Part shown: positions 1 to 64,000 of the stretch, piece after piece | How positions within the stretch are numbered: position 1 is the stretch's first letter | How the letters are laid out: each line of letters starts with the position of its first letter | Origin: Akkermansia sp. | Lineage (GTDB): Bacteria; Verrucomicrobiota; Verrucomicrobiia; Verrucomicrobiales; Akkermansiaceae | Direction: 5' to 3' | Assembly (NCBI GenBank): GCA_017477935.1 | Contig: JAFVIC010000065.1 | Span: forward strand, 62,001 to 126,000 | Length of the DNA: 64,000 nucleotides | Made by a program: the position numbers and the translations under genes | Notes under the pieces: model-generated | Told to the model about the DNA's origin: nothing | Database searches by the model: none | What the model saw: only the letters and a program-made list of their open reading frames with translations

Positions 1-1126
1 CCCAGCGCAGGTAGAGGTTCATCAGGCTGCGGATGACATTGAAACCGGTGATTTCAACCTTCAACACGCTTTCGTGGCAATAAATATGCTGTGCCGACCA
101 GGCTTGTACCGACTCATACTCAGCAGCCATGGCAGAGTGTTTCATGAGACTGCCGGTGAGTTCGCCGCGCATCATCAGCGGGTAAACCTGCTCCAGCGTG
201 CTGCGCAGGCTGCGAATGCAAGCCCCCACCGCACTGGCACGGGCATAACGCACGGCGGCCGTTGCCCCGCTGCGCTCACGCTCACGGGTCACGCTTTCGC
301 GCAATTTGTCGCTGAAATTCCCCAGGGCTGCCAACTGAGCCACCACATCTTCGTAACTGATGATTTTGGAGATATAGGCATCCTCCATATCCGCGATGAG
401 GTAGCTGATGTCGTCCGCCGCCTCCATCAGGAACGCGAGCGGATGGCGGGCCCACACATGCTCAGCCAATGAGGGCAACCCGCAGATGGCCGCTACATTG
501 CAGAAATGGGGAAGCTCTTCCGGCGCTATGCCGAACTTCTTGTAGCGGACGGCGGCGCCCTGCTTCTGCCGACCGGCCAGGCAGGGATACTTGGTGAAGG
601 CCCCGAGTGTGGCAGCGGTCAAATCCAGCCCCAGCCCGCGGATGGGGTCACAGGTGCGGGTGAGCAGGCGCAGCCCCTGCGCATTGCCCTCGAAGCGAAA
701 ATCCGCACACTCCGCCGGGCACAGTCCGGCAGTCACGGCCTCTGCCACGGCCTCATCGATAGCACTCTCGCCCGAATGCCCGAATGGGGGGTTGCCCAAA
801 TCATGCGCCAGGCAGGCCGTCGCCACCACATCCCCCATGGCTGTATAGAGCAAAGGCAGGGAGGTGCGTTCCTCGTACTCAGCAGCGACATCTGCCAGCT
901 CCTGAGCCAGTGCGCGGCCGACGTTAGCCACCTCAAGGCTGTGAGTCAGTCGCGTGCGCACATAGTCATTACGCCCCAGGGGGAACACCTGTGTTTTATC
1001 CTGCAAGCGGCGGAAGGCGCTCGAATAGAGCACACGGCCGTAATCACTGTTGAACGCGGAGCGGCCGGCATCACGCCGCCCGGTTCCGCTCAAGCGCTCG
1101 CAGGCAAGTAACTGTTCCCATTCCAT
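1..1126 (-). CDS. dgt: Deoxyguanosinetriphosphate triphosphohydrolase (dGTPase), C terminus beyond window
   Basis: This HD-domain dNTP triphosphohydrolase would cleave dGTP, or dNTPs generally, to the nucleoside and triphosphate, a cytosolic role in nucleotide-pool control. Reading the minus strand from ATG 1126 gives an open frame to the window edge, about 375 residues. It contains the family N-terminal motif around RRLQDKTQVF (residues 39-49), a first metal-ligand His at residue 62 (RLTHSLEVA) and the HD pair at 108-109 (LAHDLGNPPFGHSGE). The C terminus is cut off at base 1. The start is supported by a promoter whose -10 box ends 7 bases upstream, which suggests a leaderless mRNA. The family assignment is firm; the exact substrate range cannot be told from sequence. 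Confidence 0.93.
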   Translation of the reverse strand, partial: MEWEQLLACERLSGTGRRDAGRSAFNSDYGRVLYSSAFRRLQDKTQVFPLGRNDYVRTRLTHSLEVANVGRALAQELADVAAEYEERTSLPLLYTAMGDVVATACLAHDLGNPPFGHSGESAIDEAVAEAVTAGLCPAECADFRFEGNAQGLRLLTRTCDPIRGLGLDLTAATLGAFTKYPCLAGRQKQGAAVRYKKFGIAPEELPHFCNVAAICGLPSLAEHVWARHPLAFLMEAADDISYLIADMEDAYISKIISYEDVVAQLAALGNFSDKLRESVTRERERSGATAAVRYARASAVGACIRSLRSTLEQVYPLMMRGELTGSLMKHSAMAAEYESVQAWSAQHIYCHESVLKVEITGFNVIRSLMNLYLRW

Positions 1127-1133
1127 GGCGGCT

Positions 1134-1162
1134 ATTGTAGGCAAGCCCGGCCGCAATGTCAA
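1134..1162 (-). promoter_or_regulatory. Promoter of dgt (leaderless arrangement)
   Basis: On the minus strand, TTGACA (1162-1157) and TACAAT (1139-1134) are separated by exactly 17 bp. The -10 box ends 7 bases before the dgt ATG at 1126, so transcription should begin at or next to the start codon. Assignment is by eye from the sigma70 consensus. Confidence 0.75.
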
Positions 1163-1202
1163 CAATAAGCCGCGAGCTGACGCATTCCGACAAGGGGGCG
1201 GG

Positions 1203-1976
1203 CTACAGCTCTATTTCCAGGCCATCGTAGGCGGGAGCCATGAAGTCAGGCAGCAAGCGGGCGGTGGCTTCATAATCAACCGCATGGCCGCAATGGGTCA
1301 GGAAACCGCGGCGGGGTGCCAGTTGCTGCATAAGCTCCACATTCTCTGCAACGCTGATGTGGGTGTGGTGCTCGCGGGTTGTCAGGCCATCCATGGCGAG
1401 AGCATCCAGCCCCTGCAGGAGCGTGCGTGAACTTTCGGGCAGCACTTTAATATCAGGCACATAACCGAAAGAAGTACCACCGCTGCGGAACACGTAGCCA
1501 TAGGTTTCGACCGATGCATGCTCCACCGGCACGGGAGTCACTTCGATATCCCCCACGGTGAAAGGCTCTCCGGCGTGGTCATGCGCCTGCGGGCGAATAT
1601 AGCCCTTGTAGGTATTCTGCTCAGAGAACGCCCAGGCAAACATACGGCGCAGGTGAGCCAGGCAACTCGTGCCCGCATAGAGCGGCAGCCTGTCATCGCG
1701 CCGCCAGCAAAAGGCGCGCATATCATCGAAACCGGTCGTATGGTCCAGGTGCTCGTGGGTATAAATGACGGCATCTATGGCTGTAAGATTGTGCCGCAGG
1801 GCCTGCTGGCGCAGGTCGGGACACGAATCCACCAGCAGGCGCGTGCCCGCAGACTGCACGAGCACCGACGAGCGCAAGCGCTTGTTGCGCGGGTCGTCAG
1901 AGCGGCACACATCACACTGACAACCGATTACAGGCACCCCGGTTGATGTGCCGCTGCCAAGAAAAAGTACTTTCAT
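1203..1976 (-). CDS. MBL-fold metallo-hydrolase, PhnP-like
   Basis: A 257-residue cytosolic metallo-beta-lactamase-fold phosphodiesterase. The N terminus carries GSGTSTGVPVIGC followed by Cys19, Cys21 and Cys24 (GCQCDVC), the extra metal site typical of PhnP-type proteins. The catalytic metal motif is THEHLDHTTG (His74, His76, Asp78, His79), and later His residues occur in VEHASV, HTHIS and THCGHA. PhnP itself cleaves phosphoribosyl 1,2-cyclic phosphate in phosphonate breakdown. No phosphonate genes are nearby, so the substrate here is uncertain. The gene is divergent from recN across a 65-bp gap. Confidence 0.85.
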   Translation of the reverse strand: MKVLFLGSGTSTGVPVIGCQCDVCRSDDPRNKRLRSSVLVQSAGTRLLVDSCPDLRQQALRHNLTAIDAVIYTHEHLDHTTGFDDMRAFCWRRDDRLPLYAGTSCLAHLRRMFAWAFSEQNTYKGYIRPQAHDHAGEPFTVGDIEVTPVPVEHASVETYGYVFRSGGTSFGYVPDIKVLPESSRTLLQGLDALAMDGLTTREHHTHISVAENVELMQQLAPRRGFLTHCGHAVDYEATARLLPDFMAPAYDGLEIEL

Positions 1977-2041
1977 CGTCAGATTTTTATTTAATTCGCT
2001 ACCACATTATGCCATAATATGCGCGGAACGCAAAGCAAAAT

Positions 2042-3700
2042 ATGCTCTCACTGTTAAAGATACGCAACCTCGCACTGGTCGATGAACTTATCTGGGAACC
2101 CGAAAACGGCTTTCTTGCCATCACCGGCGAGACAGGCGCCGGCAAATCCGTCATCATGGGCGGAATATCGCTCGTAATGGGTGAGCGCGCCGACAAGGGG
2201 CGCATACGCAGCGGTGAAAGTCAATGCAGCATTGAGGCCGTCTTCCACCTGAGCCGTGCGGACTACATCGACAGCCTGCTGGCCGAGGCCGGCCTACCGC
2301 TCTGCGAAGAGGGAACCCTGCTCATTCGCCGAGTGATCACCGCCACCGGGAACCGCCAGTTTATCAACAGCAGCCCCGCTACGCTCAGCCTGCTGCGCAA
2401 AGTCGGCGCCGGCCTGGTCGACATGCACCACCCGGAGGCACACCGCTCCCTTACCTCGCAGGAACGCCAGCTGGAGCTGCTCGATGCCTTCGCCGAAAAT
2501 GAAAACACCCTCGCGGATTACCAAGCCGCCTATCGTGCCTGGGTCGAGGCCCGCAGCGAATACCGTCGGCTCATGGAGAGCGAAATGGCCAACGAACGCG
2601 AGCTGGATTTCCTGCGTCACCAGGTGCAGGAAATAGAGAGTGCCGCCTTCACCGCAGAAGAAGCCGCAGAGCTCGAAGCCAACTGGCAACGCGCACGCAA
2701 TGCCGGCCGCCTGCGCGACACGGCTATGCCTATGGCTCAATCAATAGACGGGGGAGATGATTCCGTGCTCTCCCGCCTGAGGCAGCTGGTTCGTCAGGCG
2801 CGTGAGCTGGAGCGGTTGGATGCCGCCTGCGCCAACTGGCTTGCCCCCCTGCCCGGTATCGTGGAAGAACTCGAAGACGTAGCAGCAAACCTGCAGGACT
2901 ACGCCGACACACTCTGCGGCGATCCTGCTGAGCTCGCCAGGCTGGAAGAGCGAATCAGCACCCTCGATTCACTGAAGCGCAAGTATGGCGCAGACTTCGA
3001 GGCCATACAACAGCACCTCGAAGACTGCCGCAACCGACTGGCCGCCATCGATAACCGTGAAGAAATGCTCAGCGAACTCGCTGAAACCGAACGCCGGAAA
3101 TATGCCGAACTCAAGATTGCCGCTGCTGCACTCAGCAACACACGCCGCAAGGCAGCCCCGCAACTGGCAGAGCAATTCCTTCATCACGCCCGGCAACTGG
3201 GGTTCCGCCAGTCGCTCTTTGAAGTCAGCCTGAGCCCCCTGCCCGAGCTCGGACCTCACGGGGCGGAAGAAACGGATTTTCTTTTCGGCCCGAATCCCGG
3301 CGAACCGCTCAAGGCACTGCGACTTATTGCCTCAAGCGGCGAGCTTGCACGTGTGATGCTGGCCCTCAAGAGCGCTTTGGCGAGCCGAGACGACACGCCG
3401 TTGCTCGTATTCGATGAAATTGACGCCAACGTAGGCGGCGAAATCGCCCGCGCCGTCGGCATGAAAATGCGCGAATTGGGCAGCGACCACCAGGTGATAT
3501 CCATCACCCACTTCCCGCAAGTAGCTGCCCTTGCCAACCACCACTACCTCATCAGTAAACAACAGAGCGGTGAGCGCACCGTATCACGCCTGAGTAAAAT
3601 AGATGAAGAACCGCGTGTGCAGGAACTCATGCGAATGCTCGGTACAGGGGGAGAAACAGCAAGAGCCCACGCCTGCAGCCTGCTGCGCGGAGAGGCATAA
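2042..3700 (+). CDS. recN: DNA repair protein RecN
   Basis: An SMC-like ATPase that acts in recombinational double-strand-break repair, 552 residues, the usual RecN length. The N terminus (MLSLLKIRNLALVDEL) is characteristic. Walker A is GETGAGKS at 29-36, and Walker B is LLVFDEID starting at residue 454, followed by VGGEIA and the ISITHFPQVAA block typical of RecN. A long coiled coil spans roughly residues 150-370. The frame is intact. The gene is divergent from the PhnP-like gene; an AT-rich stretch with CATAAT at 2013-2018 may be its -10 box, but no convincing -35 is visible. Confidence 0.96.
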   Translation: MLSLLKIRNLALVDELIWEPENGFLAITGETGAGKSVIMGGISLVMGERADKGRIRSGESQCSIEAVFHLSRADYIDSLLAEAGLPLCEEGTLLIRRVITATGNRQFINSSPATLSLLRKVGAGLVDMHHPEAHRSLTSQERQLELLDAFAENENTLADYQAAYRAWVEARSEYRRLMESEMANERELDFLRHQVQEIESAAFTAEEAAELEANWQRARNAGRLRDTAMPMAQSIDGGDDSVLSRLRQLVRQARELERLDAACANWLAPLPGIVEELEDVAANLQDYADTLCGDPAELARLEERISTLDSLKRKYGADFEAIQQHLEDCRNRLAAIDNREEMLSELAETERRKYAELKIAAAALSNTRRKAAPQLAEQFLHHARQLGFRQSLFEVSLSPLPELGPHGAEETDFLFGPNPGEPLKALRLIASSGELARVMLALKSALASRDDTPLLVFDEIDANVGGEIARAVGMKMRELGSDHQVISITHFPQVAALANHHYLISKQQSGERTVSRLSKIDEEPRVQELMRMLGTGGETARAHACSLLRGEA

Positions 3701-3732
3701 CACGATTTTCTGCCATGCCGCGCATTTGTTGT

Positions 3733-3761
3733 TTGCATTGTCCTCACGAATATGCTACTAT
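3733..3761 (+). promoter_or_regulatory. Promoter upstream of the secreted coiled-coil protein
   Basis: TTGCAT (3733-3738) and TACTAT (3756-3761) are 17 bp apart. The -10 box lies 47 bases before the ATG at 3809, giving a normal leader. It also argues against the upstream in-frame ATG at 3752, which lies within the promoter. Confidence 0.6.
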
Positions 3762-3808
3762 GCATGCGACGTCAGATTTTCCATTCATTTTTATCATATC
3801 TCATCATC

Positions 3809-5377
3809 ATGAAACGCCCACTATTTCTGCTTGCCCTGCTGGCCTGCGGAGCCTCGCTTCTGCAGGCAGCCGATTTGTATGATATCACGCTTTCCAACGC
3901 CAAACGCTATACCCAGTGCCGAATCCTTTATGAAGCCGGCGGCGTAACCAAATTCACCGGTCGCGACCGAAAGGGTAATTCCGTCACGATGGAGGTCAAG
4001 AGCTCCAGCATTCTCGACAAACGCGAATCAGCAGCGCCTAAGGAAGAAGAACCGACCCCGGAACCGACTATAGAGCCGACAACGGAGCCGACCGAAACAC
4101 CCGCCGACACTGCAACCGAACCCGCCACCCCGGCTGAAAATGCCACCCCCGCTGAAGGCGACAACGCCGCAGCCCCGGCTGCCGATGCCGAAAAAACGGA
4201 GGAAGCACCGGCCGCCCCGGCCGTCAGTGATGAGGAGGCCGCCAAGGTGAAAGACATCACCCTGCGCCTGCGCGAGAAACTGGCACAGGTTGACAGCGGC
4301 CTGGCAGAACTCACCAAACCCTCCCGCTCACTGACAAGCCTGTGCGAAAATCGCAAGCGCACCCTGACCGGCCAGCTGGCCAGGCTTGATAAGATGGCCA
4401 TCGAGGTCGCGGAGTTGCAGACAAAATACAACACCATCAAGGGTGCAGACTACGTGTTCACCCACGTTAGCTCTGACAATCGCACCAAATACGAGCGTGA
4501 TGGGCAGGCAGCCTACCAGGCCATGCTCACCGATGTGAAGCAGTACAAGAACGCCCGCAAGGTCGGTGGCCTTGACAAGTTTGAGATTATGCGCGACCGC
4601 TACCAGGGTATTCCTGAGTACAAGGAGGCCTACAAGTGGTACATGAGCACCCTCAATGACCTCTCACGCCGCTGGAACAACCTGCTCAAGAAAGAGATGA
4701 ACAAGCGCAGCAAGCTCAATGCCGCCAAGAAGAGCGACATGGATGAGCGCGACCAGAAGGCCTACGATAAACTCGAAAAACAATTTGCCGCTGAAAATGA
4801 GCAGATTGCCAATGTCTGGTACAACCCTGACAATCGCAACCTAGTCATGCTGCGCCACGCAACCAACAAGGTCAGAGATGCCCTGCGCCGCAACGAAAAG
4901 GGCCTGCAGGACCCGAAAATCGGCACGGTTCCCACGCTGTTGGCAAAGTATTGGGAGGCTAATGACCAGGCCCGCGCCCTGATGATTAACGGCGATTTTG
5001 AAGGCGCCAAGGCTGTACTCGACAAAGATGAGGCCTACAAGCAGATTCTGCGACTTAACCAGCAGCTCCTGCCCGAGGAATACAAGACCCCGCTGCGTGA
5101 GCAGCGCCAGGACTTGCAGCAGACCATCAATCAGCGCTCCCGCGAACGTCGCACGCTCGAATCTACCCTTGAGCGCAAAATCTCAGCTCTTGAACAGGCT
5201 ACGTCCTCCGCGGAAGCTCAGATTGACGACATGCTCGAGAGAATCTCCAAAGAACGCGAGATAGATACTCAGGCCAGCAGCATTGAGCTTGATGAAAAGA
5301 AACCCGAGCCCGCAGCTGCAACTCCTGAAAAGAAAGGGCCCACAGTTGATAATGCGAAACAAGCGCTCAAAAAGTAA
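3809..5377 (+). CDS. Secreted coiled-coil protein with acidic Pro/Thr/Glu-rich linker, function unknown
   Basis: A 522-residue protein from ATG 3809. It has a clear signal peptide (MKRPLFLLALLACGASLLQA), then a small domain of about 55 residues (DLYDITLSNAKRY onward), a low-complexity linker rich in P, T, E and A (about residues 75-145), and a long alpha-helical, charged coiled-coil region (about 150-500). It ends with another Pro/Ala/Lys-rich segment. I do not recognise the family. The earlier in-frame ATG at 3752 would place 19 residues before the signal peptide and lies inside the likely promoter, so 3809 is preferred. It is probably periplasmic. Confidence 0.8.
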   Translation: MKRPLFLLALLACGASLLQAADLYDITLSNAKRYTQCRILYEAGGVTKFTGRDRKGNSVTMEVKSSSILDKRESAAPKEEEPTPEPTIEPTTEPTETPADTATEPATPAENATPAEGDNAAAPAADAEKTEEAPAAPAVSDEEAAKVKDITLRLREKLAQVDSGLAELTKPSRSLTSLCENRKRTLTGQLARLDKMAIEVAELQTKYNTIKGADYVFTHVSSDNRTKYERDGQAAYQAMLTDVKQYKNARKVGGLDKFEIMRDRYQGIPEYKEAYKWYMSTLNDLSRRWNNLLKKEMNKRSKLNAAKKSDMDERDQKAYDKLEKQFAAENEQIANVWYNPDNRNLVMLRHATNKVRDALRRNEKGLQDPKIGTVPTLLAKYWEANDQARALMINGDFEGAKAVLDKDEAYKQILRLNQQLLPEEYKTPLREQRQDLQQTINQRSRERRTLESTLERKISALEQATSSAEAQIDDMLERISKEREIDTQASSIELDEKKPEPAAATPEKKGPTVDNAKQALKK

Positions 5378-5457
5378 AACGCAATTTCCACGAATATGAT
5401 TAACCACCACGACCGGGCAGCAAAACTCGCCCGGCCGTGCTGTGTTCAGACAAGTAT

Positions 5458-5862
5458 ATGAACGCCAACCCACTGTTCCCGGCTATACTGCTGATTCTCC
5501 CCGGTCTTGTACAAGCCGCCATACCGGCGGCAACAGACCGGGCATTTGCCGATTTCACCGCCCTGCCGCTCGAATTGCTGCCGGTACTCGAAGGAGTGAC
5601 CGACCGCGACAGCGCCGAACAATCAGCAGAAAAGCTCAATGCCCTGCTCCCTCGCGTATATGACAGCCGCACGGCGATGACCCGCATTGAGACTCTCACC
5701 CCCGAAGTAAAGCGCGAACTGCTGCAGAAATACGAAAAAGACATGCGCACCAACTGGGGCAAAGTCTATGAGCAGATATTCCGCCTGCAAAACCGGCGCT
5801 GCTATAACTCCCTGGCATTTTTCAAACAATTTCACGCCTTATGTATGATGCTCGAAAAATAA
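5458..5862 (+). CDS. Small secreted protein of unknown function (paralogue of the next gene)
   Basis: A 134-residue protein with a signal peptide (MNANPLFPAILLILPGLVQA). The mature part is helical and contains GVTDRDSAEQSAEKLNALL. The next gene has a similar block at the same place (VQDRDSAETAVPTIMRLS), so the two look like diverged paralogues. The family is not recognised. It is followed by its paralogue, which overlaps by 22 bases, and then by the GH110-like gene, so the three are probably co-transcribed. ATG 5458 is chosen because it opens directly into the signal peptide; an in-frame start at 5437 would add 7 residues. Confidence 0.7.
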   Translation: MNANPLFPAILLILPGLVQAAIPAATDRAFADFTALPLELLPVLEGVTDRDSAEQSAEKLNALLPRVYDSRTAMTRIETLTPEVKRELLQKYEKDMRTNWGKVYEQIFRLQNRRCYNSLAFFKQFHALCMMLEK

Positions 5863-6329
5863 GCTGCACCGGCCTGCTGCTCGCAGCCACCTGCGCAGCT
5901 CCGCTCTTCGCACAGGATTTCCCCACATCCGGCACAATCGATAACCAACCGCTTGTGCAGCAACAGTCACAAGAATCGACTCAGAAGCCCGAACTCAGCC
6001 CGGGAGAGAGCCGCATTCGCGCCGGTATTCTGTTGCTCGTACAGCTGCACGACACCATGGCGTGTGTACAGGACCGAGACAGCGCCGAAACGGCCGTACC
6101 CACAATCATGCGTCTGAGCAAGGAATTACAGACCTGGGGACAAGGTTTTGCCGCCCTTCCGCCGCTTGATGAAGCGACGCAAAGCAGCTACGAAAAACGC
6201 TACCTGCCCATCATCAACAAACTTAATGAGCGCATACAGATACAGGCAGACCGCATAGCCGCGGCTGAATTCTACGGGTCGGAAAACCTGCCTGCAGCCC
6301 TTGTCAAACTCGTTAATTCCGTTCAGTAA
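5841..6329 (+). CDS. Small secreted protein of unknown function (paralogue of the preceding gene)
   Basis: A 162-residue protein with a probable signal peptide (MYDARKISCTGLLLAATCAAP, cleavage near LFAQ). It shares the DRDSAE-centred helical segment and a downstream YEKRY / YEKDM-like stretch with its upstream neighbour. The start overlaps the previous gene by 22 bases, and the stop lies one base before the ATG of the GH110-like gene. The tight spacing suggests one transcript. There is no recognisable catalytic motif. Confidence 0.7.
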   Translation: MYDARKISCTGLLLAATCAAPLFAQDFPTSGTIDNQPLVQQQSQESTQKPELSPGESRIRAGILLLVQLHDTMACVQDRDSAETAVPTIMRLSKELQTWGQGFAALPPLDEATQSSYEKRYLPIINKLNERIQIQADRIAAAEFYGSENLPAALVKLVNSVQ

Positions 6330-6330
6330 C

Positions 6331-8346
6331 ATGCGCAGGCTTCTCTTATTCGCTCTGATGCTCACGCCTATACCCACCACGGCTGCCCCGGCGGATGTAA
6401 CGGAGAACCCCATGGTCAATCTCACCTCCGGGCGCCGCATGCTGGTACTGCGAGCCGGGAAAGAGAGGCTGCTCACCGGTCGCGCACCGGAGGGAGAGGG
6501 AGCCCCATTCCGCATACTCAACGGCGCAGAAGTACTTTGGGAAGGCAAAGCCGGCGAGGCCTTTGAGGTTGTGGTGCACTCCCGCTACGCTCATCTGCTG
6601 AGCACTACAGCGGACAACACCGCCTGGCAGGACCTCAGCTGGGGGGAATGGGACTCCACCACGAAGACAAAAGCGCGCCCCAAGCACGCCATAAAGGGGC
6701 TATCCCCGAAAGACCTGTCGGCCCCCGGTGCGGATGCCGGCCCGGCACTGCGAGAGGATCTCAACCACCTCGCCACCCTCCGGACAAAGTACAACACCCT
6801 GAGCATTGCCCCCGGCGAATATCATTTCTACCCCGAGGGTGCTCTGCAAATGAGCTATTACATCTCCAACCACGACCAGCAGAACATCCAGCCCGTGGGT
6901 ATACCCATCGTAGGGCAGAAAAACCTCAAAATCGAGGGCAATGGGGCCACGTTCGTCTTCCACGGTCGCATGCAGCCTATCCTGCTGATGGACAGCGAGA
7001 ACGTCACGATTGAAAACATCACCATCCGTCACGACGCCCCCTACTACAACGAGGGTAAAATCGTGGAAATCAAAGACGGCACCACCACCCTGGAATACGC
7101 ACCTCAATTCCGCTGGCAGGTGAAAGATGGCCGCTACTACCTGATGGGCGACGGAAAACCGCAAGCACCCAATGCTGTGCTCGCCTTTCAGCAAGATGGG
7201 CAGATGGTTCCCACCGGCCGCGGCGGCGACATTGTCTGGCCCTCACGCTGCCAACAGGTTGCCCCCAATCGGGTGAAATTCTTCACCGACGCTGCGGCTC
7301 ATGGCCTGAGCGAAGGGCACATTCTCGTGCAGCGCCACTACGGCCGCCCCCACCCCGCCATGGTGCTCTACCGAGCCAATGGTGTTACGCTCAACAACGT
7401 TGTCTTCCAAGACAGCCAGGGCATGGCGCTGGTAGCGCAGCGCAGCCGCGACATCACCATTGACGGCGGCGGTTGCGTACGCGCCCCGGGGCGTGTGTAC
7501 ACCGTCTCGGCAGATGCAACCCACTTCTCGAACTGTGCCGGTACCATCACCGTAAAAAATGCCCTCTATGAGGGTATGATGGACGATGCCATCAACGTGC
7601 ACTCCACCTGTCTGCAAATCGAAAAAATCATCGGTAAGCGTGAAATCATCGCGCGCTACATGCACGGCCAGGCCGTCGGGTTCGAGGTATTCGCCCCCGG
7701 GGAGAGCGTGCAGTTCATCAAAGGCCCCACCCTGGAAAACCTGCCGCAGCTCGGCAAGGTGGCAAGCGTACGCAAAACGGATGAAACCCACCTGCACCTG
7801 CAGCTCTCAGCAGACCTGCCCAAGGGCGTGAGCGTGGGGGATGCCATCGAAAACGCCGACTGGTACCCGGCGGTAAACTTCATCGGCTGCACGGTGCGCC
7901 ACAATCGCGCGCGCGGCTCACTCTTCACCACGCCGAAACCGGTACTGGTGAAGGACTGCAAGTTCATCGCCTCACACGGCTCGGCCATCCTGCTGGCCGG
8001 CGATGCCCAAGGCTGGTTTGAAAGCGGGCGCTGTCTTGATGTGACCATCACCAACAACCTGTTCGACCATAACCTCACCGCACGTTACCAGTTTACGGAG
8101 GGTATCATCTCCATCTATCCCGAAGTCAAGCAACCCGACAAGCAGCAAACCCGCTACCACCGCAACATCCGAATCGAGGGTAACACCTTCCTCACCCACC
8201 GGGTTCCCCTGCTCTTTGCCATCTCGGCAGATGGTATCATCTTCCGCAACAATACCGTCAAATTCGATGATAAATACCCCGGCATGCACGGCGGTAAACC
8301 CTATGTGCTCAGACACTGCGGGAAAACTCGACTCCAAAAACTCTGA
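6331..8346 (+). CDS. Secreted right-handed beta-helix glycosidase, GH110-like (alpha-1,3-galactosidase type)
   Basis: A 671-residue protein with a signal peptide ([20 protein letters not shown]). After a short N-terminal domain come features of GH110 alpha-1,3-galactosidases: [47 protein letters not shown], the [13 protein letters not shown] block with acidic residues at the expected active-site region, and late helix turns such as [22 protein letters not shown]110 enzymes remove terminal alpha-1,3-galactose, for example from blood-group B-type or linear alpha-Gal glycans on host mucins. Activity here is inferred from family resemblance. ATG 6331, one base after the previous stop, opens the signal peptide and is preferred to the in-frame start at 6301. 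Confidence 0.82.
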
Positions 8347-8363
8347 TATATTTTATTTCCCAC

Positions 8364-8984
8364 ATGGCAAAGAAATTCAACGAACACACAGCACGCGCCA
8401 ATAAACACACCACGCGCCCCGAGTCCCGGCAGCAGCCGACCCGATTCGACAAGCCCCCCACCCGTACCGTGGTGAAGCCGCTCGATGAGGGCGCGCTGCA
8501 AGATATACTCGAAGCCCAACCCCGGGGGCTCTACCTGGTGCTCGACTGCGTGCAGGACCCCCACAACCTCGGGGCCATTCTCCGTACGGCAGACGGCGCC
8601 GGCGTAGCGGCCGTTATCACCCCGAAAGATAAATCCGTCGGTATCACGGAAACCGTGCTGCGAGTATCGGTCGGCGCTGCGGAAAAAGTTCCCTTCGTGC
8701 AGGTGACGAACCTGGCACGCACCATGAAAGCCATGAAAGAGGCCGGAATCTGGTTCGTGGGCACCTCCGACCACGGCGACCGCGACCTATACGACATGGA
8801 CTTCAAGGGCGGCATTGCTCTGGTCATGGGGGCAGAAGGCGATGGCATGCGCCGCCTGACGGAAGAAAACTGTGACTTTCTCATCCGAATTCCCATGTAT
8901 GGCAGCGTGCCCTGCCTGAACGTATCCGTCGCCACCGGCGTGTGCCTGTATGAGGCCGTGCGCCAGCGCAACATTCAGCCATAA
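8364..8984 (+). CDS. TrmH/SpoU-family (SPOUT) RNA 2'-O-methyltransferase, RlmB-like
   Basis: A 206-residue SPOUT-class methyltransferase. The catalytic domain (about 55-203) has the three family motifs: [20 protein letters not shown] (motif 1, with the catalytic Asn and Arg), [10 protein letters not shown] (motif 2) and [18 protein letters not shown] (motif 3). These fit RlmB, which methylates G2251 of 23S rRNA. The usual N-terminal L30e-like substrate-binding domain is missing. In its place is a basic, low-complexity segment of about 40 residues rich in R, T and H, so the exact target RNA is uncertain. It is 6 bp upstream of the phosphoesterase gene. Confidence 0.88.
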
Positions 8985-8990
8985 GCCCGC

Positions 8991-9782
8991 ATGCCCACCA
9001 TCGAGACCGTTGAGCCGCAGCCCGGCATGCTCGTGCGCTTCATTTCCGACCTGCACTACGGGCATGAGCGCTGCGAGGCCCCTTCTCCCGCCGAACTGGC
9101 GGAGCTGGTACTGCGGGATGGGGTAGGAATGCTGGTAGTGGTAGGCGACCTGGCTGAGACTCGTAATTGCCCCTGGCAGGCAGAGGGCAAACGCCTGCGC
9201 GAAGAACTACGCGCGGAGTGCCGCAGCCGCGGGGTGCAGCTGGTTGAAATCTCCGGCAATCATGACCCTGACGTTGAACCGCTGCTGGTGCGGTTCTGGG
9301 GTGGGCGTGTGGTTGCCATGCACGGTCATGCTCTTTACCGCGAGGTAGCCCCATGGAGCTGGGAATACCTGCGTAACAAAGAGAAATGCCGGGCCCTCAT
9401 CGCCGACTACAGACACCGCGACCACCTCCTGCACGACCGCCTGGAACTCTCGCGCGACATGTGCCAACTCACCACTCCCATACTGCGCCGAGAGGGCATA
9501 CGCAACAAGTACCTTCGCGGGTTCATGCACTGTTTCTGGCCCCCGCAGCGCCCCTTCAACATCGTGTGGAGCTGGCTCACCTGCGCCCGCCGTGCGGAGC
9601 GCTTTGCCCGCCGATATTTCCCTGAAGCGCAAACCGTTGTGCTCGGCCACTTCCACCGCTTCGGTAACTGGCAGTTCCGCCGCCGCCACATTCTCAACAC
9701 AGGCGCCTGGTTCAAACATGCCACCCCTTATATGGTCGATATGAAAGACGCGCAGGTGCTCAGCTACAAGCGAGTGAAGTAA
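8991..9782 (+). CDS. Calcineurin-like metallophosphoesterase
   Basis: A 263-residue cytosolic protein. It has the dinuclear-metal motifs of the family in order: ISDLHYGHE (D-x-H), VVGDLAE (GD), EISGNHDPD (GNHD), MHGHAL and VLGHFHRFG (GHxH). The middle region (about 120-215) is rich in Arg, Trp and aromatic residues and may be the substrate cap. It somewhat resembles LpxH-type hydrolases, but the GNHD rather than GNRD motif does not support calling it LpxH. It is co-directional with the rRNA methyltransferase-like gene, 6 bp apart, and is followed by a strong terminator. Confidence 0.82.
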   Translation: MPTIETVEPQPGMLVRFISDLHYGHERCEAPSPAELAELVLRDGVGMLVVVGDLAETRNCPWQAEGKRLREELRAECRSRGVQLVEISGNHDPDVEPLLVRFWGGRVVAMHGHALYREVAPWSWEYLRNKEKCRALIADYRHRDHLLHDRLELSRDMCQLTTPILRREGIRNKYLRGFMHCFWPPQRPFNIVWSWLTCARRAERFARRYFPEAQTVVLGHFHRFGNWQFRRRHILNTGAWFKHATPYMVDMKDAQVLSYKRVK

Positions 9783-9801
9783 AACAAGCTCCATTTCATG
9801 A

Positions 9802-9840
9802 AAAATCCCGGTCGAGCCTTATGGCTGACCGGGATTTTTC
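9802..9840. terminator. Bidirectional intrinsic terminator
   Basis: A 13-bp perfect inverted repeat has arms AAAAATCCCGGTC (9802-9814) and GACCGGGATTTTT (9828-9840), and the interior can add AGCC/GGCT. With A-tract and T-tract at the two ends, it can stop transcription from the phosphoesterase gene on plus and the rpiB-glyA gene on minus, which converge here. Confidence 0.9.
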
Positions 9841-9859
9841 AATAACTTATCGCTATGCC

Positions 9860-11545
9860 TCAGGGCATGGGGAAAGACTTGTTGAAGGCGCTGACCTCGG
9901 CGCGCAGAGCATCGTAGGCGTCCTCCGTAGCGAGTATCTTCTGGCCGGCCAGAATGGCGAGACAGCGGGCAATGTACTCAGCGACCTTGCGCACATCCTG
10001 CTCCTTCATACCGCGAGTGGTAACGGCGGGGGTACCGATGCGAATACCGGAAGGCTTGGCGGTGGAACCTTTGTCGTAGGGGATAGCGTTCTTGTTGACC
10101 GTGATGCCCACTTTGTCGAGAGCAATCTGAGCTTCGGCACCGTTGAGGCCCTTCACGCTGAGGTCAACCAAGAAGCAGTGGTTGTCGGTACCGCCGGCAA
10201 CGATACGGAAACCGCGGGAGGCCAGCTCATCAGCCATAGCCTTGGAGTTCTTCACCACCTGAGCGGCGTACTCCTTGAACTCGGGCTTGAGCGCCTCACC
10301 CAGACAGGCGGCCTTGGCAGCAATCACGTGCATGAGCGGTCCACCCTGCAGACCGGGGAACGTGGCACTGTTGAGCTTCTTGGCCCATTTCTCCTTGCAG
10401 AGCACCATACCGCCGCGGGGACCGCGCAGGCTCTTGTGCGTGGTGGTTGACACGAAGTCAGCGTAGGGAACGGGGGACGGGTGAGCGCCACCGGCTACCA
10501 GACCGGCAATGTGAGCCATGTCCACAAACATGATAGCACCAACCTCATCGCAAATCTCGCGAATGCGCTTGAAGTCAATCGTGCGCGAATAGGCAGAGGC
10601 ACCGGCCAGAATGAGCGCAGGCTTGCACTCGCGGGCCTTGGCTGCCATATCATCATAATCAATGCACTCCGTCTCGGGGTTCACACCGTAATGCACAACA
10701 TTGTACTGCTTGCCGGAGAAGTTGGCGAAGAAACCGTGGGAGAGGTGACCGCCGCAGGCGAGATCCATCGTCAGGATGGTATCGCCGGGGTTGATGCAGG
10801 CGTGGTACACGCTCATGTTGGCCTGAGAGCCGGAGTGAGCCTGCACGTTAGCGAAGTCGCAGCCGAACAGGGCGCAGGCGCGGTCGATGGCGAGCTGCTC
10901 CACCTTGTCCACCACCTCGCAACCGCCGTACCAGCGCTTGGAGGGGTAGCCCTCGGCATATTTGTTGGTGAGTACGGAACCCTGAGCCTCCATCACGGAG
11001 GGAGAGGCAAAGTTTTCGGAAGCGATAAGCTCAATGTTGTTGCGCTGGCGGGCATGCTCCTCCTCGATATAGGCAGCAAGCTCCGGGTCGGTGGAAGCCA
11101 GCAGCGAGCCGGATGCCTTGGCCAGGCGGGTCACGTGGCGGCCGCCCTCGAACTCGGCATCGAGCCAGGTGTGCAGCAGGTCATCAAGATCTTCTGGCGT
11201 TACGAAAGCAGAAGCCAGGCACATGACGTTGGAATCGTTGTGCTGACGGGAGAGCGCGGCAACCTGCGGTGTGCGGGTCAGCGTGGCACGGATACCCTTC
11301 CAGCGGTTAGCGGCAATGCTCATCCCCAAACCGGAGAAACAAATCAGAATACCACGGTCGGCACGACCCTCAACCACGCGCTTGCAGACAGCATTGGCGT
11401 AATCGGAATAATCGCAGGCCTCCTTCGTCTCGGTGCCTACGTCCTCTACTGTATACCCCCAGTTCGTGAGGATTTCTACAGCGACTTCCTTCAGATCCAC
11501 GCCTTTGTGGTCTGAACCGATTGCGATGCGAAGATTGGTGTTCAT
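9860..11545 (-). CDS. rpiB-glyA: Fusion of ribose-5-phosphate isomerase B (RpiB/LacAB) and serine hydroxymethyltransferase
   Basis: A 561-residue two-domain protein in one intact frame. Residues 1-145 are an RpiB/LacAB domain ([15 protein letters not shown] near the start, Cys69 in [15 protein letters not shown], His102 in [12 protein letters not shown]). Residues 150-561 are a full-length serine hydroxymethyltransferase ([27 protein letters not shown], the PLP lysine Lys371 in [14 protein letters not shown]). GlyA interconverts serine and glycine with tetrahydrofolate; RpiB interconverts ribose and ribulose 5-phosphate. The usual CGTG of RpiB reads CFSG here, so isomerase activity is less certain. 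It has its own promoter inside the 3' end of the upstream hydrolase gene and ends at a shared terminator. Confidence 0.93.
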
Positions 11546-11572
11546 ATTTTATGTAACGCCTGTTGCGCGGCG

Positions 11573-11601
11573 ATTCTATCACAGGCGGTCAGAAAAGGCA
11601 A
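11573..11601 (-). promoter_or_regulatory. Promoter of rpiB-glyA
   Basis: On the minus strand, TTGCCT (11601-11596) and TAGAAT (11578-11573) are separated by 17 bp. The -35 lies within the end of the upstream hydrolase gene. The distance to the ATG at 11545 leaves a leader of about 20 bases. Confidence 0.6.
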
Positions 11602-12694
11602 GCTTAAAGTCAGCCGTAGTTAAAATGCTGATTAAACGCCTCACCCGCGGCCCGGGCAGCACACCGGGTTCCATATCTCGCATGACATAGGCGAACGAAA
11701 GCCCCTCAGCCGGCACGCAGAACCCATGTGAGCCCCCTGCTCCGGCATGACCGAAACCACCGCCGGGGAAAAAATCCGCAGGTTCACACATAGCCCCGCA
11801 TGTGAACGCGGTGTGGCGCAGCAGGGTGAGGTCTGTGCCGGCGCATTGCGGGGTATTCATCCACTCAGCCACATCGGGAGCGAAGGGAGAACCCGGTAAC
11901 AAGCCCAGCAACGCCTGGTAAAACCCGGCCAGCCCCCGGGCAGAGGCCACCCCGCCCTTGGCCGGAGAGCCGCAACAATGAGCAGCAGGGGTATTCATCT
12001 CACGCGGCGATTCATAGCCCTGTATGCTGTGAAAAGCGCGGTTCACGCTGCTACCCTGCCGGTAATAAGCATTCAGGAACTCACTGCGAGGCGCTCCCGG
12101 GCGCATTCTGGGAGCCTGCAGCAAAGCCACGGTCGGTTCAAGCTCCGCCGGAAAATGACCTATATAAAATTCAAGCTCCAGGGGACGGCGAACCCGCTGC
12201 TCCCAGTAATCCGCAACCCGCATACCGGTGAGTTCAAGCATGAGGATGTCGACCAGCGGGCCGAATGTCTGCGGATGGTAGCCATGCTGTGGCGGCCCCC
12301 ACTGCGGACGGCTTTGCTCGATAGCATGTCGGCAGGCCGCCAAATCATCAATCGGTGCCGGGCAAGCTAATGCGGCAAGTCCACCCTGGTGTGAGAGCAG
12401 TTGCCCCACCGTCAGCCGTGGCAGGGGAAATGCCGGCCATATATCGCCAACTTCCAACTCAGGCCCCCGGCAACAGTCATACAGCGCCTGCAGCAGACAC
12501 GCCGCTGCCGCCGGTTTCGTGGCCGAAAAAACCGGAACCGGCGTGCCCGGCTGCCAGGCCATACCGGGGCGGGCTTCACCACTGCACAGGGTACAGAGTT
12601 CGCACCCATGCTGCCAAACCGAAACGGAGCATCCCTGCCCGGCCCCTACCTCGGCCGCAGCCTGCACCAACACCGCCTGCAATCGTGATTTCAT
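11579..12694 (-). CDS. Serine hydrolase of the beta-lactamase/esterase family (class C fold, COG1680-like)
   Basis: A 371-residue protein without an obvious signal peptide, so probably cytosolic. The nucleophile motif S-x-x-K is SATK at residues 57-60. The conserved Tyr-containing block HGYHPQTFGPLVDILMLEL follows, and the C-terminal FGHAGAGGSHGF block takes the place of the KTG motif, as in esterase-type relatives. These proteins are usually esterases or peptidases rather than antibiotic-hydrolysing enzymes; the substrate is unknown. The start overlaps the trmO stop by 4 bases (ATGA), so it is translationally coupled to trmO and rppH. Confidence 0.83.
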   Translation of the reverse strand: MKSRLQAVLVQAAAEVGAGQGCSVSVWQHGCELCTLCSGEARPGMAWQPGTPVPVFSATKPAAAACLLQALYDCCRGPELEVGDIWPAFPLPRLTVGQLLSHQGGLAALACPAPIDDLAACRHAIEQSRPQWGPPQHGYHPQTFGPLVDILMLELTGMRVADYWEQRVRRPLELEFYIGHFPAELEPTVALLQAPRMRPGAPRSEFLNAYYRQGSSVNRAFHSIQGYESPREMNTPAAHCCGSPAKGGVASARGLAGFYQALLGLLPGSPFAPDVAEWMNTPQCAGTDLTLLRHTAFTCGAMCEPADFFPGGGFGHAGAGGSHGFCVPAEGLSFAYVMRDMEPGVLPGPRVRRLISILTTADFKLAFSDRL

Positions 12695-13356
12695 GACGGT
12701 TCGGGGCGTATATGCAGCACATGAGCCACACCGTCTTCCACACGGAAACTCACTTCAAAAGGTTTGAAAATAAGGAAATAAACGCGCTCCGGGTCCTGCT
12801 GGTATGCGGGGCGGGGATCCTGAGCCAGCACTTCACTCACGGCAAGCTGCCAGTCAGGGGGAACATGCGGCGGCAACTTGCAGTCAAACTGCACCGTGAG
12901 CATGTGCCGCGGAGTTTCGGTGAAGCCGCCTGTTGCAGCGGGCAGACTGTCGGCATACGGCACGTATGGCTTAATGTCATAGATAGGTGTGCCATCTACC
13001 ATATCAGCCCCACTCACCCGCAGTACCGGGCCCGGCTCGACGGACACCAGCCGTACCACCGAAAGCCCCAGCCCATTCGGGCGAAAAGGCGAGCGAGTGG
13101 CGAAGACACCCAACCGCGTATTCCCCCCCAACCGAGGCGGGCGCACTGTGGGGTGCCAACCTGCTGCTTCATGACAATGGAAGCGCCATATCAACCACAA
13201 GTGGCTGAAATCGGCCAAACCACGCACACACTCAGGGTTACAGTAAGGCGGTTCAAATACAATCTCACTGATAACGTGCGGGGCAAGGTTGGGCTGACGC
13301 GGCACGCCGAACTTGTCCGCAAACGGGGAACGAATGTGGGCGATGGGCTCCATCAC
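12691..13356 (-). CDS. trmO: tRNA (N6-threonylcarbamoyladenosine37-N6)-methyltransferase TrmO
   Basis: A 221-residue member of the TsaA/YaeB (TrmO) family, which N6-methylates t6A37 in some tRNAs using S-adenosylmethionine. Family signatures are IAHIRSPFADKFGVPRQP at the N terminus, the FSHLWLIWRFH block, and TRSPFRPNGLGLSVVRL followed by DMVDGTPIYDIKPYVPYAD. The length matches the family. Start and stop overlap the neighbouring genes (rppH upstream, the serine hydrolase downstream) by about 4 bases each, so the three form one translationally coupled unit. Confidence 0.93.
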   Translation of the reverse strand: MMEPIAHIRSPFADKFGVPRQPNLAPHVISEIVFEPPYCNPECVRGLADFSHLWLIWRFHCHEAAGWHPTVRPPRLGGNTRLGVFATRSPFRPNGLGLSVVRLVSVEPGPVLRVSGADMVDGTPIYDIKPYVPYADSLPAATGGFTETPRHMLTVQFDCKLPPHVPPDWQLAVSEVLAQDPRPAYQQDPERVYFLIFKPFEVSFRVEDGVAHVLHIRPEPS

Positions 13357-13823
13357 ACGCCGAAGAAATCGTGCATGACCTGCTCGTACACCCCACGCTT
13401 GAAGTCCGGCAAAGCACCGAAGTCAAAATCACGCGGCTGTACCCACTTGTAATCACGGAATTCTTTGTTATCGAGCCAAGGTTCGGCGGCATCGCTGTGC
13501 ATACGGCACAGGAAATAGTGCTGCTCCTGCCCGGCGTAGGGAATACCGCGCTTACGCAACACACGCTCTCGCTCCTTGGGCGGGTAATCATAACGGTAGG
13601 GACCGTGCTCAGCCACTACTTCGTATTCGTTCGGGCGAAAACCTGTTTCCTCCATTCCCTCACGACAAGCCGCGCTGAGGGGCGATTCGCCGTTCTTAAT
13701 TCCGCCCTGGGGGAACTGCCAGGCTCCGGCAGGTTTCACACGTTCGCACACCAGTACGGTACCGTCATTACGCTGGTAGATAATGGCAGCATTCGGCCGA
13801 TAAAGTTCAGAGCTCTGAGACAT
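13353..13823 (-). CDS. rppH: RNA pyrophosphohydrolase RppH (Nudix hydrolase)
   Basis: A 156-residue Nudix protein. The Nudix box GGIKNGESPLSAACREGMEETG spans residues 40-61 with the REGMEE metal-binding helix. The N-terminal YRPNAAIIYQR and AWQFPQGG blocks and the PPKERERVLRKRG region match RppH/NudH, which converts 5'-triphosphate mRNA to monophosphate and so triggers decay. A GTG at 13847 would extend the frame, but it lies in the -10 box of the likely promoter, so ATG 13823 is the start. It leads the rppH-trmO-hydrolase unit. Confidence 0.92.
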   Translation of the reverse strand: MSQSSELYRPNAAIIYQRNDGTVLVCERVKPAGAWQFPQGGIKNGESPLSAACREGMEETGFRPNEYEVVAEHGPYRYDYPPKERERVLRKRGIPYAGQEQHYFLCRMHSDAAEPWLDNKEFRDYKWVQPRDFDFGALPDFKRGVYEQVMHDFFGV

Positions 13824-13845
13824 AAAGATTATGGGTCGTGACCAC

Positions 13846-13874
13846 ACTATATCACAGACTTACCGTCTTGGCAA
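13846..13874 (-). promoter_or_regulatory. Promoter of rppH-trmO-hydrolase operon
   Basis: On the minus strand, TTGCCA (13874-13869) and TATAGT (13851-13846) are separated by exactly 17 bp. The leader to the rppH ATG at 13823 would be about 16 bases. Confidence 0.65.
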
Positions 13875-13912
13875 GTACGTAAGGAGCACGCATCTGTTTT
13901 TTTAAAGGCACG

Positions 13913-14560
13913 TCAGCGCAACAGAGCATAAGCAAGTATGTTGGCGTTAATTTGCTGAGCATTACTCAACTCGCTGCCACCACAGCAACAGCAGTTGCGC
14001 GAGTTGGCGCTGTCGTTAAGACCATCCGCCGAGTAGATAATGACCAGCTTTCCGTTGTACGTCACCCCCTCAAGATGACCGGCGGTGGGGTGCGCCCCGG
14101 CCTGCAGTGAGGTAATGGGAAATACGGTGGAAAAAACCGGGTGCGACATCGCGATGGGCTGCAATGATTCCGCCCCGAAGAGTTCGGCCACCTCGCGGCG
14201 GAAGGCGCGATCCCACTCCTTGCTGGAACACCCGGCAGAGGCCAGCAGGAACCCGCCACCCTCAACGTATTTTTTCAGATTTTCGCGCTCGCGGGCAGTG
14301 AGGGTGAAATTCCCCTCACCGGTCATGACCACGAAGGGGAAACGGAAGAGTTCATCGTTATCCATGCGCACGGCCCGGAAACGCCGCGCCGTGTTGATGC
14401 CCGTGCGCTGCTGCACGCTGCTGAGGAATTCATCGCTGAAACAACGCGAGGTTTTCGTACCGGCATAGATGAGATTTCCGCACTGTACCACGCCCTCTTT
14501 CGCCATAAGAGGAAACGCGGTGAACATGAGCAACAGCAGTAGGATTTGTTTCATAATCAA
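13913..14560 (-). CDS. Secreted DUF4159-type protein, last gene of the MoxR operon
   Basis: A 215-residue protein with a signal peptide (MIMKQILLLLLMFTAFPLMA). The rest resembles DUF4159: NLIYAG, the FPFVVMTGEGNFTLTARE block, LKKYVEGGGFLLASAGCSSKEWDRAF and HPVFSTVFP, which form a glutamine-amidotransferase-like fold without an evident catalytic triad. It lies in a typical context, at the end of a MoxR/DUF58/vWA operon. The start overlaps the preceding gene's stop by 4 bases; the second ATG at 14554 is an equal alternative. There is an unusual run of four consecutive Cys near residue 190 (NCCCCGG). Confidence 0.8.
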   Translation of the reverse strand: MIMKQILLLLLMFTAFPLMAKEGVVQCGNLIYAGTKTSRCFSDEFLSSVQQRTGINTARRFRAVRMDNDELFRFPFVVMTGEGNFTLTARERENLKKYVEGGGFLLASAGCSSKEWDRAFRREVAELFGAESLQPIAMSHPVFSTVFPITSLQAGAHPTAGHLEGVTYNGKLVIIYSADGLNDSANSRNCCCCGGSELSNAQQINANILAYALLR

Positions 14561-17235
14561 TGGGAGAAATAAGAGCGAACGGCATCGCGGTATGTAGGCG
14601 GCACCATCTGAGTGTCGATATCGCGATAGGTGGGAGATTCCGGCCCCGGGGTACCAATGGGGCGCAGTTGCGGGGAATGCTGAGCAGCAGATTCGCCGGG
14701 GCGGTCGGCGCCTGCCTTTGCGCTACTGTTTCCGCTGCCGGCGCGGCGGCTCATGCGGGAACGAGCGGGCCCTATCAATCGGTTCCCGACAGCGGCGCGA
14801 GGCCGTGTGGATTGCCCCCGGCCACTCCCCTCGCCCCGGCCGGCTGAGTTCTCACGGCGGCGGTTCAGCATGGCATCAAGCAACTGTTGAAGAGTGTTGC
14901 CCGCAGCCGAGGCCATGGAGCTGCGGCACTGCCCGGCCGCATCATTGGCAGCCCTGGCTGAACACTCATTTTGCAGCAACTTCTCCATGCCGTCCAGAGC
15001 CTGAGCCGCATACGAATGAGCTTCGGCCGGGTGGTGTGCGGAACTCTCGGCAACGGCCTGGTCCATAAGCCCTTCGACCCCGGCCTGTTCACAGGCATGG
15101 CGCATGGCAAAAACCTGCTGATACAGGGAGGCCAAGCTCTCATGCTGCCCCAGCTCCGCCAGCAGCGGGCTGAGCGATTCTTCCCACGCGACATATTCCT
15201 GCAAGATGGCAACCTGCTCTACGCCCAGCCCCTCAAGCCGACCGGGTTCGGACGTTGAGGCTGCGCCGAATTCATCCATGAACCGCCGGTACAGCCCAAC
15301 CAACTCAGCCTGCTGCTGCACCAGCTCTGCAAAGCGGTGCTGAGCTTCCTGAGCGCGGGCTACCAGAGCAAGCTCGACAGCCTGCTGTTCTTCCTGCGCC
15401 AGCGAAGCGAGTGGCTCACCCAGGCGGCTGAGCATGCGGTCAAAGGCCTCGCGGCGTTCGGAATCGCTGCCCCCATCGCCAAGTGTCCCCAGTTCCGCCA
15501 GGTTGGAATCAAGCTCGTCGGCAATCCGGCCGGCCAGTTCGGAGAGCTTGCCATCCATGTCGAACACCGGAAAATCCCCGGCAATCGTGCGAGACAGTTC
15601 GCGGGCGGACTCCATGGCCGTGCGGGCTGCAGCGGCATCCCCTTCCTTCAGCGCCTGCACAGCCTGAGCAAGCGCCTCGGTCAGTAGCTCATAGCGAGCC
15701 ATAAACTCATCATAGGTAATCTCCAAACGCAGGATTTCAGCGTACTGTTCGGCCGAAATGACATTCACGCGTGTGGTCGGGGTTGATACGATGTTGAAAC
15801 GGAAGGGATTATCATCCCCCACCTCCGCGCGCAGTTCAAGTACATCGCCGGGGTTCAGCCCCAGAGCGGCGGAATCGTAACTGCGTGCAACAGTCTGCGA
15901 GCGCGGGCGCCCCTGCAGCTCACTGACGCCGTGCTGACGATAGGGAGCCAGGGCTTTAAAGAGAGTCAGGCGATTGAGTGCATAGTCATCCTCAGCCTTC
16001 AACTCCATCTTCAGCGGCTGACCAACCACCAGGTATGAGCCATCTTCAGGGGTGGAAATCGCGACAGTCGGCGGAGCGTCCGGCTGCACGGCCAGGCGGA
16101 TGTGCACGGGAGCATCGGCCTCCCGACCGGCGGAGTCACACACTTGCAGCATGAGCGAACCGGGGGTACGCAGGGGAAGACTCAGGTGCAGCGCCTTCCC
16201 CTCTGCTCGGGCGGGCAGGCGCTGAGCTTCAGACTCCCCGGCAGGAGTAAAAAGGCCGTATCCACTCACAATTTCGCTGCTGCACTGCAACTCAAAAGCA
16301 ACGGTACCGCCATCGGGCACGCTGATTTCGCTGCCGCCCAGCACATGTTCACGCGGCGGCTCACCGGTATAAGCCATCGGGGTCACCGTGGCGCGCCCGG
16401 AAAGTATGCGCGGGCTGTAGTTCACCTTCAACGGCACAAAATGTGAGCGGGCTCGACCATCAGGCGTGGCAAACGCCACCTCACAAGGGGCTGTCACATG
16501 CTCAAGCACACGCATGTAGCTGCCATCACGCGCCACGAATACCGGCAACGCCTGCACGGGCATGCCCTCGCTTCGCAGCAGCAGGTTAAGCTCTGCAGGG
16601 GCCGGAGCCCCGGTCACGCGGCAGGCCAGCGTGATATCCTCACCGAAATGCACCTGCGGCTCGGCAGGGGTAAGGGTGAATCGATAGGGCGAGTAGGGCG
16701 GCACATCCTCATGCGGCAGCAGCAGGCGGGCTGCCAGAGTACTGAAGGCCGCAGGCGATGCACAGTACAGACCGATAAGTGCCCCCGCTGCCAAAACCGG
16801 CACCAGCAGCGCCAACATCCAGCGGCGCAGCGCCGGTGAATGCTCGCGGGCACTGCGAACAGCCGTTGCAGCCTGTTGCAAAGCCCGGCCTGTCAACCAG
16901 TCCGCCAGGGTTCCCCTATTCGGCTTCGGCAGGCGCAGGGCACTGCTGACAGTACAGCGGGGGTCAGCGTTGAGGGAGTCCAGCTCCGACGGCAGGCGCC
17001 GAGCCACCACCACGGCTTGCCACACCACCGGCAGCAGCAACACACCACCCAACCACATGGCAGGCTGCAGAAGCTGCGCACGCACCCCCTCACTCAGCAC
17101 AAAACCCCAGTCACACAGAGCAACCAGTACCGCAACCGAGGCCATGACAGCCAGCCACCACCCCAGCCCGCAGGCCAGCTGCGCTACGAAGCATGCCAGG
17201 CGCGCGCGCCTCAATTCTGTGCGAAAATCACTCAT
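14557..17235 (-). CDS. Large membrane protein of the MoxR/vWA operon (DUF4175-like), coiled-coil C terminus
   Basis: An 892-residue protein from ATG 17235. There are two N-terminal membrane segments (about 20-45 and 58-80) and a third near 145-170. A large extracytoplasmic part with Ig-like beta repeats follows (PPYSPYRFTLTPAEPQV..., PPTVAISTPEDGSYL...), then an alpha-helical region (about 520-780) and a Gly/Arg/Ser-rich tail ending PPTYRDAVRSYF. The last motif is shared with the DUF4175-like proteins that accompany MoxR-vWA operons in Planctomycetes and Verrucomicrobia (from memory). The start overlaps the upstream gene's stop by 4 bases (ATGA), so the longer in-frame start at 17325 is rejected. 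Confidence 0.75.
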   Translation of the reverse strand: MSDFRTELRRARLACFVAQLACGLGWWLAVMASVAVLVALCDWGFVLSEGVRAQLLQPAMWLGGVLLLPVVWQAVVVARRLPSELDSLNADPRCTVSSALRLPKPNRGTLADWLTGRALQQAATAVRSAREHSPALRRWMLALLVPVLAAGALIGLYCASPAAFSTLAARLLLPHEDVPPYSPYRFTLTPAEPQVHFGEDITLACRVTGAPAPAELNLLLRSEGMPVQALPVFVARDGSYMRVLEHVTAPCEVAFATPDGRARSHFVPLKVNYSPRILSGRATVTPMAYTGEPPREHVLGGSEISVPDGGTVAFELQCSSEIVSGYGLFTPAGESEAQRLPARAEGKALHLSLPLRTPGSLMLQVCDSAGREADAPVHIRLAVQPDAPPTVAISTPEDGSYLVVGQPLKMELKAEDDYALNRLTLFKALAPYRQHGVSELQGRPRSQTVARSYDSAALGLNPGDVLELRAEVGDDNPFRFNIVSTPTTRVNVISAEQYAEILRLEITYDEFMARYELLTEALAQAVQALKEGDAAAARTAMESARELSRTIAGDFPVFDMDGKLSELAGRIADELDSNLAELGTLGDGGSDSERREAFDRMLSRLGEPLASLAQEEQQAVELALVARAQEAQHRFAELVQQQAELVGLYRRFMDEFGAASTSEPGRLEGLGVEQVAILQEYVAWEESLSPLLAELGQHESLASLYQQVFAMRHACEQAGVEGLMDQAVAESSAHHPAEAHSYAAQALDGMEKLLQNECSARAANDAAGQCRSSMASAAGNTLQQLLDAMLNRRRENSAGRGEGSGRGQSTRPRAAVGNRLIGPARSRMSRRAGSGNSSAKAGADRPGESAAQHSPQLRPIGTPGPESPTYRDIDTQMVPPTYRDAVRSYFSH

Positions 17236-19427
17236 GCCAACCCCTTTCTTCTGCGAATAAACCATACGATACCCAGGCACCCGACCATAAAGGCCAGCAC
17301 CTGCCAACGAGCCCACAGCGGGCAATAGACGGATTCCGTCGCTCTCACCCCCGGCGGCATGGCGAAAATATGCGCCAGGTGTTCATCGCTGAGCTGAATC
17401 GGCAGCACCTTGCCGCCTGTTGAGTCTGCAACACGCCGGAGCAGCTCGGGGTCAGAGTTCAGGTTATCTCGCTCACGCGGCAGGGGGCGCACAGTCAGGC
17501 GGCACTCGGGGGCAGGTGTTCCCTGAGACTCGGCCCGCAACAGGTATTCACCGGGCGGCAGTGCGGTAAAGGAACACTGTCGGCGGGGCAGCATGGTCGA
17601 GGGAACGGGAACCGCTACCTGTTGCGCTACCACCAGCCCATCCTTCAGATTGATAGCCTGCACCTGAACCTCGGCCGGCTGCGCCAGCCCGCGCCAGCCC
17701 AACAGGCAGGTAACACCTTCTCCCTCGCGTACATCCGCTCGATCCACATGCAGGGAGAGGTCATAACCGGGCATGAACTCAGCCGAAGTCTGCACCCAGG
17801 GCAGGAACTGCCGCCAGAACTCGCGGTACATGTTGCCATGCGCCCGCGCCTCGGGGTAGAAATCCCACTTCCAAAGCCCCTCACCGTTCAGGCTGGCAAC
17901 CGCCCCCAACCCACAGGGCATAACCCCCAGCACCGGGATATTCTGCTCGCCCGCCGCGGCCAGCACCTGTGCCTGCGGGCGCAATTCCTTCACCGTGCAG
18001 ACATCCTCAAGCTCCGGTAATTCCTGCCATACGGCATGCCCGGGCTCGGGCAACAGACGCCCGAATAATCCGCTGCTCACCCCGGCGGGAGCAGGTTGCA
18101 GCCTGAGAACCGAGGCGGACTGCTCAGAATCCCACACAAAGGGTTCAAGCTCCGAAAGTTCGCTGAGCTGACCGGCGTGGCAGCGACCACGAGCCAGCAC
18201 AAGTATGCCCCCCTGCTCACGCACCCAGTTACTGAGCGCGCGGGTAGCCGCGGTATCGAGCAAATGCTCCATTCCCTTGCCGAGCACCACAATATCGTAG
18301 CTCCGCAAGGCTTCGGGCGTGGTGGGCATATCCGGCGTCTCAGCGGGCGCTGCATCATCATCACCGGTGTTGATATGATAAAAGCGCTTGTCGCTCAGGC
18401 GGTGCACGGAGCGTACATCGAACACCGGTTGTTCGCGCAGGTACTGAGCCAGGAACTTGCTGTCCCAGTAGGGGGCGCCCTCAGCCAGGAACACACGAAT
18501 GCGTGAACTGACTTCACGCACGGTAATGCGGGCGCTGTTGTTATCCGCACAGGTTTCACCGGGCTGAGTGTTGACCCGCACGAGGTATTCGCCGGCCCGC
18601 GCCTCCAGCCGGAAATCGGCAGTAGCCGGTGTGCCGTCTGTCAGGTTGAGAGCCAGCTGCTGCACGGGTGGACCACCGGCTGCACTCACCAGCTCTACCT
18701 GCACCTGTCGCGGCCCCATGCGAGTGCTCTGCACCGTGGCGGTGAGGTGAGTCTGCACCCCCGGGTAAGAGTGAACAAAGGGGTGAGGGGTCGTCACCGT
18801 GATATCCGGTGCCTGCCAAGTGCTGCCCACCGCTATGGTATGCACGGGACAAGCCGCTGCACCGGCTCGGGCCATAAGCTGTTGCAAAGCACGCGGGCGG
18901 GTGTCGCGGCCATCCGTCACCAGCACGGCTCCGGCCACAGTGCGCCCGCTGCGCCGCAAGGTCTCAATACTTCCGGCAAGTGCAGCCATAAGCGCCGAGC
19001 CATCACCATCAGCAGGCTGAGCGGCCAGTTCAGCAGCCGATTGGCAGGTGCTCGCTGAATCTGCAAGGGCTACCCAGCGTACATCTCTATCGGGAAATTC
19101 TGCCAGGCGCTGTATCACACGCCCGGCCACGGCACTACGGGATTCAGCCTGCGGGTCATCCGCCACGGGTGAGTTCATCGAGGCCGAAACATCGGCCGCA
19201 ACAAGCCACACGGGAGCACTCGGCGAGGGGCGCTGCTCCATGTGCCCGGGGTTGAGCAGCAGTGCCAACCCGCCTGAAGTCGCCAGCAGAGAGAGCAGGC
19301 AGCACAACACTCGCAGAAACACTCCGAGCGCCCGGCTCGCCGCCATACTCAGCCACAGCACAAGCCCCACCACCGCTATCGCAATGGGTACCAGCACCGG
19401 CAGGGGAATGATAGGTTGAAACATCAT
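17232..19427 (-). CDS. Membrane-anchored vWA-domain protein of the MoxR operon
   Basis: A 731-residue protein. Two membrane segments lie at the N terminus (about 9-28 and 33-58). A von Willebrand A domain follows, with a complete MIDAS start D-x-S-x-S (ADVSASMNS, Asp79, Ser81, Ser83) and a later TDGRD. Next come Ig-like domains, a segment resembling the glutamine-amidotransferase-like fold (YDIVVLGKGMEHLL..., GGILVLARGR), more beta domains, and a final membrane segment (WARWQVLAFMVGCLGIVWFI) with a basic tail. This is the usual layout of the large vWA protein in MoxR/DUF58 operons. It overlaps both neighbours by 4 bases. Confidence 0.82.
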   Translation of the reverse strand: MMFQPIIPLPVLVPIAIAVVGLVLWLSMAASRALGVFLRVLCCLLSLLATSGGLALLLNPGHMEQRPSPSAPVWLVAADVSASMNSPVADDPQAESRSAVAGRVIQRLAEFPDRDVRWVALADSASTCQSAAELAAQPADGDGSALMAALAGSIETLRRSGRTVAGAVLVTDGRDTRPRALQQLMARAGAAACPVHTIAVGSTWQAPDITVTTPHPFVHSYPGVQTHLTATVQSTRMGPRQVQVELVSAAGGPPVQQLALNLTDGTPATADFRLEARAGEYLVRVNTQPGETCADNNSARITVREVSSRIRVFLAEGAPYWDSKFLAQYLREQPVFDVRSVHRLSDKRFYHINTGDDDAAPAETPDMPTTPEALRSYDIVVLGKGMEHLLDTAATRALSNWVREQGGILVLARGRCHAGQLSELSELEPFVWDSEQSASVLRLQPAPAGVSSGLFGRLLPEPGHAVWQELPELEDVCTVKELRPQAQVLAAAGEQNIPVLGVMPCGLGAVASLNGEGLWKWDFYPEARAHGNMYREFWRQFLPWVQTSAEFMPGYDLSLHVDRADVREGEGVTCLLGWRGLAQPAEVQVQAINLKDGLVVAQQVAVPVPSTMLPRRQCSFTALPPGEYLLRAESQGTPAPECRLTVRPLPRERDNLNSDPELLRRVADSTGGKVLPIQLSDEHLAHIFAMPPGVRATESVYCPLWARWQVLAFMVGCLGIVWFIRRRKGLA

Positions 19428-21460
19428 GACGGTGAATTAGCGGTTTTGCGCTCACGCGGAACGCGACATACGAGAAGCTCTATCACATAGAACAGCAGCG
19501 CCATTCCCAGCAATGCCGGCCAGAGCGCCACCCTGCCGGCAAATGCCCTGCTCTGCACAGCGTGCGGAACATCAAGCAGGTAGGTTGAGCCCTCGGGAGT
19601 GAACGAGCGAAGGTCAGATTCCCGGCTCGGGAAATTGACAGCCACGGTGCGCAGCACGTTTTCACCGGCAAGCCAGTGGTACACACCGGGCATAGCAGCT
19701 TGCTCGCAGCGGGCCATGCCCCCCTGTACCACGATGGGGCATTCCGTGCCATCCGCCGCCTGCAGGCGCAAATCAGTGGCAGCTACCCCCGCGGGGATGT
19801 CCAGCTGCAGGAAATCCTGCCCGGCGATAGGCTCAGTGTCATCCGTCGAGGCACGGGAATGGAGCAGTTGCTCAGCCAGCAAGGGCAGGTAGAGCGGTGA
19901 AAAACCCTGGCGGCAGTCGCGGGCTGTCACGGGCATGTTCCAGACAAGTAATTGCCCTCGCCCGACCTGTTTGCGCAACAGAGCCGGCACCGGGCGGGTT
20001 TCCCCTTCGGCCGGAGCATACTCCATCAGAGTTACAGCGCCATCTGCTACAGCCGGTTCCGGGCAGAGACGCCGGTACACCCCGGCCTGTGCCCATGTGC
20101 GCAGAGAATCGGGCGAAAAAAGAGCAAACGCGGGGGAATCCGGGGCGGAAATATTGACCTGCCAGTTGCCGCCATCCGTACGCACCTCGCCGGCGAGAGC
20201 ACCTTCGCGATTGCATAACAGAGGCAGCAGAGCCGTATCTTTCACCATGTCGGGCACAATAAGTATGCACTCGCCGGCAGTCAGACGCTCACGGATGGCC
20301 GGGATATCAGCCGCTTTGGGAGCATGCCATACCACGAAATCAGCAGCAGTCTCAGGAACGGACGGCAGATACAGCGTGCGCAGGAAAGGCGTGTTCTCCA
20401 GCGCCCTGAGCATGAATCCCAGTTGAGCGCGGTCCGCCGCTATAGCCAGACAATCGAGTTTATCAGCCACGGGAACAACCAGGTAGCGAGTGTTGTCACC
20501 CGGGTAGGCATCTGACTCCGTCTGCGCGGTGAGCAACCAGTCACCGGGCTGCTGCGGGGCTGTAAGCTCGAACTGCACCGAGCCCTGCCCGCCACAGTCT
20601 AATTCGCAGGGTTGCGACAGGCGCAGATTACCCGCGCTGAGAGTCACACTCAGGGGGAGTTTACCCTTGCGGGGCACAGCCCCCTGCCGGTGCTGCAGCG
20701 AGACGGTGAGAGTAACCGTCTGCCCGGGCAGCGGACGCGCCGGAGCGAGAGCCATAGCCGTCACGGCGGTGTTTTCCACGGCTGCGGTCTGTGCAACACT
20801 CACACAGCAGAAAGCCTCATGCTCACGGCATTTCTCCACAGCCTGTTGCATGGTAGATGACTGGAAGTCAGATATCAGCAGCACTTGCCCCTGCACACCG
20901 TCAGGCAGGTCGCGCAACTGAGCCAGAGCAGAATCGAGCGCGGCCGCTGCATCTGCTGCAGCGGCGGGTTGACTGACGGTGCGAGACAGTTCGCGCAGAA
21001 TGAGCGGGCGCGCGCTTTCGGGGCGGTCAAAGACGAAGCGCGGGTAACCGGCCAGCGTCACAAGGTTCACGCGGTCATGAGTGGCGAGATTCTGCACGGC
21101 AGACTGTGCCACACTCAGAGCGCGGTTCATGCGCACCTGCTGGCCATCCGCAGCAGCCATCGACGCCGTATTATCAAGCACCAGCAACAAGGCACGTCCG
21201 CCTTCACCATCAGCCCCACCGCCGAGGTAAGGCAGCAGAAACGCCCCGGCAACACTCGCACAAAGCAAGGTACGCAACACCAGCAGCAACCAGTCCCGGG
21301 GGCGCGCATGGCGGCTCTGCAAGCGCACCAGCTCCCGCAGCAGCACCACGGAGCTGAACCGCCGCACCACAGGGCGAGTACGCGCCACGAGGTGCACCAG
21401 CAGGGGTACCAGTGCCGCACACATCAGCCACCAGGCCGGATTGTCAAAGCTGATTATCAT
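19424..21460 (-). CDS. BatA-like vWA membrane protein of the MoxR operon
   Basis: A 678-residue protein. The N terminus (FDNPAWWLMCAALVPLLVHL) is the BatA/aerotolerance N-terminal membrane motif, and a second membrane segment lies near 58-78. The vWA domain has a variant MIDAS, LVLDNTASM (Asp96, Thr98, Ser100). An Ig-like region and a glutamine-amidotransferase-like segment follow, and a C-terminal membrane helix near residues 645-665 is followed by a basic tail. Bat-type proteins work with MoxR ATPases in envelope functions that are poorly defined. Stop and start overlap the neighbouring genes by 4 bases. Confidence 0.84.
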   Translation of the reverse strand: MIISFDNPAWWLMCAALVPLLVHLVARTRPVVRRFSSVVLLRELVRLQSRHARPRDWLLLVLRTLLCASVAGAFLLPYLGGGADGEGGRALLLVLDNTASMAAADGQQVRMNRALSVAQSAVQNLATHDRVNLVTLAGYPRFVFDRPESARPLILRELSRTVSQPAAAADAAAALDSALAQLRDLPDGVQGQVLLISDFQSSTMQQAVEKCREHEAFCCVSVAQTAAVENTAVTAMALAPARPLPGQTVTLTVSLQHRQGAVPRKGKLPLSVTLSAGNLRLSQPCELDCGGQGSVQFELTAPQQPGDWLLTAQTESDAYPGDNTRYLVVPVADKLDCLAIAADRAQLGFMLRALENTPFLRTLYLPSVPETAADFVVWHAPKAADIPAIRERLTAGECILIVPDMVKDTALLPLLCNREGALAGEVRTDGGNWQVNISAPDSPAFALFSPDSLRTWAQAGVYRRLCPEPAVADGAVTLMEYAPAEGETRPVPALLRKQVGRGQLLVWNMPVTARDCRQGFSPLYLPLLAEQLLHSRASTDDTEPIAGQDFLQLDIPAGVAATDLRLQAADGTECPIVVQGGMARCEQAAMPGVYHWLAGENVLRTVAVNFPSRESDLRSFTPEGSTYLLDVPHAVQSRAFAGRVALWPALLGMALLFYVIELLVCRVPRERKTANSPS

Positions 21461-22335
21461 TTGGCAAGAGCATCAAAAAGCGGGTAAAAGGAACGGTCGG
21501 TTGTCGTCGGCAGGTAGAGCATACCGCGGGCAGCAGCCATAGCGTGCATGCGCTGCTGCATGGCCACCATGCGCTCGGTGTAGGTGCGCCGCAACTCATC
21601 GGGATTGCAGGTCACACGCTCACCGCTCTCCATATCAACGAATCGGGCAAGCCCCTGCCCGCTCAGGCTCAATTCGCCGGGGTCGAGCACCTGCACCAGC
21701 ACAACCTTGCAGCCCAGGTGCAGGTAGGAATTGAGGGCGGCCTGCAGAGCGGCGAGGTCACACAAAAAATCACTCACTATCACCAGTGTAACCGGGTGCC
21801 GAACCAGCCCGCGGGCTCGCTCCAGCGCCTGCGGCAGCTCGGTGCGACCGCCGGCGATAGGGTTCTCCAGCAGGCTCAGACAGCGGTTCAGGTGAGTCGT
21901 TGCCGAGCCGGGCGGCAGGTAATCGCGCACTTGCTCATCGAACAGTTGCAGAGATACCCTGTCCTTCCCTCGCACGACCAGCCAGGCCACACAGGCGGCA
22001 AAATGGCAGGCGTATGCCAGCTTGCTGACAGGCCCCCGGTCACGGAAATCCATCGAAGCGGAACAATCAACGAAAAGGTGACACTCCAGGTGGGTTTCAT
22101 GTTCAAAGGTACGCAGCTGCAGGCGATCCGTGCGGGCAAACGCACGCCAATCAATCAACCGGGGGTCATCACCGGGGGCATAGGCGCGGTACTCCAGGAA
22201 ATCGCTGCTGCTGCCTCTCCCACGGGCACGGTGGCGGCCGCTGAGCCACCCTTCGGCCATCATACGCACCGCAAAGCGATAGTTCGCCAGGCGGGTCATA
22301 TCTTCCGGCCGCAGAATGGAGGGTGCTTGCGCCAT
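21457..22335 (-). CDS. DUF58 vWA-like protein
   Basis: A 292-residue DUF58 protein without a membrane helix. It shows the DUF58 signature YRAYAPGDDPRLIDWRAFAR (about 49-68), followed by LFVDCSASMDF (a D-x-S-x-S MIDAS-type start, Asp90) and a vWA-like fold (LVIVSDF). DUF58 proteins are the standard partner of MoxR AAA ATPases, possibly as a substrate adaptor; the precise job is not known. It lies directly after the MoxR gene (14-bp gap) and overlaps the BatA-like gene by 4 bases. Confidence 0.9.
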   Translation of the reverse strand: MAQAPSILRPEDMTRLANYRFAVRMMAEGWLSGRHRARGRGSSSDFLEYRAYAPGDDPRLIDWRAFARTDRLQLRTFEHETHLECHLFVDCSASMDFRDRGPVSKLAYACHFAACVAWLVVRGKDRVSLQLFDEQVRDYLPPGSATTHLNRCLSLLENPIAGGRTELPQALERARGLVRHPVTLVIVSDFLCDLAALQAALNSYLHLGCKVVLVQVLDPGELSLSGQGLARFVDMESGERVTCNPDELRRTYTERMVAMQQRMHAMAAARGMLYLPTTTDRSFYPLFDALAK

Positions 22336-22349
22336 AAATCGGGTTGCTC

Positions 22350-23321
22350 TTACATCAGGCTGTCAATAACCTTCTCCATACTCACCCCCTCACCGGTGGC
22401 GGTATAGTTGGGGATAAGGCGGTGGCGCAGCACGGGAAGCAGTACGGCCTTCACCTCCTGCTCGCTCACGCTGAACTTGCCACGCAGCATGGCAATGGCG
22501 CGGGCGGCGGCCACGAGACACTGCCCCGCACGGGGGCCGGCACCGCACGCCACGTATCGCCGCACCATATCAGTAGCATGCGGACTGTCGGGGCGGGTGC
22601 TCTGCACCAATTTCACAATGAGGGTGTAAATATCATCCGGCACGGGTACGGACGTCACGACCCGCTGCATTTCCAGCACTTTATCAGGCGAGAGCAGCAC
22701 CTGCGGCTCAGGCATGTCAGGGCCGGCCGTGCGGCGCAGTATCTCCTCTTCATCAGCCGGGGTGGGATAATCTATGTTGATTTGGAAGAAGAATCGGTCG
22801 AGCTGAGCCTCGGGCAGCGGGTAAGTACCTTCGTGTTCAACCGGGTTCTGCGTGGCATAAACGATGAAAGGCTCGCTGAGGTTGCGGGTTGTGCCGGCCA
22901 CCGTGACTTGCTTTTCCTGCATGGCTTCAAGCAGGGCTGCCTGAGTCTTGGGCGGTGTACGGTTGATTTCATCGGCCAGCAGCAGGTTGGTGAACACCGG
23001 GCCGGGCACGAACTCAAACCGCCGAGACCCCTCGGCACTGCCCTGCAGGATTTCACTGCCTACGATGTCAGAGGGCATCAGGTCAGGCGTAAACTGTATG
23101 CGCCGGAAATTCAGCCCCAGTACCTGCCCCAGGGTCGACACCAGCAGGGTTTTGGCCAGACCGGGCACACCCACCAGCAGGCAGTGGCCGCGGCAAAGCA
23201 GCGCCGCGAGCATTTGCTCCACAACCGTCTGCTGCCCCACGATGACTCGGGCGGTTTCCCTGCGAATGTCGCTGATTGTGGCTTGCAGGCTTTTCCAGAT
23301 TTCTTCGGGTGTCTGTTCCAT
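22350..23321 (-). CDS. MoxR-family AAA+ ATPase
   Basis: A 323-residue AAA+ ATPase. The Walker A variant GVPGLAKT is at 51-58. The Walker B region is LLADEINRTPPKTQAALLEAMQE, typical of MoxR, followed by FIVYATQNPVEHEGTYPLPEAQLDRF (sensor 1) and a C-terminal lid domain. MoxR ATPases act as chaperone-like activators together with vWA proteins. ATG 23321 is chosen; an in-frame start at 23378 lies in the -35 box of the likely promoter. It is the first gene of the six-gene operon. Confidence 0.94.
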   Translation of the reverse strand: MEQTPEEIWKSLQATISDIRRETARVIVGQQTVVEQMLAALLCRGHCLLVGVPGLAKTLLVSTLGQVLGLNFRRIQFTPDLMPSDIVGSEILQGSAEGSRRFEFVPGPVFTNLLLADEINRTPPKTQAALLEAMQEKQVTVAGTTRNLSEPFIVYATQNPVEHEGTYPLPEAQLDRFFFQINIDYPTPADEEEILRRTAGPDMPEPQVLLSPDKVLEMQRVVTSVPVPDDIYTLIVKLVQSTRPDSPHATDMVRRYVACGAGPRAGQCLVAAARAIAMLRGKFSVSEQEVKAVLLPVLRHRLIPNYTATGEGVSMEKVIDSLM

Positions 23322-23350
23322 ATCTGATAAAAATTCCGGGTACTCTCTGC

Positions 23351-23378
23351 ATTCTATCACGTGCACACGCCGTGTCAA
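23351..23378 (-). promoter_or_regulatory. Promoter of the MoxR-vWA operon
   Basis: On the minus strand, TTGACA (23378-23373) and TAGAAT (23356-23351) are separated by 16 bp. The leader to the MoxR ATG at 23321 is about 23 bases. It is the only strong promoter visible for the six-gene unit. Confidence 0.65.
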
Positions 23379-23519
23379 GCAACAAGCTACACAAATATAC
23401 CCAAATTTACCAAAGAAGGCGCTAAGCCGCAGAAATCACCCCGAGTAACGATGAAAAAGTCAGCTCTCGGGAAAGTTTTGGCTTGAAATACGGTGTTCAA
23501 AAGCGTAAAAGTAGTAGTG

Positions 23520-25163
23520 ATGCGCCGCGATAATGACAACAAAAACCCCCGCCGCTCCGTGCCGGATGTGTTCAACTGGGCACTGGTGCGCCGTGCCATG
23601 CGCGCTGCGGAAGAAGGGGTGTATTGCTGGAATATCGAAACCGGTGACATCTACTACACGGAGCAGTGTATACGGATGATGGGCCTGCCCGTGCGCGAAT
23701 ATGCCCCGAATATCTTCACCGAGCCGGAGCTCACCATCCATGAAGAAGACCGCAGCTACTTCGCCAACGAGGTGCAGCGCTATCTGGATCGCCAGACCTC
23801 TGCCCCACTGCGCCTGGAGGTTCGCCTGCTCAACCTGCGCTCGCGCGGCTGGCGGTGGATTCGCGTGAACGGCCTGCTGGAAAAGGGCTCCGACAAAAAA
23901 CCCCTGCAGCTGGTCGGGGTGTGGGTCGACATCACCCGCCGCAAAATGGCGGATATGCACGCCATGGAAGACCGAGACCTCTTCCGCAACCTCATCAACC
24001 ACCTGCCCGACAACATATACTACAAAAACCGCGAGTCTCGCTTTGTCATGGCTAACGAGGCTACCGCACGCAAAATGGGCGTGCGCACCCCCTCTGACCT
24101 CATCGGCCGCAAAGACACCCACTTCTTTTCAGACGACACCACCGAAATTGCGCGCCAGGAAGAACTCGAAATCATGCGCACCGGTCGCCCTATCACCAAC
24201 CGCATTCACAAAGAAAGCTGGAAAGGAGGTCACAGCTCGTGGTGTAAGCTTTCCAAATTCCCCTGGTACGCCTCCGATGGCACGGTTAAAGGTATCGTCG
24301 GCATATCATCCGATGTGACGGAACTGGTCGAAACCCAGCAGCGCTACCGCCGAATGGCCGAGCAACTTGACCAGCGCAACCGCGCGCTGGAAAAGGAAAT
24401 CAACCTCGCGCGCCAGATTCAGTTTGCCCTGCAATCCCAGCGCATACCCCCGCGCGAATGGCAGAGCGAAGACGGCACCCTGCGGCGGCAGGCACAATTC
24501 CACCACATCTACAGCCCCTGCGCAGGTGTGGCCGGCGATTGTTTCGAGGTATTCCCGGTGGGAGAAAGCGGGGTCGGCATGCTGATATGTGATGTGATGG
24601 GTCACGGTGTACAGGCAGCGCTGATTGCCTCCATGCTGCGCGGACTGCTGGAACAGTTTGCCAGCCTGGCCAACACGCCCGCACTCTTCCTGTCTAACCT
24701 CAATCGTCAGCTCTGGGGTATCTTTGACCGGGCGAACCTGACCATGTTCACCACCGCCTGCTATGTGTACTTCGACCTGCAATCACGCCGCCTGACCATC
24801 ACCACGGCCGGACACCCCGCACCCATCATTCTCGGTGCAGACGGCGTAGCCTTCCAGCCGCTCATGCGCCGCTCGCCGGCACTCGGCCTGCTCGAGCACA
24901 GCGCCTATCGCGAAAGCGACATCGCGCTCGAACCCGGCATGAAACTCATGCTCTTTACCGATGGGCTCCCGGAAGCCCGCAACCGCGAGGGCGACGAAAT
25001 GGGTGCCCAGCGAATACTGGACTACCTGCAACAAAGCACTCCGCAGAACATAAAGGAAATGCTTGATTTCGCCCTGGCCGGCATGCACAGCTTCACACAA
25101 TCGCCGGAGCAGGACGATGATATTTGCCTGGTGGGCGTGGAATTTACAGAAGAAATTCTCTGA
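23520..25163 (+). CDS. PAS-PAS-PP2C (SpoIIE/RsbU-type) serine phosphatase
   Basis: A 547-residue cytosolic signalling protein. There are two PAS domains: about 25-140, with YCWNIETGDIYYTEQ and the PAC-like VGVWVDITRRKMAD, and about 150-275, with LPDNIYYKNRESRFVMANEA and KGIVGISSDVTEL. A coiled coil follows (about 280-315), then a PPM/PP2C phosphatase domain of SpoIIE/RsbU type (about 325-547: GVAGDCFEVF, ICDVMGHGVQAAL, GMKLMLFTDGLPEARN, SPEQDDDICLVGV). Such proteins usually dephosphorylate anti-sigma-antagonist proteins in response to a PAS-sensed signal. No antagonist or anti-sigma gene lies next to it. ATG 23520 is preferred to an in-frame GTG at 23493. Confidence 0.9.
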   Translation: MRRDNDNKNPRRSVPDVFNWALVRRAMRAAEEGVYCWNIETGDIYYTEQCIRMMGLPVREYAPNIFTEPELTIHEEDRSYFANEVQRYLDRQTSAPLRLEVRLLNLRSRGWRWIRVNGLLEKGSDKKPLQLVGVWVDITRRKMADMHAMEDRDLFRNLINHLPDNIYYKNRESRFVMANEATARKMGVRTPSDLIGRKDTHFFSDDTTEIARQEELEIMRTGRPITNRIHKESWKGGHSSWCKLSKFPWYASDGTVKGIVGISSDVTELVETQQRYRRMAEQLDQRNRALEKEINLARQIQFALQSQRIPPREWQSEDGTLRRQAQFHHIYSPCAGVAGDCFEVFPVGESGVGMLICDVMGHGVQAALIASMLRGLLEQFASLANTPALFLSNLNRQLWGIFDRANLTMFTTACYVYFDLQSRRLTITTAGHPAPIILGADGVAFQPLMRRSPALGLLEHSAYRESDIALEPGMKLMLFTDGLPEARNREGDEMGAQRILDYLQQSTPQNIKEMLDFALAGMHSFTQSPEQDDDICLVGVEFTEEIL

Positions 25164-25296
25164 ACCGGTCGCCGCAAAGGCTAAAACCTGACAAAAAGCC
25201 TGCTTTTTCACGCTCCCTGTGCAAAAAAAGATTGCAATCGGACGATTTTAGCGGTAGTCTAGATACAGTTACAGATTTTTTACTGAATCAATTTAT

Positions 25297-26721
25297 ATGG
25301 AAGACAGCACACAGGGGGGCAACACGCCCTTTGACCTTTCCGAGCTGACCGGTTTCCAGTTTGGTCCCGCCTGGGCCAAACCGGGTGCCGATACTGCACC
25401 GACCCTGCCCAAAATGCACAGCAGCGATCGCCCCGAGCGCCGCGGTGCACCTCGCAGACCCAGTACTGACCGCCGAGATTCCCGCCCGCGCAGGGATGAC
25501 GCCACAGCGCGCGATGAGCGTGCCCCCCGCAGGGGAGCCTCGCGCCCCGGCCGTGACCGCCGCCCCGGGCGAGAGGAAGCCCCCCGCCGCGAGTTACCGC
25601 AGCCGGCAGATGGATTCCGCGTGGAATTGCGCCCCACCAACGCCATACTGGAATTGTTCAGTAAAGAAATCGCCAAACAGAAACGCGCACTCCCCCTGCT
25701 GGACCTCTCCCGCATTGTCATTGCCGGCAAGGATCGTTATGACCTGGTGTTCATGAAACTCGAGAACGGACCCATGCTCATCCACTCGCTGAAAGGCGAC
25801 AACGCCTGCTGGCTGACAGAAGCCGAAGCCGTGAGCTACCTGTGGTCCGCCCCCTGGTTCAGCGAACTCTACACCGCTGAAGAGGTAGAGACGGAGGCAC
25901 CCAAGGGCAACTTCACCGCCATTGCCACCTGCCAGATGGGCGGCGAGGTTATCGGCCCCGTCAACTGGCACGGCTATCAGGCGGCTCTCATGAACCTGTA
26001 CCGCGCCAAGTACAGCAACATGGCGCTCGATACCTTCAAGAACCGCATTTCTCTCAACAAAGACGAGGAAGCCGTACAGGCTTGGCTGACAAACGCCGGC
26101 AAGAAGACGGTTTGGAAACCCACTCGTGAAGACGCCGGCGATATCGTGCTTGAAGATGCCAAGGCTGTCGAGGCCGACTTCACCGCGAATTACTACGCCA
26201 AGGTATACGAGACAGTAGACAAGGTATTCATCAACGGGTCTACACCGCGCAAGGTTCTCTCCCCCGGCCTGGCCGCTCACCTGGCCATTCTGTCCGACAA
26301 GACCCGCCGTTCCCCGCAGATGCTCATTCCGAACCTCTGCCACGGTCTGGCTCGCCACCACATGCCTATTTACAAATGGCAGGGCAATCACTTCACCGGC
26401 CCCAGCCGCGTGCGCGCCATTCCGGCAGACACCGTACTGGCCGACCGCATGATGGCTATCGTCAACTGGAGCAAGGAGCACTCCGGCGAGAAGGTCGAGG
26501 CCATGTTTGCCGAGCTTTCCGGTGTACCCGCCGGCACGGATGATGAGAGCCGCCAGGCAGCCTCCGAGGCCTATGCCCCCTATGCAGCCGACATGATTTG
26601 GCTTCTGGAGCAGGGTTTCGTGGTTGTTACCAGCGACAACTCCATCTGGTACCCCAAGGGTGAGGCAGCCCCTGCCCCCACCAAGCCAGAGCAACCTGCA
26701 CGCCGTCGCACGCGCCGATAA
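25297..26721 (+). CDS. Protein of unknown function with an Arg-rich low-complexity N terminus
   Basis: A 474-residue protein with no signal peptide or membrane helix. Residues about 45-105 are a disordered, Arg/Pro/Asp-rich segment with many RR, RP and RD pairs (for example PERRGAPRRPSTDRR). The rest is a folded region of about 360 residues (for example FRVELRPTNAILELFSKEIAKQ), and the tail is again basic (PARRRTRR). I do not recognise the family. The Arg-rich ends would suit nucleic-acid binding, but that is speculation. A candidate promoter (TTGCAA at 25232, TAGTCT at 25255, 17-bp spacer) lies upstream, and a strong terminator follows. Confidence 0.75.
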   Translation: MEDSTQGGNTPFDLSELTGFQFGPAWAKPGADTAPTLPKMHSSDRPERRGAPRRPSTDRRDSRPRRDDATARDERAPRRGASRPGRDRRPGREEAPRRELPQPADGFRVELRPTNAILELFSKEIAKQKRALPLLDLSRIVIAGKDRYDLVFMKLENGPMLIHSLKGDNACWLTEAEAVSYLWSAPWFSELYTAEEVETEAPKGNFTAIATCQMGGEVIGPVNWHGYQAALMNLYRAKYSNMALDTFKNRISLNKDEEAVQAWLTNAGKKTVWKPTREDAGDIVLEDAKAVEADFTANYYAKVYETVDKVFINGSTPRKVLSPGLAAHLAILSDKTRRSPQMLIPNLCHGLARHHMPIYKWQGNHFTGPSRVRAIPADTVLADRMMAIVNWSKEHSGEKVEAMFAELSGVPAGTDDESRQAASEAYAPYAADMIWLLEQGFVVVTSDNSIWYPKGEAAPAPTKPEQPARRRTRR

Positions 26722-26744
26722 AACGAAAGACATCTTTCCTTTCC

Positions 26745-26778
26745 AAAAGCTGAGCAGTCACCACTGCTCGGCTTTTTT
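26745..26778 (+). terminator. Intrinsic terminator
   Basis: A 14-bp stem (AAAAGCTGAGCAGT 26745-26758 with ACTGCTCGGCTTTT 26763-26776, one G-T wobble) with a 4-base loop is followed by T residues. It lies 23 bases after the stop of the Arg-rich protein gene. Confidence 0.9.
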
Positions 26779-26873
26779 CGCAATCACAGCAGCAGCAACC
26801 CAAGAAAGAACCGCCGCAAACACCCATCCGCAGACGAAGAACAGAAATATTTGATCTTTCCGTATCTTCTCAG

Positions 26874-26902
26874 TTGACATGTGATGGTGAGTGGGGTAGA
26901 AT
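26874..26902 (+). promoter_or_regulatory. Promoter of lpxK (leaderless arrangement)
   Basis: TTGACA (26874-26879) and TAGAAT (26897-26902) are separated by 17 bp. Only 7 bases separate the -10 box from the lpxK ATG at 26910, so the mRNA should start at or within a base or two of the start codon. Confidence 0.8.
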
Positions 26903-26909
26903 AACGGAC

Positions 26910-28109
26910 ATGAAATCGCGCATGGATGAGTTCGCAGAATGGGGCACCGAAGTGGTGTTCGGGCGGGCGCATGGTTTTCGTGCGTGGCTGATGAAGTGCG
27001 CCCTCCGGTTTGCGAGCTTTTTCTTCTATTTTCTGATTAAGGCGCGCCTGTTTCTGTTCCGGCGCCGCCTGAAAACGGTACGTTATCTGGGTACTTTTGT
27101 GGTAAGCGTGGGTAACATCACGGCCGGCGGCACCGGCAAAACCCCCGTGGTGGAGCTACTGTCGCGCACACTGGCTGAGCGTGGCCGCAAATGCGCCATT
27201 CTGACACGCGGCTATAAAAGCGAGCCGCTCGATGAACCGCAGGAATGGTTCGACGCTCACGGTAACCCCGTGCACAATCTACCCAAAATTGCCAGCGATG
27301 GCGTAACGCGTTACCTGAGCCCCCTCTATGCCGGTGACGAACCGTTCATGCTGGCCCGCAATCTCGATGGCGTAGCTGTTCTGGTAGATAAAGACCGTGT
27401 GAAATCCGGCATATTCGCCATCGAACAGCTGGGGCGGAACACCCTCATACTCGATGACGGCATGCAGTACCTCAAACTCAAACACGAAATTGACATCGTG
27501 CTTGTGGACTGCGGGTTCCCCTTCGGCACCGGTTCCCTGCTGCCGCGCGGTACGATGCGCGAACCACGCTCCAGCCTGGCACGCGCCAGCTACATCATAC
27601 TGACCAAGAGCGGCGGCAAACCTCAGGGCGAGCTTATCTCCACCATCCGCAAGTACAACAAAACAGCCGATATCGTCGTCACCAACCACGGGCCTTCCTA
27701 CCTCGAAAACATCTTTACCGGCGAGCGCAAACCCCTCTCCTTCCTCAAAGATAAATACGTGGCCTGCATGAGCGGTATCGCCCGCCCCGAGAGTTTCGAA
27801 GGCTTGGTGGAAGAACTCGGTGCTCACGTTGAAATCCGCCGCCGTTACCCCGACCACTACTGGTTCGACCAGGCGGACCTTGAAACCTTTGTCGAGCGCT
27901 GCGCTGACCGCGCAATGGATATCATTGTCACCACGGAAAAAGACGCCGTACGATTCCTCAAACCCGGTGAGATGGAAGTACCTATCTACTTCCTGCGCAT
28001 TCAGATTGACATTGAACAGGGGCAGGAATACTGGGATCGCATGATTGACCGCATTTGCGGCCTGGCAGAGCCCCAGCCTACCCCCCAGTGGAGTAACAAT
28101 GTGCTCTGA
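26910..28109 (+). CDS. lpxK: Tetraacyldisaccharide 4'-kinase LpxK
   Basis: A 399-residue inner-membrane kinase that phosphorylates the 4' position of the lipid A precursor. An N-terminal membrane-associated segment (about 30-50) precedes the Walker A-like P-loop [15 protein letters not shown] (GGTGKT 73-78). A cluster around [15 protein letters not shown] and [12 protein letters not shown] follows, as in the family. ATG 26910 fits the leaderless promoter; the earlier in-frame ATG at 26874 overlaps the -35 box and is rejected. With waaA nearby, it indicates lipid A-Kdo synthesis. Confidence 0.94.
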
Positions 28110-28154
28110 GTGATATTGCCGCCGCAAACAGCTTATTTTTACATATTTTCCTGC

Positions 28155-28183
28155 TTGCCAAAGCATGCAACACCTGATAGAAT
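28155..28183 (+). promoter_or_regulatory. Promoter upstream of the secreted polybasic-tail protein gene
   Basis: TTGCCA (28155-28160) and TAGAAT (28178-28183) are separated by 17 bp. The -10 box ends 13 bases before the ATG at 28197, so the leader would be only about 6 bases. Confidence 0.65.
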
Positions 28184-28196
28184 AAGGATTGTGCTC

Positions 28197-29087
28197 ATGA
28201 AACCTCTCTCCTTCATCACAGCCTTGTTGGCAACAGTTGCACCGGTGTGTACAGCTGCAGGAACAGATATTGTCCCCCCGGCTCTGCAGAATTTCCCCGG
28301 TAATGGCATGCGCCTGAACGGCGAGTCCGTCACCCTGACCCCGACGGCGGAGTTCATCGACATGCAGAAGAACCTGACCACCAAACTGCAGCAACTTTCG
28401 TTGGAAAAGAAACTCGAGTTCTTGAAAAACTACAGCTCCACCACGCTGATAAGCTACACAACGGACTTCTGGCCGGACCCCGCAGACTACGAAAAATATA
28501 AGGCCGAGTGGAAAAAAATAGCCGTTACCCCCGTGCAGAAAGTACAAGTCGGCATCTACAACCGCGGGAACAATGAGTGGTCCCTGCACGGTATAGCAGT
28601 CAACACTTTCGCGAACAAAGTCACACCGCTGACCATCTGCAGCCTGGTTTACAGAGCCGACAGCAATGTGTGGATTTCAGCAAACGGCGAGCTCACCCCC
28701 ACCGAAATCACCACCACGTCAGACAACGTCTACGGCGCACGTAAGGGTACAGCCTGGGTGCTCAAAAAAGAGGATGCCCTCTCCCGCATCAGCGAGACGC
28801 TGACCATCACCCGCCGCACCAACGGCGAATACCTGTACCTTACCTACGATTTCAGCGAGCGCACCCCGGGCGATGGCACCATGCTGGCTCAGGGGAGCTA
28901 TGTGCTGCGCTTCCGTATAGGGCCGCCTGCGCCCGACCCTGAGTCGCAGGCCCCGCAAGCGGAACCCGCCACACCGCAAGCCCCCGCCCCGGAGACGATA
29001 AAAGCTGAGCAACCCCGGGAAAAAGCAAAGAGCAGCGATGAGCCGCGCCGCAAAAAGCGCAGGAACCGCCGCCGGCGCAGAAATTAA
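28197..29087 (+). CDS. Secreted protein of unknown function with a polybasic C-terminal tail
   Basis: A 296-residue protein with a signal peptide (MKPLSFITALLATVAPVCTA). A folded region of about 210 residues contains a beta-rich stretch (VQVGIYNRGNNEWSLHG, LYLTYDFSERTPGDG). It ends in a Pro/Ala/Glu linker (about 240-275) and a tail of almost pure Arg/Lys (PRRKKRRNRRRRRN). I do not recognise the family. Its place between lpxK and rsmD-waaA suggests an envelope role. A polybasic tail could contact lipid A or other anionic polymers, but that is inference. Confidence 0.75.
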   Translation: MKPLSFITALLATVAPVCTAAGTDIVPPALQNFPGNGMRLNGESVTLTPTAEFIDMQKNLTTKLQQLSLEKKLEFLKNYSSTTLISYTTDFWPDPADYEKYKAEWKKIAVTPVQKVQVGIYNRGNNEWSLHGIAVNTFANKVTPLTICSLVYRADSNVWISANGELTPTEITTTSDNVYGARKGTAWVLKKEDALSRISETLTITRRTNGEYLYLTYDFSERTPGDGTMLAQGSYVLRFRIGPPAPDPESQAPQAEPATPQAPAPETIKAEQPREKAKSSDEPRRKKRRNRRRRRN

Positions 29088-29109
29088 ACACCCCGGCACT
29101 AACTGATTT

Positions 29110-29673
29110 ATGAGAATTATAGCAGGCAAGGCCAAAGGCTACAACATCAAAGTACCACAGGGTGAAGTGCGCCCCACGCAGGATCGTGTGCGCGAGGCTC
29201 TCTTCAACATTATCGGCCCTATCATCGAGGGAGCCCGAGTGCTCGACCTTTACTGCGGCTCCGGCTCCGTGGGGCTGGAGGCACTCAGCCGCGGCGCAGC
29301 CTCGGCGCGCATGGTGGACGCCGCGCGTCAATCCTGTGCCATGGCCCGCACCAATCTGGAGAAAAGTAAGCTGGTGGGGGGCAGCGTGGTGCAGAGTGAC
29401 TGCCTGCAATTTGTGAAACGCGATGCCGGCAAATACGACATTATATTTGCCGACCCGCCGTACGCCAAGGCCATAGGCGACCGTGACATGATAGCGGAGC
29501 TGATGACCGACCGTCTGCACGAGCTGCTGGCAGATGATGGCTACTTCATCGCCGAGGCTCAGCTGGGCTACGGCGTGGGTGATATCCACACGCGAGAGTT
29601 CCCGGGCTGGCAGCTCATCGATGAGCGCACCTACGGCAAAAACACCATTCTCTTCTACCGCAAAGACGCATGA
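29110..29673 (+). CDS. rsmD: 16S rRNA (guanine966-N2)-methyltransferase RsmD
   Basis: A 187-residue RsmD-family methyltransferase. Signatures are MRIIAGKAKGYNI and RPTQDRVREALFNI at the N terminus, the SAM-binding VLDLYCGSGSVGLEALSRGA, and the catalytic DPPY motif (FADPPYAKA). It methylates G966 of 16S rRNA in the 30S subunit. The length is normal. It lies 22 bp after the previous stop, and the waaA start overlaps its own stop by 4 bases. Confidence 0.95.
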   Translation: MRIIAGKAKGYNIKVPQGEVRPTQDRVREALFNIIGPIIEGARVLDLYCGSGSVGLEALSRGAASARMVDAARQSCAMARTNLEKSKLVGGSVVQSDCLQFVKRDAGKYDIIFADPPYAKAIGDRDMIAELMTDRLHELLADDGYFIAEAQLGYGVGDIHTREFPGWQLIDERTYGKNTILFYRKDA

Positions 29674-30947
29674 AACGCTTTATTTTTCTACTGATTTACA
29701 ATCTGTTGCTACCGGTATTCCTCATTCTCTCCATACCGGGCTACCTCGTTAAAATGAAGAAGCGCGGCGGCTTCGGCACCGGGCTGCGCGAGCGATTCGG
29801 GCTTTACAAGGTGCCGGCATCGGCCGAACCCAAAGGCGGTTTGTATGTACATGCCGTCAGTGTGGGTGAGGTGTTTATCGCGCTCAAGTTCATCCGCGAG
29901 TGGGTGAAAACCCACCCTGAACCTGTCGTGCTGGCCACCAGCACCGCCACCGGCCACCAGGTTGTGAGAGATGCCGCCCTGCCCGGCGTGCGAGCTCTCT
30001 ATTCCCCGCTGGATGTGCCCGGGCTTTCCGGTCGCTGCCTGCGGCGCTTTCAGCCCAAAGCCGTGGTGCTCATTGAGGCTGAGTTATGGCCGAACTTTGC
30101 GGAAGCCTGCCACCGCATGCGCATACCCATGCTCATGCTCAACGCACGCCTGAGCCCCCGCAGCGAAGGGCGCTACCGCAAGGTACGCGGTATCACCTCC
30201 CTGCTTTTCTCTCGCCTGACCGCACTGGGTGCGCAGAATGCCAACGATAAAGGGCGATTCGGCGGTATCGGGGTGAATGAGGATATCATCACCGTGACCG
30301 GCAGTATTAAGTTCGACGTGCTGGGAGATACGCCCGCCGAACCTCGTGCCGAATTCCGCGAACTGCTCACCAACATCTCCGGCGGCAAGCCCGTGGTACT
30401 GGCTGCAAGTACCCATGCCGGGGAGGAGTCACTCATTGCCACCGCCATTCGCCGGGCCGGGGCATTCCCCCTCATCGTGCCCCGCCACGCAGAGCGCCGC
30501 GCCGATGTGGTGAAAGACCTCACGGCCGCCGGCTTCACCCCCGTGCTGCGCACGGCAGGCACCCTGCCCACCCCCCTGCCCGAGAACCTCTGCTACGTGG
30601 CCGACACCACCGGCGAGCTGCGCGACTGGACGGCACTGGTCGATGTTGCCGTCATCGGCAAGAGTTACCTGGCCCGCGGCGGTCAGAACCCGGTGGAGGC
30701 CATTGCGGCGCGCGTACCTGTTGTCTTCGGCCCCGACATGACCAACTTCGCCGACCTCGTTACCCTGCTGAATGGCGAGAACAGTGTCTGGCAATGTGAA
30801 AAAGAACAACTGGCCGATACCCTCAGCCGAGTGCTCACCGACAAGGCAGAAGCCACCGCCCGCTGCGAGCGCGCTTACAATGCCCTACATGTGCACTCCG
30901 GCGCCACGGCCAGGAGCGTAAGCCTGGTCGAATCTCAATACCAATAA
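29670..30947 (+). CDS. waaA: 3-deoxy-D-manno-octulosonic acid (Kdo) transferase
   Basis: A 425-residue inner-membrane GT30 enzyme that adds Kdo to the lipid A precursor. An N-terminal membrane anchor (FIFLLIYNLLLPVFLILSI) precedes the family GGFGTGLRERFGLY motif and the catalytic-base region HAVSVGEV (Glu67). The GT-B fold continues with VLIEAELWPNF, VTGSIKFD, ASTHAGEE, VPRHAERR, GKSYLARGGQNPVE and VVFGPDMTNF. The start overlaps the rsmD stop by 4 bases. With lpxK it shows a Kdo-lipid A envelope. Confidence 0.95.
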   Translation: MKRFIFLLIYNLLLPVFLILSIPGYLVKMKKRGGFGTGLRERFGLYKVPASAEPKGGLYVHAVSVGEVFIALKFIREWVKTHPEPVVLATSTATGHQVVRDAALPGVRALYSPLDVPGLSGRCLRRFQPKAVVLIEAELWPNFAEACHRMRIPMLMLNARLSPRSEGRYRKVRGITSLLFSRLTALGAQNANDKGRFGGIGVNEDIITVTGSIKFDVLGDTPAEPRAEFRELLTNISGGKPVVLAASTHAGEESLIATAIRRAGAFPLIVPRHAERRADVVKDLTAAGFTPVLRTAGTLPTPLPENLCYVADTTGELRDWTALVDVAVIGKSYLARGGQNPVEAIAARVPVVFGPDMTNFADLVTLLNGENSVWQCEKEQLADTLSRVLTDKAEATARCERAYNALHVHSGATARSVSLVESQYQ

Positions 30948-30953
30948 CAGCAC

Positions 30954-32141
30954 ATGAATACCCCAACTACCCTCATAACACTCGCCGCCCTCCCGGCCAT
31001 CATCGCCCCGGCATGGGCCTGCCCCTATTGCAACAAGTACGAACCGGAAAATACCACTATTGACTGGAGTGGTGATGTCGTGGTGCACGGGAGCGATGCC
31101 GTCATACACCTGCTCCAACCACTCGTGAGCGGCACCGTACGAGCCGCGGGGGAAAATGCTGACGGATTTCCGGAAGACTGTCTCTTTATGGTTCTGGAAG
31201 GCTTTGAAGACGAGCCACCCGACATCTATAGAACACCCGGCGGTGAACTGCTGCTGCAGATACCGGAAAATCACGAAAAAGAATGTCTGGCACGCCTCTC
31301 GCGAGGTCTGAACAGACTGACGGAGAACGGCCGTTTGCGAACGGTTCACATGAGTGAACTGGAAACCGTGCTCCGTGAAGAACTGGTGTATGAGCAGCTC
31401 CCCTTGCAGGAAGTCGTTATCATCGCCCCGCCGGAATTGGCAACAGCGGCCGGAGAACTGACCAAACTTTTACCCAACTTCATAGCAGGTACGGTCAGGG
31501 GCGGGACCGAAGCCGACACAGGCACGAAAATACGGCTCAGCACACACCGAGCCCCCGCGCAGGCAACCTGTTCAGCAAAAGAGCGCTGCATCACGTTCAA
31601 GCTCAACCCCGGCAACGATATTGCCTGCAATCTGAGTGGTTTTCTGCAAGCATTCAAAGAGATTAAAGATGAAGAACAAGCACAGCTCAGCACCGTGAGC
31701 GAACGCAGATTGAACCGCCATTTACACGAAGCATGCCGTACACGCACTATCGACTGGCAACACATCGCCCTGCCTGCTGAACTGGGAGAGGAGGTCGCAG
31801 AGTGGTTCCGCAGGCACACCCATGCCAAGGTTGAATTCTACCATGAGAGCTCATCTGTGGAATACACGCGCCACAGCTTGAAAGTTACCCTGCGCTACGG
31901 CGGCAGCGGGGAATTCAACCACACCCTGATGACAGCCCGAGCCGGCATCGTCCCGGAACTGCACCTGAGCATCGCCTACAAACACGAAGATTCCCCGCTG
32001 AGCGACACGAAATACCGCCGCACCACCGCTCTGCAACTGCTGGAGTGGCTAAGCCCCCTCATGAAAGATGGCAAACTGCCCCCCATCAGCGTCGAGGAAC
32101 TGCAGCGCCATATCCGCAAGGTTAAGCGCCCTGTGCGATAA
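30954..32141 (+). CDS. Secreted protein of unknown function
   Basis: A 395-residue protein with a signal peptide (MNTPTTLITLAALPAIIAPAWA). Just after cleavage comes CPYCNKYEP, a CxxC-type motif. The remainder is mixed alpha/beta without a family I recognise. A stretch near residue 145 (VVIIAPPELATAAGELTKLLPNF) looks like a strand-helix unit. It lies 6 bp after waaA, so it is probably co-transcribed. The N-terminal Cys pair could bind metal or act in redox, but nothing else supports that. It is convergent with gluQ. Confidence 0.72.
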   Translation: MNTPTTLITLAALPAIIAPAWACPYCNKYEPENTTIDWSGDVVVHGSDAVIHLLQPLVSGTVRAAGENADGFPEDCLFMVLEGFEDEPPDIYRTPGGELLLQIPENHEKECLARLSRGLNRLTENGRLRTVHMSELETVLREELVYEQLPLQEVVIIAPPELATAAGELTKLLPNFIAGTVRGGTEADTGTKIRLSTHRAPAQATCSAKERCITFKLNPGNDIACNLSGFLQAFKEIKDEEQAQLSTVSERRLNRHLHEACRTRTIDWQHIALPAELGEEVAEWFRRHTHAKVEFYHESSSVEYTRHSLKVTLRYGGSGEFNHTLMTARAGIVPELHLSIAYKHEDSPLSDTKYRRTTALQLLEWLSPLMKDGKLPPISVEELQRHIRKVKRPVR

Positions 32142-32165
32142 CAACAATCATAACAACTTTCGCCT

Positions 32166-33041
32166 TCACACTTGCCATATTCCCCCGTTGGCGAGAGCAG
32201 CGGTGAGGGAATCCCGCACGGCCCGGGGGGTATAACCGGCTGCGCGTAGAGAAGCCAGTGAGCGGGCACCATCTCGCTTGGCGAGGCGCTTGCCTGAGTT
32301 GTCGCGCAGCAGACCATGGTGGGCATACAGGGGCACGGGCAGTCGCAGCACCGCCTGCAAGGCACGGTGAATGTGCGTGGCGTCGAATAAGTCTTCCCCG
32401 CGCGTGACGTGAGTCACGCCCTGCGCGGCGTCATCCACCACGACCGCGAGGTGATAGCTGGCCGGCATTTCTTTGCGGGCCAGCACCACATCGCCGTATT
32501 CAGTCGGCACACTGCGCTGAGTGCCACGGTGCAAATCCACCCACTCAGGGCAGCCAATCAGGTCTTGCACGCGCTGCATGTCAATTCGCCAGGCATGGGC
32601 ATCTCCACGAGCGAGGCGCTCAGCGACCACATCCGGCGGCAGGTTACGGCAGGTACCGGGGTACAGGTAGCCCAGGCTGCTGTGCGGGGCTCGGCCCATC
32701 TCAGCAATCTGAGCCTTGATTTCGCTGCGAGTGCAGAAACAAGGGTACAGCAATCCGGCCGTGCGCAGTTGCTCCAGCGCGGCGCCGTATACCCCGAAGC
32801 GCTCACTCTGCACCATCACCTCACCGTCAAAGTGCAACCCCAGCCACGCCAGGTCCTCGTACATCAGCTCCACCCACTCCCGGCTGCGAGAGCGGGTTAC
32901 ATCGATATCCTCTATGCGCAACAGGCAGCGCCCACCCTGTTCATCCGCCAGGCGGCGGGCCTGCGCCGCGGCCAGCAAATGCCCCACGTGCAGCGGACCG
33001 CTGGGCGTGGGGGCAAAGCGTGTGACAACCGGGGCTGCCAT
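32166..33041 (-). CDS. gluQ: Glutamyl-Q tRNA(Asp) synthetase
   Basis: A 291-residue, truncated glutamyl-tRNA synthetase-like enzyme. It activates glutamate and attaches it to the queuosine base at position 34 of tRNA(Asp). The N-terminal HIGH-type motif is APTPSGPLHVGHLLAA, followed by RIEDIDVTRS. A zinc site is CFCTR...YPGTC, and the KMSKS-type motif is GKRLAKRDGARS near the C terminus. The anticodon-binding domain of full GluRS is absent, as expected. This fits an organism that makes queuosine (queF and queC at 48.3-49.4 kb). It starts 7 bp after the 632-residue protein gene in one minus-strand operon. Confidence 0.93.
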   Translation of the reverse strand: MAAPVVTRFAPTPSGPLHVGHLLAAAQARRLADEQGGRCLLRIEDIDVTRSRSREWVELMYEDLAWLGLHFDGEVMVQSERFGVYGAALEQLRTAGLLYPCFCTRSEIKAQIAEMGRAPHSSLGYLYPGTCRNLPPDVVAERLARGDAHAWRIDMQRVQDLIGCPEWVDLHRGTQRSVPTEYGDVVLARKEMPASYHLAVVVDDAAQGVTHVTRGEDLFDATHIHRALQAVLRLPVPLYAHHGLLRDNSGKRLAKRDGARSLASLRAAGYTPRAVRDSLTAALANGGIWQV

Positions 33042-33048
33042 GGTGGGG

Positions 33049-34947
33049 TTAATAGGTCGCGCTGATAATGATTTTCGTCATGCGCTCAATCCCATCCTGC
33101 GCCATTGTCGATTTCGGGAAGAAACAACGCGCGCGGAAGTAGCACGAAAGAGCTGAACCATACTCCGCGCGCTTCTCGCAATCTTCGGCACGGGTCAGAG
33201 CCTGCACAAAATCATGTGCCTGAGCCGCATATTGACCATAGGCATCGGTGAACACCTTATCAGCCGAATAGCGTTCATCCTTTTTCATGAGCAGGGTCAT
33301 CTGTTCATACGCCAGGCAGGGACCGACGGTGCGGTCCGTCTCGGAACCGGTCTTCAGAGAGGCCAGCATGATATCAGTGGCGCCCACAAACTCCACCACT
33401 TCGGTGTATTGTTTCTTCAACTCATTATCAGCTGCCACCACCTGAAAACGCTCGCGCTCGTTGTAGATGTTGCGGAATTCCTTGCGCGCCAGCAAGCGGC
33501 GGAACTCTTCCATAACCGGCTCAAAGGCATCCACCCGTGCTATCTCCTGCTCGCCCTTATCGAGGTTCGGGTTGCGGGGCCAGATGACGGCAGCCTCTGT
33601 AGCCAGACGGCGGAATTCTTCATCATTACCGGCCTCGAAAGCCTTTCGGGCCGAGCGCAGCGCGAAGTTGCTCTGGCGCTTTCGCGCACTGGTGTAGGAG
33701 AGCAGCGTCGAGTCATCGAAATCCACGTCCATCTTCTTCATCTCAGCGGCGATGGCCTCCACACCATCGTAATCACGAGCGTTGAGCGTGGTGAGGGCTC
33801 GCTTACGCAACTGCCAGTAGGCATCGATTCGCTTTCTGTGCTCAGCGGGGAATGACACCACACTCTGCATGTAATCCCCCACGGCCACAGCGGCGATAAG
33901 TCGGTTGGTAGCCACGCCAAGCTTATTCTGAGCAAGTGCTCCGTATACGGCATCCATACTCTTATCAACTTCACTGCGAAGGTTGGAAGCCATGGTATCG
34001 ACCGCGTTAATGCTGGGCGGCACGCCGGAAATACCGGTAAAGAGTTTGTAGGCGTCGGAGTCCTTGTCGAGATTCATGGTGACATCGCCATCGCGGAAGA
34101 TGTGGCGGTACACGCGTGCACCGATAACGGCGTGATCATAACGACGCTGCAGCAAGAACCAGACGGCCAAGCCCTGGTAATTGAGCCTGGCGACGGCAAG
34201 AGAGGCCTGACTGGCAGCGTTATTCGCCCCCTGCTGGGTCTTCTTCTCGGCAATCTTGGTAGTATTGGCCGCGATGAGGAACGTGTTATTCATACCGACA
34301 TTGCCGGTATTGGGGTTTTTAATATCACCGGCCGCGCCACCACCTTTCCCTCTGCTCGTATTGCGATTATTGAGCTTATTCGTCTTGTCGATAAGCTGGT
34401 CAATCTCGGCATCAAGCTCTGCAGTGGCTTTATCTCGGCGACGGTTAGCGCGCAGGGCATCCAACGCACTGACAATGGCACTGGCAAGAGCGCCCCCCTG
34501 ATCGCCATCGGCGGGGTAATCGGAGAGTTTGTAGAGCCCCATACCGATTTTCACGAGTGTCTTGCTGCCGATTTTGGAGCCACTGCCGCTGTGGCGCTCC
34601 GTGTAATCAAGAATCTGCTGCAATTGCTTGCGGTAAAGGCGGGCCTGTTCGGAATCATCAGGCTCCTGAGTGAGAAACTTCTCAAAGCGCTCGCGCACCA
34701 GAGCATTGTTGCCCACATCGAACTTGGCACCGCCGTAAGAAACGGTATCACTCGACGGGTCGAGTAAGGGGAGTTCCATGCCGAATACCTGCGGGGGCGG
34801 AGTCTCGCCTATACGCATAGGGTCATTATTCTGCACCCCATTCTGGGTCTGGGCACTACGCCCGCTGGCATCGAAACTATCGGGCATCTGCCCGGTGGCG
34901 GTCATCAACACCAGGGGTAACAGGGAAAAGTACTGAAGCGTTTTCAT
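33049..34947 (-). CDS. Large secreted helical protein of unknown function
   Basis: A 632-residue protein with a signal peptide (MKTLQYFSLLPLVLMTATG). The mature part is mostly alpha-helical with repeat-like helices rich in Ala, Lys and Glu. It has a Gly/Asn-rich, probably disordered segment near 195-225 (NTSRGKGGGAAGDIKNP), and tetratricopeptide-like helices may occur in the last 250 residues (YGSALSCYFRARCFFPKS). I do not recognise the family. The preceding 146-residue membrane protein gene overlaps it by 4 bases if ATG 34950 is used; ATG 34947 is equally possible. Coupling suggests that the two act together in the envelope. Confidence 0.75.
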   Translation of the reverse strand: MKTLQYFSLLPLVLMTATGQMPDSFDASGRSAQTQNGVQNNDPMRIGETPPPQVFGMELPLLDPSSDTVSYGGAKFDVGNNALVRERFEKFLTQEPDDSEQARLYRKQLQQILDYTERHSGSGSKIGSKTLVKIGMGLYKLSDYPADGDQGGALASAIVSALDALRANRRRDKATAELDAEIDQLIDKTNKLNNRNTSRGKGGGAAGDIKNPNTGNVGMNNTFLIAANTTKIAEKKTQQGANNAASQASLAVARLNYQGLAVWFLLQRRYDHAVIGARVYRHIFRDGDVTMNLDKDSDAYKLFTGISGVPPSINAVDTMASNLRSEVDKSMDAVYGALAQNKLGVATNRLIAAVAVGDYMQSVVSFPAEHRKRIDAYWQLRKRALTTLNARDYDGVEAIAAEMKKMDVDFDDSTLLSYTSARKRQSNFALRSARKAFEAGNDEEFRRLATEAAVIWPRNPNLDKGEQEIARVDAFEPVMEEFRRLLARKEFRNIYNERERFQVVAADNELKKQYTEVVEFVGATDIMLASLKTGSETDRTVGPCLAYEQMTLLMKKDERYSADKVFTDAYGQYAAQAHDFVQALTRAEDCEKRAEYGSALSCYFRARCFFPKSTMAQDGIERMTKIIISATY

Positions 34948-35387
34948 CACTTGGTCTTTACATCGTTAACAATCAATACACCCTTGACCTCGTTGCCGGC
35001 GGAATCTCGCCCGGTACGGCACGAAACATCGAATATGAACTTGTCACCGCGCGTGATATTCACGCCCGATGGGGGAGTACCCAGCAGCAGCAGGGGCAGC
35101 AATTCGTTCCTGTTGCCGCGTATCGAGACTGCCACCATGCGGTTGCTACCGTGCGTTTCTATGCTCTCCACCTTACCTTCAAGCACATAGCGATTGCCTA
35201 CCGAGGCGAAACGGGAGCCGTCTTCGCGATAGCGTGATATGTTGAAAGGTTCGGGCTCGACGCTGCGTGCCTTGGGTTTAAAGAACAGCATGCCGGCCAA
35301 TACCACGACCAATATACCCAGCACGCCGATAATAATGGGCATGCTGTTCACTTTTCTGTTGCGCCCGCGGCGCGAACTTCTAGCCAT
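34947..35387 (-). CDS. Small single-pass membrane protein of unknown function
   Basis: A 146-residue protein. A short basic cytosolic N terminus (RSSRRGRNRKVNS) leads into one membrane helix (PIIIGVLGILVVVLAGMLFF). A periplasmic beta-rich domain of about 105 residues follows (RYVLEGKVESIETHG, GDKFIFDVSCRTG), which resembles an OB-like or small beta-barrel fold by pattern only. Its stop overlaps the start of the downstream 632-residue secreted protein gene, and the ABC transporter gene ends 32 bp upstream. The family is not recognised. Confidence 0.72.
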   Translation of the reverse strand: MARSSRRGRNRKVNSMPIIIGVLGILVVVLAGMLFFKPKARSVEPEPFNISRYREDGSRFASVGNRYVLEGKVESIETHGSNRMVAVSIRGNRNELLPLLLLGTPPSGVNITRGDKFIFDVSCRTGRDSAGNEVKGVLIVNDVKTK

Positions 35388-35419
35388 AGGAATTCGATAT
35401 CAGGTTAAATTGTTAAACT

Positions 35420-37159
35420 TCACTCCCAGCGGGGACGCCGAACGCCCAGCCAGGTCAGGAACAGGCCTACTATGATATGCAGAATCAGAACCAAGCGGCA
35501 GAAATCAGCCCCGGTAAAGGTAGTCTGGACGATGCTCTTGACCGCCTTCAACTCATCCGGCCCCAGGCCGCCCTCTATACTACCGCTCCATGCCCAGTAA
35601 GCAGAGATGAACGGCTGGGTGATCGTCTCGATGGTACCGGGCAGAGCCAGCACCGCCCCGGAAAGCGGCAACTGGAAGCCCACCAGATAAATACTCAGCA
35701 GCGAGGCCTGGTCAGGGGTCTTGCAGTTAGCGGAAATTCCCAGACACACGCTGGTCATGGCAGCATTCGCCAGCAGCAGGAACGACAAGTGGTTCATCGT
35801 GTCGCCGCGGTAAGGCCAGAACCACTCCACGAAGAAATACATCCACAAGCTCTGGATGAGTACCAGCGTGCCCAGATACACAGCCTTCGAGGCCACGTAT
35901 GCCCCTACGCCGGCTCCGGCAAACTTCTCTTTCTCCATAATCAGGCGTTCACCTGCAACCTCGCGGGATGAGTTATTCGCCCCCATCAGCCCGAGCAGAA
36001 TGACCTCAAACATGATGATGCCCGACACCGCCGAGCCAACCCTGGCGCGCACTTCGGCCTGTTCCTGCTGCGCCTGAGCCTCAGCCATGAGGTCTGAGCC
36101 CTGCATGTCGGTCAGGTTCAGCAGCTGGTCCTGCCCCTTGCTGGAGAAAAGTGCCACCAGCACCGGGAAAATCAGAATCATGGCCACCTGCAACATCAGC
36201 TGAGTACGGTCGCGCATGAGGATGGAGAACCGCCGGCGCAGTAATACCCCCATCTGCGTGAAGAACCCGGGGGTGGCGGGGGAGTCTTCCTCCTCCCCGT
36301 CCTCATGGCGGGGACTGGGCGGCGGCGGAGTTTCGCCACGGATAGCGAACTTTTCTATATGTTCGTCCCCCAGCTTGGCATAATAATCTTTGCGGTGCTT
36401 GAGCCAGCTGGCGCTCCATTCTATGGGTTCACGCAGGGCAAGTCTGGGGTAGACTTCCTCAAAATCAGATACGGAAAAGTAGTGAGACATAGCACCGGGT
36501 GAGCCATGATAAGCCAGGTTGCCGCGCACCAGCACCATCACGCTATCGTAAAGCTCCATCTGGGCAAGGCTGTGAGTCACGGAGATGACGATTCGGCCAT
36601 CTTTCATGCTCAGTTCATGCAGCAACTGCACAATCTCACGCTCGGAGCGCGGGTCAAGCCCGCTGGTCACTTCATCGCACAGCAGGATTCGCGGGCGGCT
36701 CACCAGCTCCATGGCCAGAGCCAGGCGGCGGCGCTGCCCACCGGAAAGCAGCTTTACCTGCCGGTCAGCTATCTCGGCCAGGCCGGTTTCAGCCAGCACA
36801 TTATCGATGATGTCATTAAGCTCATCCTCCGGCGCATTCACACGCATGCGGGCCGAGCACTCTACGCTTTCATCCACCGTCAGTTCCTCATAAGCAATAC
36901 TGAACTGCGGCACATAGCCTATCTCATGGGGTTCAAAATCACCATCCTCGCTCAGGTCGCGCCCCTCCCAGAAGAAAGAACCGTCCGTGGTTTCCTTAAT
37001 ACCGGCGATAGCTTTCAGCAGCGTGGTCTTACCACAGCCGGACGGGCCCACGATTGCCATGAAATGCCCTCGCGGCACACAGAAATTCACATTGTTGAGC
37101 AGAAATACACTCTCCTCACCATTATCTACCTCCAGGCATATATTTCGAGCTTCAAGCAT
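35420..37159 (-). CDS. ABCG-like half transporter (ATPase fused to ABC-2 permease)
   Basis: A 579-residue protein. The ATPase comes first: Walker A GPSGCGKTT near 39, the signature LLSGGQRRRLALAMEL near 140, Walker B ILLCDEVTSGLDP, and the H-loop SVTHS. A charged linker follows (about 270-300), then an ABC-2-type membrane domain with about six helices (about 310-575). The order ATPase-permease is that of ABCG/White-type exporters; the substrate is unknown. It seems to lead an operon with two unknown envelope proteins and gluQ. TATAAT lies only 3 bases before the ATG, too close to be its -10 box if the start is right. Confidence 0.86.
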   Translation of the reverse strand: MLEARNICLEVDNGEESVFLLNNVNFCVPRGHFMAIVGPSGCGKTTLLKAIAGIKETTDGSFFWEGRDLSEDGDFEPHEIGYVPQFSIAYEELTVDESVECSARMRVNAPEDELNDIIDNVLAETGLAEIADRQVKLLSGGQRRRLALAMELVSRPRILLCDEVTSGLDPRSEREIVQLLHELSMKDGRIVISVTHSLAQMELYDSVMVLVRGNLAYHGSPGAMSHYFSVSDFEEVYPRLALREPIEWSASWLKHRKDYYAKLGDEHIEKFAIRGETPPPPSPRHEDGEEEDSPATPGFFTQMGVLLRRRFSILMRDRTQLMLQVAMILIFPVLVALFSSKGQDQLLNLTDMQGSDLMAEAQAQQEQAEVRARVGSAVSGIIMFEVILLGLMGANNSSREVAGERLIMEKEKFAGAGVGAYVASKAVYLGTLVLIQSLWMYFFVEWFWPYRGDTMNHLSFLLLANAAMTSVCLGISANCKTPDQASLLSIYLVGFQLPLSGAVLALPGTIETITQPFISAYWAWSGSIEGGLGPDELKAVKSIVQTTFTGADFCRLVLILHIIVGLFLTWLGVRRPRWE

Positions 37160-37256
37160 GGTATTATATTCCTATCGTGCAAATCATATCAAAACGACCG
37201 CCGCTCTGCAAGCTAAAAATCCGCCACAGCTACCACAAAAACCCTGAATTCAACAA

Positions 37257-37283
37257 CCCCGGTTACCTGTTACGCAACCGGGG
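37257..37283 (-). terminator. Possible terminator hairpin after the YlbF-family gene
   Basis: CCCCGGTT (37257-37264) pairs with AACCGGGG (37276-37283), 33 bases after the stop on the minus strand. The following sequence has only a short T-rich stretch, so termination strength is doubtful. Confidence 0.4.
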
Positions 37284-37316
37284 CCGGATTCTATCTTATC
37301 AAAACGCAGCTTCTGC

Positions 37317-37907
37317 TCAGTGGCGACCGCACTTGCACTCATGCCCTTCACCGTGACCGCCACAGCACTCGCCATCGCCATGGCCACCGCAGCACTCATG
37401 GTCATCGCCATGGCCGCCGCACTTGCACTGGTGCTCGCCTTCGCCATGGTTCTTGCAGTCGCTCTCGCAGTCATCGCAGTTGCCGGAGCAACCGCCACCG
37501 CAGGAGCAGCTCACCTGCTGAGACATAGAATCAGCCACCTCTTCATCAGTGGGGGCAGCCCCCTTATCGATAGCAATGCAAAGGTACTGATTGACCGTAG
37601 AAAGCAGTTCATCAAGCTCCTGACGGGCTTCGAGGAACCCCTTGCAGATGAGGTTTTCCACTACATCCTGACGCAGGCGATCAAAGGTGGCAATCTCTTC
37701 TTCGGAGGGGGGCATGCCCTCCATGTGCTTGTTGCGCAGCTTCTCGCCGTACTCATTCACCTTGCGGAAAAGGTCGGTAGCAGCAGGGTTCTGGTAGAAA
37801 AGGCCGATGCGGGCGCGGGCAGAAACGACCTTCTGGCTGGCAGCAAATGCGTTTGCCAGGTCGGTGGTGAGCTTCACAAGCTCCGGGGTAAGAGATGTAT
37901 TTGCCAT
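37317..37907 (-). CDS. YlbF/YmcA-family protein with a Cys/His/Gly-rich tail
   Basis: A 196-residue protein. Residues 1-130 are helical and fit the YlbF/YmcA family (LANAFAASQKVVSARARI..., FRKVNEYGEKLRNK..., GFLEARQELDELLSTVNQYL). The final 60-65 residues are extraordinarily rich in Cys, His and Gly, with near-repeats CCGGHGDGECCGGHGEGHEC and many CxC and CC pairs. YlbF and YmcA act in an RNA-processing complex with RNase Y in Bacillus; some family members carry C-terminal metal-binding extensions. The tail looks like a metal-binding module (zinc, iron-sulfur or copper). ATG 37907 fits its own promoter. Confidence 0.75.
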   Translation of the reverse strand: MANTSLTPELVKLTTDLANAFAASQKVVSARARIGLFYQNPAATDLFRKVNEYGEKLRNKHMEGMPPSEEEIATFDRLRQDVVENLICKGFLEARQELDELLSTVNQYLCIAIDKGAAPTDEEVADSMSQQVSCSCGGGCSGNCDDCESDCKNHGEGEHQCKCGGHGDDHECCGGHGDGECCGGHGEGHECKCGRH

Positions 37908-37917
37908 AACGCCGCAT

Positions 37918-37946
37918 ATTCTACCACAGCCCCTCCGGGCATGCAA
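37918..37946 (-). promoter_or_regulatory. Promoter of the YlbF-family gene (near-leaderless)
   Basis: On the minus strand, TTGCAT (37946-37941) and TAGAAT (37923-37918) are separated by 17 bp. The -10 box ends 10 bases before the ATG at 37907. Confidence 0.7.
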
Positions 37947-38004
37947 TACCTTTGGCAATGGCTGACGCAGTTACTGGCCACCCTCGGCACTCAGGAAACC
38001 GCTA

Positions 38005-38829
38005 TCACCACCCCATTTTGGCACGCAGGCGTTCGGCATAGTCGTGGTTGGGCAGGCAGAGCAGCTTCAACCCGACAGCAGCCTTGCGCACGGTGAGCAT
38101 ATCGTTCACATTGATAGGGCGAGCACTCTGACCATCGATGGAATAGATGATAGACTCCTCCGCCCGGCCACGTCGTGCAACAGGGCGGAGCGTAATTTCA
38201 AGAGAATCAGGCACAACGATAGGGCGGCTGTTGAGACTGTGGGGGCAGATGGGAGTCAGCGTCACCACCTCGGCACTGGGCCAGAGCAAAGCCCCGCCGG
38301 CAGAGAGCGAATAGGCGGTCGAACCGGTGGGCGTAGCCACCAGCACGCCATCCGCGTGGTAGCAATTGAGTAGCCGCCCGTCAAGCTCAACGTCCACATC
38401 AATCATGCGGCCGGTCTGCGCACGCATGAGCGAAAGCTCGTTGAGTGCGTAGCAGGGGGCATATTCCTGCTGCCCGCTGCGCTGAACAACTTGCAACAAT
38501 GAGCGTTGCTCAACAGCATAGGAGCCATCCGCCAAAGCCGATATAAGGGACCGGTATTCGTTATTGCTGCAAGTGGTCAGAAAACCGAGGTGCCCGGTGT
38601 TGATTCCCGCGAGAATCATGCCGCGGCGGGCGGCTTGCTCCGCCACGGACAACATGGTACCATCTCCCCCCAGGCACACCAGCACATCAGGCGCACTCGC
38701 AGCACCCGGATCATACGCAGCGACTTGTAACCCGGCGGCCTGACAGGCAGCGGAGAAACGCTCGGCAACCACATCATTGGCACGCGAGGGCATGCCGACA
38801 TGTAACGCCACAGTGTTGATGGGGGACAT
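38005..38829 (-). CDS. nadK: NAD kinase
   Basis: A 274-residue ATP-NAD kinase, which makes NADP from NAD in the cytosol. Signatures are VCLGGDGTML (54-58 the GGDGT motif), GINTGHLGFLT, ALNELSLMRA, DGVLVATPTGSTAYSLSAGG, and PICPHSLNSRPIVVPD. The length is typical. It starts 26 bp after argB, and the corA-argB-nadK order suggests co-transcription. The next gene (YlbF family) has its own promoter. Confidence 0.95.
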   Translation of the reverse strand: MSPINTVALHVGMPSRANDVVAERFSAACQAAGLQVAAYDPGAASAPDVLVCLGGDGTMLSVAEQAARRGMILAGINTGHLGFLTTCSNNEYRSLISALADGSYAVEQRSLLQVVQRSGQQEYAPCYALNELSLMRAQTGRMIDVDVELDGRLLNCYHADGVLVATPTGSTAYSLSAGGALLWPSAEVVTLTPICPHSLNSRPIVVPDSLEITLRPVARRGRAEESIIYSIDGQSARPINVNDMLTVRKAAVGLKLLCLPNHDYAERLRAKMGW

Positions 38830-38855
38830 GACCGGGCAGGCGGATTCTGCTGATT

Positions 38856-39764
38856 TCAGCGCTGTTCGCGCACAATTTCGGTGCCGATACCTTCGGGCGT
38901 GAAGATTTCGAGCAGCAGGGTGTGCGGCAAGCGGCCGTCCACAAAGTGCACTTTACGCACGCCGGCGTTCAGCGCATCCACCGCGCTCTTCACCTTGGGT
39001 ATCATGCCGCCGGAAATCACGCCTTCATCTATCAGCTGGAAAGCCTCCTTACGATTGATACTCTTAACGATGGTGGTCGGGTCCTTCGGGTCGAGCATCA
39101 GACCGGGCACGTCGGAGATGTAGACGAGTTTAACAGGTTTCAGCTCACAGGCAAGCGCAGCAGCCGCAAGGTCGGCATTCACATTGAGCGACTGGCGTGT
39201 ACCAAGCTCACGGGCAAGCGGGGAAATCACAGGGGTAAGCTGCAGGGAGAGCGCTTCCTCTACACGGCTGAGCTGGCTACCAATCACCCGCCCCACCATG
39301 CCGATGTCGATGGGGTTACCCTCGGCGTCTTTCTCCATCAGTTTTTCACCCACAAAGACATTCGTACCGGGAATACCGACAGCCTTGCCGCCGGCGGCGC
39401 GCATCATTTCCACCAGGCCGGGATTGATGGTACCGGAAAGCGTGCGCTCCACGATGTCAATAGCCTCGGGCGTAGTGACGCGCAGACCGTTGACGAAGCG
39501 GGCCTCAAGCCCGGCCTCCGTCATGGCCTTCGAGATGGCCTTGCCGCCGCCGTGTACCACAACGGGGTTCATGCCCATGGCTTCGAGCACCACGATATCG
39601 CGCATGAGCGACTTCACCAGCTCAGGGTCATCCATAGCGGAGCCGCCGAACTTAATGAGAATGGTTTTGTCGCGGTAGGACTGCATGTAGGGCAAAGCCT
39701 CGATGAGAATGTCGGCCTTGCGGATTTCCTCTTCGGGTTTAATGACCTTTCGTGTGCTGATCAT
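38856..39764 (-). CDS. argB: Acetylglutamate kinase
   Basis: A 302-residue ArgB, the second step of arginine synthesis from glutamate. Signatures are TILIKFGGSAMDD, VVLEAMGMNPVVVHGGGKAIS, FVNGLRVTTPEAIDIVE, and VYISDVPGLMLDP followed by GGMIPKVKSA near the C terminus. The N-terminal helix is the extended type seen in arginine-feedback-inhibited forms, but sensitivity cannot be judged here. Other arginine genes are not in the window. It follows corA by 10 bp. Confidence 0.95.
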   Translation of the reverse strand: MISTRKVIKPEEEIRKADILIEALPYMQSYRDKTILIKFGGSAMDDPELVKSLMRDIVVLEAMGMNPVVVHGGGKAISKAMTEAGLEARFVNGLRVTTPEAIDIVERTLSGTINPGLVEMMRAAGGKAVGIPGTNVFVGEKLMEKDAEGNPIDIGMVGRVIGSQLSRVEEALSLQLTPVISPLARELGTRQSLNVNADLAAAALACELKPVKLVYISDVPGLMLDPKDPTTIVKSINRKEAFQLIDEGVISGGMIPKVKSAVDALNAGVRKVHFVDGRLPHTLLLEIFTPEGIGTEIVREQR

Positions 39765-39774
39765 GGCGTGTGTG

Positions 39775-40764
39775 TCAGATATAGCGTTTGAGTTTGAAGA
39801 TGATAAGAGGGATGGCGCCTGCCAGTATCATCATGACAATCGAAATCCAGAACCCCCAGGGGGAGTGCAGCAGGGGCATGTGGTCGAAGTTCATGCCGAA
39901 TATACTGGCGATAAGCGTGGGCGGCAGAAATACCACGCTCATGATGGTGAAAACCTTCACGATATCGTTCTGCTCGATATTGATGAGGCCGAGCACGGCA
40001 TCAAGCATGAAGTTAATCTTGTTGGACAGGAAAGAGGCGTATTCCGACAGTGAGTTCACGTCTCGCGAAACAGGGCGCAGCGGCACATACAGGCTGTCGT
40101 GTGCGCCACCGCACGAATCCTCATTGCCGGCAAAGGTAATCATACGCAGCAGGTTGACCAGTGCATCTCGCTGCCGGGTAATAAGGTCACCCACTCGGCC
40201 AAGTTCTTCAAGAGCATCACGCAGGTCATCCGTATCGGGCGATTCTTCTTTCTCCCGGCGGCGGCGGGGCGAAAGAAACACTTTCTTGGAAAGAGAGTCA
40301 AGATCAGCCCCGAAACGCTCAAGAACGTCCGCCTGGCGGTCAACCAGAGATTCAAGCAGACCGATGAAGACCAGGTCGCGGTTGGTGTCCTGACGGCGCA
40401 GCAGTTGCTGAGCAAACATGCGGAAGGAGTACGAATCCGTATGGCGAATGGTAATGAGCACCCGTTCCTTCAGGATGAAGGTGATTTCAGCAATGATAGG
40501 TTCATCTGTCTCCACTCGGGAAAGCACGGTAGTGGTCATGAAGCGCGCACCGTCTTCACAATACAGTCGCGATGTAGCCTCAATTTCGCGCATTTCATCC
40601 TTGGTGGGCATTTCAATGGCGCAAAGAGTTTCGGCGTAGCGCAGCTCCTCAGCCGTGGGGGTCAGCAGGTCAATCCAGAAAATTCCGCTAACCTGTCCGC
40701 CCTGCTCTTCCAGGCCGACCGTACGGGTTATTCCCTGCTCCGATTGTGAATAGATGCGAATCAT
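39775..40764 (-). CDS. corA: CorA-family magnesium/cobalt transporter
   Basis: A 329-residue inner-membrane channel-type transporter. The large cytosolic N-terminal domain (about 1-265) includes a coiled coil. Two C-terminal membrane helices (about 270-290 and 304-325) flank the selectivity motif GMN (290-292). The periplasmic loop FDHMPLLHSPWGFW follows. The family carries Mg2+, sometimes Co2+ or Ni2+. It appears to be the first gene of the corA-argB-nadK unit; a weak promoter (TTGATT at 40810, CATACT at 40787) is possible. Confidence 0.93.
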   Translation of the reverse strand: MIRIYSQSEQGITRTVGLEEQGGQVSGIFWIDLLTPTAEELRYAETLCAIEMPTKDEMREIEATSRLYCEDGARFMTTTVLSRVETDEPIIAEITFILKERVLITIRHTDSYSFRMFAQQLLRRQDTNRDLVFIGLLESLVDRQADVLERFGADLDSLSKKVFLSPRRRREKEESPDTDDLRDALEELGRVGDLITRQRDALVNLLRMITFAGNEDSCGGAHDSLYVPLRPVSRDVNSLSEYASFLSNKINFMLDAVLGLINIEQNDIVKVFTIMSVVFLPPTLIASIFGMNFDHMPLLHSPWGFWISIVMMILAGAIPLIIFKLKRYI

Positions 40765-40891
40765 ACCCCTTTGTGCGAGTTAGTATGCCCTTTTCATGCG
40801 CAAAAATCAAGTACAATCTCGCGCAGCCCATGCAGACAGCCACTTTTTTAGCTTTTTTTACATAAACTCTGCCCGATTTTCCATTTATTGA

Positions 40892-40920
40892 TTGACTCGA
40901 CAGCCCGCGTGATATAGTAT
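40892..40920 (+). promoter_or_regulatory. Promoter of the PUR-alpha-like gene
   Basis: TTGACT (40892-40897) and TAGTAT (40915-40920) are separated by 17 bp. The GTG start lies 41 bases beyond, giving a normal leader. Confidence 0.65.
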
Positions 40921-40961
40921 GTCAATAAGGGTGCGTACAACAGCGCTGCCCGTTCAGAAAA

Positions 40962-41168
40962 GTGGAAGACGATATCATTTGCACAGAAAAAATCATCGCG
41001 GATCGCAAGACCTTTTTCATCGACCTCAAAAGCAATGCCAGAGGCAGGGTGGTTCGTATCACAGAAAAAGTGAGCTCCAACCGTGACCGGATTATGGTGC
41101 CCGCCGAAATTCTTGACGACTTCATCGAAGCTCTGCAAGACATTCGGAAAGCCAATCTCGAAAATTAA
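40962..41168 (+). CDS. PUR-alpha-like nucleic-acid-binding protein (DUF3276)
   Basis: A 68-residue protein in one PUR-like repeat: IICTEKIIADRKTFFIDLKSNARGRVVRITEK followed by DRIMVPAEILDDFIEAL. This strand-strand-helix pattern matches the DUF3276/PurA family of small single-stranded nucleic-acid-binding proteins found in Bacteroidetes, Verrucomicrobia and spirochaetes. The only start is GTG 40962, since an in-frame stop lies at 40926-40928. A promoter and a leader of about 35 bases precede it. The target is unknown. Confidence 0.8.
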   Translation: MEDDIICTEKIIADRKTFFIDLKSNARGRVVRITEKVSSNRDRIMVPAEILDDFIEALQDIRKANLEN

Positions 41169-41274
41169 CGGCTTCCACAGCTCGGCTGCGTGACAAAATT
41201 TGTTAGTCATGCCCGAATTTCCTCAAATACATAGTGTTATGGCGGGTTTTTGCCTGAAGTTCCGCACTTTAGGC

Positions 41275-41303
41275 TTTACAAGTGCTGTACAAAAGTGTTT
41301 AAT
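41275..41303 (+). promoter_or_regulatory. Possible promoter of glgA-GH57
   Basis: TTTACA (41275-41280) and TTTAAT (41298-41303) are separated by 17 bp, 63 bases before the glgA ATG. A Shine-Dalgarno-like AGGAAAG at 41358-41364 supports a conventional leader here, unlike the leaderless genes elsewhere. Confidence 0.4.
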
Positions 41304-41366
41304 AGGGCAGACACTGGGGCAAAAGTCACAGTGTGCAGGAAAACCAACGAAACAATGAGGAAAGTT

Positions 41367-42665
41367 ATGAGAAGGATAAAAGTATTAAAATTAGGCTGGG
41401 AGTTCCCGCCGCTCATCAACGGTGGGTTGGGTGTTGCCTGCATGGGAATTTCCCGTGCGCTGTCGCAGAAGGTTGACTTGTCTGTCATTGTTCCCAAAGC
41501 GAAACCCGGTGCAAAGTATGACGGTTTCGGTCTGGTGGGGATCAACAATCTGGAATACCAGGAAATGGAGACCCTGGAAGAGGGTTACACGTATGAGAGT
41601 TTCTCGGTAGTGGGCAAGGCCCCGGTCAATCTCGACCCCTATGCCTGCGAAGAAGGTACCCCCGGTAACATCATTTTCACGAAAGAGGGTAAACTGCTCT
41701 TCTCGAAGGTACACAAGGCAGATCTGGCACTCTTCACGGGCAAGGAGGATTTGTACGCCGGTGACCTGGCCCGCAAGGTGATAGAGTTCTCGAAAATATG
41801 TGCCGTCATGGCCCGCAACTACGATTTCGATATCGTGCACGCCCACGACTGGATGACCTACCTGGCCGGCGTGGAGGTGAAGAAAGCCACGGGCAAACCG
41901 TTGGTGGTGCACCTGCATGCCTCTCAATTCGACCGCGCGGGGGCTGATGCACGCGGCTGGATTTACGACATCGAGAAATACGGCATGGAGCAGGCAGACG
42001 CGGTGATTCCCGTATCGAAATACACGGGCACGGTGGCAGCGGGTCACTACGGCATTGACCCCGCCAAGATATTCCCCGTGCACAACGGTGCCGACCCGGT
42101 ACACGTGTTCCACACCAAGAAAAAGTTCCCGGAGAAACTGGTACTTTTCCTGGGTCGTCTGACAGCGCAGAAGGGGCCGGAGTTCTTCCTGCAGATTGCA
42201 GCCAAGGTTCTCGAGCAGACCGATAACGTGCGCTTTGTGATGGCCGGCACGGGTGAAAAACTGCGCCAGCTCATCGAGACCGGGGCCTTCCACGGCGTGG
42301 GTGACCGGTTCCACTTCACGGGTTTCCTCAACAAGCAGAAGGTGAATGAGCTGCTGAGCATGACCGATGTGTACTGCATGCCCTCGGTGTCTGAGCCCTT
42401 TGGCCTGTCCGCCCTCGAAGCCGCACAGTTCAACATTCCGGCCGTCATCTCGAAGCAGAGCGGCGTGGCCGAAGTCATGAAGGGTGCACTGAAAGCCGAC
42501 TTCTGGGATGTGAACATGATGGCCAAACACATCGTTGACCTCATCACCGATGAAGAGCTCTACCGCAAGGTTGCCGAGCAAAGCGCCCAGGACATTAAGA
42601 ACTCCAACTGGGAGACGGCGGCAGACAAGATGCTGCGCGTCTATCACCACGTGCTCGGCTGGTAA
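41367..42665 (+). CDS. glgA: Glycogen synthase-like glycosyltransferase (GT4/GT5)
   Basis: A 432-residue GT-B glycosyltransferase. The N terminus LGWEFPPLINGGLGVACMG is the GlgA KxGGL-type substrate-binding region. HAHDWMTYLAGV and HLHASQFDRAGADA mark the acceptor domain, and GRLTAQKGPEFFLQIA and EPFGLSALEAAQFNIP mark the nucleotide-sugar domain. It would elongate alpha-1,4-glucan. It pairs with the GH57 gene 27 bp downstream, the usual Bacteroidetes/Verrucomicrobia glycogen arrangement. ATG 41367 follows AGGAAAG; ATG 41355 would add four residues. Confidence 0.87.
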   Translation: MRRIKVLKLGWEFPPLINGGLGVACMGISRALSQKVDLSVIVPKAKPGAKYDGFGLVGINNLEYQEMETLEEGYTYESFSVVGKAPVNLDPYACEEGTPGNIIFTKEGKLLFSKVHKADLALFTGKEDLYAGDLARKVIEFSKICAVMARNYDFDIVHAHDWMTYLAGVEVKKATGKPLVVHLHASQFDRAGADARGWIYDIEKYGMEQADAVIPVSKYTGTVAAGHYGIDPAKIFPVHNGADPVHVFHTKKKFPEKLVLFLGRLTAQKGPEFFLQIAAKVLEQTDNVRFVMAGTGEKLRQLIETGAFHGVGDRFHFTGFLNKQKVNELLSMTDVYCMPSVSEPFGLSALEAAQFNIPAVISKQSGVAEVMKGALKADFWDVNMMAKHIVDLITDEELYRKVAEQSAQDIKNSNWETAADKMLRVYHHVLGW

Positions 42666-42692
42666 AAGAACCCCTTACCCTGCAAGGAAAAC

Positions 42693-43877
42693 ATGAATAT
42701 CTCACTCACCTTCCACGCGCACCAGCCGAACCGACTGATACCGTACGACTTCTTCAAAATCGGCGAGCATGCGTTCTATGAGGACGACCACATGAACGGT
42801 CGTGTGCTCAGCGAGGTGGCCGAGCGCTGCTATCTGCCGGCCAATCGACTGATGAAGCAGCTCATCGAGCTGTCGGACGGCAAGTTCAAGTTCTCTCTCG
42901 CCATCTCAGGCGTCATACTCGAGCAGGCCAAATACCACCGCCCCGACCTCATCACCTCCTTCCGGGAGCTGGCTGAGACCGGTTGCGTGGAGTTCCTGGC
43001 CATGCCGTACTACGCCTCTCTGGCCTCGCTCTACTCCACGGGTGAATTCGCCGAGCAGGTGGAGGAACACTGCGACCTCATCGAGGAGCTCTTCGGCCAG
43101 CGCCCGACCGTACTCTGGAACACCGGCATGCTCTACAGCAACGCCATTGCCGCCCAGGCCTACGACATGGGGTTCGAGGGAATCGTGGCTGACGGCAGCA
43201 GCCGCATGATGTCCAACCTGCACCCCAATGAGCTGCAGTGCGCACCGCTCATCGCCAAGACCAAGACTCTGGTGCGAAACCGCCACCTCTCCAACGACCT
43301 GGCCAACCGCCGTACCGACCCCAGCTGGAGCGAGTACCCCCTCTCTCCCTACACCTTTGCCGACTGGCTCAGCCAGCAGCAGGGACAGGTGGTTAACCTC
43401 TCCATGGACTACGAGACACTCGGCGAACGCCAGCCCGACACCACGGGTGTGTTCGAGTTCTGGCGCAGCATGATTATGGCCGCCCTCTTCGCCGGCAACA
43501 ACTTCATGACCCCGACGGAGTGCGTGCGCACCTTCCCCTCAACCGGTACGCTTGATGTTCCAGCCCCCGTGAGCTGCTCCACCTTCGGCACCACCACTCA
43601 CTGGAACGGCAACGCCATGCAGAAGGAGGCGCTCAAGAAAATCTATGACCTTGAGACTCCGGTGAAAGCCAGCGAGGATCGCGATATGATTCACGTATGG
43701 CGCAAGCTGCAGAGCGCCGACCACTTCCACTACATGGAAAAGAGCAACGGCTTTACCCCCTATCCATCGCCCTACGACGCCTACATTTACTACATGAATG
43801 CGCTGGCCGACCTGCAGATTCGCGTCAAACAGGAGGCTGAGCTCATCCACAAGGCTCGCAAGGCCACCACCGCCTGA
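42693..43877 (+). CDS. GH57 alpha-amylase-like protein, probable loss of the catalytic nucleophile
   Basis: A 394-residue GH57 barrel protein. The N-terminal HAHQPNR motif (8-13) and the acid/base region MDYETLGERQ (Asp239) match the GH57 alpha-amylase group. The nucleophile region reads LWNTGMLYSN, where active members have NTEL; Gly145 thus stands at the Glu position. GH57 alpha-amylase-like homologues lacking catalytic residues are known in the literature. It follows glgA by 27 bp, so it is probably co-transcribed and tied to glycogen metabolism, perhaps as a binding or regulatory partner instead of a hydrolase. Confidence 0.85.
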   Translation: MNISLTFHAHQPNRLIPYDFFKIGEHAFYEDDHMNGRVLSEVAERCYLPANRLMKQLIELSDGKFKFSLAISGVILEQAKYHRPDLITSFRELAETGCVEFLAMPYYASLASLYSTGEFAEQVEEHCDLIEELFGQRPTVLWNTGMLYSNAIAAQAYDMGFEGIVADGSSRMMSNLHPNELQCAPLIAKTKTLVRNRHLSNDLANRRTDPSWSEYPLSPYTFADWLSQQQGQVVNLSMDYETLGERQPDTTGVFEFWRSMIMAALFAGNNFMTPTECVRTFPSTGTLDVPAPVSCSTFGTTTHWNGNAMQKEALKKIYDLETPVKASEDRDMIHVWRKLQSADHFHYMEKSNGFTPYPSPYDAYIYYMNALADLQIRVKQEAELIHKARKATTA

Positions 43878-43898
43878 CATCAGCTTTAGGCAGGCAGA

Positions 43899-43950
43899 CT
43901 GACGGCTCTCGACTTTCGGAAAGTTTCCGGGGTTAAGAGCCGTCAGTTGT
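43899..43950 (+). terminator. Intrinsic terminator after the glgA-GH57 operon
   Basis: CTGACGGCTCT (43899-43909) pairs with AGAGCCGTCAG (43936-43946), and an inner GGAAA/TTTCC pairing lies between them. TTGTTTAT follows the stem. Confidence 0.8.
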
Positions 43951-43969
43951 TTATAACTTCATCTCCCCC

Positions 43970-44461
43970 TCAGCATGGCCGGAAATGCCGATACACACAT
44001 AGCAAGACCCAGCCGACCATACCACACCAGACCAGCATCACCGACACACAGATGACTATCAGGCCAATCCCGACACGGCGGGTAATACGGGATTGCTGCG
44101 GGTCCTCCGGATTGACGTAGATGCTAATGGTTGAATAATCATCATGGCACACCTCTCGCAACGGGATTGTTTTGCCTTTGGCAAACGTAACGGATTGCTC
44201 TCGGCTATCAAGGGTATAGAGCTTTCCCCCATATTGAAACTCCGCGACAATATATGTAGCAGACCCCTCCCCCGACGGGCCATAATCGAGCAGTTTTCCC
44301 GCCACCGGTTCGGGCAATAGTTTGCAGTCCTGATACACGGTTGAGAGAAAACCGGCAAAGCCCCAGGCAAACCCACACAATATCAGCAGAGCCGCTACGA
44401 CACCAAGCCAGAAGTTCGGAGATTCAGGCTTGTAATCATGAAACTGTGGGTCGTACGCCAT
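43970..44461 (-). CDS. DUF3592-type membrane protein
   Basis: A 163-residue protein with two membrane helices (about 17-38 and 130-153) around an extracytoplasmic beta domain. ATYIVAEFQYGGKLYTLDS and ISIYVNPEDPQQSRI fit the DUF3592 pattern. The function of the family is unknown. It is the last gene of the lepA unit; its start shares one base with the preceding stop. Confidence 0.72.
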   Translation of the reverse strand: MAYDPQFHDYKPESPNFWLGVVAALLILCGFAWGFAGFLSTVYQDCKLLPEPVAGKLLDYGPSGEGSATYIVAEFQYGGKLYTLDSREQSVTFAKGKTIPLREVCHDDYSTISIYVNPEDPQQSRITRRVGIGLIVICVSVMLVWCGMVGWVLLCVYRHFRPC

Positions 44462-44940
44462 CAGGACAGAAACATATCGCGTTGTTGCTCAATCTGTTTA
44501 CAAAGCTGCACAGCCTTGGTCTCGCTATGAAATTCGGCGAGTTCCTGCTGCAAGCCATCGGCAGATAGCAAGACGGCGTACATCGTCTGAACGCCGGAGT
44601 CATCATGGTGGTTGAGGAGCCGTGACTTCACACTCAGAGAACATCTGCGAGTAGAGAACTCACGAGCCCGGCTGATACCGAAAAAACGGAAGTGATAGCT
44701 TGTCACCTCGCGCGACATGAGCAGGTATTTCTGCCCGTAGCACTGGTACAAAAAAACGACAGCAGCCCCTGCCCCCGGAATCAAGGGCATGACCGGCAAA
44801 AACCACCCCGCCCCCATCGCTGCCCGATGGTAAAATAACCAACCGGCAGCGGTAAGCAATACCAGCGCAAACATCAGCAACAGCCCCTGCCAGTACCAGG
44901 GGTACCGCTCTTTGAGCTCGATGCGCACCGGTGCGGGCAT
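44461..44940 (-). CDS. Small membrane protein of unknown function
   Basis: A 159-residue protein with two N-terminal membrane helices (about 18-37 and 45-65) separated by a short loop. A cytosolic beta-rich domain follows (KYLLMSREVTSYHFRFFGIS..., SLSVKSRLLNHH) and could be a PH-like fold by pattern only. It starts one base after the lepA stop and shares one base with the next gene, so expression is coupled to lepA. The family is not recognised. Confidence 0.7.
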   Translation of the reverse strand: MPAPVRIELKERYPWYWQGLLLMFALVLLTAAGWLFYHRAAMGAGWFLPVMPLIPGAGAAVVFLYQCYGQKYLLMSREVTSYHFRFFGISRAREFSTRRCSLSVKSRLLNHHDDSGVQTMYAVLLSADGLQQELAEFHSETKAVQLCKQIEQQRDMFLS

Positions 44941-44941
44941 A

Positions 44942-46747
44942 TCAATCGCCGGTCTTGAGCACGTTGATGAAGGCCTCTTGCGGGATGTTCACGCGGCCGA
45001 TGGACTTCATGCGCTTCTTACCCTCCTTCTGCTTTTCGAGCAGCTTGCGCTTACGGGTCACGTCACCGCCGTAACACTTGGCCGTCACGTTCTTGCGCAT
45101 GGCGGAGATGCTCTCACGGGCAATAATCTTGCCGCCGATGCAAGCCTGGATAGCCACGGTGAAGAGCTGTCTTGGTATCACATCCTTGAGCTTCAGCGCG
45201 ATTTCACGGCCCTGCGATTCGGCACGCTCACGGTGAACAATCATCGAGAACGCATCCACCGGCTCACCGGCTATCATCATGTCCATCTTCACGAGCTTGG
45301 CAGCCTGATAGCCGTCGTACTCGTAGTCCATGGAGCCGTAGCCGCGAGTGGTCGATTTGAGCTTGTCGTTGAAATCCACCAGGATTTCAGCCATGGGAAT
45401 GCGGCAGGTGAGCATCACACGCGTGTCGTCAATCGTCTCGGTATGCACGACTTCACCGCGTTTCTCCATCACGATTCGCATGATATCGCCGATGTAGTCG
45501 GCAGGTATCATCACGAACACTTTGACAATGGGTTCACGAATCTCCTGAATTTCCTGCGGGTCGGGGAGTATGCTGGGGTTATCCACCTGAATCTCTGAGC
45601 CATCAGTCTTCGTCACCTCGTAAATCACGGAGGGATAGGTGGAAATGACGTCCATATTGAACTCACGGCGCAGGCGCTCCTGGATAATCTCCATGTGCAG
45701 CAGGCCGAGGAAACCACAGCGGAAACCGAAACCGAGAGCCACGGAGCTCTCACCCATGTAGGTGAAGGCCGCATCATTAATCTGCAGCTTGGCCATGGCG
45801 GCCTTCAGCGCCTCGTAGTCCGAGGAATCCACCGGGTAAATGCCGGAGAACACCATGGGGCGAATCTCCTTGAAACCGGGCAGCGGCTCGGCGCAGGGAT
45901 TAGCGAGGTTCGTGTAGGTGTCACCGATTTTCACATCGGCGGCAGACTTCATGTTGGCGATGATATAGCCTACATCGCCGGTTTCGAGCTGGTCGGTCGC
46001 CTGCATCTTGGGGGTGAAAACACCCACTTCCTTCACTTCGTAAGTCTCATCCGTAGCAAAGAGCTTGACCTTCATGCCGCGCGATACGGTGCCGCTCACC
46101 ATGCGCACGTAGGACACCACGCCGCGGTAAGAGTCATACACCGAGTCGAACACCAGCGCGCGCAGCTTGTCATCTTCCGCCGGCTTGGGAGCAGGCACAC
46201 GACTCACGATTGCCTCAAGCACATCCTCAATACCGATACCGGCCTTGGCGGAGCAGAGAATCGCTTCCTCATGAGGAATGCAGACCACATCCTCAAGCTG
46301 CTTGTAAACCTTGGGCAGATTGGCGCTGGGCAGGTCAATTTTGTTCACCACCGGCACGATTTCCAGCTGCTGGTCCAGGGCGAGGTGCATGTTAGCCAGG
46401 GTCTGAGCCTCCACACCTTGCGCGGCATCCACAATCAGCACGGCACCGTCACAGGCGGCGAGAGAGCGGCTCACCTCGTAAGAGAAGTCAACGTGGCCGG
46501 GGGTATCGAGCAGATTAAGCTCGTAGGTGTTACCATCCTTGGCCTTGTAGCGCATGGTCACGGGGTGCGATTTAATGGTAATACCTTTTTCGCGCTCCAG
46601 ATCCATAGCATCGAGCAGCTGATCCTGTTTGTCGCGCTCGCCGATGGTGTTAGTGAACTCCAGCAGACGATCCGAAAGGGTCGTCTTGCCGTGGTCAATG
46701 TGAGCAATGATGGAAAAGTTTCTCTTGAAGCGGATATCCGTAGCCAT
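44942..46747 (-). CDS. lepA: Elongation factor 4 (LepA)
   Basis: A 601-residue translational GTPase that back-translocates stalled ribosomes. G motifs are IIAHIDHGKTTLSDR (G1, just after the start), LLDTPGHVDFSYEV (G3) and PVVNKIDLP (G4). The LepA C-terminal domain is complete (ARESISAMRKNVTAKCYGGDVTRKRKLLEKQKEGKKRM and beyond), ending near VNIPQEAFINVL. ATG 46747 opens MATDIRFKRNF, the family start, and fits the near-leaderless promoter. The longer in-frame start at 46951 is rejected. Confidence 0.97.
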   Translation of the reverse strand: MATDIRFKRNFSIIAHIDHGKTTLSDRLLEFTNTIGERDKQDQLLDAMDLEREKGITIKSHPVTMRYKAKDGNTYELNLLDTPGHVDFSYEVSRSLAACDGAVLIVDAAQGVEAQTLANMHLALDQQLEIVPVVNKIDLPSANLPKVYKQLEDVVCIPHEEAILCSAKAGIGIEDVLEAIVSRVPAPKPAEDDKLRALVFDSVYDSYRGVVSYVRMVSGTVSRGMKVKLFATDETYEVKEVGVFTPKMQATDQLETGDVGYIIANMKSAADVKIGDTYTNLANPCAEPLPGFKEIRPMVFSGIYPVDSSDYEALKAAMAKLQINDAAFTYMGESSVALGFGFRCGFLGLLHMEIIQERLRREFNMDVISTYPSVIYEVTKTDGSEIQVDNPSILPDPQEIQEIREPIVKVFVMIPADYIGDIMRIVMEKRGEVVHTETIDDTRVMLTCRIPMAEILVDFNDKLKSTTRGYGSMDYEYDGYQAAKLVKMDMMIAGEPVDAFSMIVHRERAESQGREIALKLKDVIPRQLFTVAIQACIGGKIIARESISAMRKNVTAKCYGGDVTRKRKLLEKQKEGKKRMKSIGRVNIPQEAFINVLKTGD

Positions 46748-46756
46748 GCGCGCGGG

Positions 46757-46785
46757 AATATACACGTTTGTCTTTCTTTTGTCAA
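46757..46785 (-). promoter_or_regulatory. Promoter of lepA (near-leaderless)
   Basis: On the minus strand, TTGACA (46785-46780) and TATATT (46762-46757) are separated by exactly 17 bp. The -10 box ends 9 bases before the lepA ATG at 46747. Confidence 0.8.
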
Positions 46786-46851
46786 GCCGAAAGTTTGAAG
46801 GAAAACGGGCGAAAAAACAGGCGACTTGTGCGCTGCTGTCAACATGCGGCC

Positions 46852-46880
46852 TTGACACAGCGCGCGCATGAGCGCATAAT
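46852..46880 (+). promoter_or_regulatory. Promoter of cysS (near-leaderless)
   Basis: TTGACA (46852-46857) and CATAAT (46875-46880) are separated by 17 bp. The -10 box ends 9 bases before the cysS ATG at 46890. It is divergent from the lepA promoter in the same intergenic region. Confidence 0.8.
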
Positions 46881-46889
46881 CTGCGTGCT

Positions 46890-48305
46890 ATGTTAAACTT
46901 ATATGATACACAGTCGGGGGCTATGAAGCCCGTGCAGGCGGAAGACGGCAAGCAGCTGCGCTTCTACTGTTGCGGCCCGACCGTGTATGCTGCTGCGCAT
47001 ATCGGCAATTTCCGCACCTTCGTTGTACAGGATGTTTTCCGCCGCGTGGTCGAGCTGGGCGGCCTGCGCACCAAGCATGTGCGCAACCTGACGGATGTGG
47101 ACGACAAAACTATCCGAAACTCCCAGGCTCAGGGCATGCCGCTGGGTGAATATACCGCCAAATGGACAGCTAAGTTTCACGATGACTGCAAGGCCCTCAA
47201 CTGCCTGCCCCCGCATGTGGAACCCAGCGCCGTGGGCCACATCAAAGAGCAGCTCGATATCGTGCAGAAACTCATCGATGCCAACCACGCCTACCAGAGC
47301 GACGACGGTTCCGTCTACTTCCGCATTTCCTCCTATGCCGACTACGGTCGCCTGGCGCACCTCGACCGCCAGGAACTCGACCTCGGCAAAACCGCCAACA
47401 GCCGCGCAGATACCGACGAGTACGAGAAGGACAGCGTGGCCGACTTCGTGCTGTGGAAAGCCCGTCGCCCTGAGGATGGCCCCAACTTCTGGCCCTCGCC
47501 CTGGGGTGAGGGGCGCCCCGGCTGGCACCTGGAATGCTCAGCCATGAGCCACAAGTACTTGGGTGACACCTTCGACCTGCACTCCGGCGGCGTGGATTTG
47601 GTTTTCCCGCACCATGAGAATGAGATTGCCCAGAGCCGCTGTGCCTGCGGTGGCGAGTTTGCCCGCCACTGGTTCCATGTGACCCACCTGTTGGTGGATG
47701 GCGCCAAGATGAGCAAGAGCCTCGGCAACATGTACACCCTCGACCAGCTGCAGGAGATGGGCTACACCCCCGCCGCCCTGCGCTATGTGCTCGCAGGTGC
47801 CTATTATCGCCGCCCGCTCAACTTCACCCTCACCGGCATGAAGGATGCTACCAGCGCCCTCAACAAGCTCGGCCGATTCGACAAAGAACTGGCCAAGGCC
47901 AGCGGAGCCAAGGAACCCACCTATCGCGACCTCGTGAAAAAGGCCCCTGCTCTCGGCGCGTTCCAACCCGCCTGGGACAGCCTGGAGGACGACCTGAACG
48001 GCCCGGAGGCTCTCGGCCATGTATTCAGTGCCATGAAGGGAATCAAACCCGCTGAGCTGGATGCCGCCGCTGCCGCCGATGTATGGCGGGCTTTCCGCTT
48101 CATCATGGAGGCGCTGGGGCTGCAACTGCCTGACCCGGATGCCGACATCGAAGTCCCCGCCGACATCAAAGCCATTGCCGACGAGCGCTGGGCTGCCCGC
48201 CTGGCGAAAGACTGGGCCACGGCCGATGCTCTGCGTGGCAAGCTCGCCGAGCTGGGCTGGGCGATGAAAGACGGCAAAGACGGCTACAAACTCACCAAAG
48301 CGTAA
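46890..48305 (+). CDS. cysS: Cysteinyl-tRNA synthetase
   Basis: A 471-residue class I synthetase. It has CCGPTVYAAAHIGNFRTF (HIGH-type HIGN with the zinc Cys), RNLTDVDDKTI, RPGWHLECSAM, DLHSGGVDLVFPHHENEIAQS and the KMSKS loop GAKMSKSLGN. The C-terminal anticodon region is complete. It lies 6 bp before the queF start. The frame is intact and the length typical. Confidence 0.97.
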   Translation: MLNLYDTQSGAMKPVQAEDGKQLRFYCCGPTVYAAAHIGNFRTFVVQDVFRRVVELGGLRTKHVRNLTDVDDKTIRNSQAQGMPLGEYTAKWTAKFHDDCKALNCLPPHVEPSAVGHIKEQLDIVQKLIDANHAYQSDDGSVYFRISSYADYGRLAHLDRQELDLGKTANSRADTDEYEKDSVADFVLWKARRPEDGPNFWPSPWGEGRPGWHLECSAMSHKYLGDTFDLHSGGVDLVFPHHENEIAQSRCACGGEFARHWFHVTHLLVDGAKMSKSLGNMYTLDQLQEMGYTPAALRYVLAGAYYRRPLNFTLTGMKDATSALNKLGRFDKELAKASGAKEPTYRDLVKKAPALGAFQPAWDSLEDDLNGPEALGHVFSAMKGIKPAELDAAAAADVWRAFRFIMEALGLQLPDPDADIEVPADIKAIADERWAARLAKDWATADALRGKLAELGWAMKDGKDGYKLTKA

Positions 48306-48311
48306 TTGACC

Positions 48312-48725
48312 ATGGACAACAAAGACCTTTCCCTGCTCGGCAAGCACAGCGAATTCTTCCGCACGCCCGAAGAAGCTAAGCTGGAGGCATTCCCGAACCG
48401 CAGTCCGCAGCGCCCCTACGTGGTAACCCTCACCACGCACGAGTTCTCGTCCCTCTGCCCCGTAACGGGGCAACCGGACAGCTGTGAGCTGACCATTACC
48501 TACACCCCCGCTGAGAAAGTGGTGGAAACCAAGAGTCTGAAATACTACCTGGTATCCTTCCGCAACTACGCAGCGTTCAACGAGCAGGTCGTCAACCGCA
48601 TACTCGATGACCTGGTAGCAGCTGTTGACCCGGCCTGGATGAAAGTGGAAGGCCGTTTCGGCGCCCGCGGCGGTATACAGCTGACCTGCACCGCCGAGCA
48701 CAAGCCTGAGAACCGCCCTGCATGA
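48312..48725 (+). CDS. queF: NADPH-dependent 7-cyano-7-deazaguanine (preQ0) reductase QueF
   Basis: A 137-residue, small type I QueF that reduces preQ0 to preQ1 in queuosine synthesis. The catalytic Cys49 is in FSSLCPVTGQPD, with Asp56 nearby. ETKSLKYYLVSFRNYAAFNEQ is the conserved middle block. It overlaps queC by 4 bases and lies 6 bp after cysS. A TTG at 48306 is possible in frame, but ATG 48312 fits the family better. It supplies the queuosine pathway used by gluQ. Confidence 0.95.
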   Translation: MDNKDLSLLGKHSEFFRTPEEAKLEAFPNRSPQRPYVVTLTTHEFSSLCPVTGQPDSCELTITYTPAEKVVETKSLKYYLVSFRNYAAFNEQVVNRILDDLVAAVDPAWMKVEGRFGARGGIQLTCTAEHKPENRPA

Positions 48726-49378
48726 AAGTAGCCGTTCTGCTCTCCGGCGGGTTGGATTCCACAACCGCACTTTACTGGGCGCACCACCATCACGAAGTGG
48801 TGTGCGCCCTTTCTTTCGACTACGGCAGCAATCACGCCGCGCGAGAGCTGGCATGCGCCCGCTATCAGGCCGAGCAACTGGGCATACCCTACCACGAGAT
48901 TGACCTGCGCTCCATTTCGGCGCACCTGCAAAGCGCCCTGCTGAGTGGCGCGGAGGCTATACCCACCGCCGATTACGCGGAAGACAACCTGAAGCAGACA
49001 GTCGTTCCGTTCCGCAACGGCATCTTTCTGGCCATTGCCGCCGGAATTGCCGAAAGCAACGGTGCAACGGGTATCGTCATTGCCGCGCACGGCGGCGACC
49101 ACGCGCTCTACCCCGATTGCCGGGAGGACTTCATGACGGCCATGGCTGCCGCCATCTCACTAGGCACCTACGCTAACCTGGAAATCCTGCGCCCCTTCAT
49201 CACCCACAGCAAGGGTGAAATCACCGCCATCGGCGCGCAGCTCGGCGTAGATTTTGCCCACACCTACTCCTGCTACTGCGGGCGCGAGCGGCACTGCGGT
49301 CAGTGTGCCACCTGCCGCGAACGCCGAGACTCTTTCGCCGCAGCAGGGCTCCCCGACCCGACTGATTATGAAGACTGA
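48722..49378 (+). CDS. queC: 7-cyano-7-deazaguanine synthase QueC
   Basis: A 218-residue QueC that converts 7-carboxy-7-deazaguanine to preQ0 with ATP and ammonia. The PP-loop is VLLSGGLDSTTAL (8-13 SGGLDS), followed by ALSFDYGSNHA. NDL-type blocks include FRNGIFLAIAAGIAE. The C terminus has a Cys4 zinc site (CYCGRERHCGQCATC). It is coupled to queF by a 4-base overlap; queD and queE are not visible in this window. Confidence 0.96.
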   Translation: MKVAVLLSGGLDSTTALYWAHHHHEVVCALSFDYGSNHAARELACARYQAEQLGIPYHEIDLRSISAHLQSALLSGAEAIPTADYAEDNLKQTVVPFRNGIFLAIAAGIAESNGATGIVIAAHGGDHALYPDCREDFMTAMAAAISLGTYANLEILRPFITHSKGEITAIGAQLGVDFAHTYSCYCGRERHCGQCATCRERRDSFAAAGLPDPTDYED

Positions 49379-49832
49379 ACGAATTATCCTGATTTCCGTC
49401 GCGCTCCTCACCGGTTGCTCTCAGTTGAAAGCTGATTGCGGTCCGGGCATGTCGGCACACCCCCTGCCCAAAGCGGAGACCGAAGCTAACAGAGATTATG
49501 CCAAGCTGGTTCGGACAGCTGCGGCTCAATGCACCGGCATCAAAATCATCGCCCCCGGCGCCCCGGCCACTGCCCTGCTCTCTGCCGCCGACAAAGCAGA
49601 GATATGCGATATTTTCAGCCGGGCAGAACCCGTGCAAAAGTATTCCCTGGTGCACATCTGGCAAGAGCAGATTGATATCTGCTTCGTGGCCGCAGATGGC
49701 AGCGACATCATGACCGTAAGCAATTACGACTTCGGCTGCTCACAAACCGGCAGCCTGACCGAAAGCGGTAAGATATTACTGAGCGAAGCAGACGATAAGC
49801 GCCTGCGGGAAATCCTGTCGTCGTATTATTAA
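49368..49832 (+). CDS. Putative lipoprotein of unknown function
   Basis: A 154-residue protein starting inside the last codons of queC (overlap of 11 bases). It has a lipoprotein signal peptide ending LLTGC (lipobox L-T-G-C, Cys at residue 19). The mature part has no family I recognise; DKAEICDIFSRAEPVQ and LSEADDKRLREILSSYY frame a beta-rich middle. ATG 49368 is chosen because it opens directly into the signal peptide. Its stop overlaps by 4 bases the convergent L,D-transpeptidase stop. Confidence 0.7.
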   Translation: MKTERIILISVALLTGCSQLKADCGPGMSAHPLPKAETEANRDYAKLVRTAAAQCTGIKIIAPGAPATALLSAADKAEICDIFSRAEPVQKYSLVHIWQEQIDICFVAADGSDIMTVSNYDFGCSQTGSLTESGKILLSEADDKRLREILSSYY

Positions 49833-50638
49833 TCCACCACAAAGACCGCCGTTCCGACCTCACTGTGGTCAAAAAGGAAACGGGCGTCATTCCAATTCAA
49901 TCGAATGCAGCCATGGGACGCAGGGTATGAACGCACCGGCCCCTGGTGCAACCCCACACCATCGAGCGTAAGCCGCATGAAATAGGGCATAGCACAGTGA
50001 TAGAGATTGGAGACGTGGTCCTTATCTTTCTCCATCACGCGGAAATGGCCCTTGGGTGTAGGGGTTGTTTTTTTACCGCTGCACACACGGAATGTGCGCA
50101 ACTCCGTCATTCCATCCATCAAAACCCCCTGCTGTGCCTTGAGGCGGATAATGATATGGCGGCCTTTCTTGTCTGCGGCAGCCAGAACCTCAGCGTGTTC
50201 GCGATTGTACTTCTCGGCCTCGATTTTCGCCTGCAAAGCAGCCCGATTCAAGGCCGCGCGGCGAGCTCGGCGCATGAGCTTACGCTGTTTAGCGGTCAGC
50301 GCCGAGCCATCCGCCAACTGCTCTTCAGTCGGCTCCTCATCTTCCGGGTACACATAGCGCACCACGCGCCCGTTTTTCACAATACCATAAGGCGGGAGAG
50401 AAGCCGTGTACATCTGCTCCTCAGTGAGTTGCCATTCGGGCTGAATCTCCAAATCCACAGGCAAACGGTAGCGCTCCGCCATCGCTGCCATCGGGCTACG
50501 ATACCGTGGCTCAGGGCGTTCAATCTCAAAGAGAGCCGGGCCGGGCTCCAGAGTCTCCGGCACCTCATCATCACAGTTATTCCCCCACGCCATGCAGGAC
50601 GTGAGAGCGCATAACATAACTGACAGCTTGTAACCCAT
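49829..50638 (-). CDS. L,D-transpeptidase (YkuD domain), probable lipoprotein
   Basis: A 269-residue envelope protein. ATG 50638 opens a lipoprotein-like signal peptide (MGYKLSVMLCALTSC). The C-terminal YkuD domain (about 155-269) has HIIIRLKAQQ, KKTTPTPKGHFRV, GVGLHQGP and the catalytic SHGCIRL (Cys244). These enzymes make 3-3 peptidoglycan crosslinks or anchor proteins. The middle carries an alanine/lysine-rich helix. Its stop overlaps that of the convergent lipoprotein gene. Confidence 0.88.
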   Translation of the reverse strand: MGYKLSVMLCALTSCMAWGNNCDDEVPETLEPGPALFEIERPEPRYRSPMAAMAERYRLPVDLEIQPEWQLTEEQMYTASLPPYGIVKNGRVVRYVYPEDEEPTEEQLADGSALTAKQRKLMRRARRAALNRAALQAKIEAEKYNREHAEVLAAADKKGRHIIIRLKAQQGVLMDGMTELRTFRVCSGKKTTPTPKGHFRVMEKDKDHVSNLYHCAMPYFMRLTLDGVGLHQGPVRSYPASHGCIRLNWNDARFLFDHSEVGTAVFVVD

Positions 50639-50664
50639 GCGAAGCTTTCCGCAAAATGTATCAC

Positions 50665-50693
50665 ATTTTAACAGCAGAGGCAAGCATAAACAA
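50665..50693 (-). promoter_or_regulatory. Promoter of the L,D-transpeptidase gene
   Basis: On the minus strand, TTGTTT (50693-50688) and TAAAAT (50670-50665) are separated by 17 bp, with a leader of about 20 bases to the ATG at 50638. Confidence 0.5.
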
Positions 50694-50738
50694 GCACCAT
50701 GACAGGTTAAGCAACGGCACCCCCACGGAGCGAAAAGC

Positions 50739-51623
50739 TCAGACCATCAGTGCGTGCTCCTCAACCACGCCGGGTGGCCAGATACCCTGGCGCGCCATAA
50801 AGCTTTCCCACGCGAGAAGAACCTGCTCAAATACAGTGGGATTGACGGAAAAATGAGTAAGAGTATGGTCGGCGCCCGGGCAGAGTACCAGTTCCACCTC
50901 ATTGCCCAAAGCGCGCCACTCTTCACAGAACCACTCACGCATGGCGTAGTCCTGCAGCGGGTCAGCCATACCCTGAGCACAGAAAAGCGGCGGCAGATAA
51001 CGCCGCAACAGAGCGCAGGGGTTGAAACGGTCCGGCGAACTCACTTCCGCCTTGCAATTCAGCTGGCGAGCCTCGGGCGAGAGCACATCCACCAGGCCGC
51101 GGAATATCGCCACGGCAGCCGGCTGCATGGGCAGTTCGTCACGGCTGCCGATTTTCCACCAACGGCGGGTCTGCAGCATAGGCTGCATCGCGGCATTGAG
51201 CGCCATCAGTCCACCGGCATCTGTCCCGGCCAGAGTGATGGCGAATTGATCAATGCCTAAGCCGCCGGCATTGTCATGCAGCCACCGCCAGGCATCCAGG
51301 CCATCCTGTATGATATCCTCCGCCGTCACATCATATTTCGCGTGGGTTCTGTACTCAGGCAGCAGACACACGATACCGCGTGTTGACAGGTGCACGGCCC
51401 AAGCCACAAATTCCTCACTGAACTCCAGTGCCCACATACCACCGTGGAAAAACATCACCGCCGGCATGAAAGCTGTCTCGACATGCCCCGGTGGTGCAAA
51501 CATGTGCACCTTCAGCTCTACGCCATCAGAAAATCGTTTCCACACAAAAGACGGCGTACCGGCGGGGATTCGCCGGGTGTCATTCAGCTCTGGGGCTTCA
51601 GCACTCTCCGAAAATGACGTCAT
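50739..51623 (-). CDS. Alpha/beta-hydrolase (HSL/esterase type) with Asp at the nucleophile position
   Basis: A 294-residue cytosolic alpha/beta-hydrolase. The oxyanion-hole motif HGGMW (60-64) and the elbow region ITLAGTDAGGLMAL match the hormone-sensitive-lipase/esterase type. The usual G-D-S-A-G reads G-T-D-A-G, so Asp135 stands where the nucleophile Ser is expected. A C-terminal GADHTLTHF supplies the likely His. Asp nucleophiles are known in epoxide hydrolases and haloalkane dehalogenases but not in this branch, so it may be inactive or altered. The start is divergent from the next secreted protein gene. Confidence 0.8.
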   Translation of the reverse strand: MTSFSESAEAPELNDTRRIPAGTPSFVWKRFSDGVELKVHMFAPPGHVETAFMPAVMFFHGGMWALEFSEEFVAWAVHLSTRGIVCLLPEYRTHAKYDVTAEDIIQDGLDAWRWLHDNAGGLGIDQFAITLAGTDAGGLMALNAAMQPMLQTRRWWKIGSRDELPMQPAAVAIFRGLVDVLSPEARQLNCKAEVSSPDRFNPCALLRRYLPPLFCAQGMADPLQDYAMREWFCEEWRALGNEVELVLCPGADHTLTHFSVNPTVFEQVLLAWESFMARQGIWPPGVVEEHALMV

Positions 51624-51648
51624 AACGTAGCACTAGTATGCTATTTTC

Positions 51649-51677
51649 TTGCCAAAAAAGCAAGCATGTTGTAAAGT
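51649..51677 (+). promoter_or_regulatory. Promoter of the secreted protein gene at 51688 (near-leaderless)
   Basis: TTGCCA (51649-51654) and TAAAGT (51672-51677) are separated by 17 bp, with 10 bases from the -10 box to the ATG at 51688. Confidence 0.55.
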
Positions 51678-51687
51678 ATAGGCAGTT

Positions 51688-52737
51688 ATGAGAGCAAATT
51701 TTTCGTCCATCGTTGCCGCAAGTGCCCTTCTGAGCCTGGCAGCAGGGGCTGCCACACCCGCCGCCATCGAGGCTGAGCTGAAGCGACGCGCAGCCCGGCA
51801 GCAGACCGCACAGCAGCAGAATCGGCCCCGCCCCTCTGCTCAGCGTTTCATGGTGCCGGATCAGGAGAAGTCGCGCGCCACGGCTGAAACGGTGTACAAT
51901 ACGTGGCGGCTCAGTCTCATTCGCGGTAGCGAGCAAGCCTGGCGCTCCACAACATCCAACTCTCGCCAGATGAAGGTACGCAACCTGATTGTATCGCAGC
52001 GCGGCAGCTTCCCTCGCGATTACTTCCGCCAGACGCAAGAGGCACCCAAGCTCGAAAACTTTGCCTACGTTGGCTCCCTGCTCGGTTGCAACGGCTATAC
52101 CATGGCAAGCACCTACATCGGCAACGTGCAGTTGGGTAGCGGCAAAGCGGCCGAAAATGCCTTCGTGCTGGAGTTCGTTTTTGAAGGCGGGCGCTGGAAA
52201 CTCGACCAGACCCGCATGTTCAATCTCACTCAGCTGCCCGATGTGCGCAAGCGGCTCCGCGAGAAAGACCTCACTCTGCTGCAAGAGCAAGATGGGTTCC
52301 AGCCCTACGACCGAATCCCCACCACCCCGCCCGCGTGCAGCTCTCCCGTACTTATCGGCAAGGTTTTTGTAGATTGCCCGGGTCGTAACATTGAAATGAC
52401 CATCAACGATGTCTCCATGCACGAGTTTGATGATGAACGCAGAGCTGATGTCATTTCCGGTGGCCTCAAGCGCGGAGTCAATACCATTACCTACAAAATC
52501 ACTGACCGCGACGGGCTCGAACGCCCCTCCATGGCTATCGGTCTCTTCGTTGCTCCCGAAACACCGGGGAATTCTCCCATCTGCGTCTTCGACCACATCA
52601 TTGACGCTCAGGATAAAGCCGAGGGTGGCACCTTTACTTTCACCATCACCAACGATCACATCGCCTCCATGAACCCCAGGTTCAAAGGCACCAAGCCCAG
52701 CCCGCACCACGTCGTGCCGCTCAAACCCAAGAAGTAA
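51688..52737 (+). CDS. Secreted protein of unknown function
   Basis: A 349-residue protein with a signal peptide (MRANFSSIVAASALLSLAAGA). A short Gln/Arg-rich segment follows (RRAARQQTAQQQNRPRPSAQRF), then a folded domain (about 65-185) and a beta-rich C-terminal half (FVDCPGRNIEMTINDVS, TFTFTITNDH). The last residues are basic (PLKPKK). I do not recognise the family. It is probably periplasmic or surface-attached. Confidence 0.75.
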   Translation: MRANFSSIVAASALLSLAAGAATPAAIEAELKRRAARQQTAQQQNRPRPSAQRFMVPDQEKSRATAETVYNTWRLSLIRGSEQAWRSTTSNSRQMKVRNLIVSQRGSFPRDYFRQTQEAPKLENFAYVGSLLGCNGYTMASTYIGNVQLGSGKAAENAFVLEFVFEGGRWKLDQTRMFNLTQLPDVRKRLREKDLTLLQEQDGFQPYDRIPTTPPACSSPVLIGKVFVDCPGRNIEMTINDVSMHEFDDERRADVISGGLKRGVNTITYKITDRDGLERPSMAIGLFVAPETPGNSPICVFDHIIDAQDKAEGGTFTFTITNDHIASMNPRFKGTKPSPHHVVPLKPKK

Positions 52738-52900
52738 GGCTTTCGCCCTGTTTTCCCTATAGGTAGGCTCAAGCTGCCCATCAGTCCCCCCCGCTCGTCA
52801 ATACGACCGAGGGTATGGCTGCTGTAGCGTAGGTTTTAACGCTGCGGATTGTCCCCTATTCTGAAAAATGATATTTTGTTGTCTTTTTTTAACTTTTTTC

Positions 52901-52929
52901 TTGACGATTTCTGTTTTATATGTTAAATA
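52901..52929 (+). promoter_or_regulatory. Promoter of the His-rich lipoprotein gene
   Basis: TTGACG (52901-52906) and TAAATA (52924-52929) are separated by 17 bp in an AT-rich stretch. The leader to the ATG at 52986 would be about 50 bases. The rest of the 248-base gap (52738-52985) shows only a small hairpin near 52830; no operator or riboswitch is evident. Confidence 0.6.
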
Positions 52930-52985
52930 ATTACTGTTTTCAAACTTAACAACCATTTAACAATCATCAACCATACCTCATCATC

Positions 52986-53144
52986 ATGAAGAATAAATTA
53001 GCCATAGCCGTCGTTGCAGCGCTGAGCCTGCTGGGACTGAGCGCCTGCCACCATCATCACCACAGTTATCGCAGCCACCACGGCCATCACCACAGTTTCC
53101 ATCACAGGCCGCCGCATCATGGTTTCCACGGTCCGCACCACTGA
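52986..53144 (+). CDS. 52-residue His-rich lipoprotein
   Basis: A very short gene flanked by a promoter and an intrinsic terminator. The signal peptide (MKNKLAIAVVAALSLLGLSA) ends in a lipobox L-S-A-C with Cys21. The mature peptide of 32 residues has 17 His, in clusters CHHHHH, SHHGHHH, FHHRPPHH and FHGPHH. It would be a membrane-anchored metal-binding peptide (zinc, nickel or copper), perhaps a periplasmic store or chaperone. No metal-responsive operator is evident. The isolated, self-contained transcription unit argues that it is a real gene. Confidence 0.8.
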   Translation: MKNKLAIAVVAALSLLGLSACHHHHHSYRSHHGHHHSFHHRPPHHGFHGPHH

Positions 53145-53155
53145 TTCGGTAAGCC

Positions 53156-53190
53156 AAAGAGGTACGAAGCCAGACTTCGTACCTCTTTCT
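53156..53190. terminator. Intrinsic terminator between the His-rich lipoprotein and antiporter genes
   Basis: A 14-bp perfect stem, AAAGAGGTACGAAG (53156-53169) with CTTCGTACCTCTTT (53175-53188), has a 5-base loop. It is followed by T-rich sequence on plus and lies just after the converging antiporter gene on minus, so it may serve both strands. Confidence 0.9.
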
Positions 53191-53191
53191 T

Positions 53192-54481
53192 TTATTTACC
53201 TCGGTTGGAGAGGAAGATGACAATCATGCAGGCGAGGGCCAGCACATAGTTATAGAAGAGGTAGGGAATGATATCAAGCGTGGCAATACCGGCCAGAGAG
53301 GCACCCATGAGCAACTGTGCGCCATAGGGAAGAATCCCCTGAACGATGCAGGAGAACGTATCAAGCAGGCTGGCTGCGCGGGGTGCGGGAATGCCGAAAC
53401 GCTCGGCCACACATCGGGCGATATCACCCACGGCCACAATGGCAACCGTATTGTTAGCCGTGCAGAGGTTGGCGAAAGTCACCAGCAGAGCGATGGTAAA
53501 CTCAGCTCCGCGTCGGGAGGTGATTTTTGCGGTAAGATGGGCGATGATGTACTTTAAGCCGCCATTATAACGGATAAGCTCCAGCAACCCGCCGGCAAGC
53601 AAGGTCACGATAATGAGTTCACCCATGCCGGTAATCCCTTTCCCCATAGCCCCGGCCCAGTCAATGAGTGAAAGCTGCGGCACAAGCAGAGCCCCAATCC
53701 CCGTGGCAAAAAGACCGAACAGCAGCACAATCATGACATTCAACCCGCAAATAGCCATGACCAGTACCAGCAGGTACGGTACCACCAGCGCCCAGGAAAA
53801 GGGTGCCCCGTGTACTTCACCCGGGTACTGCAGCCCCATCACCACATACACCACCAGCACCAGCAACGCTGCCGGCAGCACGATGAAGAAGTTGGCGCGG
53901 AACTTATCTTTCATCAGACATCCCTGCGTGCGGGTGGAGGCAATTGTCGTATCCGATATAAACGAAAGATTGTCACCGAAGAAGGCACCGCCGACCACGA
54001 TACCGGCCATCAATGCCGTAGGTAATCCGGCAGAGGGGGCCAACGCAGCGGCCACCGGCATAAGTGCCACGATGGTACCCACCGAGGTGCCGATGGAGAG
54101 TGAAATCAGGCAGGCCGCCAGGAACATGCCGGCCGGCAGCATATTGGGCGGCAGAATGGAAAGGGTCAGGTTCACGGTGGCTTCAACTGAGCCGATATAT
54201 TTTGCCGACCCGGCAAAAGCTCCGGCGAGGATGAAAATCCACACCATCATCATAATGTTCGGGTTGGCCGCACCGTATGAGAAACGGTCTATCAGGCGAC
54301 TGAGCACACGCGGTTTGCTGACCACGAAGGCCCAGGCGGAGGCCGCAAGGAAGGCCACGGTGACGGGCATCTTGTAAAAATCGCCCACCAGAACCGAGGC
54401 CACGACATAGACGAGGAAGAAGACGAGCAGCGGGCTGAGCACCCACAAACCACGACGATGACTATTGATTGGTAATTCCAT
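53192..54481 (-). CDS. NhaC-family Na+/H+ antiporter
   Basis: A 429-residue polytopic membrane protein with about 11 hydrophobic segments, resembling NhaC (LLVFFLVYVVASVL, SIGTSVGTIVALMPVAAALA, GAFFGDNLSFISDTTIASTRTQGC, ANLCTANNTVAIVAVGDIA). The GDNLSFISDTT block is the family's conserved ion-binding region. It probably exchanges Na+, or a small organic ion, for H+. It follows the U32 gene by 12 bp and ends at the shared terminator. Confidence 0.88.
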   Translation of the reverse strand: MELPINSHRRGLWVLSPLLVFFLVYVVASVLVGDFYKMPVTVAFLAASAWAFVVSKPRVLSRLIDRFSYGAANPNIMMMVWIFILAGAFAGSAKYIGSVEATVNLTLSILPPNMLPAGMFLAACLISLSIGTSVGTIVALMPVAAALAPSAGLPTALMAGIVVGGAFFGDNLSFISDTTIASTRTQGCLMKDKFRANFFIVLPAALLVLVVYVVMGLQYPGEVHGAPFSWALVVPYLLVLVMAICGLNVMIVLLFGLFATGIGALLVPQLSLIDWAGAMGKGITGMGELIIVTLLAGGLLELIRYNGGLKYIIAHLTAKITSRRGAEFTIALLVTFANLCTANNTVAIVAVGDIARCVAERFGIPAPRAASLLDTFSCIVQGILPYGAQLLMGASLAGIATLDIIPYLFYNYVLALACMIVIFLSNRGK

Positions 54482-54493
54482 AAGTAAAAGGTA

Positions 54494-56938
54494 TCATTTT
54501 GTTTCCGTTACGCCGATTCGGTCGAGGGCGTCCAGCTGCTCCAGCAACTTGGCCGGTTCGACTTTGCCTCGCATGAGCGAGCGATAGGCCGAGATGAGGG
54601 TGGCCGTCTGCTCCGGGCTCTCATCCAGCAACTCAAGGCGGAAACGCGTAAGCCCGTATCGGCGGGCCCCGGCCACATAACGGGCAGCAGACTGAGCCTG
54701 ACCATTGAAGAGAGTGTTGCGGCAGCCCTCATCGCTGCGCAGATAATGCATGGCGTAAGTGCGATCCATGACCCGCACGCGGTGATGTTCGCAGGGGCGA
54801 CCGCAGTCCATGAAATTATGCCCCTGTGACAGGAAGGTACAGAACACACAATGCTCGGTATGGAACATGGGTATGTGCTGATGGAGAGTAAGTTCCAATT
54901 CCGGACCACAGCCACTGCGCAGCAGGTCTGCCAGCTGGTCAGCGTTCAAATCGTAAGAAACGGTAACGGAGCGCATACCGTAGCGGCGCAGCAGTTTCAC
55001 GCTTTCGGGGTTAGCCGCGTTGAGCGAGAAATCTGCCACCATGGGCACCCCCTTTTCACGGAAGAAGCGGGCAGCCCCGTGGTTACGCACCAGCACCCCA
55101 TCGGGCTGAGCTTGCTGTATGAACTTAAAATAACCGGCCTCACGCGGTTTCATGATACGCAGCGTAGCAATCCAAACAGCAACCCCGGGGTACTCGGCGC
55201 GCAGTTTTTCCGCCACCGGAGCAAGTTGACGCAGGTCGGTGAAATCGAGGTACACACGCTTTACCCCGGCAGCCGCTGCGGCAAGGGCCTGCTCAGGCTC
55301 GCGGCAGAGCACAGCCAGCCGGTACTTTTCCGTAGCTTTCAGCGGGGCAAAATCACCACTCCACCCGTGCCACTCTATCGGCTGACGCTCAGCCGGGGCG
55401 GCTACATCAGGCAGTTTCGCCACCAGCTCGCGGCGCATGCGGTTGAGTACACTCAGCGGCAGCATCAGCCCATCCTCAAGCTCATACGAGCAGGAGCCCA
55501 GACTGTAACCGGTACCCCCCAGGCGGGAGAACTGCTCCTCAATCACGGCAGGTGTAAGCGGGCGCTTCTCCGCCGGCTCCAGCGGTTGCCCGCTCCCCAC
55601 CGTCACGCCGCTACAGCTTGCGGTCAACTCCGCTCCCATGCGCCCGGCAAAGTGTATGCTCAGCTCATGCGCCGGGGGCTCCACACGGCGGGCAAAATTG
55701 CACCAGGTAGCATGCAGGAACTTGTCAAGCGCCGGGTCGGCAGTCTTCCACAGTAAATTACCGGGCCGCACGAATCGCCAATCGATTCGACTGCCCTTGC
55801 CATGGAAATACAGGCGAGCCCCCTGCACTTTCCATATACGACCGCCCTGTTCTTCGTTGCGATCCTGCCCGGCATCTATCACAAAACCATCTCCCGGCGC
55901 AATGGGTATGGCCGGCACCCCGGCCAGCTCGACCCAGCCTTCGCCCACGCGAATGATTCGCCCGGCCGGCGCACCGCGTTTTTTGCCGAAACGCCCATGC
56001 GTGAGCCGCGGGTGGTCTGTACCCTCCAGCCAACCGAAGGAAAACCCGCGGGAGAACGCCATCTGCATGGCATAAAGGTCAGCAGCGAGTTTCTGCGGCG
56101 GCAGGGGGCGCTCAGCCAGCGCGGCATCGAGTGCGCGGCGATAGGCCCGCGTGGTGGCAGCCACATATTCCGGGCTTTTCAGGCGCCCCTCAATCTTGAA
56201 ACTGCGCACCCCGGCAGCCAGCAGCTCAGGCACACGCTCCAGCGCGCACAAATCCTGAGGGGAGAAGATATAACGGCGCTCACCCAGGTCACGCAGGCGG
56301 CCATCGACTTCGAGCTTGTAGGGCATGCGGCAGGCCTGTGCGCACTCGCCACGGTTGGCGCTGCGCTGCCCCAGGCTCTCACTGGTGAGGCACTGCCCCG
56401 AGTACGCCACACAAAGCGCGCCGTGGCAAAAGACCTCGATGGGTTTGGAGGTTGCACCGGCACAGGCGGCAATCTCTTTGAGCGAGAGCTCGCGCGAAAG
56501 CACAATCTGCTGCGGGTCGAACATCTCATCCACCCACTGCACGGCCTCGGGGCTGCTCACCGTCATCTGGGTCGAGATATGCAGCTCAATCTTCCAGCGC
56601 CCCTCGCGGCGATAACGACTCACCAGAGCCGCCAACCCGAGGTCCTGCACAATGACGCCATCCACGCCGGCGGCATCAAGAGCGTCCAGATAGCGGAGTG
56701 CCTCCTCCATCTCATCCGTGAAGATGAGCACGTTCATCGTCACATAGGCCCTCACCCCATGCCCGTGCAAAAAAGGAACCAGCGCCGCCAGGTCCTCTCG
56801 CGTGAAGTTGTCGGCCCGCATACGGGCGTTGAAACGATCCAGACCGAAATACACCGCATTTGCGCCGTTGGCTACAGCGGCACGTACACAATCCCAATTT
56901 CCCGCAGGGGCCAGTATCTCAGGGGCAAGCTCTGACAT
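54494..56938 (-). CDS. U32-family protein, two domains (RlhA-like N-terminal half)
   Basis: An 814-residue protein. The N-terminal half (about 5-350) is a peptidase U32/RlhA-type domain: PEILAPAGNWDCVRAAVANGANAVYFGL, the Cys-containing FCHGALCVAYSGQC and RSANRGECAQACR, and FKIEGRLKSPEYVA. The C-terminal half (about 540-810) is a second barrel-like unit with its own Cys cluster (HCVFCTFLSQGHNFMDCGRPCEHH). RlhA-type proteins hydroxylate 23S rRNA; others process prephenate or collagen-like targets. ATG 56938 fits the near-leaderless promoter. Confidence 0.85.
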   Translation of the reverse strand: MSELAPEILAPAGNWDCVRAAVANGANAVYFGLDRFNARMRADNFTREDLAALVPFLHGHGVRAYVTMNVLIFTDEMEEALRYLDALDAAGVDGVIVQDLGLAALVSRYRREGRWKIELHISTQMTVSSPEAVQWVDEMFDPQQIVLSRELSLKEIAACAGATSKPIEVFCHGALCVAYSGQCLTSESLGQRSANRGECAQACRMPYKLEVDGRLRDLGERRYIFSPQDLCALERVPELLAAGVRSFKIEGRLKSPEYVAATTRAYRRALDAALAERPLPPQKLAADLYAMQMAFSRGFSFGWLEGTDHPRLTHGRFGKKRGAPAGRIIRVGEGWVELAGVPAIPIAPGDGFVIDAGQDRNEEQGGRIWKVQGARLYFHGKGSRIDWRFVRPGNLLWKTADPALDKFLHATWCNFARRVEPPAHELSIHFAGRMGAELTASCSGVTVGSGQPLEPAEKRPLTPAVIEEQFSRLGGTGYSLGSCSYELEDGLMLPLSVLNRMRRELVAKLPDVAAPAERQPIEWHGWSGDFAPLKATEKYRLAVLCREPEQALAAAAAGVKRVYLDFTDLRQLAPVAEKLRAEYPGVAVWIATLRIMKPREAGYFKFIQQAQPDGVLVRNHGAARFFREKGVPMVADFSLNAANPESVKLLRRYGMRSVTVSYDLNADQLADLLRSGCGPELELTLHQHIPMFHTEHCVFCTFLSQGHNFMDCGRPCEHHRVRVMDRTYAMHYLRSDEGCRNTLFNGQAQSAARYVAGARRYGLTRFRLELLDESPEQTATLISAYRSLMRGKVEPAKLLEQLDALDRIGVTETK

Positions 56939-56948
56939 GTCGCCGCCC

Positions 56949-56977
56949 ATTATCCAACAGATCGGCTCATTTTGCAA
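56949..56977 (-). promoter_or_regulatory. Promoter of the U32 gene (near-leaderless)
   Basis: On the minus strand, TTGCAA (56977-56972) and GATAAT (56954-56949) are separated by 17 bp. The -10 box ends 10 bases before the ATG at 56938. Confidence 0.65.
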
Positions 56978-57031
56978 GCCTGATTTTCCGGATTACCCCC
57001 GTCAAAACGGAATGACTGACGCGCAGCGAGC

Positions 57032-57060
57032 TTGCGGCAGAGCCGCTGATTTGCTAGAAT
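57032..57060 (+). promoter_or_regulatory. Promoter of the L,D-transpeptidase-type gene at 57068 (leaderless)
   Basis: TTGCGG (57032-57037) and TAGAAT (57055-57060) are separated by 17 bp, with 7 bases from the -10 box to the ATG at 57068. Confidence 0.7.
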
Positions 57061-57067
57061 ACCCTAC

Positions 57068-57805
57068 ATGAAAGCCCTGCAATACATCCTTCTGCTCGTG
57101 CTTCTGATATGCCCGGCAGCGGTGCTTGCGGCAGTTCCGGCTAACTGCACGCAGGCCATCATCGGCATAGCCGATGACTGGAACAACTCGCACGTCACCC
57201 TTTCGCTTGTTGAGAAAAACGCTCAGGGACAATGGGTTCGCGTGATGGGGCCGTGGAAAGGGAGACTGGGGCGCAATGGGCTGGTATGGGGACTGGGACT
57301 GCACAGCAACCCCTGGCTGGCCACCGTCAAACGTGAGGGCGATGGCCGTTCGCCTGCCGGTATATTTGACCTCGGCGGACTGTGGGTCACGAACAAAACC
57401 CCCGTGCAACACCACCCGGCTATCCCTTATGTGAAAGTAGGTCCGGCCGATTTATGGGTCAGCGACCCGGCATACCCTCACCTCTACAACCGCCATGTGC
57501 GCCTGAACCACCCCGCCCGTACCGCCTGGGAGAAAAAGGAGCAAATGCGCCAGACGGACTACGCCCACAGCATTAAATTGCTCATCTGCCACAACACCGA
57601 GCGCCCCGAAGTCGGTGCCGGCTCCTCCATCTTCTTCCACATTTGGCGCAGAGATGGCGCCAGCCCCACCGCCGGCTGCACCTCGATGAACGAGCAGCAC
57701 CTGCGCACCCTCATTGCCCGCCTGAACCCGGCGCGCCACCCGGTCTACATACTGCTGCCCCGCAAGGAATATGCAGAGCGCCGCCGCAGCTGGCGACTGC
57801 CGTAA
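57068..57805 (+). CDS. Secreted L,D-transpeptidase-type protein (COG3786, YkuD-like)
   Basis: A 245-residue protein with a signal peptide (MKALQYILLLVLLICPAAVLA). The domain matches COG3786-type YkuD proteins: GRLGRNGLVWG, GDGRSPAGIFDLGGLWV, GSSIFFHIWR and PTAGCTSM with the catalytic-type Cys near 202. Such proteins probably act on peptidoglycan. ATG 57068 is preferred because it opens the signal peptide and fits the leaderless promoter. Confidence 0.84.
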   Translation: MKALQYILLLVLLICPAAVLAAVPANCTQAIIGIADDWNNSHVTLSLVEKNAQGQWVRVMGPWKGRLGRNGLVWGLGLHSNPWLATVKREGDGRSPAGIFDLGGLWVTNKTPVQHHPAIPYVKVGPADLWVSDPAYPHLYNRHVRLNHPARTAWEKKEQMRQTDYAHSIKLLICHNTERPEVGAGSSIFFHIWRRDGASPTAGCTSMNEQHLRTLIARLNPARHPVYILLPRKEYAERRRSWRLP

Positions 57806-57815
57806 AACTTTCTGC

Positions 57816-57844
57816 TTGACATTGGAATAACGTAAGCGTAAATA
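57816..57844 (+). promoter_or_regulatory. Promoter of the secreted protein gene at 57854 (near-leaderless)
   Basis: TTGACA (57816-57821) and TAAATA (57839-57844) are separated by 17 bp, with 9 bases to the ATG at 57854. Confidence 0.7.
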
Positions 57845-57853
57845 AATAGCACC

Positions 57854-58360
57854 ATGAAACACATCTTCGTCACAGCTGCAGCAACGGCCCTGCTGCTCGG
57901 TGCCATGCATGCCACAGCCGCCTGCACCACCCCACCGCCCAGTCAGAACGTCATGAAATCTGATAAGTTCTGGACCTGCATCATCGGCGATGCGAAGGTA
58001 GCCACCATATCCGTGCGACTGGACACGGTCACCTCTGTTGCCATGCACACCTATAACATCGCTGCTCAAACCGTGCGCGAAGTCACCATCGACACCACCG
58101 GCAACAACAGCATCCGCATATACTGCCTGAATACAAACTCCGCTGCCGCTCGCTACGCTGACCGAGTCAAAAATACCCGCGACCTGATCGACAGCAAAAC
58201 CGGCGGCGCCACCAAATACCCCTCCAAAAAATTCCCCGAAGGCACCTACAGCCACAACATCGAATATCAGGTCGAATCCGTAAAAGACCTTGAGGGGATA
58301 TATGAATCTGTCATAAAAGCTGTATTTTCGAACAGAGGAGCCGTTATAGAAGTCAAATAA
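57854..58360 (+). CDS. Secreted protein of unknown function
   Basis: A 168-residue protein with a signal peptide (MKHIFVTAAATALLLGAMHATA). The mature N terminus ACTTPPPSQ contains a Cys, but not in a lipobox. A beta-rich domain follows (VATISVRLDTVTSVAMHTYN). I do not recognise the family. It is followed at 24 bp by the FKBP gene, so the two probably share its promoter. Confidence 0.72.
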   Translation: MKHIFVTAAATALLLGAMHATAACTTPPPSQNVMKSDKFWTCIIGDAKVATISVRLDTVTSVAMHTYNIAAQTVREVTIDTTGNNSIRIYCLNTNSAAARYADRVKNTRDLIDSKTGGATKYPSKKFPEGTYSHNIEYQVESVKDLEGIYESVIKAVFSNRGAVIEVK

Positions 58361-58384
58361 TATAGCCGAACCCATTTTTTTATC

Positions 58385-59251
58385 ATGAAACACACAACAC
58401 GCACCATACTGAGCCTGGGCATGCTTGCCCTGGCACCGCTTACATTCGCACAGGAAGCCCCCGCCCCGGCTCCTGCTCCGGCTCCCGCTCCGGCTCCCGC
58501 TCCGGCTCCTGCTCCGGCTCCCGCTGCCACCCCCTCTCCCGAAGAGATTAAGGTAGTGTTCTCCTACCTGATGGGGCAGCAGTACGGCAACCAGATGGCC
58601 ATGGAGGCCAACACTCTGCGTATTGACGACTTCAACGCCGAGGTCTTCTTCAAGGGCGTGGCCGATGGTCTGGCCAACAAGGTAGACCCCGAAATGCGAG
58701 AGAAAGACATCGCCGCTTGCATGCAGGCTTTCATGCTTGACCTGCAGCAGCGCGCTGCCGAGGCTGCCGCGGCCAACCTGGCCAAAGGCAAGGCTTACAT
58801 GGAAGAAAACGCCAAGAAAGAGGGCGTAGTCACCACCGAGAGCGGCCTGCAGTACAAAGTGCTCACCGCCGGTACCGGCCGCAAATATGATGCCGAGAAG
58901 GACGGCTCTGCCGCCATTGCCTCCGTAACCTACGAAGGTCGCCTGGTGGACGGCACGGTATTCGATGCCAGCGCCACTCCCGTAGACATGCCGCTCAACG
59001 GCGTCATCCCCGGCTTCTCCGAGGCAATCAAGCTCATGCCCATCGGCTCTGAGTGGGAGGTAACCATCCCCGCCAACCTGGCCTACGGTGAGCAGGGCCC
59101 CGGCGTCATCGGCAACAACGCCACCCTCGTCTTCAAGCTCAAGCTCGTGGACATCAAGCCCGGTCGCGGCACCCAGGGCAACCCCATCCAGCTCACCCCT
59201 GAGATGCTCCAGCAGCTCCAGGAGAGCGGCATGCAGCCCGTTGGTCAGTAA
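58385..59251 (+). CDS. FKBP-type peptidyl-prolyl cis-trans isomerase, periplasmic
   Basis: A 288-residue protein with a signal peptide (MKHTTRTILSLGMLALAPLTFA). An Ala-Pro repeat linker (about 25-47) follows, then an FKBP N-terminal dimerisation-like helical region (about 50-145) and a C-terminal FKBP domain (about 155-262: LQYKVLTAGTGR, VTYEGRLVDGTVFDA, IPGFSEAIKLMPIGSEWEVTIPANLAYGEQGPG, LVFKLKLVDI). This is the FkpA/Mip layout, a periplasmic folding helper. It is terminated by an intrinsic hairpin. Confidence 0.93.
   Translation: MKHTTRTILSLGMLALAPLTFAQEAPAPAPAPAPAPAPAPAPAPAPAATPSPEEIKVVFSYLMGQQYGNQMAMEANTLRIDDFNAEVFFKGVADGLANKVDPEMREKDIAACMQAFMLDLQQRAAEAAAANLAKGKAYMEENAKKEGVVTTESGLQYKVLTAGTGRKYDAEKDGSAAIASVTYEGRLVDGTVFDASATPVDMPLNGVIPGFSEAIKLMPIGSEWEVTIPANLAYGEQGPGVIGNNATLVFKLKLVDIKPGRGTQGNPIQLTPEMLQQLQESGMQPVGQ
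58457..58525 (+). repeat. In-frame tandem Ala-Pro repeat
   Basis: GCT-CCx units, nearly identical 12-base copies in part (GCTCCGGCTCCC), encode about 11 Ala-Pro dipeptides in the FKBP linker. The unit length is a multiple of three, so copy-number change would not shift the frame. Confidence 0.85.
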
Positions 59252-59277
59252 TACCGATTCTTTCCATATCTTCACAG

Positions 59278-59308
59278 CGCTCCTGCCCGCAAAGCAGGGG
59301 CGTTTTTT
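59278..59308 (+). terminator. Intrinsic terminator after the FKBP gene
   Basis: A 9-bp stem (CGCTCCTGC 59278-59286 with GCAGGGGCG 59294-59302, one wobble) is followed by TTTTTTAT. Confidence 0.85.
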
Positions 59309-59331
59309 ATGTCGGCAAGCGTCAAAAAGAC

Positions 59332-59360
59332 TTGCCAGCAGCGCAAGAAATCGCTAGACT
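59332..59360 (+). promoter_or_regulatory. Promoter of the patatin gene
   Basis: TTGCCA (59332-59337) and TAGACT (59355-59360) are separated by 17 bp, with 15 bases to the ATG at 59376, giving a short leader. Confidence 0.6.
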
Positions 59361-59375
59361 GAGCGAGCTAAACAC

Positions 59376-61085
59376 ATGAAAACGGGACTTGTATTGGAAG
59401 GCGGGGCCATGCGGGGTATGTTCACGGCGGGCATACTCGATGTGTTCATGGAAGAGGGAATTCACTTCGACGGAGCCATCGGCGTATCGGCCGGTGCGGC
59501 GTTCGGGTTGAATTACAAGACCGGGCAGGTATCGCGCGCCATACGATACAACATGCGTTACGGCCGGGACAAGCGCTACTGCGGGCTGTGGAGCCTGCTG
59601 AGCGATGGCAACCTGTACAGCAGCCGGTTCTGCTACGGAGATGTGCCGCTGAAGCTCGACAAGTTCAACTTTACCGCCTACGAGCGCAACTCCATGCCCT
59701 TTTATGTGGTTGCCACCGATATTGAAACCGGCCAACCGGTTTACCACGAATACGGCGGGCAGAGCGACCACCTGTTCGAGTGGGTGAGAGCCTCGGCCTC
59801 GATGCCGCTGGTATCGCAGGCGGTTGAAATCAACGGGCGCAAGCTGCTCGATGGCGGCATATCAGACTCCATCCCCCTGCGCTACTTCGAGAGCCTGGGC
59901 TACAGGCGCAATGTGGTCATACTGACCCAGCCGGATGAGTATGAGAAAAAGGAGAACGGCCTGCTGCGGGCCGTGCGACTCATGTACCGCAAGTACCCCC
60001 ATCTCGTGAAAGCCATGGAGGAGCGCCACCTTCACTACAACAATACGCTGCAATATATCAGAGAGAGGGAGCGCAGCGGTGAGGTTCTGGTATTACGCCC
60101 GGGGATTGCGCTGCCGGTCAGCCGCGTGGAAAAAGCTCCGGAAAAACTTCGACAGGCCTATGAAATAGGCCGAAACACAGCCTATTGGAATCTGGCGGCG
60201 GTACGAGCCTTTCTGGCCGGGGGAGAACCGCCCGTGGTGGGGCGCGACCTGCGCAATATCTATGTACGGCGCACGAAAACTCCACGTCCGGCAGATGAGC
60301 AGGCTGAGTATTGGCTGGAATTCGGCGATTGCTGTGTACACCTGCCGTTCAGCGGGCTGACTGAATATGCACGGCAGGTACCGACAGATGCTCAACCGCT
60401 GGCCCCGGTGACGGATGACCCGCTGAATGCCGCGGCCCTCCACCGCTCATTCATCGGCGCGGCACTTTCAGGCATCTATTCGGAAGATGCCGAAATCTAC
60501 CTGCGCTTTGACAACGGCAATGTGATTCATTTTCAACTGACATTCGCCGCCACGCCCGACGAGCCTCACTACTGGGATTACACCTTCTATACTGCCGAAC
60601 TGCTGCAAAGCGGCAAAGAGCACCTCACGGCAAGCGAGCTGAAAGACATCTGGAATCTGCACAACCTGAAGAACGTTCGCCCGCTGACGGCAGAACTTCC
60701 GCCGGACGATGAACTGCCCGCCTGTTTCAGCGAACAGTCGGCTGCGGAAGTCTATGAACTGGCCTTCGTGGGCAGCGGGCTGGCAACTACCTATGTAAAA
60801 GATTTACCCATCATGGGACTGCCCGCCCTGATGTTCTATTTCAAGTTGCTGAACCGCTACATACGCGAAGGGCACGCCAACGGCGACTATAAGCTGGTGA
60901 ACTCGCTCATCTGCCACCTCCACGCGAGACGGCACCACCTGCAGGCGCTGCCGCAGCAGTTCCGCCGGGAAGTCGCAGACTGCGTGCGCTATATCATCGA
61001 CAACAAACAAATCTTCAGGCTGGCAGACTACAGCGGCGAGCTCATGTTCATGGAAAAAGCCCGCCGGTGCATGGAGTCGGACTAA
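59376..61085 (+). CDS. Patatin-like phospholipase with a long C-terminal extension
   Basis: A 569-residue protein. Residues 1-290 are a YjjU-type patatin: the oxyanion region GLVLEGGAMRGMFTAG, the nucleophile elbow GVSAGA (Ser38) and the catalytic Asp in LLDGGISDS (Asp159). About 280 residues follow that I do not recognise. They are mixed alpha/beta, with two segments suggesting a repeated fold (YWLEFGDCCVHLPFSG and AEIYLRFDNGNVIHFQLTF). There is no signal peptide, so the lipase is probably cytosolic. Confidence 0.87.
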   Translation: MKTGLVLEGGAMRGMFTAGILDVFMEEGIHFDGAIGVSAGAAFGLNYKTGQVSRAIRYNMRYGRDKRYCGLWSLLSDGNLYSSRFCYGDVPLKLDKFNFTAYERNSMPFYVVATDIETGQPVYHEYGGQSDHLFEWVRASASMPLVSQAVEINGRKLLDGGISDSIPLRYFESLGYRRNVVILTQPDEYEKKENGLLRAVRLMYRKYPHLVKAMEERHLHYNNTLQYIRERERSGEVLVLRPGIALPVSRVEKAPEKLRQAYEIGRNTAYWNLAAVRAFLAGGEPPVVGRDLRNIYVRRTKTPRPADEQAEYWLEFGDCCVHLPFSGLTEYARQVPTDAQPLAPVTDDPLNAAALHRSFIGAALSGIYSEDAEIYLRFDNGNVIHFQLTFAATPDEPHYWDYTFYTAELLQSGKEHLTASELKDIWNLHNLKNVRPLTAELPPDDELPACFSEQSAAEVYELAFVGSGLATTYVKDLPIMGLPALMFYFKLLNRYIREGHANGDYKLVNSLICHLHARRHHLQALPQQFRREVADCVRYIIDNKQIFRLADYSGELMFMEKARRCMESD

Positions 61086-61170
61086 GCCCCCCTTCAGGGG
61101 GTAACGCCGACAGACAGCACATAAAAATCTGAAAAAAAATCTGCTCCGTACGTACTGACTCGCAACAGGA

Positions 61171-61199
61171 TTGACAGGGAAAATCGGGACTTTTATAAT
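61171..61199 (+). promoter_or_regulatory. Consensus promoter of the metal ABC importer operon (leaderless)
   Basis: TTGACA (61171-61176) and TATAAT (61194-61199) are separated by 17 bp, a perfect consensus promoter. The -10 box ends 7 bases before the ATG at 61207. An 8-bp palindrome GTACGTAC lies just upstream (61147-61154) and could be an operator half, but this is weak evidence. Confidence 0.9.
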
Positions 61200-61206
61200 A
61201 GAGGGC

Positions 61207-62064
61207 ATGAAAAAAATGCTCTGCCTGCTGCTGTTGATGCTGGGGATGTCAGTTACCCAGGCGGCTCCGCTGAAAATAGCCAGTCTGCACCCGCTGCTGA
61301 GTGAAATGGCACGTACACTGGGTGGTGAGCAAGTTGAAGTTGTTAATTTGTTCCCGCAGAACGGCGATTTACACGCATTCACCCCTACCGGTCGCGAGCT
61401 GGCTGCAGCAGCAGATGCCCGCCTGCTGCTGGCCTGTGGAAAGGGGGTAGAACCCTATCTGGCAGATTTGCGGGATAGTGTAAAGGCCACCACGCAAATT
61501 ATTGAAGTCGGCGCTGAAGTGCCCGATGTGCGCGTGCCCGGTACACACCACGCGGACCCGCACTGGTGGAACACCCCGGAAAACATGAAGCGCGCCTCCC
61601 GCACGCTGTTGAAAGCCATGCAGCAGGCCGCCCCCGAACATGCAGCTTTCTTCGCCACAGGCCAGGCCCGATATGCTGCTGATATGGAGCAGCTCAACCG
61701 CACGGCCCGACTGAAACTCAGCCGTATACCGCAAAACGCCCGCTGTCTGGTGACAGGTCATGCTGCCATGTGCCACTTCTGCAAGGCCTATCATTTCACC
61801 CCCATCGCCATACAGGGCGTAGCCAGGGAAAGCCAGGGCGACCCCGCCACGCTGGCGGCCCTGCTGGCAGAACTGCGCTCCCGCAACGCCCGCTGCATCT
61901 TCACCGATGTGAACAGCACGCCGCGTGCTCTGCAAGCAATTGCTGACCAACTGGGTATACCTACCGCACCCCTGGTAATGGACGGCATATATCCGGCCGC
62001 CGCGAGCTACCGTGAGCTATTCTTGCATAATCTCAACACCATCTGCGAGCACCTGGGTAAATGA
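61207..62064 (+). CDS. Metal ABC transporter substrate-binding protein (ZnuA-like, Zn/Mn)
   Basis: A 285-residue periplasmic binding protein of the zinc/manganese cluster. The signal peptide is MKKMLCLLLLMLGMSVTQA. Metal-ligand candidates are His56 in GDLHAFTPTG, His119 in ADPHWWNTPE, the His in VTGHAAMCHF and an acidic residue in CIFTDVNSTP. The His-rich loop of typical ZnuA is absent. Zinc versus manganese cannot be decided. ATG 61207 fits the leaderless promoter; an in-frame start at 61171 overlaps the -35 box. Confidence 0.88.
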   Translation: MKKMLCLLLLMLGMSVTQAAPLKIASLHPLLSEMARTLGGEQVEVVNLFPQNGDLHAFTPTGRELAAAADARLLLACGKGVEPYLADLRDSVKATTQIIEVGAEVPDVRVPGTHHADPHWWNTPENMKRASRTLLKAMQQAAPEHAAFFATGQARYAADMEQLNRTARLKLSRIPQNARCLVTGHAAMCHFCKAYHFTPIAIQGVARESQGDPATLAALLAELRSRNARCIFTDVNSTPRALQAIADQLGIPTAPLVMDGIYPAAASYRELFLHNLNTICEHLGK

Positions 62065-62486
62065 CCCCTGTTCTGAAAGCCACGTTGACTCTGGCCGGAG
62101 TAATTGCCGCCGGCCTGCCCCTGCTGTGGCTCACGACCCCGCCGCCGACCACGGTGCCACAGTCAGCCCCCGCAACAACTCCCGGACTGCGAACGATTAA
62201 CGCAAGCCTGTACTTCAGCGGGGAGCCGCACCGTATCACCCTGTGGCACGAAGCGAAAGAACTGGTGCAATTCACCGACCCTGCGGCTGCCTGCCACTTC
62301 ACACTGAACCTGCCCCTGGAGAACAGCACGGAAATCGAGTTCGAGATTGAGTGGCCCGACAACACGCCCGGCATGAAAGGCGCTACCCTGTACCTGGAAC
62401 CCGATGGTCTTGAACAGAAGGGCGAGTCCATGTGGACTATGCCCGAAGATTCCACCGTGCACGATATTTTCTACTTCACATGGTAA
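62061..62486 (+). CDS. Small membrane-anchored protein in the metal importer operon
   Basis: A 141-residue protein with one N-terminal membrane anchor (VLKATLTLAGVIAAGLPLLWL). A Pro/Thr linker and a beta-rich domain follow (LRTINASLYFSGEPHRITLWH, CHFTLNLPLENSTEIEFEIEW). The family is not recognised. The start overlaps the binding-protein stop by 4 bases and the stop overlaps the ATPase start, so it is translationally built into the operon. It might be an extra periplasmic component. Confidence 0.7.
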   Translation: MTPVLKATLTLAGVIAAGLPLLWLTTPPPTTVPQSAPATTPGLRTINASLYFSGEPHRITLWHEAKELVQFTDPAAACHFTLNLPLENSTEIEFEIEWPDNTPGMKGATLYLEPDGLEQKGESMWTMPEDSTVHDIFYFTW

Positions 62487-63259
62487 GCGAACACGACCAC
62501 ATCTGCTGGGGCGGAGGCCACCACCACAGCGGCGGGCATACGCTCGCGGTTGAGGGGCTCTGTGCGGCTTACGGCAAAACAGCGGTGCTCAGCGACATCA
62601 GTTTCAGCGCCTCATGCGGGCAAACCATGGCCCTCATCGGCCCGAACGGCGCAGGCAAATCCACCCTGCTCAACCTGCTGGCCGGGCTTATGCAACCCAC
62701 TGCCGGCGCCATGAGCTGGAATGGGGTTCCCCTGCACTCCATGCGGCACGAAACCGCCTTCATGCCGCAACGCACAGAGGTGGACTGGCGATTCCCCATC
62801 ACCGTGCGCGACCTGGTAGAGATGGGGCGCTATCCGTCCACGGGTATCTGGCGGAGCCTGCGGCGCCACGATATCGAAATAGTCGACAAAGCGCTCGATA
62901 CCCTCGAGCTGACGGAACTGCAGCACCGCCAAATCGGGGCGCTCTCCGGCGGGCAGCAGCAGCGCGCCTTTCTGGCTCGCGCGCTCGCGCAAGAGGCACA
63001 CATACTGCTGCTCGATGAACCGTTCACCGGTTTGGATGTACCGGGCATGGAGTCACTGGCGGCACTGTTGCGCTCACTGGCTGAGGAGGGGCGGCTTATC
63101 ATCGCCTCTCACCACGACCTGAGTACCGCGGCTCAGATATTCGACCACAGCCTGCTGCTCAACAACCGCGCCATTGCCTTCGGCCCCACAGCCGGGGTAC
63201 TCCATGAGCAGAACCTGCACACCGCCTTCGGCAAACGCCGCCTCACCGTCACGCCATGA
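62480..63259 (+). CDS. Metal ABC transporter ATPase (ZnuC-like) with a His-rich N terminus
   Basis: A 259-residue ATPase. Walker A is GPNGAGKST, the signature is GALSGGQQQRAFLARAL, Walker B is ILLLDEPFTGLD, and the H-loop is IIASHHDLST. The first 20 residues are His-rich (EHDHICWGGGHHHSGGHT, six His and a Cys), which is unusual for the family and would fit metal sensing or metal delivery at the cytosolic face. ATG 62480 overlaps the previous stop. Its stop overlaps the permease start. Confidence 0.9.
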   Translation: MVSEHDHICWGGGHHHSGGHTLAVEGLCAAYGKTAVLSDISFSASCGQTMALIGPNGAGKSTLLNLLAGLMQPTAGAMSWNGVPLHSMRHETAFMPQRTEVDWRFPITVRDLVEMGRYPSTGIWRSLRRHDIEIVDKALDTLELTELQHRQIGALSGGQQQRAFLARALAQEAHILLLDEPFTGLDVPGMESLAALLRSLAEEGRLIIASHHDLSTAAQIFDHSLLLNNRAIAFGPTAGVLHEQNLHTAFGKRRLTVTP

Positions 63260-64000
63260 ATGAGTTTCTGCAATTTCTCACTGAACCGATTGCCCTGCGC
63301 AGCCTGTGGGCCTGCGCCGTCATCGGTTTTGCCAACGGTTTCGTGAGCGCACTGGTGGTGCTTCGGCGCTCATCGCTGCAGATTGGCACGATATCCTGCG
63401 CCCTGCTGCCGGGTATAGCCCTGGCCATCCTGCTCTTCGGCTTCATGCAGCTGAGCATCCTTATCGGTGCCGTCATTGCCGGGCTGATGGTGGGGCTGGG
63501 CTCACTATTCATTGCCCGAAGCGGCAAGGCCGACCACGACACAGCGCTCTCCATCCTGCACACTACGGCCTTCGCGCTCGGCTACATCATCCTCATTCGC
63601 CTGGGCCTGCAGCAGAAGGTGGACGATTGGCTCTTCGGCAACATCATGAGCATGAGCAACACCGACCTGTGGATAGCCTGGGGAACAGGGGCCATTGCCG
63701 TGCTCGCCATCACAGTGCTCTACCGGCCACTGCTTATCTGCCTTTTTGACCCACGCGCAGCAACGGCCATGGGCATACCTACCCGAGCCTTCAGCTACGG
63801 CATCTTCGCGCTTATCATTCTGGTGCTGGTGTCCTCCCTTCAGGCGGTGGGAGCCTTCCTGACCCTGGGGCTGATGGTAGCCCCGGCAGCCACGATGCGC
63901 CTGCTCACCGACCGCGCCGCACTCATGTTCTGGGGCGGCGGGCTCATCGGTTGCTGCGGTTCCGTGCTGGCGTTTTTCCTGTCGTACCCGCTCGGTTGGC
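63256..64000 (+). CDS. Metal ABC transporter permease (ZnuB/MntB-like), cut by window edge
   Basis: At least 248 residues, open to the right edge. The ABC-3 membrane protein has about seven hydrophobic segments so far. Family blocks are FANGFVSALVVLRRSSLQIGTISCALLPGIALAILL near the start, LLICLFDPRAATAMGIPTRAF, and VGAFLTLGLMVAPAATMRLL. It overlaps the ATPase by 4 bases. The C terminus is beyond base 64000. Confidence 0.9.
   Translation, partial: MNEFLQFLTEPIALRSLWACAVIGFANGFVSALVVLRRSSLQIGTISCALLPGIALAILLFGFMQLSILIGAVIAGLMVGLGSLFIARSGKADHDTALSILHTTAFALGYIILIRLGLQQKVDDWLFGNIMSMSNTDLWIAWGTGAIAVLAITVLYRPLLICLFDPRAATAMGIPTRAFSYGIFALIILVLVSSLQAVGAFLTLGLMVAPAATMRLLTDRAALMFWGGGLIGCCGSVLAFFLSYPLGW

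Follow-up and report, generated by a model that had tools for sequence, protein, structure and literature searches.

The Hrl protein (MG_149) of Mycoplasma genitalium is described as a His-rich lipoprotein with a role in metal starvation and in nickel acquisition via Fur (PMC6968530). In gastric Helicobacter, Hpn and Hpn-like are reported as nickel-binding proteins tied to urease and hydrogenase (PMC4671568). Metallochaperones can hand zinc to cluster A-I binding proteins, and the envelope zinc-binding proteins AztD, ZinT and PhtD may in this way supply a binding protein of the ZnuA/AztC type (PMC7463823). In Pseudomonas aeruginosa the His-rich stretches of PA4063 contribute to zinc coordination (PMC8561739). 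In the open-licence literature that we searched no description was found of a His-rich lipoprotein of Akkermansia, a prominent gut genus, or of the family described here.

The window, which is the whole stretch of 64,000 nucleotides analysed here, comes from an Akkermansia genome (G000) of 2.44 Mb in 113 contigs. The His-rich lipoprotein gene hrl is located at 52986..53144 (+ strand) and its translation is MKNKLAIAVVAALSLLGLSACHHHHHSYRSHHGHHHSFHHRPPHHGFHGPHH (52 aa). Residues 1-20 form a signal peptide with the lipobox LSAC, and the mature part, from Cys21, comprises 32 residues of which 17, that is more than half, are His; the translation thus bears out the 52-codon ORF, lipobox and His count of the preliminary description. 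Given the His background of 14 neighbouring genes (146/5354) the probability of ≥17 His in 32 residues is approximately 1e-18, and in a simulation of 100 Markov windows the maximum was 8 His per 30-residue open stretch, compared with 16 in hrl. The His residues are specified by a mixture of CAC and CAT codons and hrl is therefore not a simple triplet repeat. The features of a type II signal peptide are all present (basic N-region, hydrophobic core and a near-perfect lipobox with its Cys), and the genome encodes a signal peptidase II (PF01252, 110 bits). We infer that the product is lipidated, membrane-anchored and disordered. Pfam and NCBIfam gave no match to hrl above the cut-offs checked, the weak Pfam matches being to the signal peptide. 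The curated cut-offs of the named lipoprotein families LptM (14.8 bits for the window protein against a cut-off of 27.7), DUF4223 (no more than 20.4 bits for a cut-off of 27, limited to residues 1-26) and PG1828 were not reached.

With MG_149 Hrl the Akkermansia product has in common that it is His-rich and lipid-anchored, whereas the mycoplasma protein is of 32 kDa, has a Fur operator in its promoter and functions in a cell with no outer membrane (PMC6968530), as against approximately 5 kDa for hrl; the likeness is one of features, for which no homology is claimed. Small size and extreme His content are shared with Hpn and Hpn-like (PMC4671568). PA4063 resembles hrl in being exported, in its disordered His-rich stretches and in having, as reported, no homologues in other organisms, but its His stretches are borne on a ferredoxin-like fold (PMC8561739) and hrl is the His stretch alone. 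The AztD gene is located within the importer operon (PMC7463823), whereas hrl lies 8 kb from an importer of this type. No AztD/ZinT-type chaperone domain scored above cut-off in hrl. AztD, ZinT and PhtD are, moreover, much larger proteins with folded domains. Hpn proteins are cytoplasmic; in contrast to such nickel stores hrl has a type II signal peptide, and the urease alpha family was matched in none of 70 Akkermansia genomes, which weakens a reading based on urease and nickel.

Since a search with the hrl protein gave only weak matches besides hrl itself, gene position was used to find its equivalents. The gene is bounded on the left by g349 (51688..52737, + strand; 349 aa, no Pfam family) and on the right by a convergent gene for an NhaC-type antiporter (PF03553; 53192..54481, - strand), and we refer to this place as slot A. 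When each of the two neighbours was searched for in 59 Akkermansia genomes they were found adjacent in seven, five of which (G000, G024, G022, G080, G073) have a His-rich lipoprotein of 52-77 aa between them; the junction is empty in G007 and G032. Slot A copies beside the antiporter alone are found in G087 and G090, the latter at a contig end with a start codon that is not evident, and in G093 a small His-poor lipoprotein lies beside g349. In G087 a transposase-like ORF (L087 1779-2699) is directly beside hrl, at the expected place of g349. A second slot (B) is uvrA/rsmB, in which hrl is divergent from uvrA: among the uvrA loci of the best-matching 30 of 73 genomes six carry a His-rich lipoprotein (G006, G030, G065, G002, G088, G086), while the window's own genome has no hrl in this slot. 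Three genomes (G003, G031, G023) have one at other places. In total, at least 16 of 76 genomes possess a member, defined as having ≥30% His in the mature part, and the distribution is patchy. Most members were supplied by a profile search of the 76 genomes which at its threshold missed the window's own hrl, and the count is therefore a lower bound. A related-looking protein with 16-19% His occurs in G059, G081 and G083. A less His-rich lipoprotein family (AAGCHHHDRDYYRPGP...) was seen in three Akkermansia genomes other than that of the window (L095 1492-1722, L097 1396-1632, L101 1450-1671).

All 21 named loci found with g349 bear the name Akkermansia, Akkermansiaceae or uncultured bacterium, and many of them are of gut origin, the hosts being cattle, buffalo, goat, sheep, horse or rabbit. 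In the named genome closest by g349 (L111, 87%) the gene that follows g349 is dnaK-like, and both the antiporter and hrl are missing. Outside the genus a single-protein query of 22 genomes of the order, a search that is insensitive because of composition bias, gave weak matches only; eight of these outside loci were inspected and contained no His-rich lipoprotein, one (L003) having a short ORF that contains His but has no lipobox.

Substitutions among the members are strongly biased towards synonymous sites. The hrl genes of G065 and G002 differ by five synonymous and no non-synonymous changes, and the values of pS and pN are 0.63 and 0.11 for G030/G065, 0.79 and 0.17 for G006/G030, 0.71 and 0.19 for G006/G065, and 0.25 and 0.07 for G003/G031; for the related-looking proteins they are 0.49 and 0.22 (G081/G083) and 0.52 and 0.18 (G059/G083). 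The pN/pS ratio of the close pairs thus ranges from 0 to 0.45, indicating purifying selection; two pairs that include the window hrl are near saturation (pS 0.87 and 0.92). Because synonymous changes per site greatly exceed non-synonymous ones, it is very likely that hrl is translated and is subject to selection. Across the 17 aligned members Met1 and the lipobox Cys (17/17) are the only invariant positions, and identity in the aligned part is approximately 38-44%, versus 72-86% for the neighbouring antiporter and U32 protease in the same genomes. What is conserved, as judged from these alignments, is the predicted lipid anchor and the His content alone, and the sequence of the mature part diverges much more rapidly than the neighbouring proteins do. 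The preliminary description had made the standing of this small lipoprotein gene depend in part upon conservation in relatives, and equivalents do exist in Akkermansia genomes; since they keep their His content while the other sequence changes, hrl can be taken to be a real gene.

The genome has a single PF01297 match, a ZnuA/AztC-type metal-binding protein (61171..62064, + strand) that is encoded 8 kb downstream of hrl and is a possible partner of its product. It is followed by genes for an importer ABC ATPase (62432..63259, + strand) and an ABC-3 permease (63256..63999, + strand), the latter open at the window end. The ATPase has a short His-containing N-terminus, HDHICWGGGHHHSGGH, which requires a GTG start or the next ATG. 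Between the binding-protein and ATPase genes is a 141-aa ORF (62061-62486) of no Pfam or NCBIfam family, kept at the same place in four other genomes with 34-56% identity. The binding protein scores 128.9 bits with zinc AztC versus 124.4 with manganese MntC, both far below the cut-offs; manganese, iron and zinc proteins are among its closest relatives of solved structure, and its His segment is short (GTHHADPH). Of the 13 slot A/B genomes that were compared, a set with G090 and without the His-poor G093, five (G000, G024, G087, G006, G002) have hrl and the importer on one contig. The distance between the two is approximately 8-17 kb, their order varies, and two different neighbourhoods are involved. 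In the other eight genomes the importer is on a separate contig, several contigs being short, and it is absent within 12-14 kb downstream of hrl in G022 and G080. hrl shares an operon with no metal gene, and its proximity to the importer is suggestive, though no proof, of a link to zinc.

The preliminary description had also assigned hrl its own promoter and terminator. Its TTGACG-17-TAAATA element is present exactly as described (52901..52929, + strand), with TTGACG at 52901-52906, a 17 nt spacer and TAAATA at 52924-52929. The -10 hexamer is a poor match, and this promoter was not listed by a generic promoter scanner whose match count was at the chance level given by shuffles. The aligned position is nevertheless kept in relatives: TTGAC in 10 of 12 upstream regions and TAA at -10 in all 12. 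G022, in which hrl starts 23 nt past g349, was omitted from this alignment because it is without such a promoter. The promoter, whose position is conserved, looks ordinary and constitutive, and a pair resembling it, TTGAC-TAAAT, is also present at 57816-57843. The 5' leader (52930..52985, + strand) is A/C/T-rich with no evident Shine-Dalgarno sequence. An intrinsic terminator (53156..53188, + strand; MFE -20.7 kcal/mol) has the 14-bp stem previously noted, followed by a T-rich tail, CTTTTATTT. By a scripted criterion 11 of the 13 slot A/B members, counting the His-poor G093 and not G090, have a hairpin with T-rich tail after hrl; G080 and G088 fail. Conservation therefore supports the earlier view of a small lipoprotein gene with a promoter and terminator of its own.

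When palindromes were scored in the 12 hrl upstream regions no consistent dyad that might serve as a metal-regulator operator was found near the -10, and no motif common to the importer promoter (5 aligned) and the hrl promoter (12 aligned) was detected. G087 has a perfect dyad, TGATAAA-CA-TTTATCA, and G073 a partial one; as the dyads are not consistent among members and none is shared with the importer promoter, they were discarded as support for regulation. A genome-wide search with the promoter pattern gave 12 matches at ≤2 mismatches versus 5 for a reversed control, the only exact match being hrl itself, and no regulon was inferred. The only Fur-family regulator found in the genome (L136 1435-1899) is directly upstream of a sufC-like gene, which suggests control of Fe-S assembly.

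A role for hrl with metals is plausible from its composition and from the loosely linked ZnuA/AztC-type importer. We lean towards the view that the product, anchored in the envelope and disordered, serves as a buffer or holding site for a metal, most probably zinc, and supplies importers when the metal is scarce. The diacylated, membrane-anchored and intrinsically disordered peptide would face the periplasmic side of the envelope and would reversibly bind d-block metal ions, most probably zinc. When metal is plentiful it would keep the free metal low, and when metal is scarce the bound ions could be passed to an importer, for example the ZnuA/AztC-type system. Such a buffer would explain why the His content and the anchor persist while the sequence changes. 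Zinc is no more than a best guess, since the AztC and MntC scores are nearly equal. A more specific arrangement, which we regard as unlikely, is that hrl takes the part of the His-rich loop of zinc-binding proteins as a separate, lipid-anchored protein, capturing zinc at the membrane and handing it over to the binding protein; as only composition would then be selected, the gene would be free to relocate and diverge, though it would often remain in the wider surroundings of the importer.

The anchored buffer has to be weighed against other uses of a His-rich peptide in the envelope. Copper (or silver, nickel or cobalt) might be sequestered there for tolerance instead of zinc being supplied, as His-rich periplasmic proteins such as CopI are reported to act in copper tolerance (PMC13308877), and a constitutive-looking promoter would fit a standing metal sink. 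Against this, the hrl neighbours examined include no copper or efflux gene, and the mature part contains no Met, a residue characteristic of Cu(I) sites; we consider this account improbable. The His tails, with a pKa near 6, might also furnish a pH-switchable positive charge that buffers protons or binds anionic envelope polymers or mucin. It is composition alone that is kept in the mature part, down to the Gly, Tyr, Arg and Pro that separate the His residues, and the antiporter and two YkuD-domain genes are near hrl, all of which would suit such a role. The antiporter gene is convergent, however, and not co-transcribed with hrl, no antiporter adjoins hrl in the uvrA/rsmB slot, and one 32-residue peptide adds little buffering unless very abundant, so that a role in pH appears distinctly unlikely.

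That the ORF is spurious or decaying might be argued from its patchy presence, from the His-poor syntenic copy in G093 and from the G090 copy in which the start codon is not evident. The synonymous-biased substitution, the conserved promoter position and composition, and the extreme His content strongly contradict this, and we give it hardly any credence.

If metal binding by the anchored peptide is true, a minimal anchored metal buffer joins the known means of gut bacteria against metal limitation. Quite apart from function, hrl is a clean example of conservation by composition and not by sequence, and proteins conserved in this manner escape both length filters and profile searches.

Among other features of the window, an FKBP-type isomerase (58385-59251) has a signal peptide followed by a long Ala-Pro repeat.
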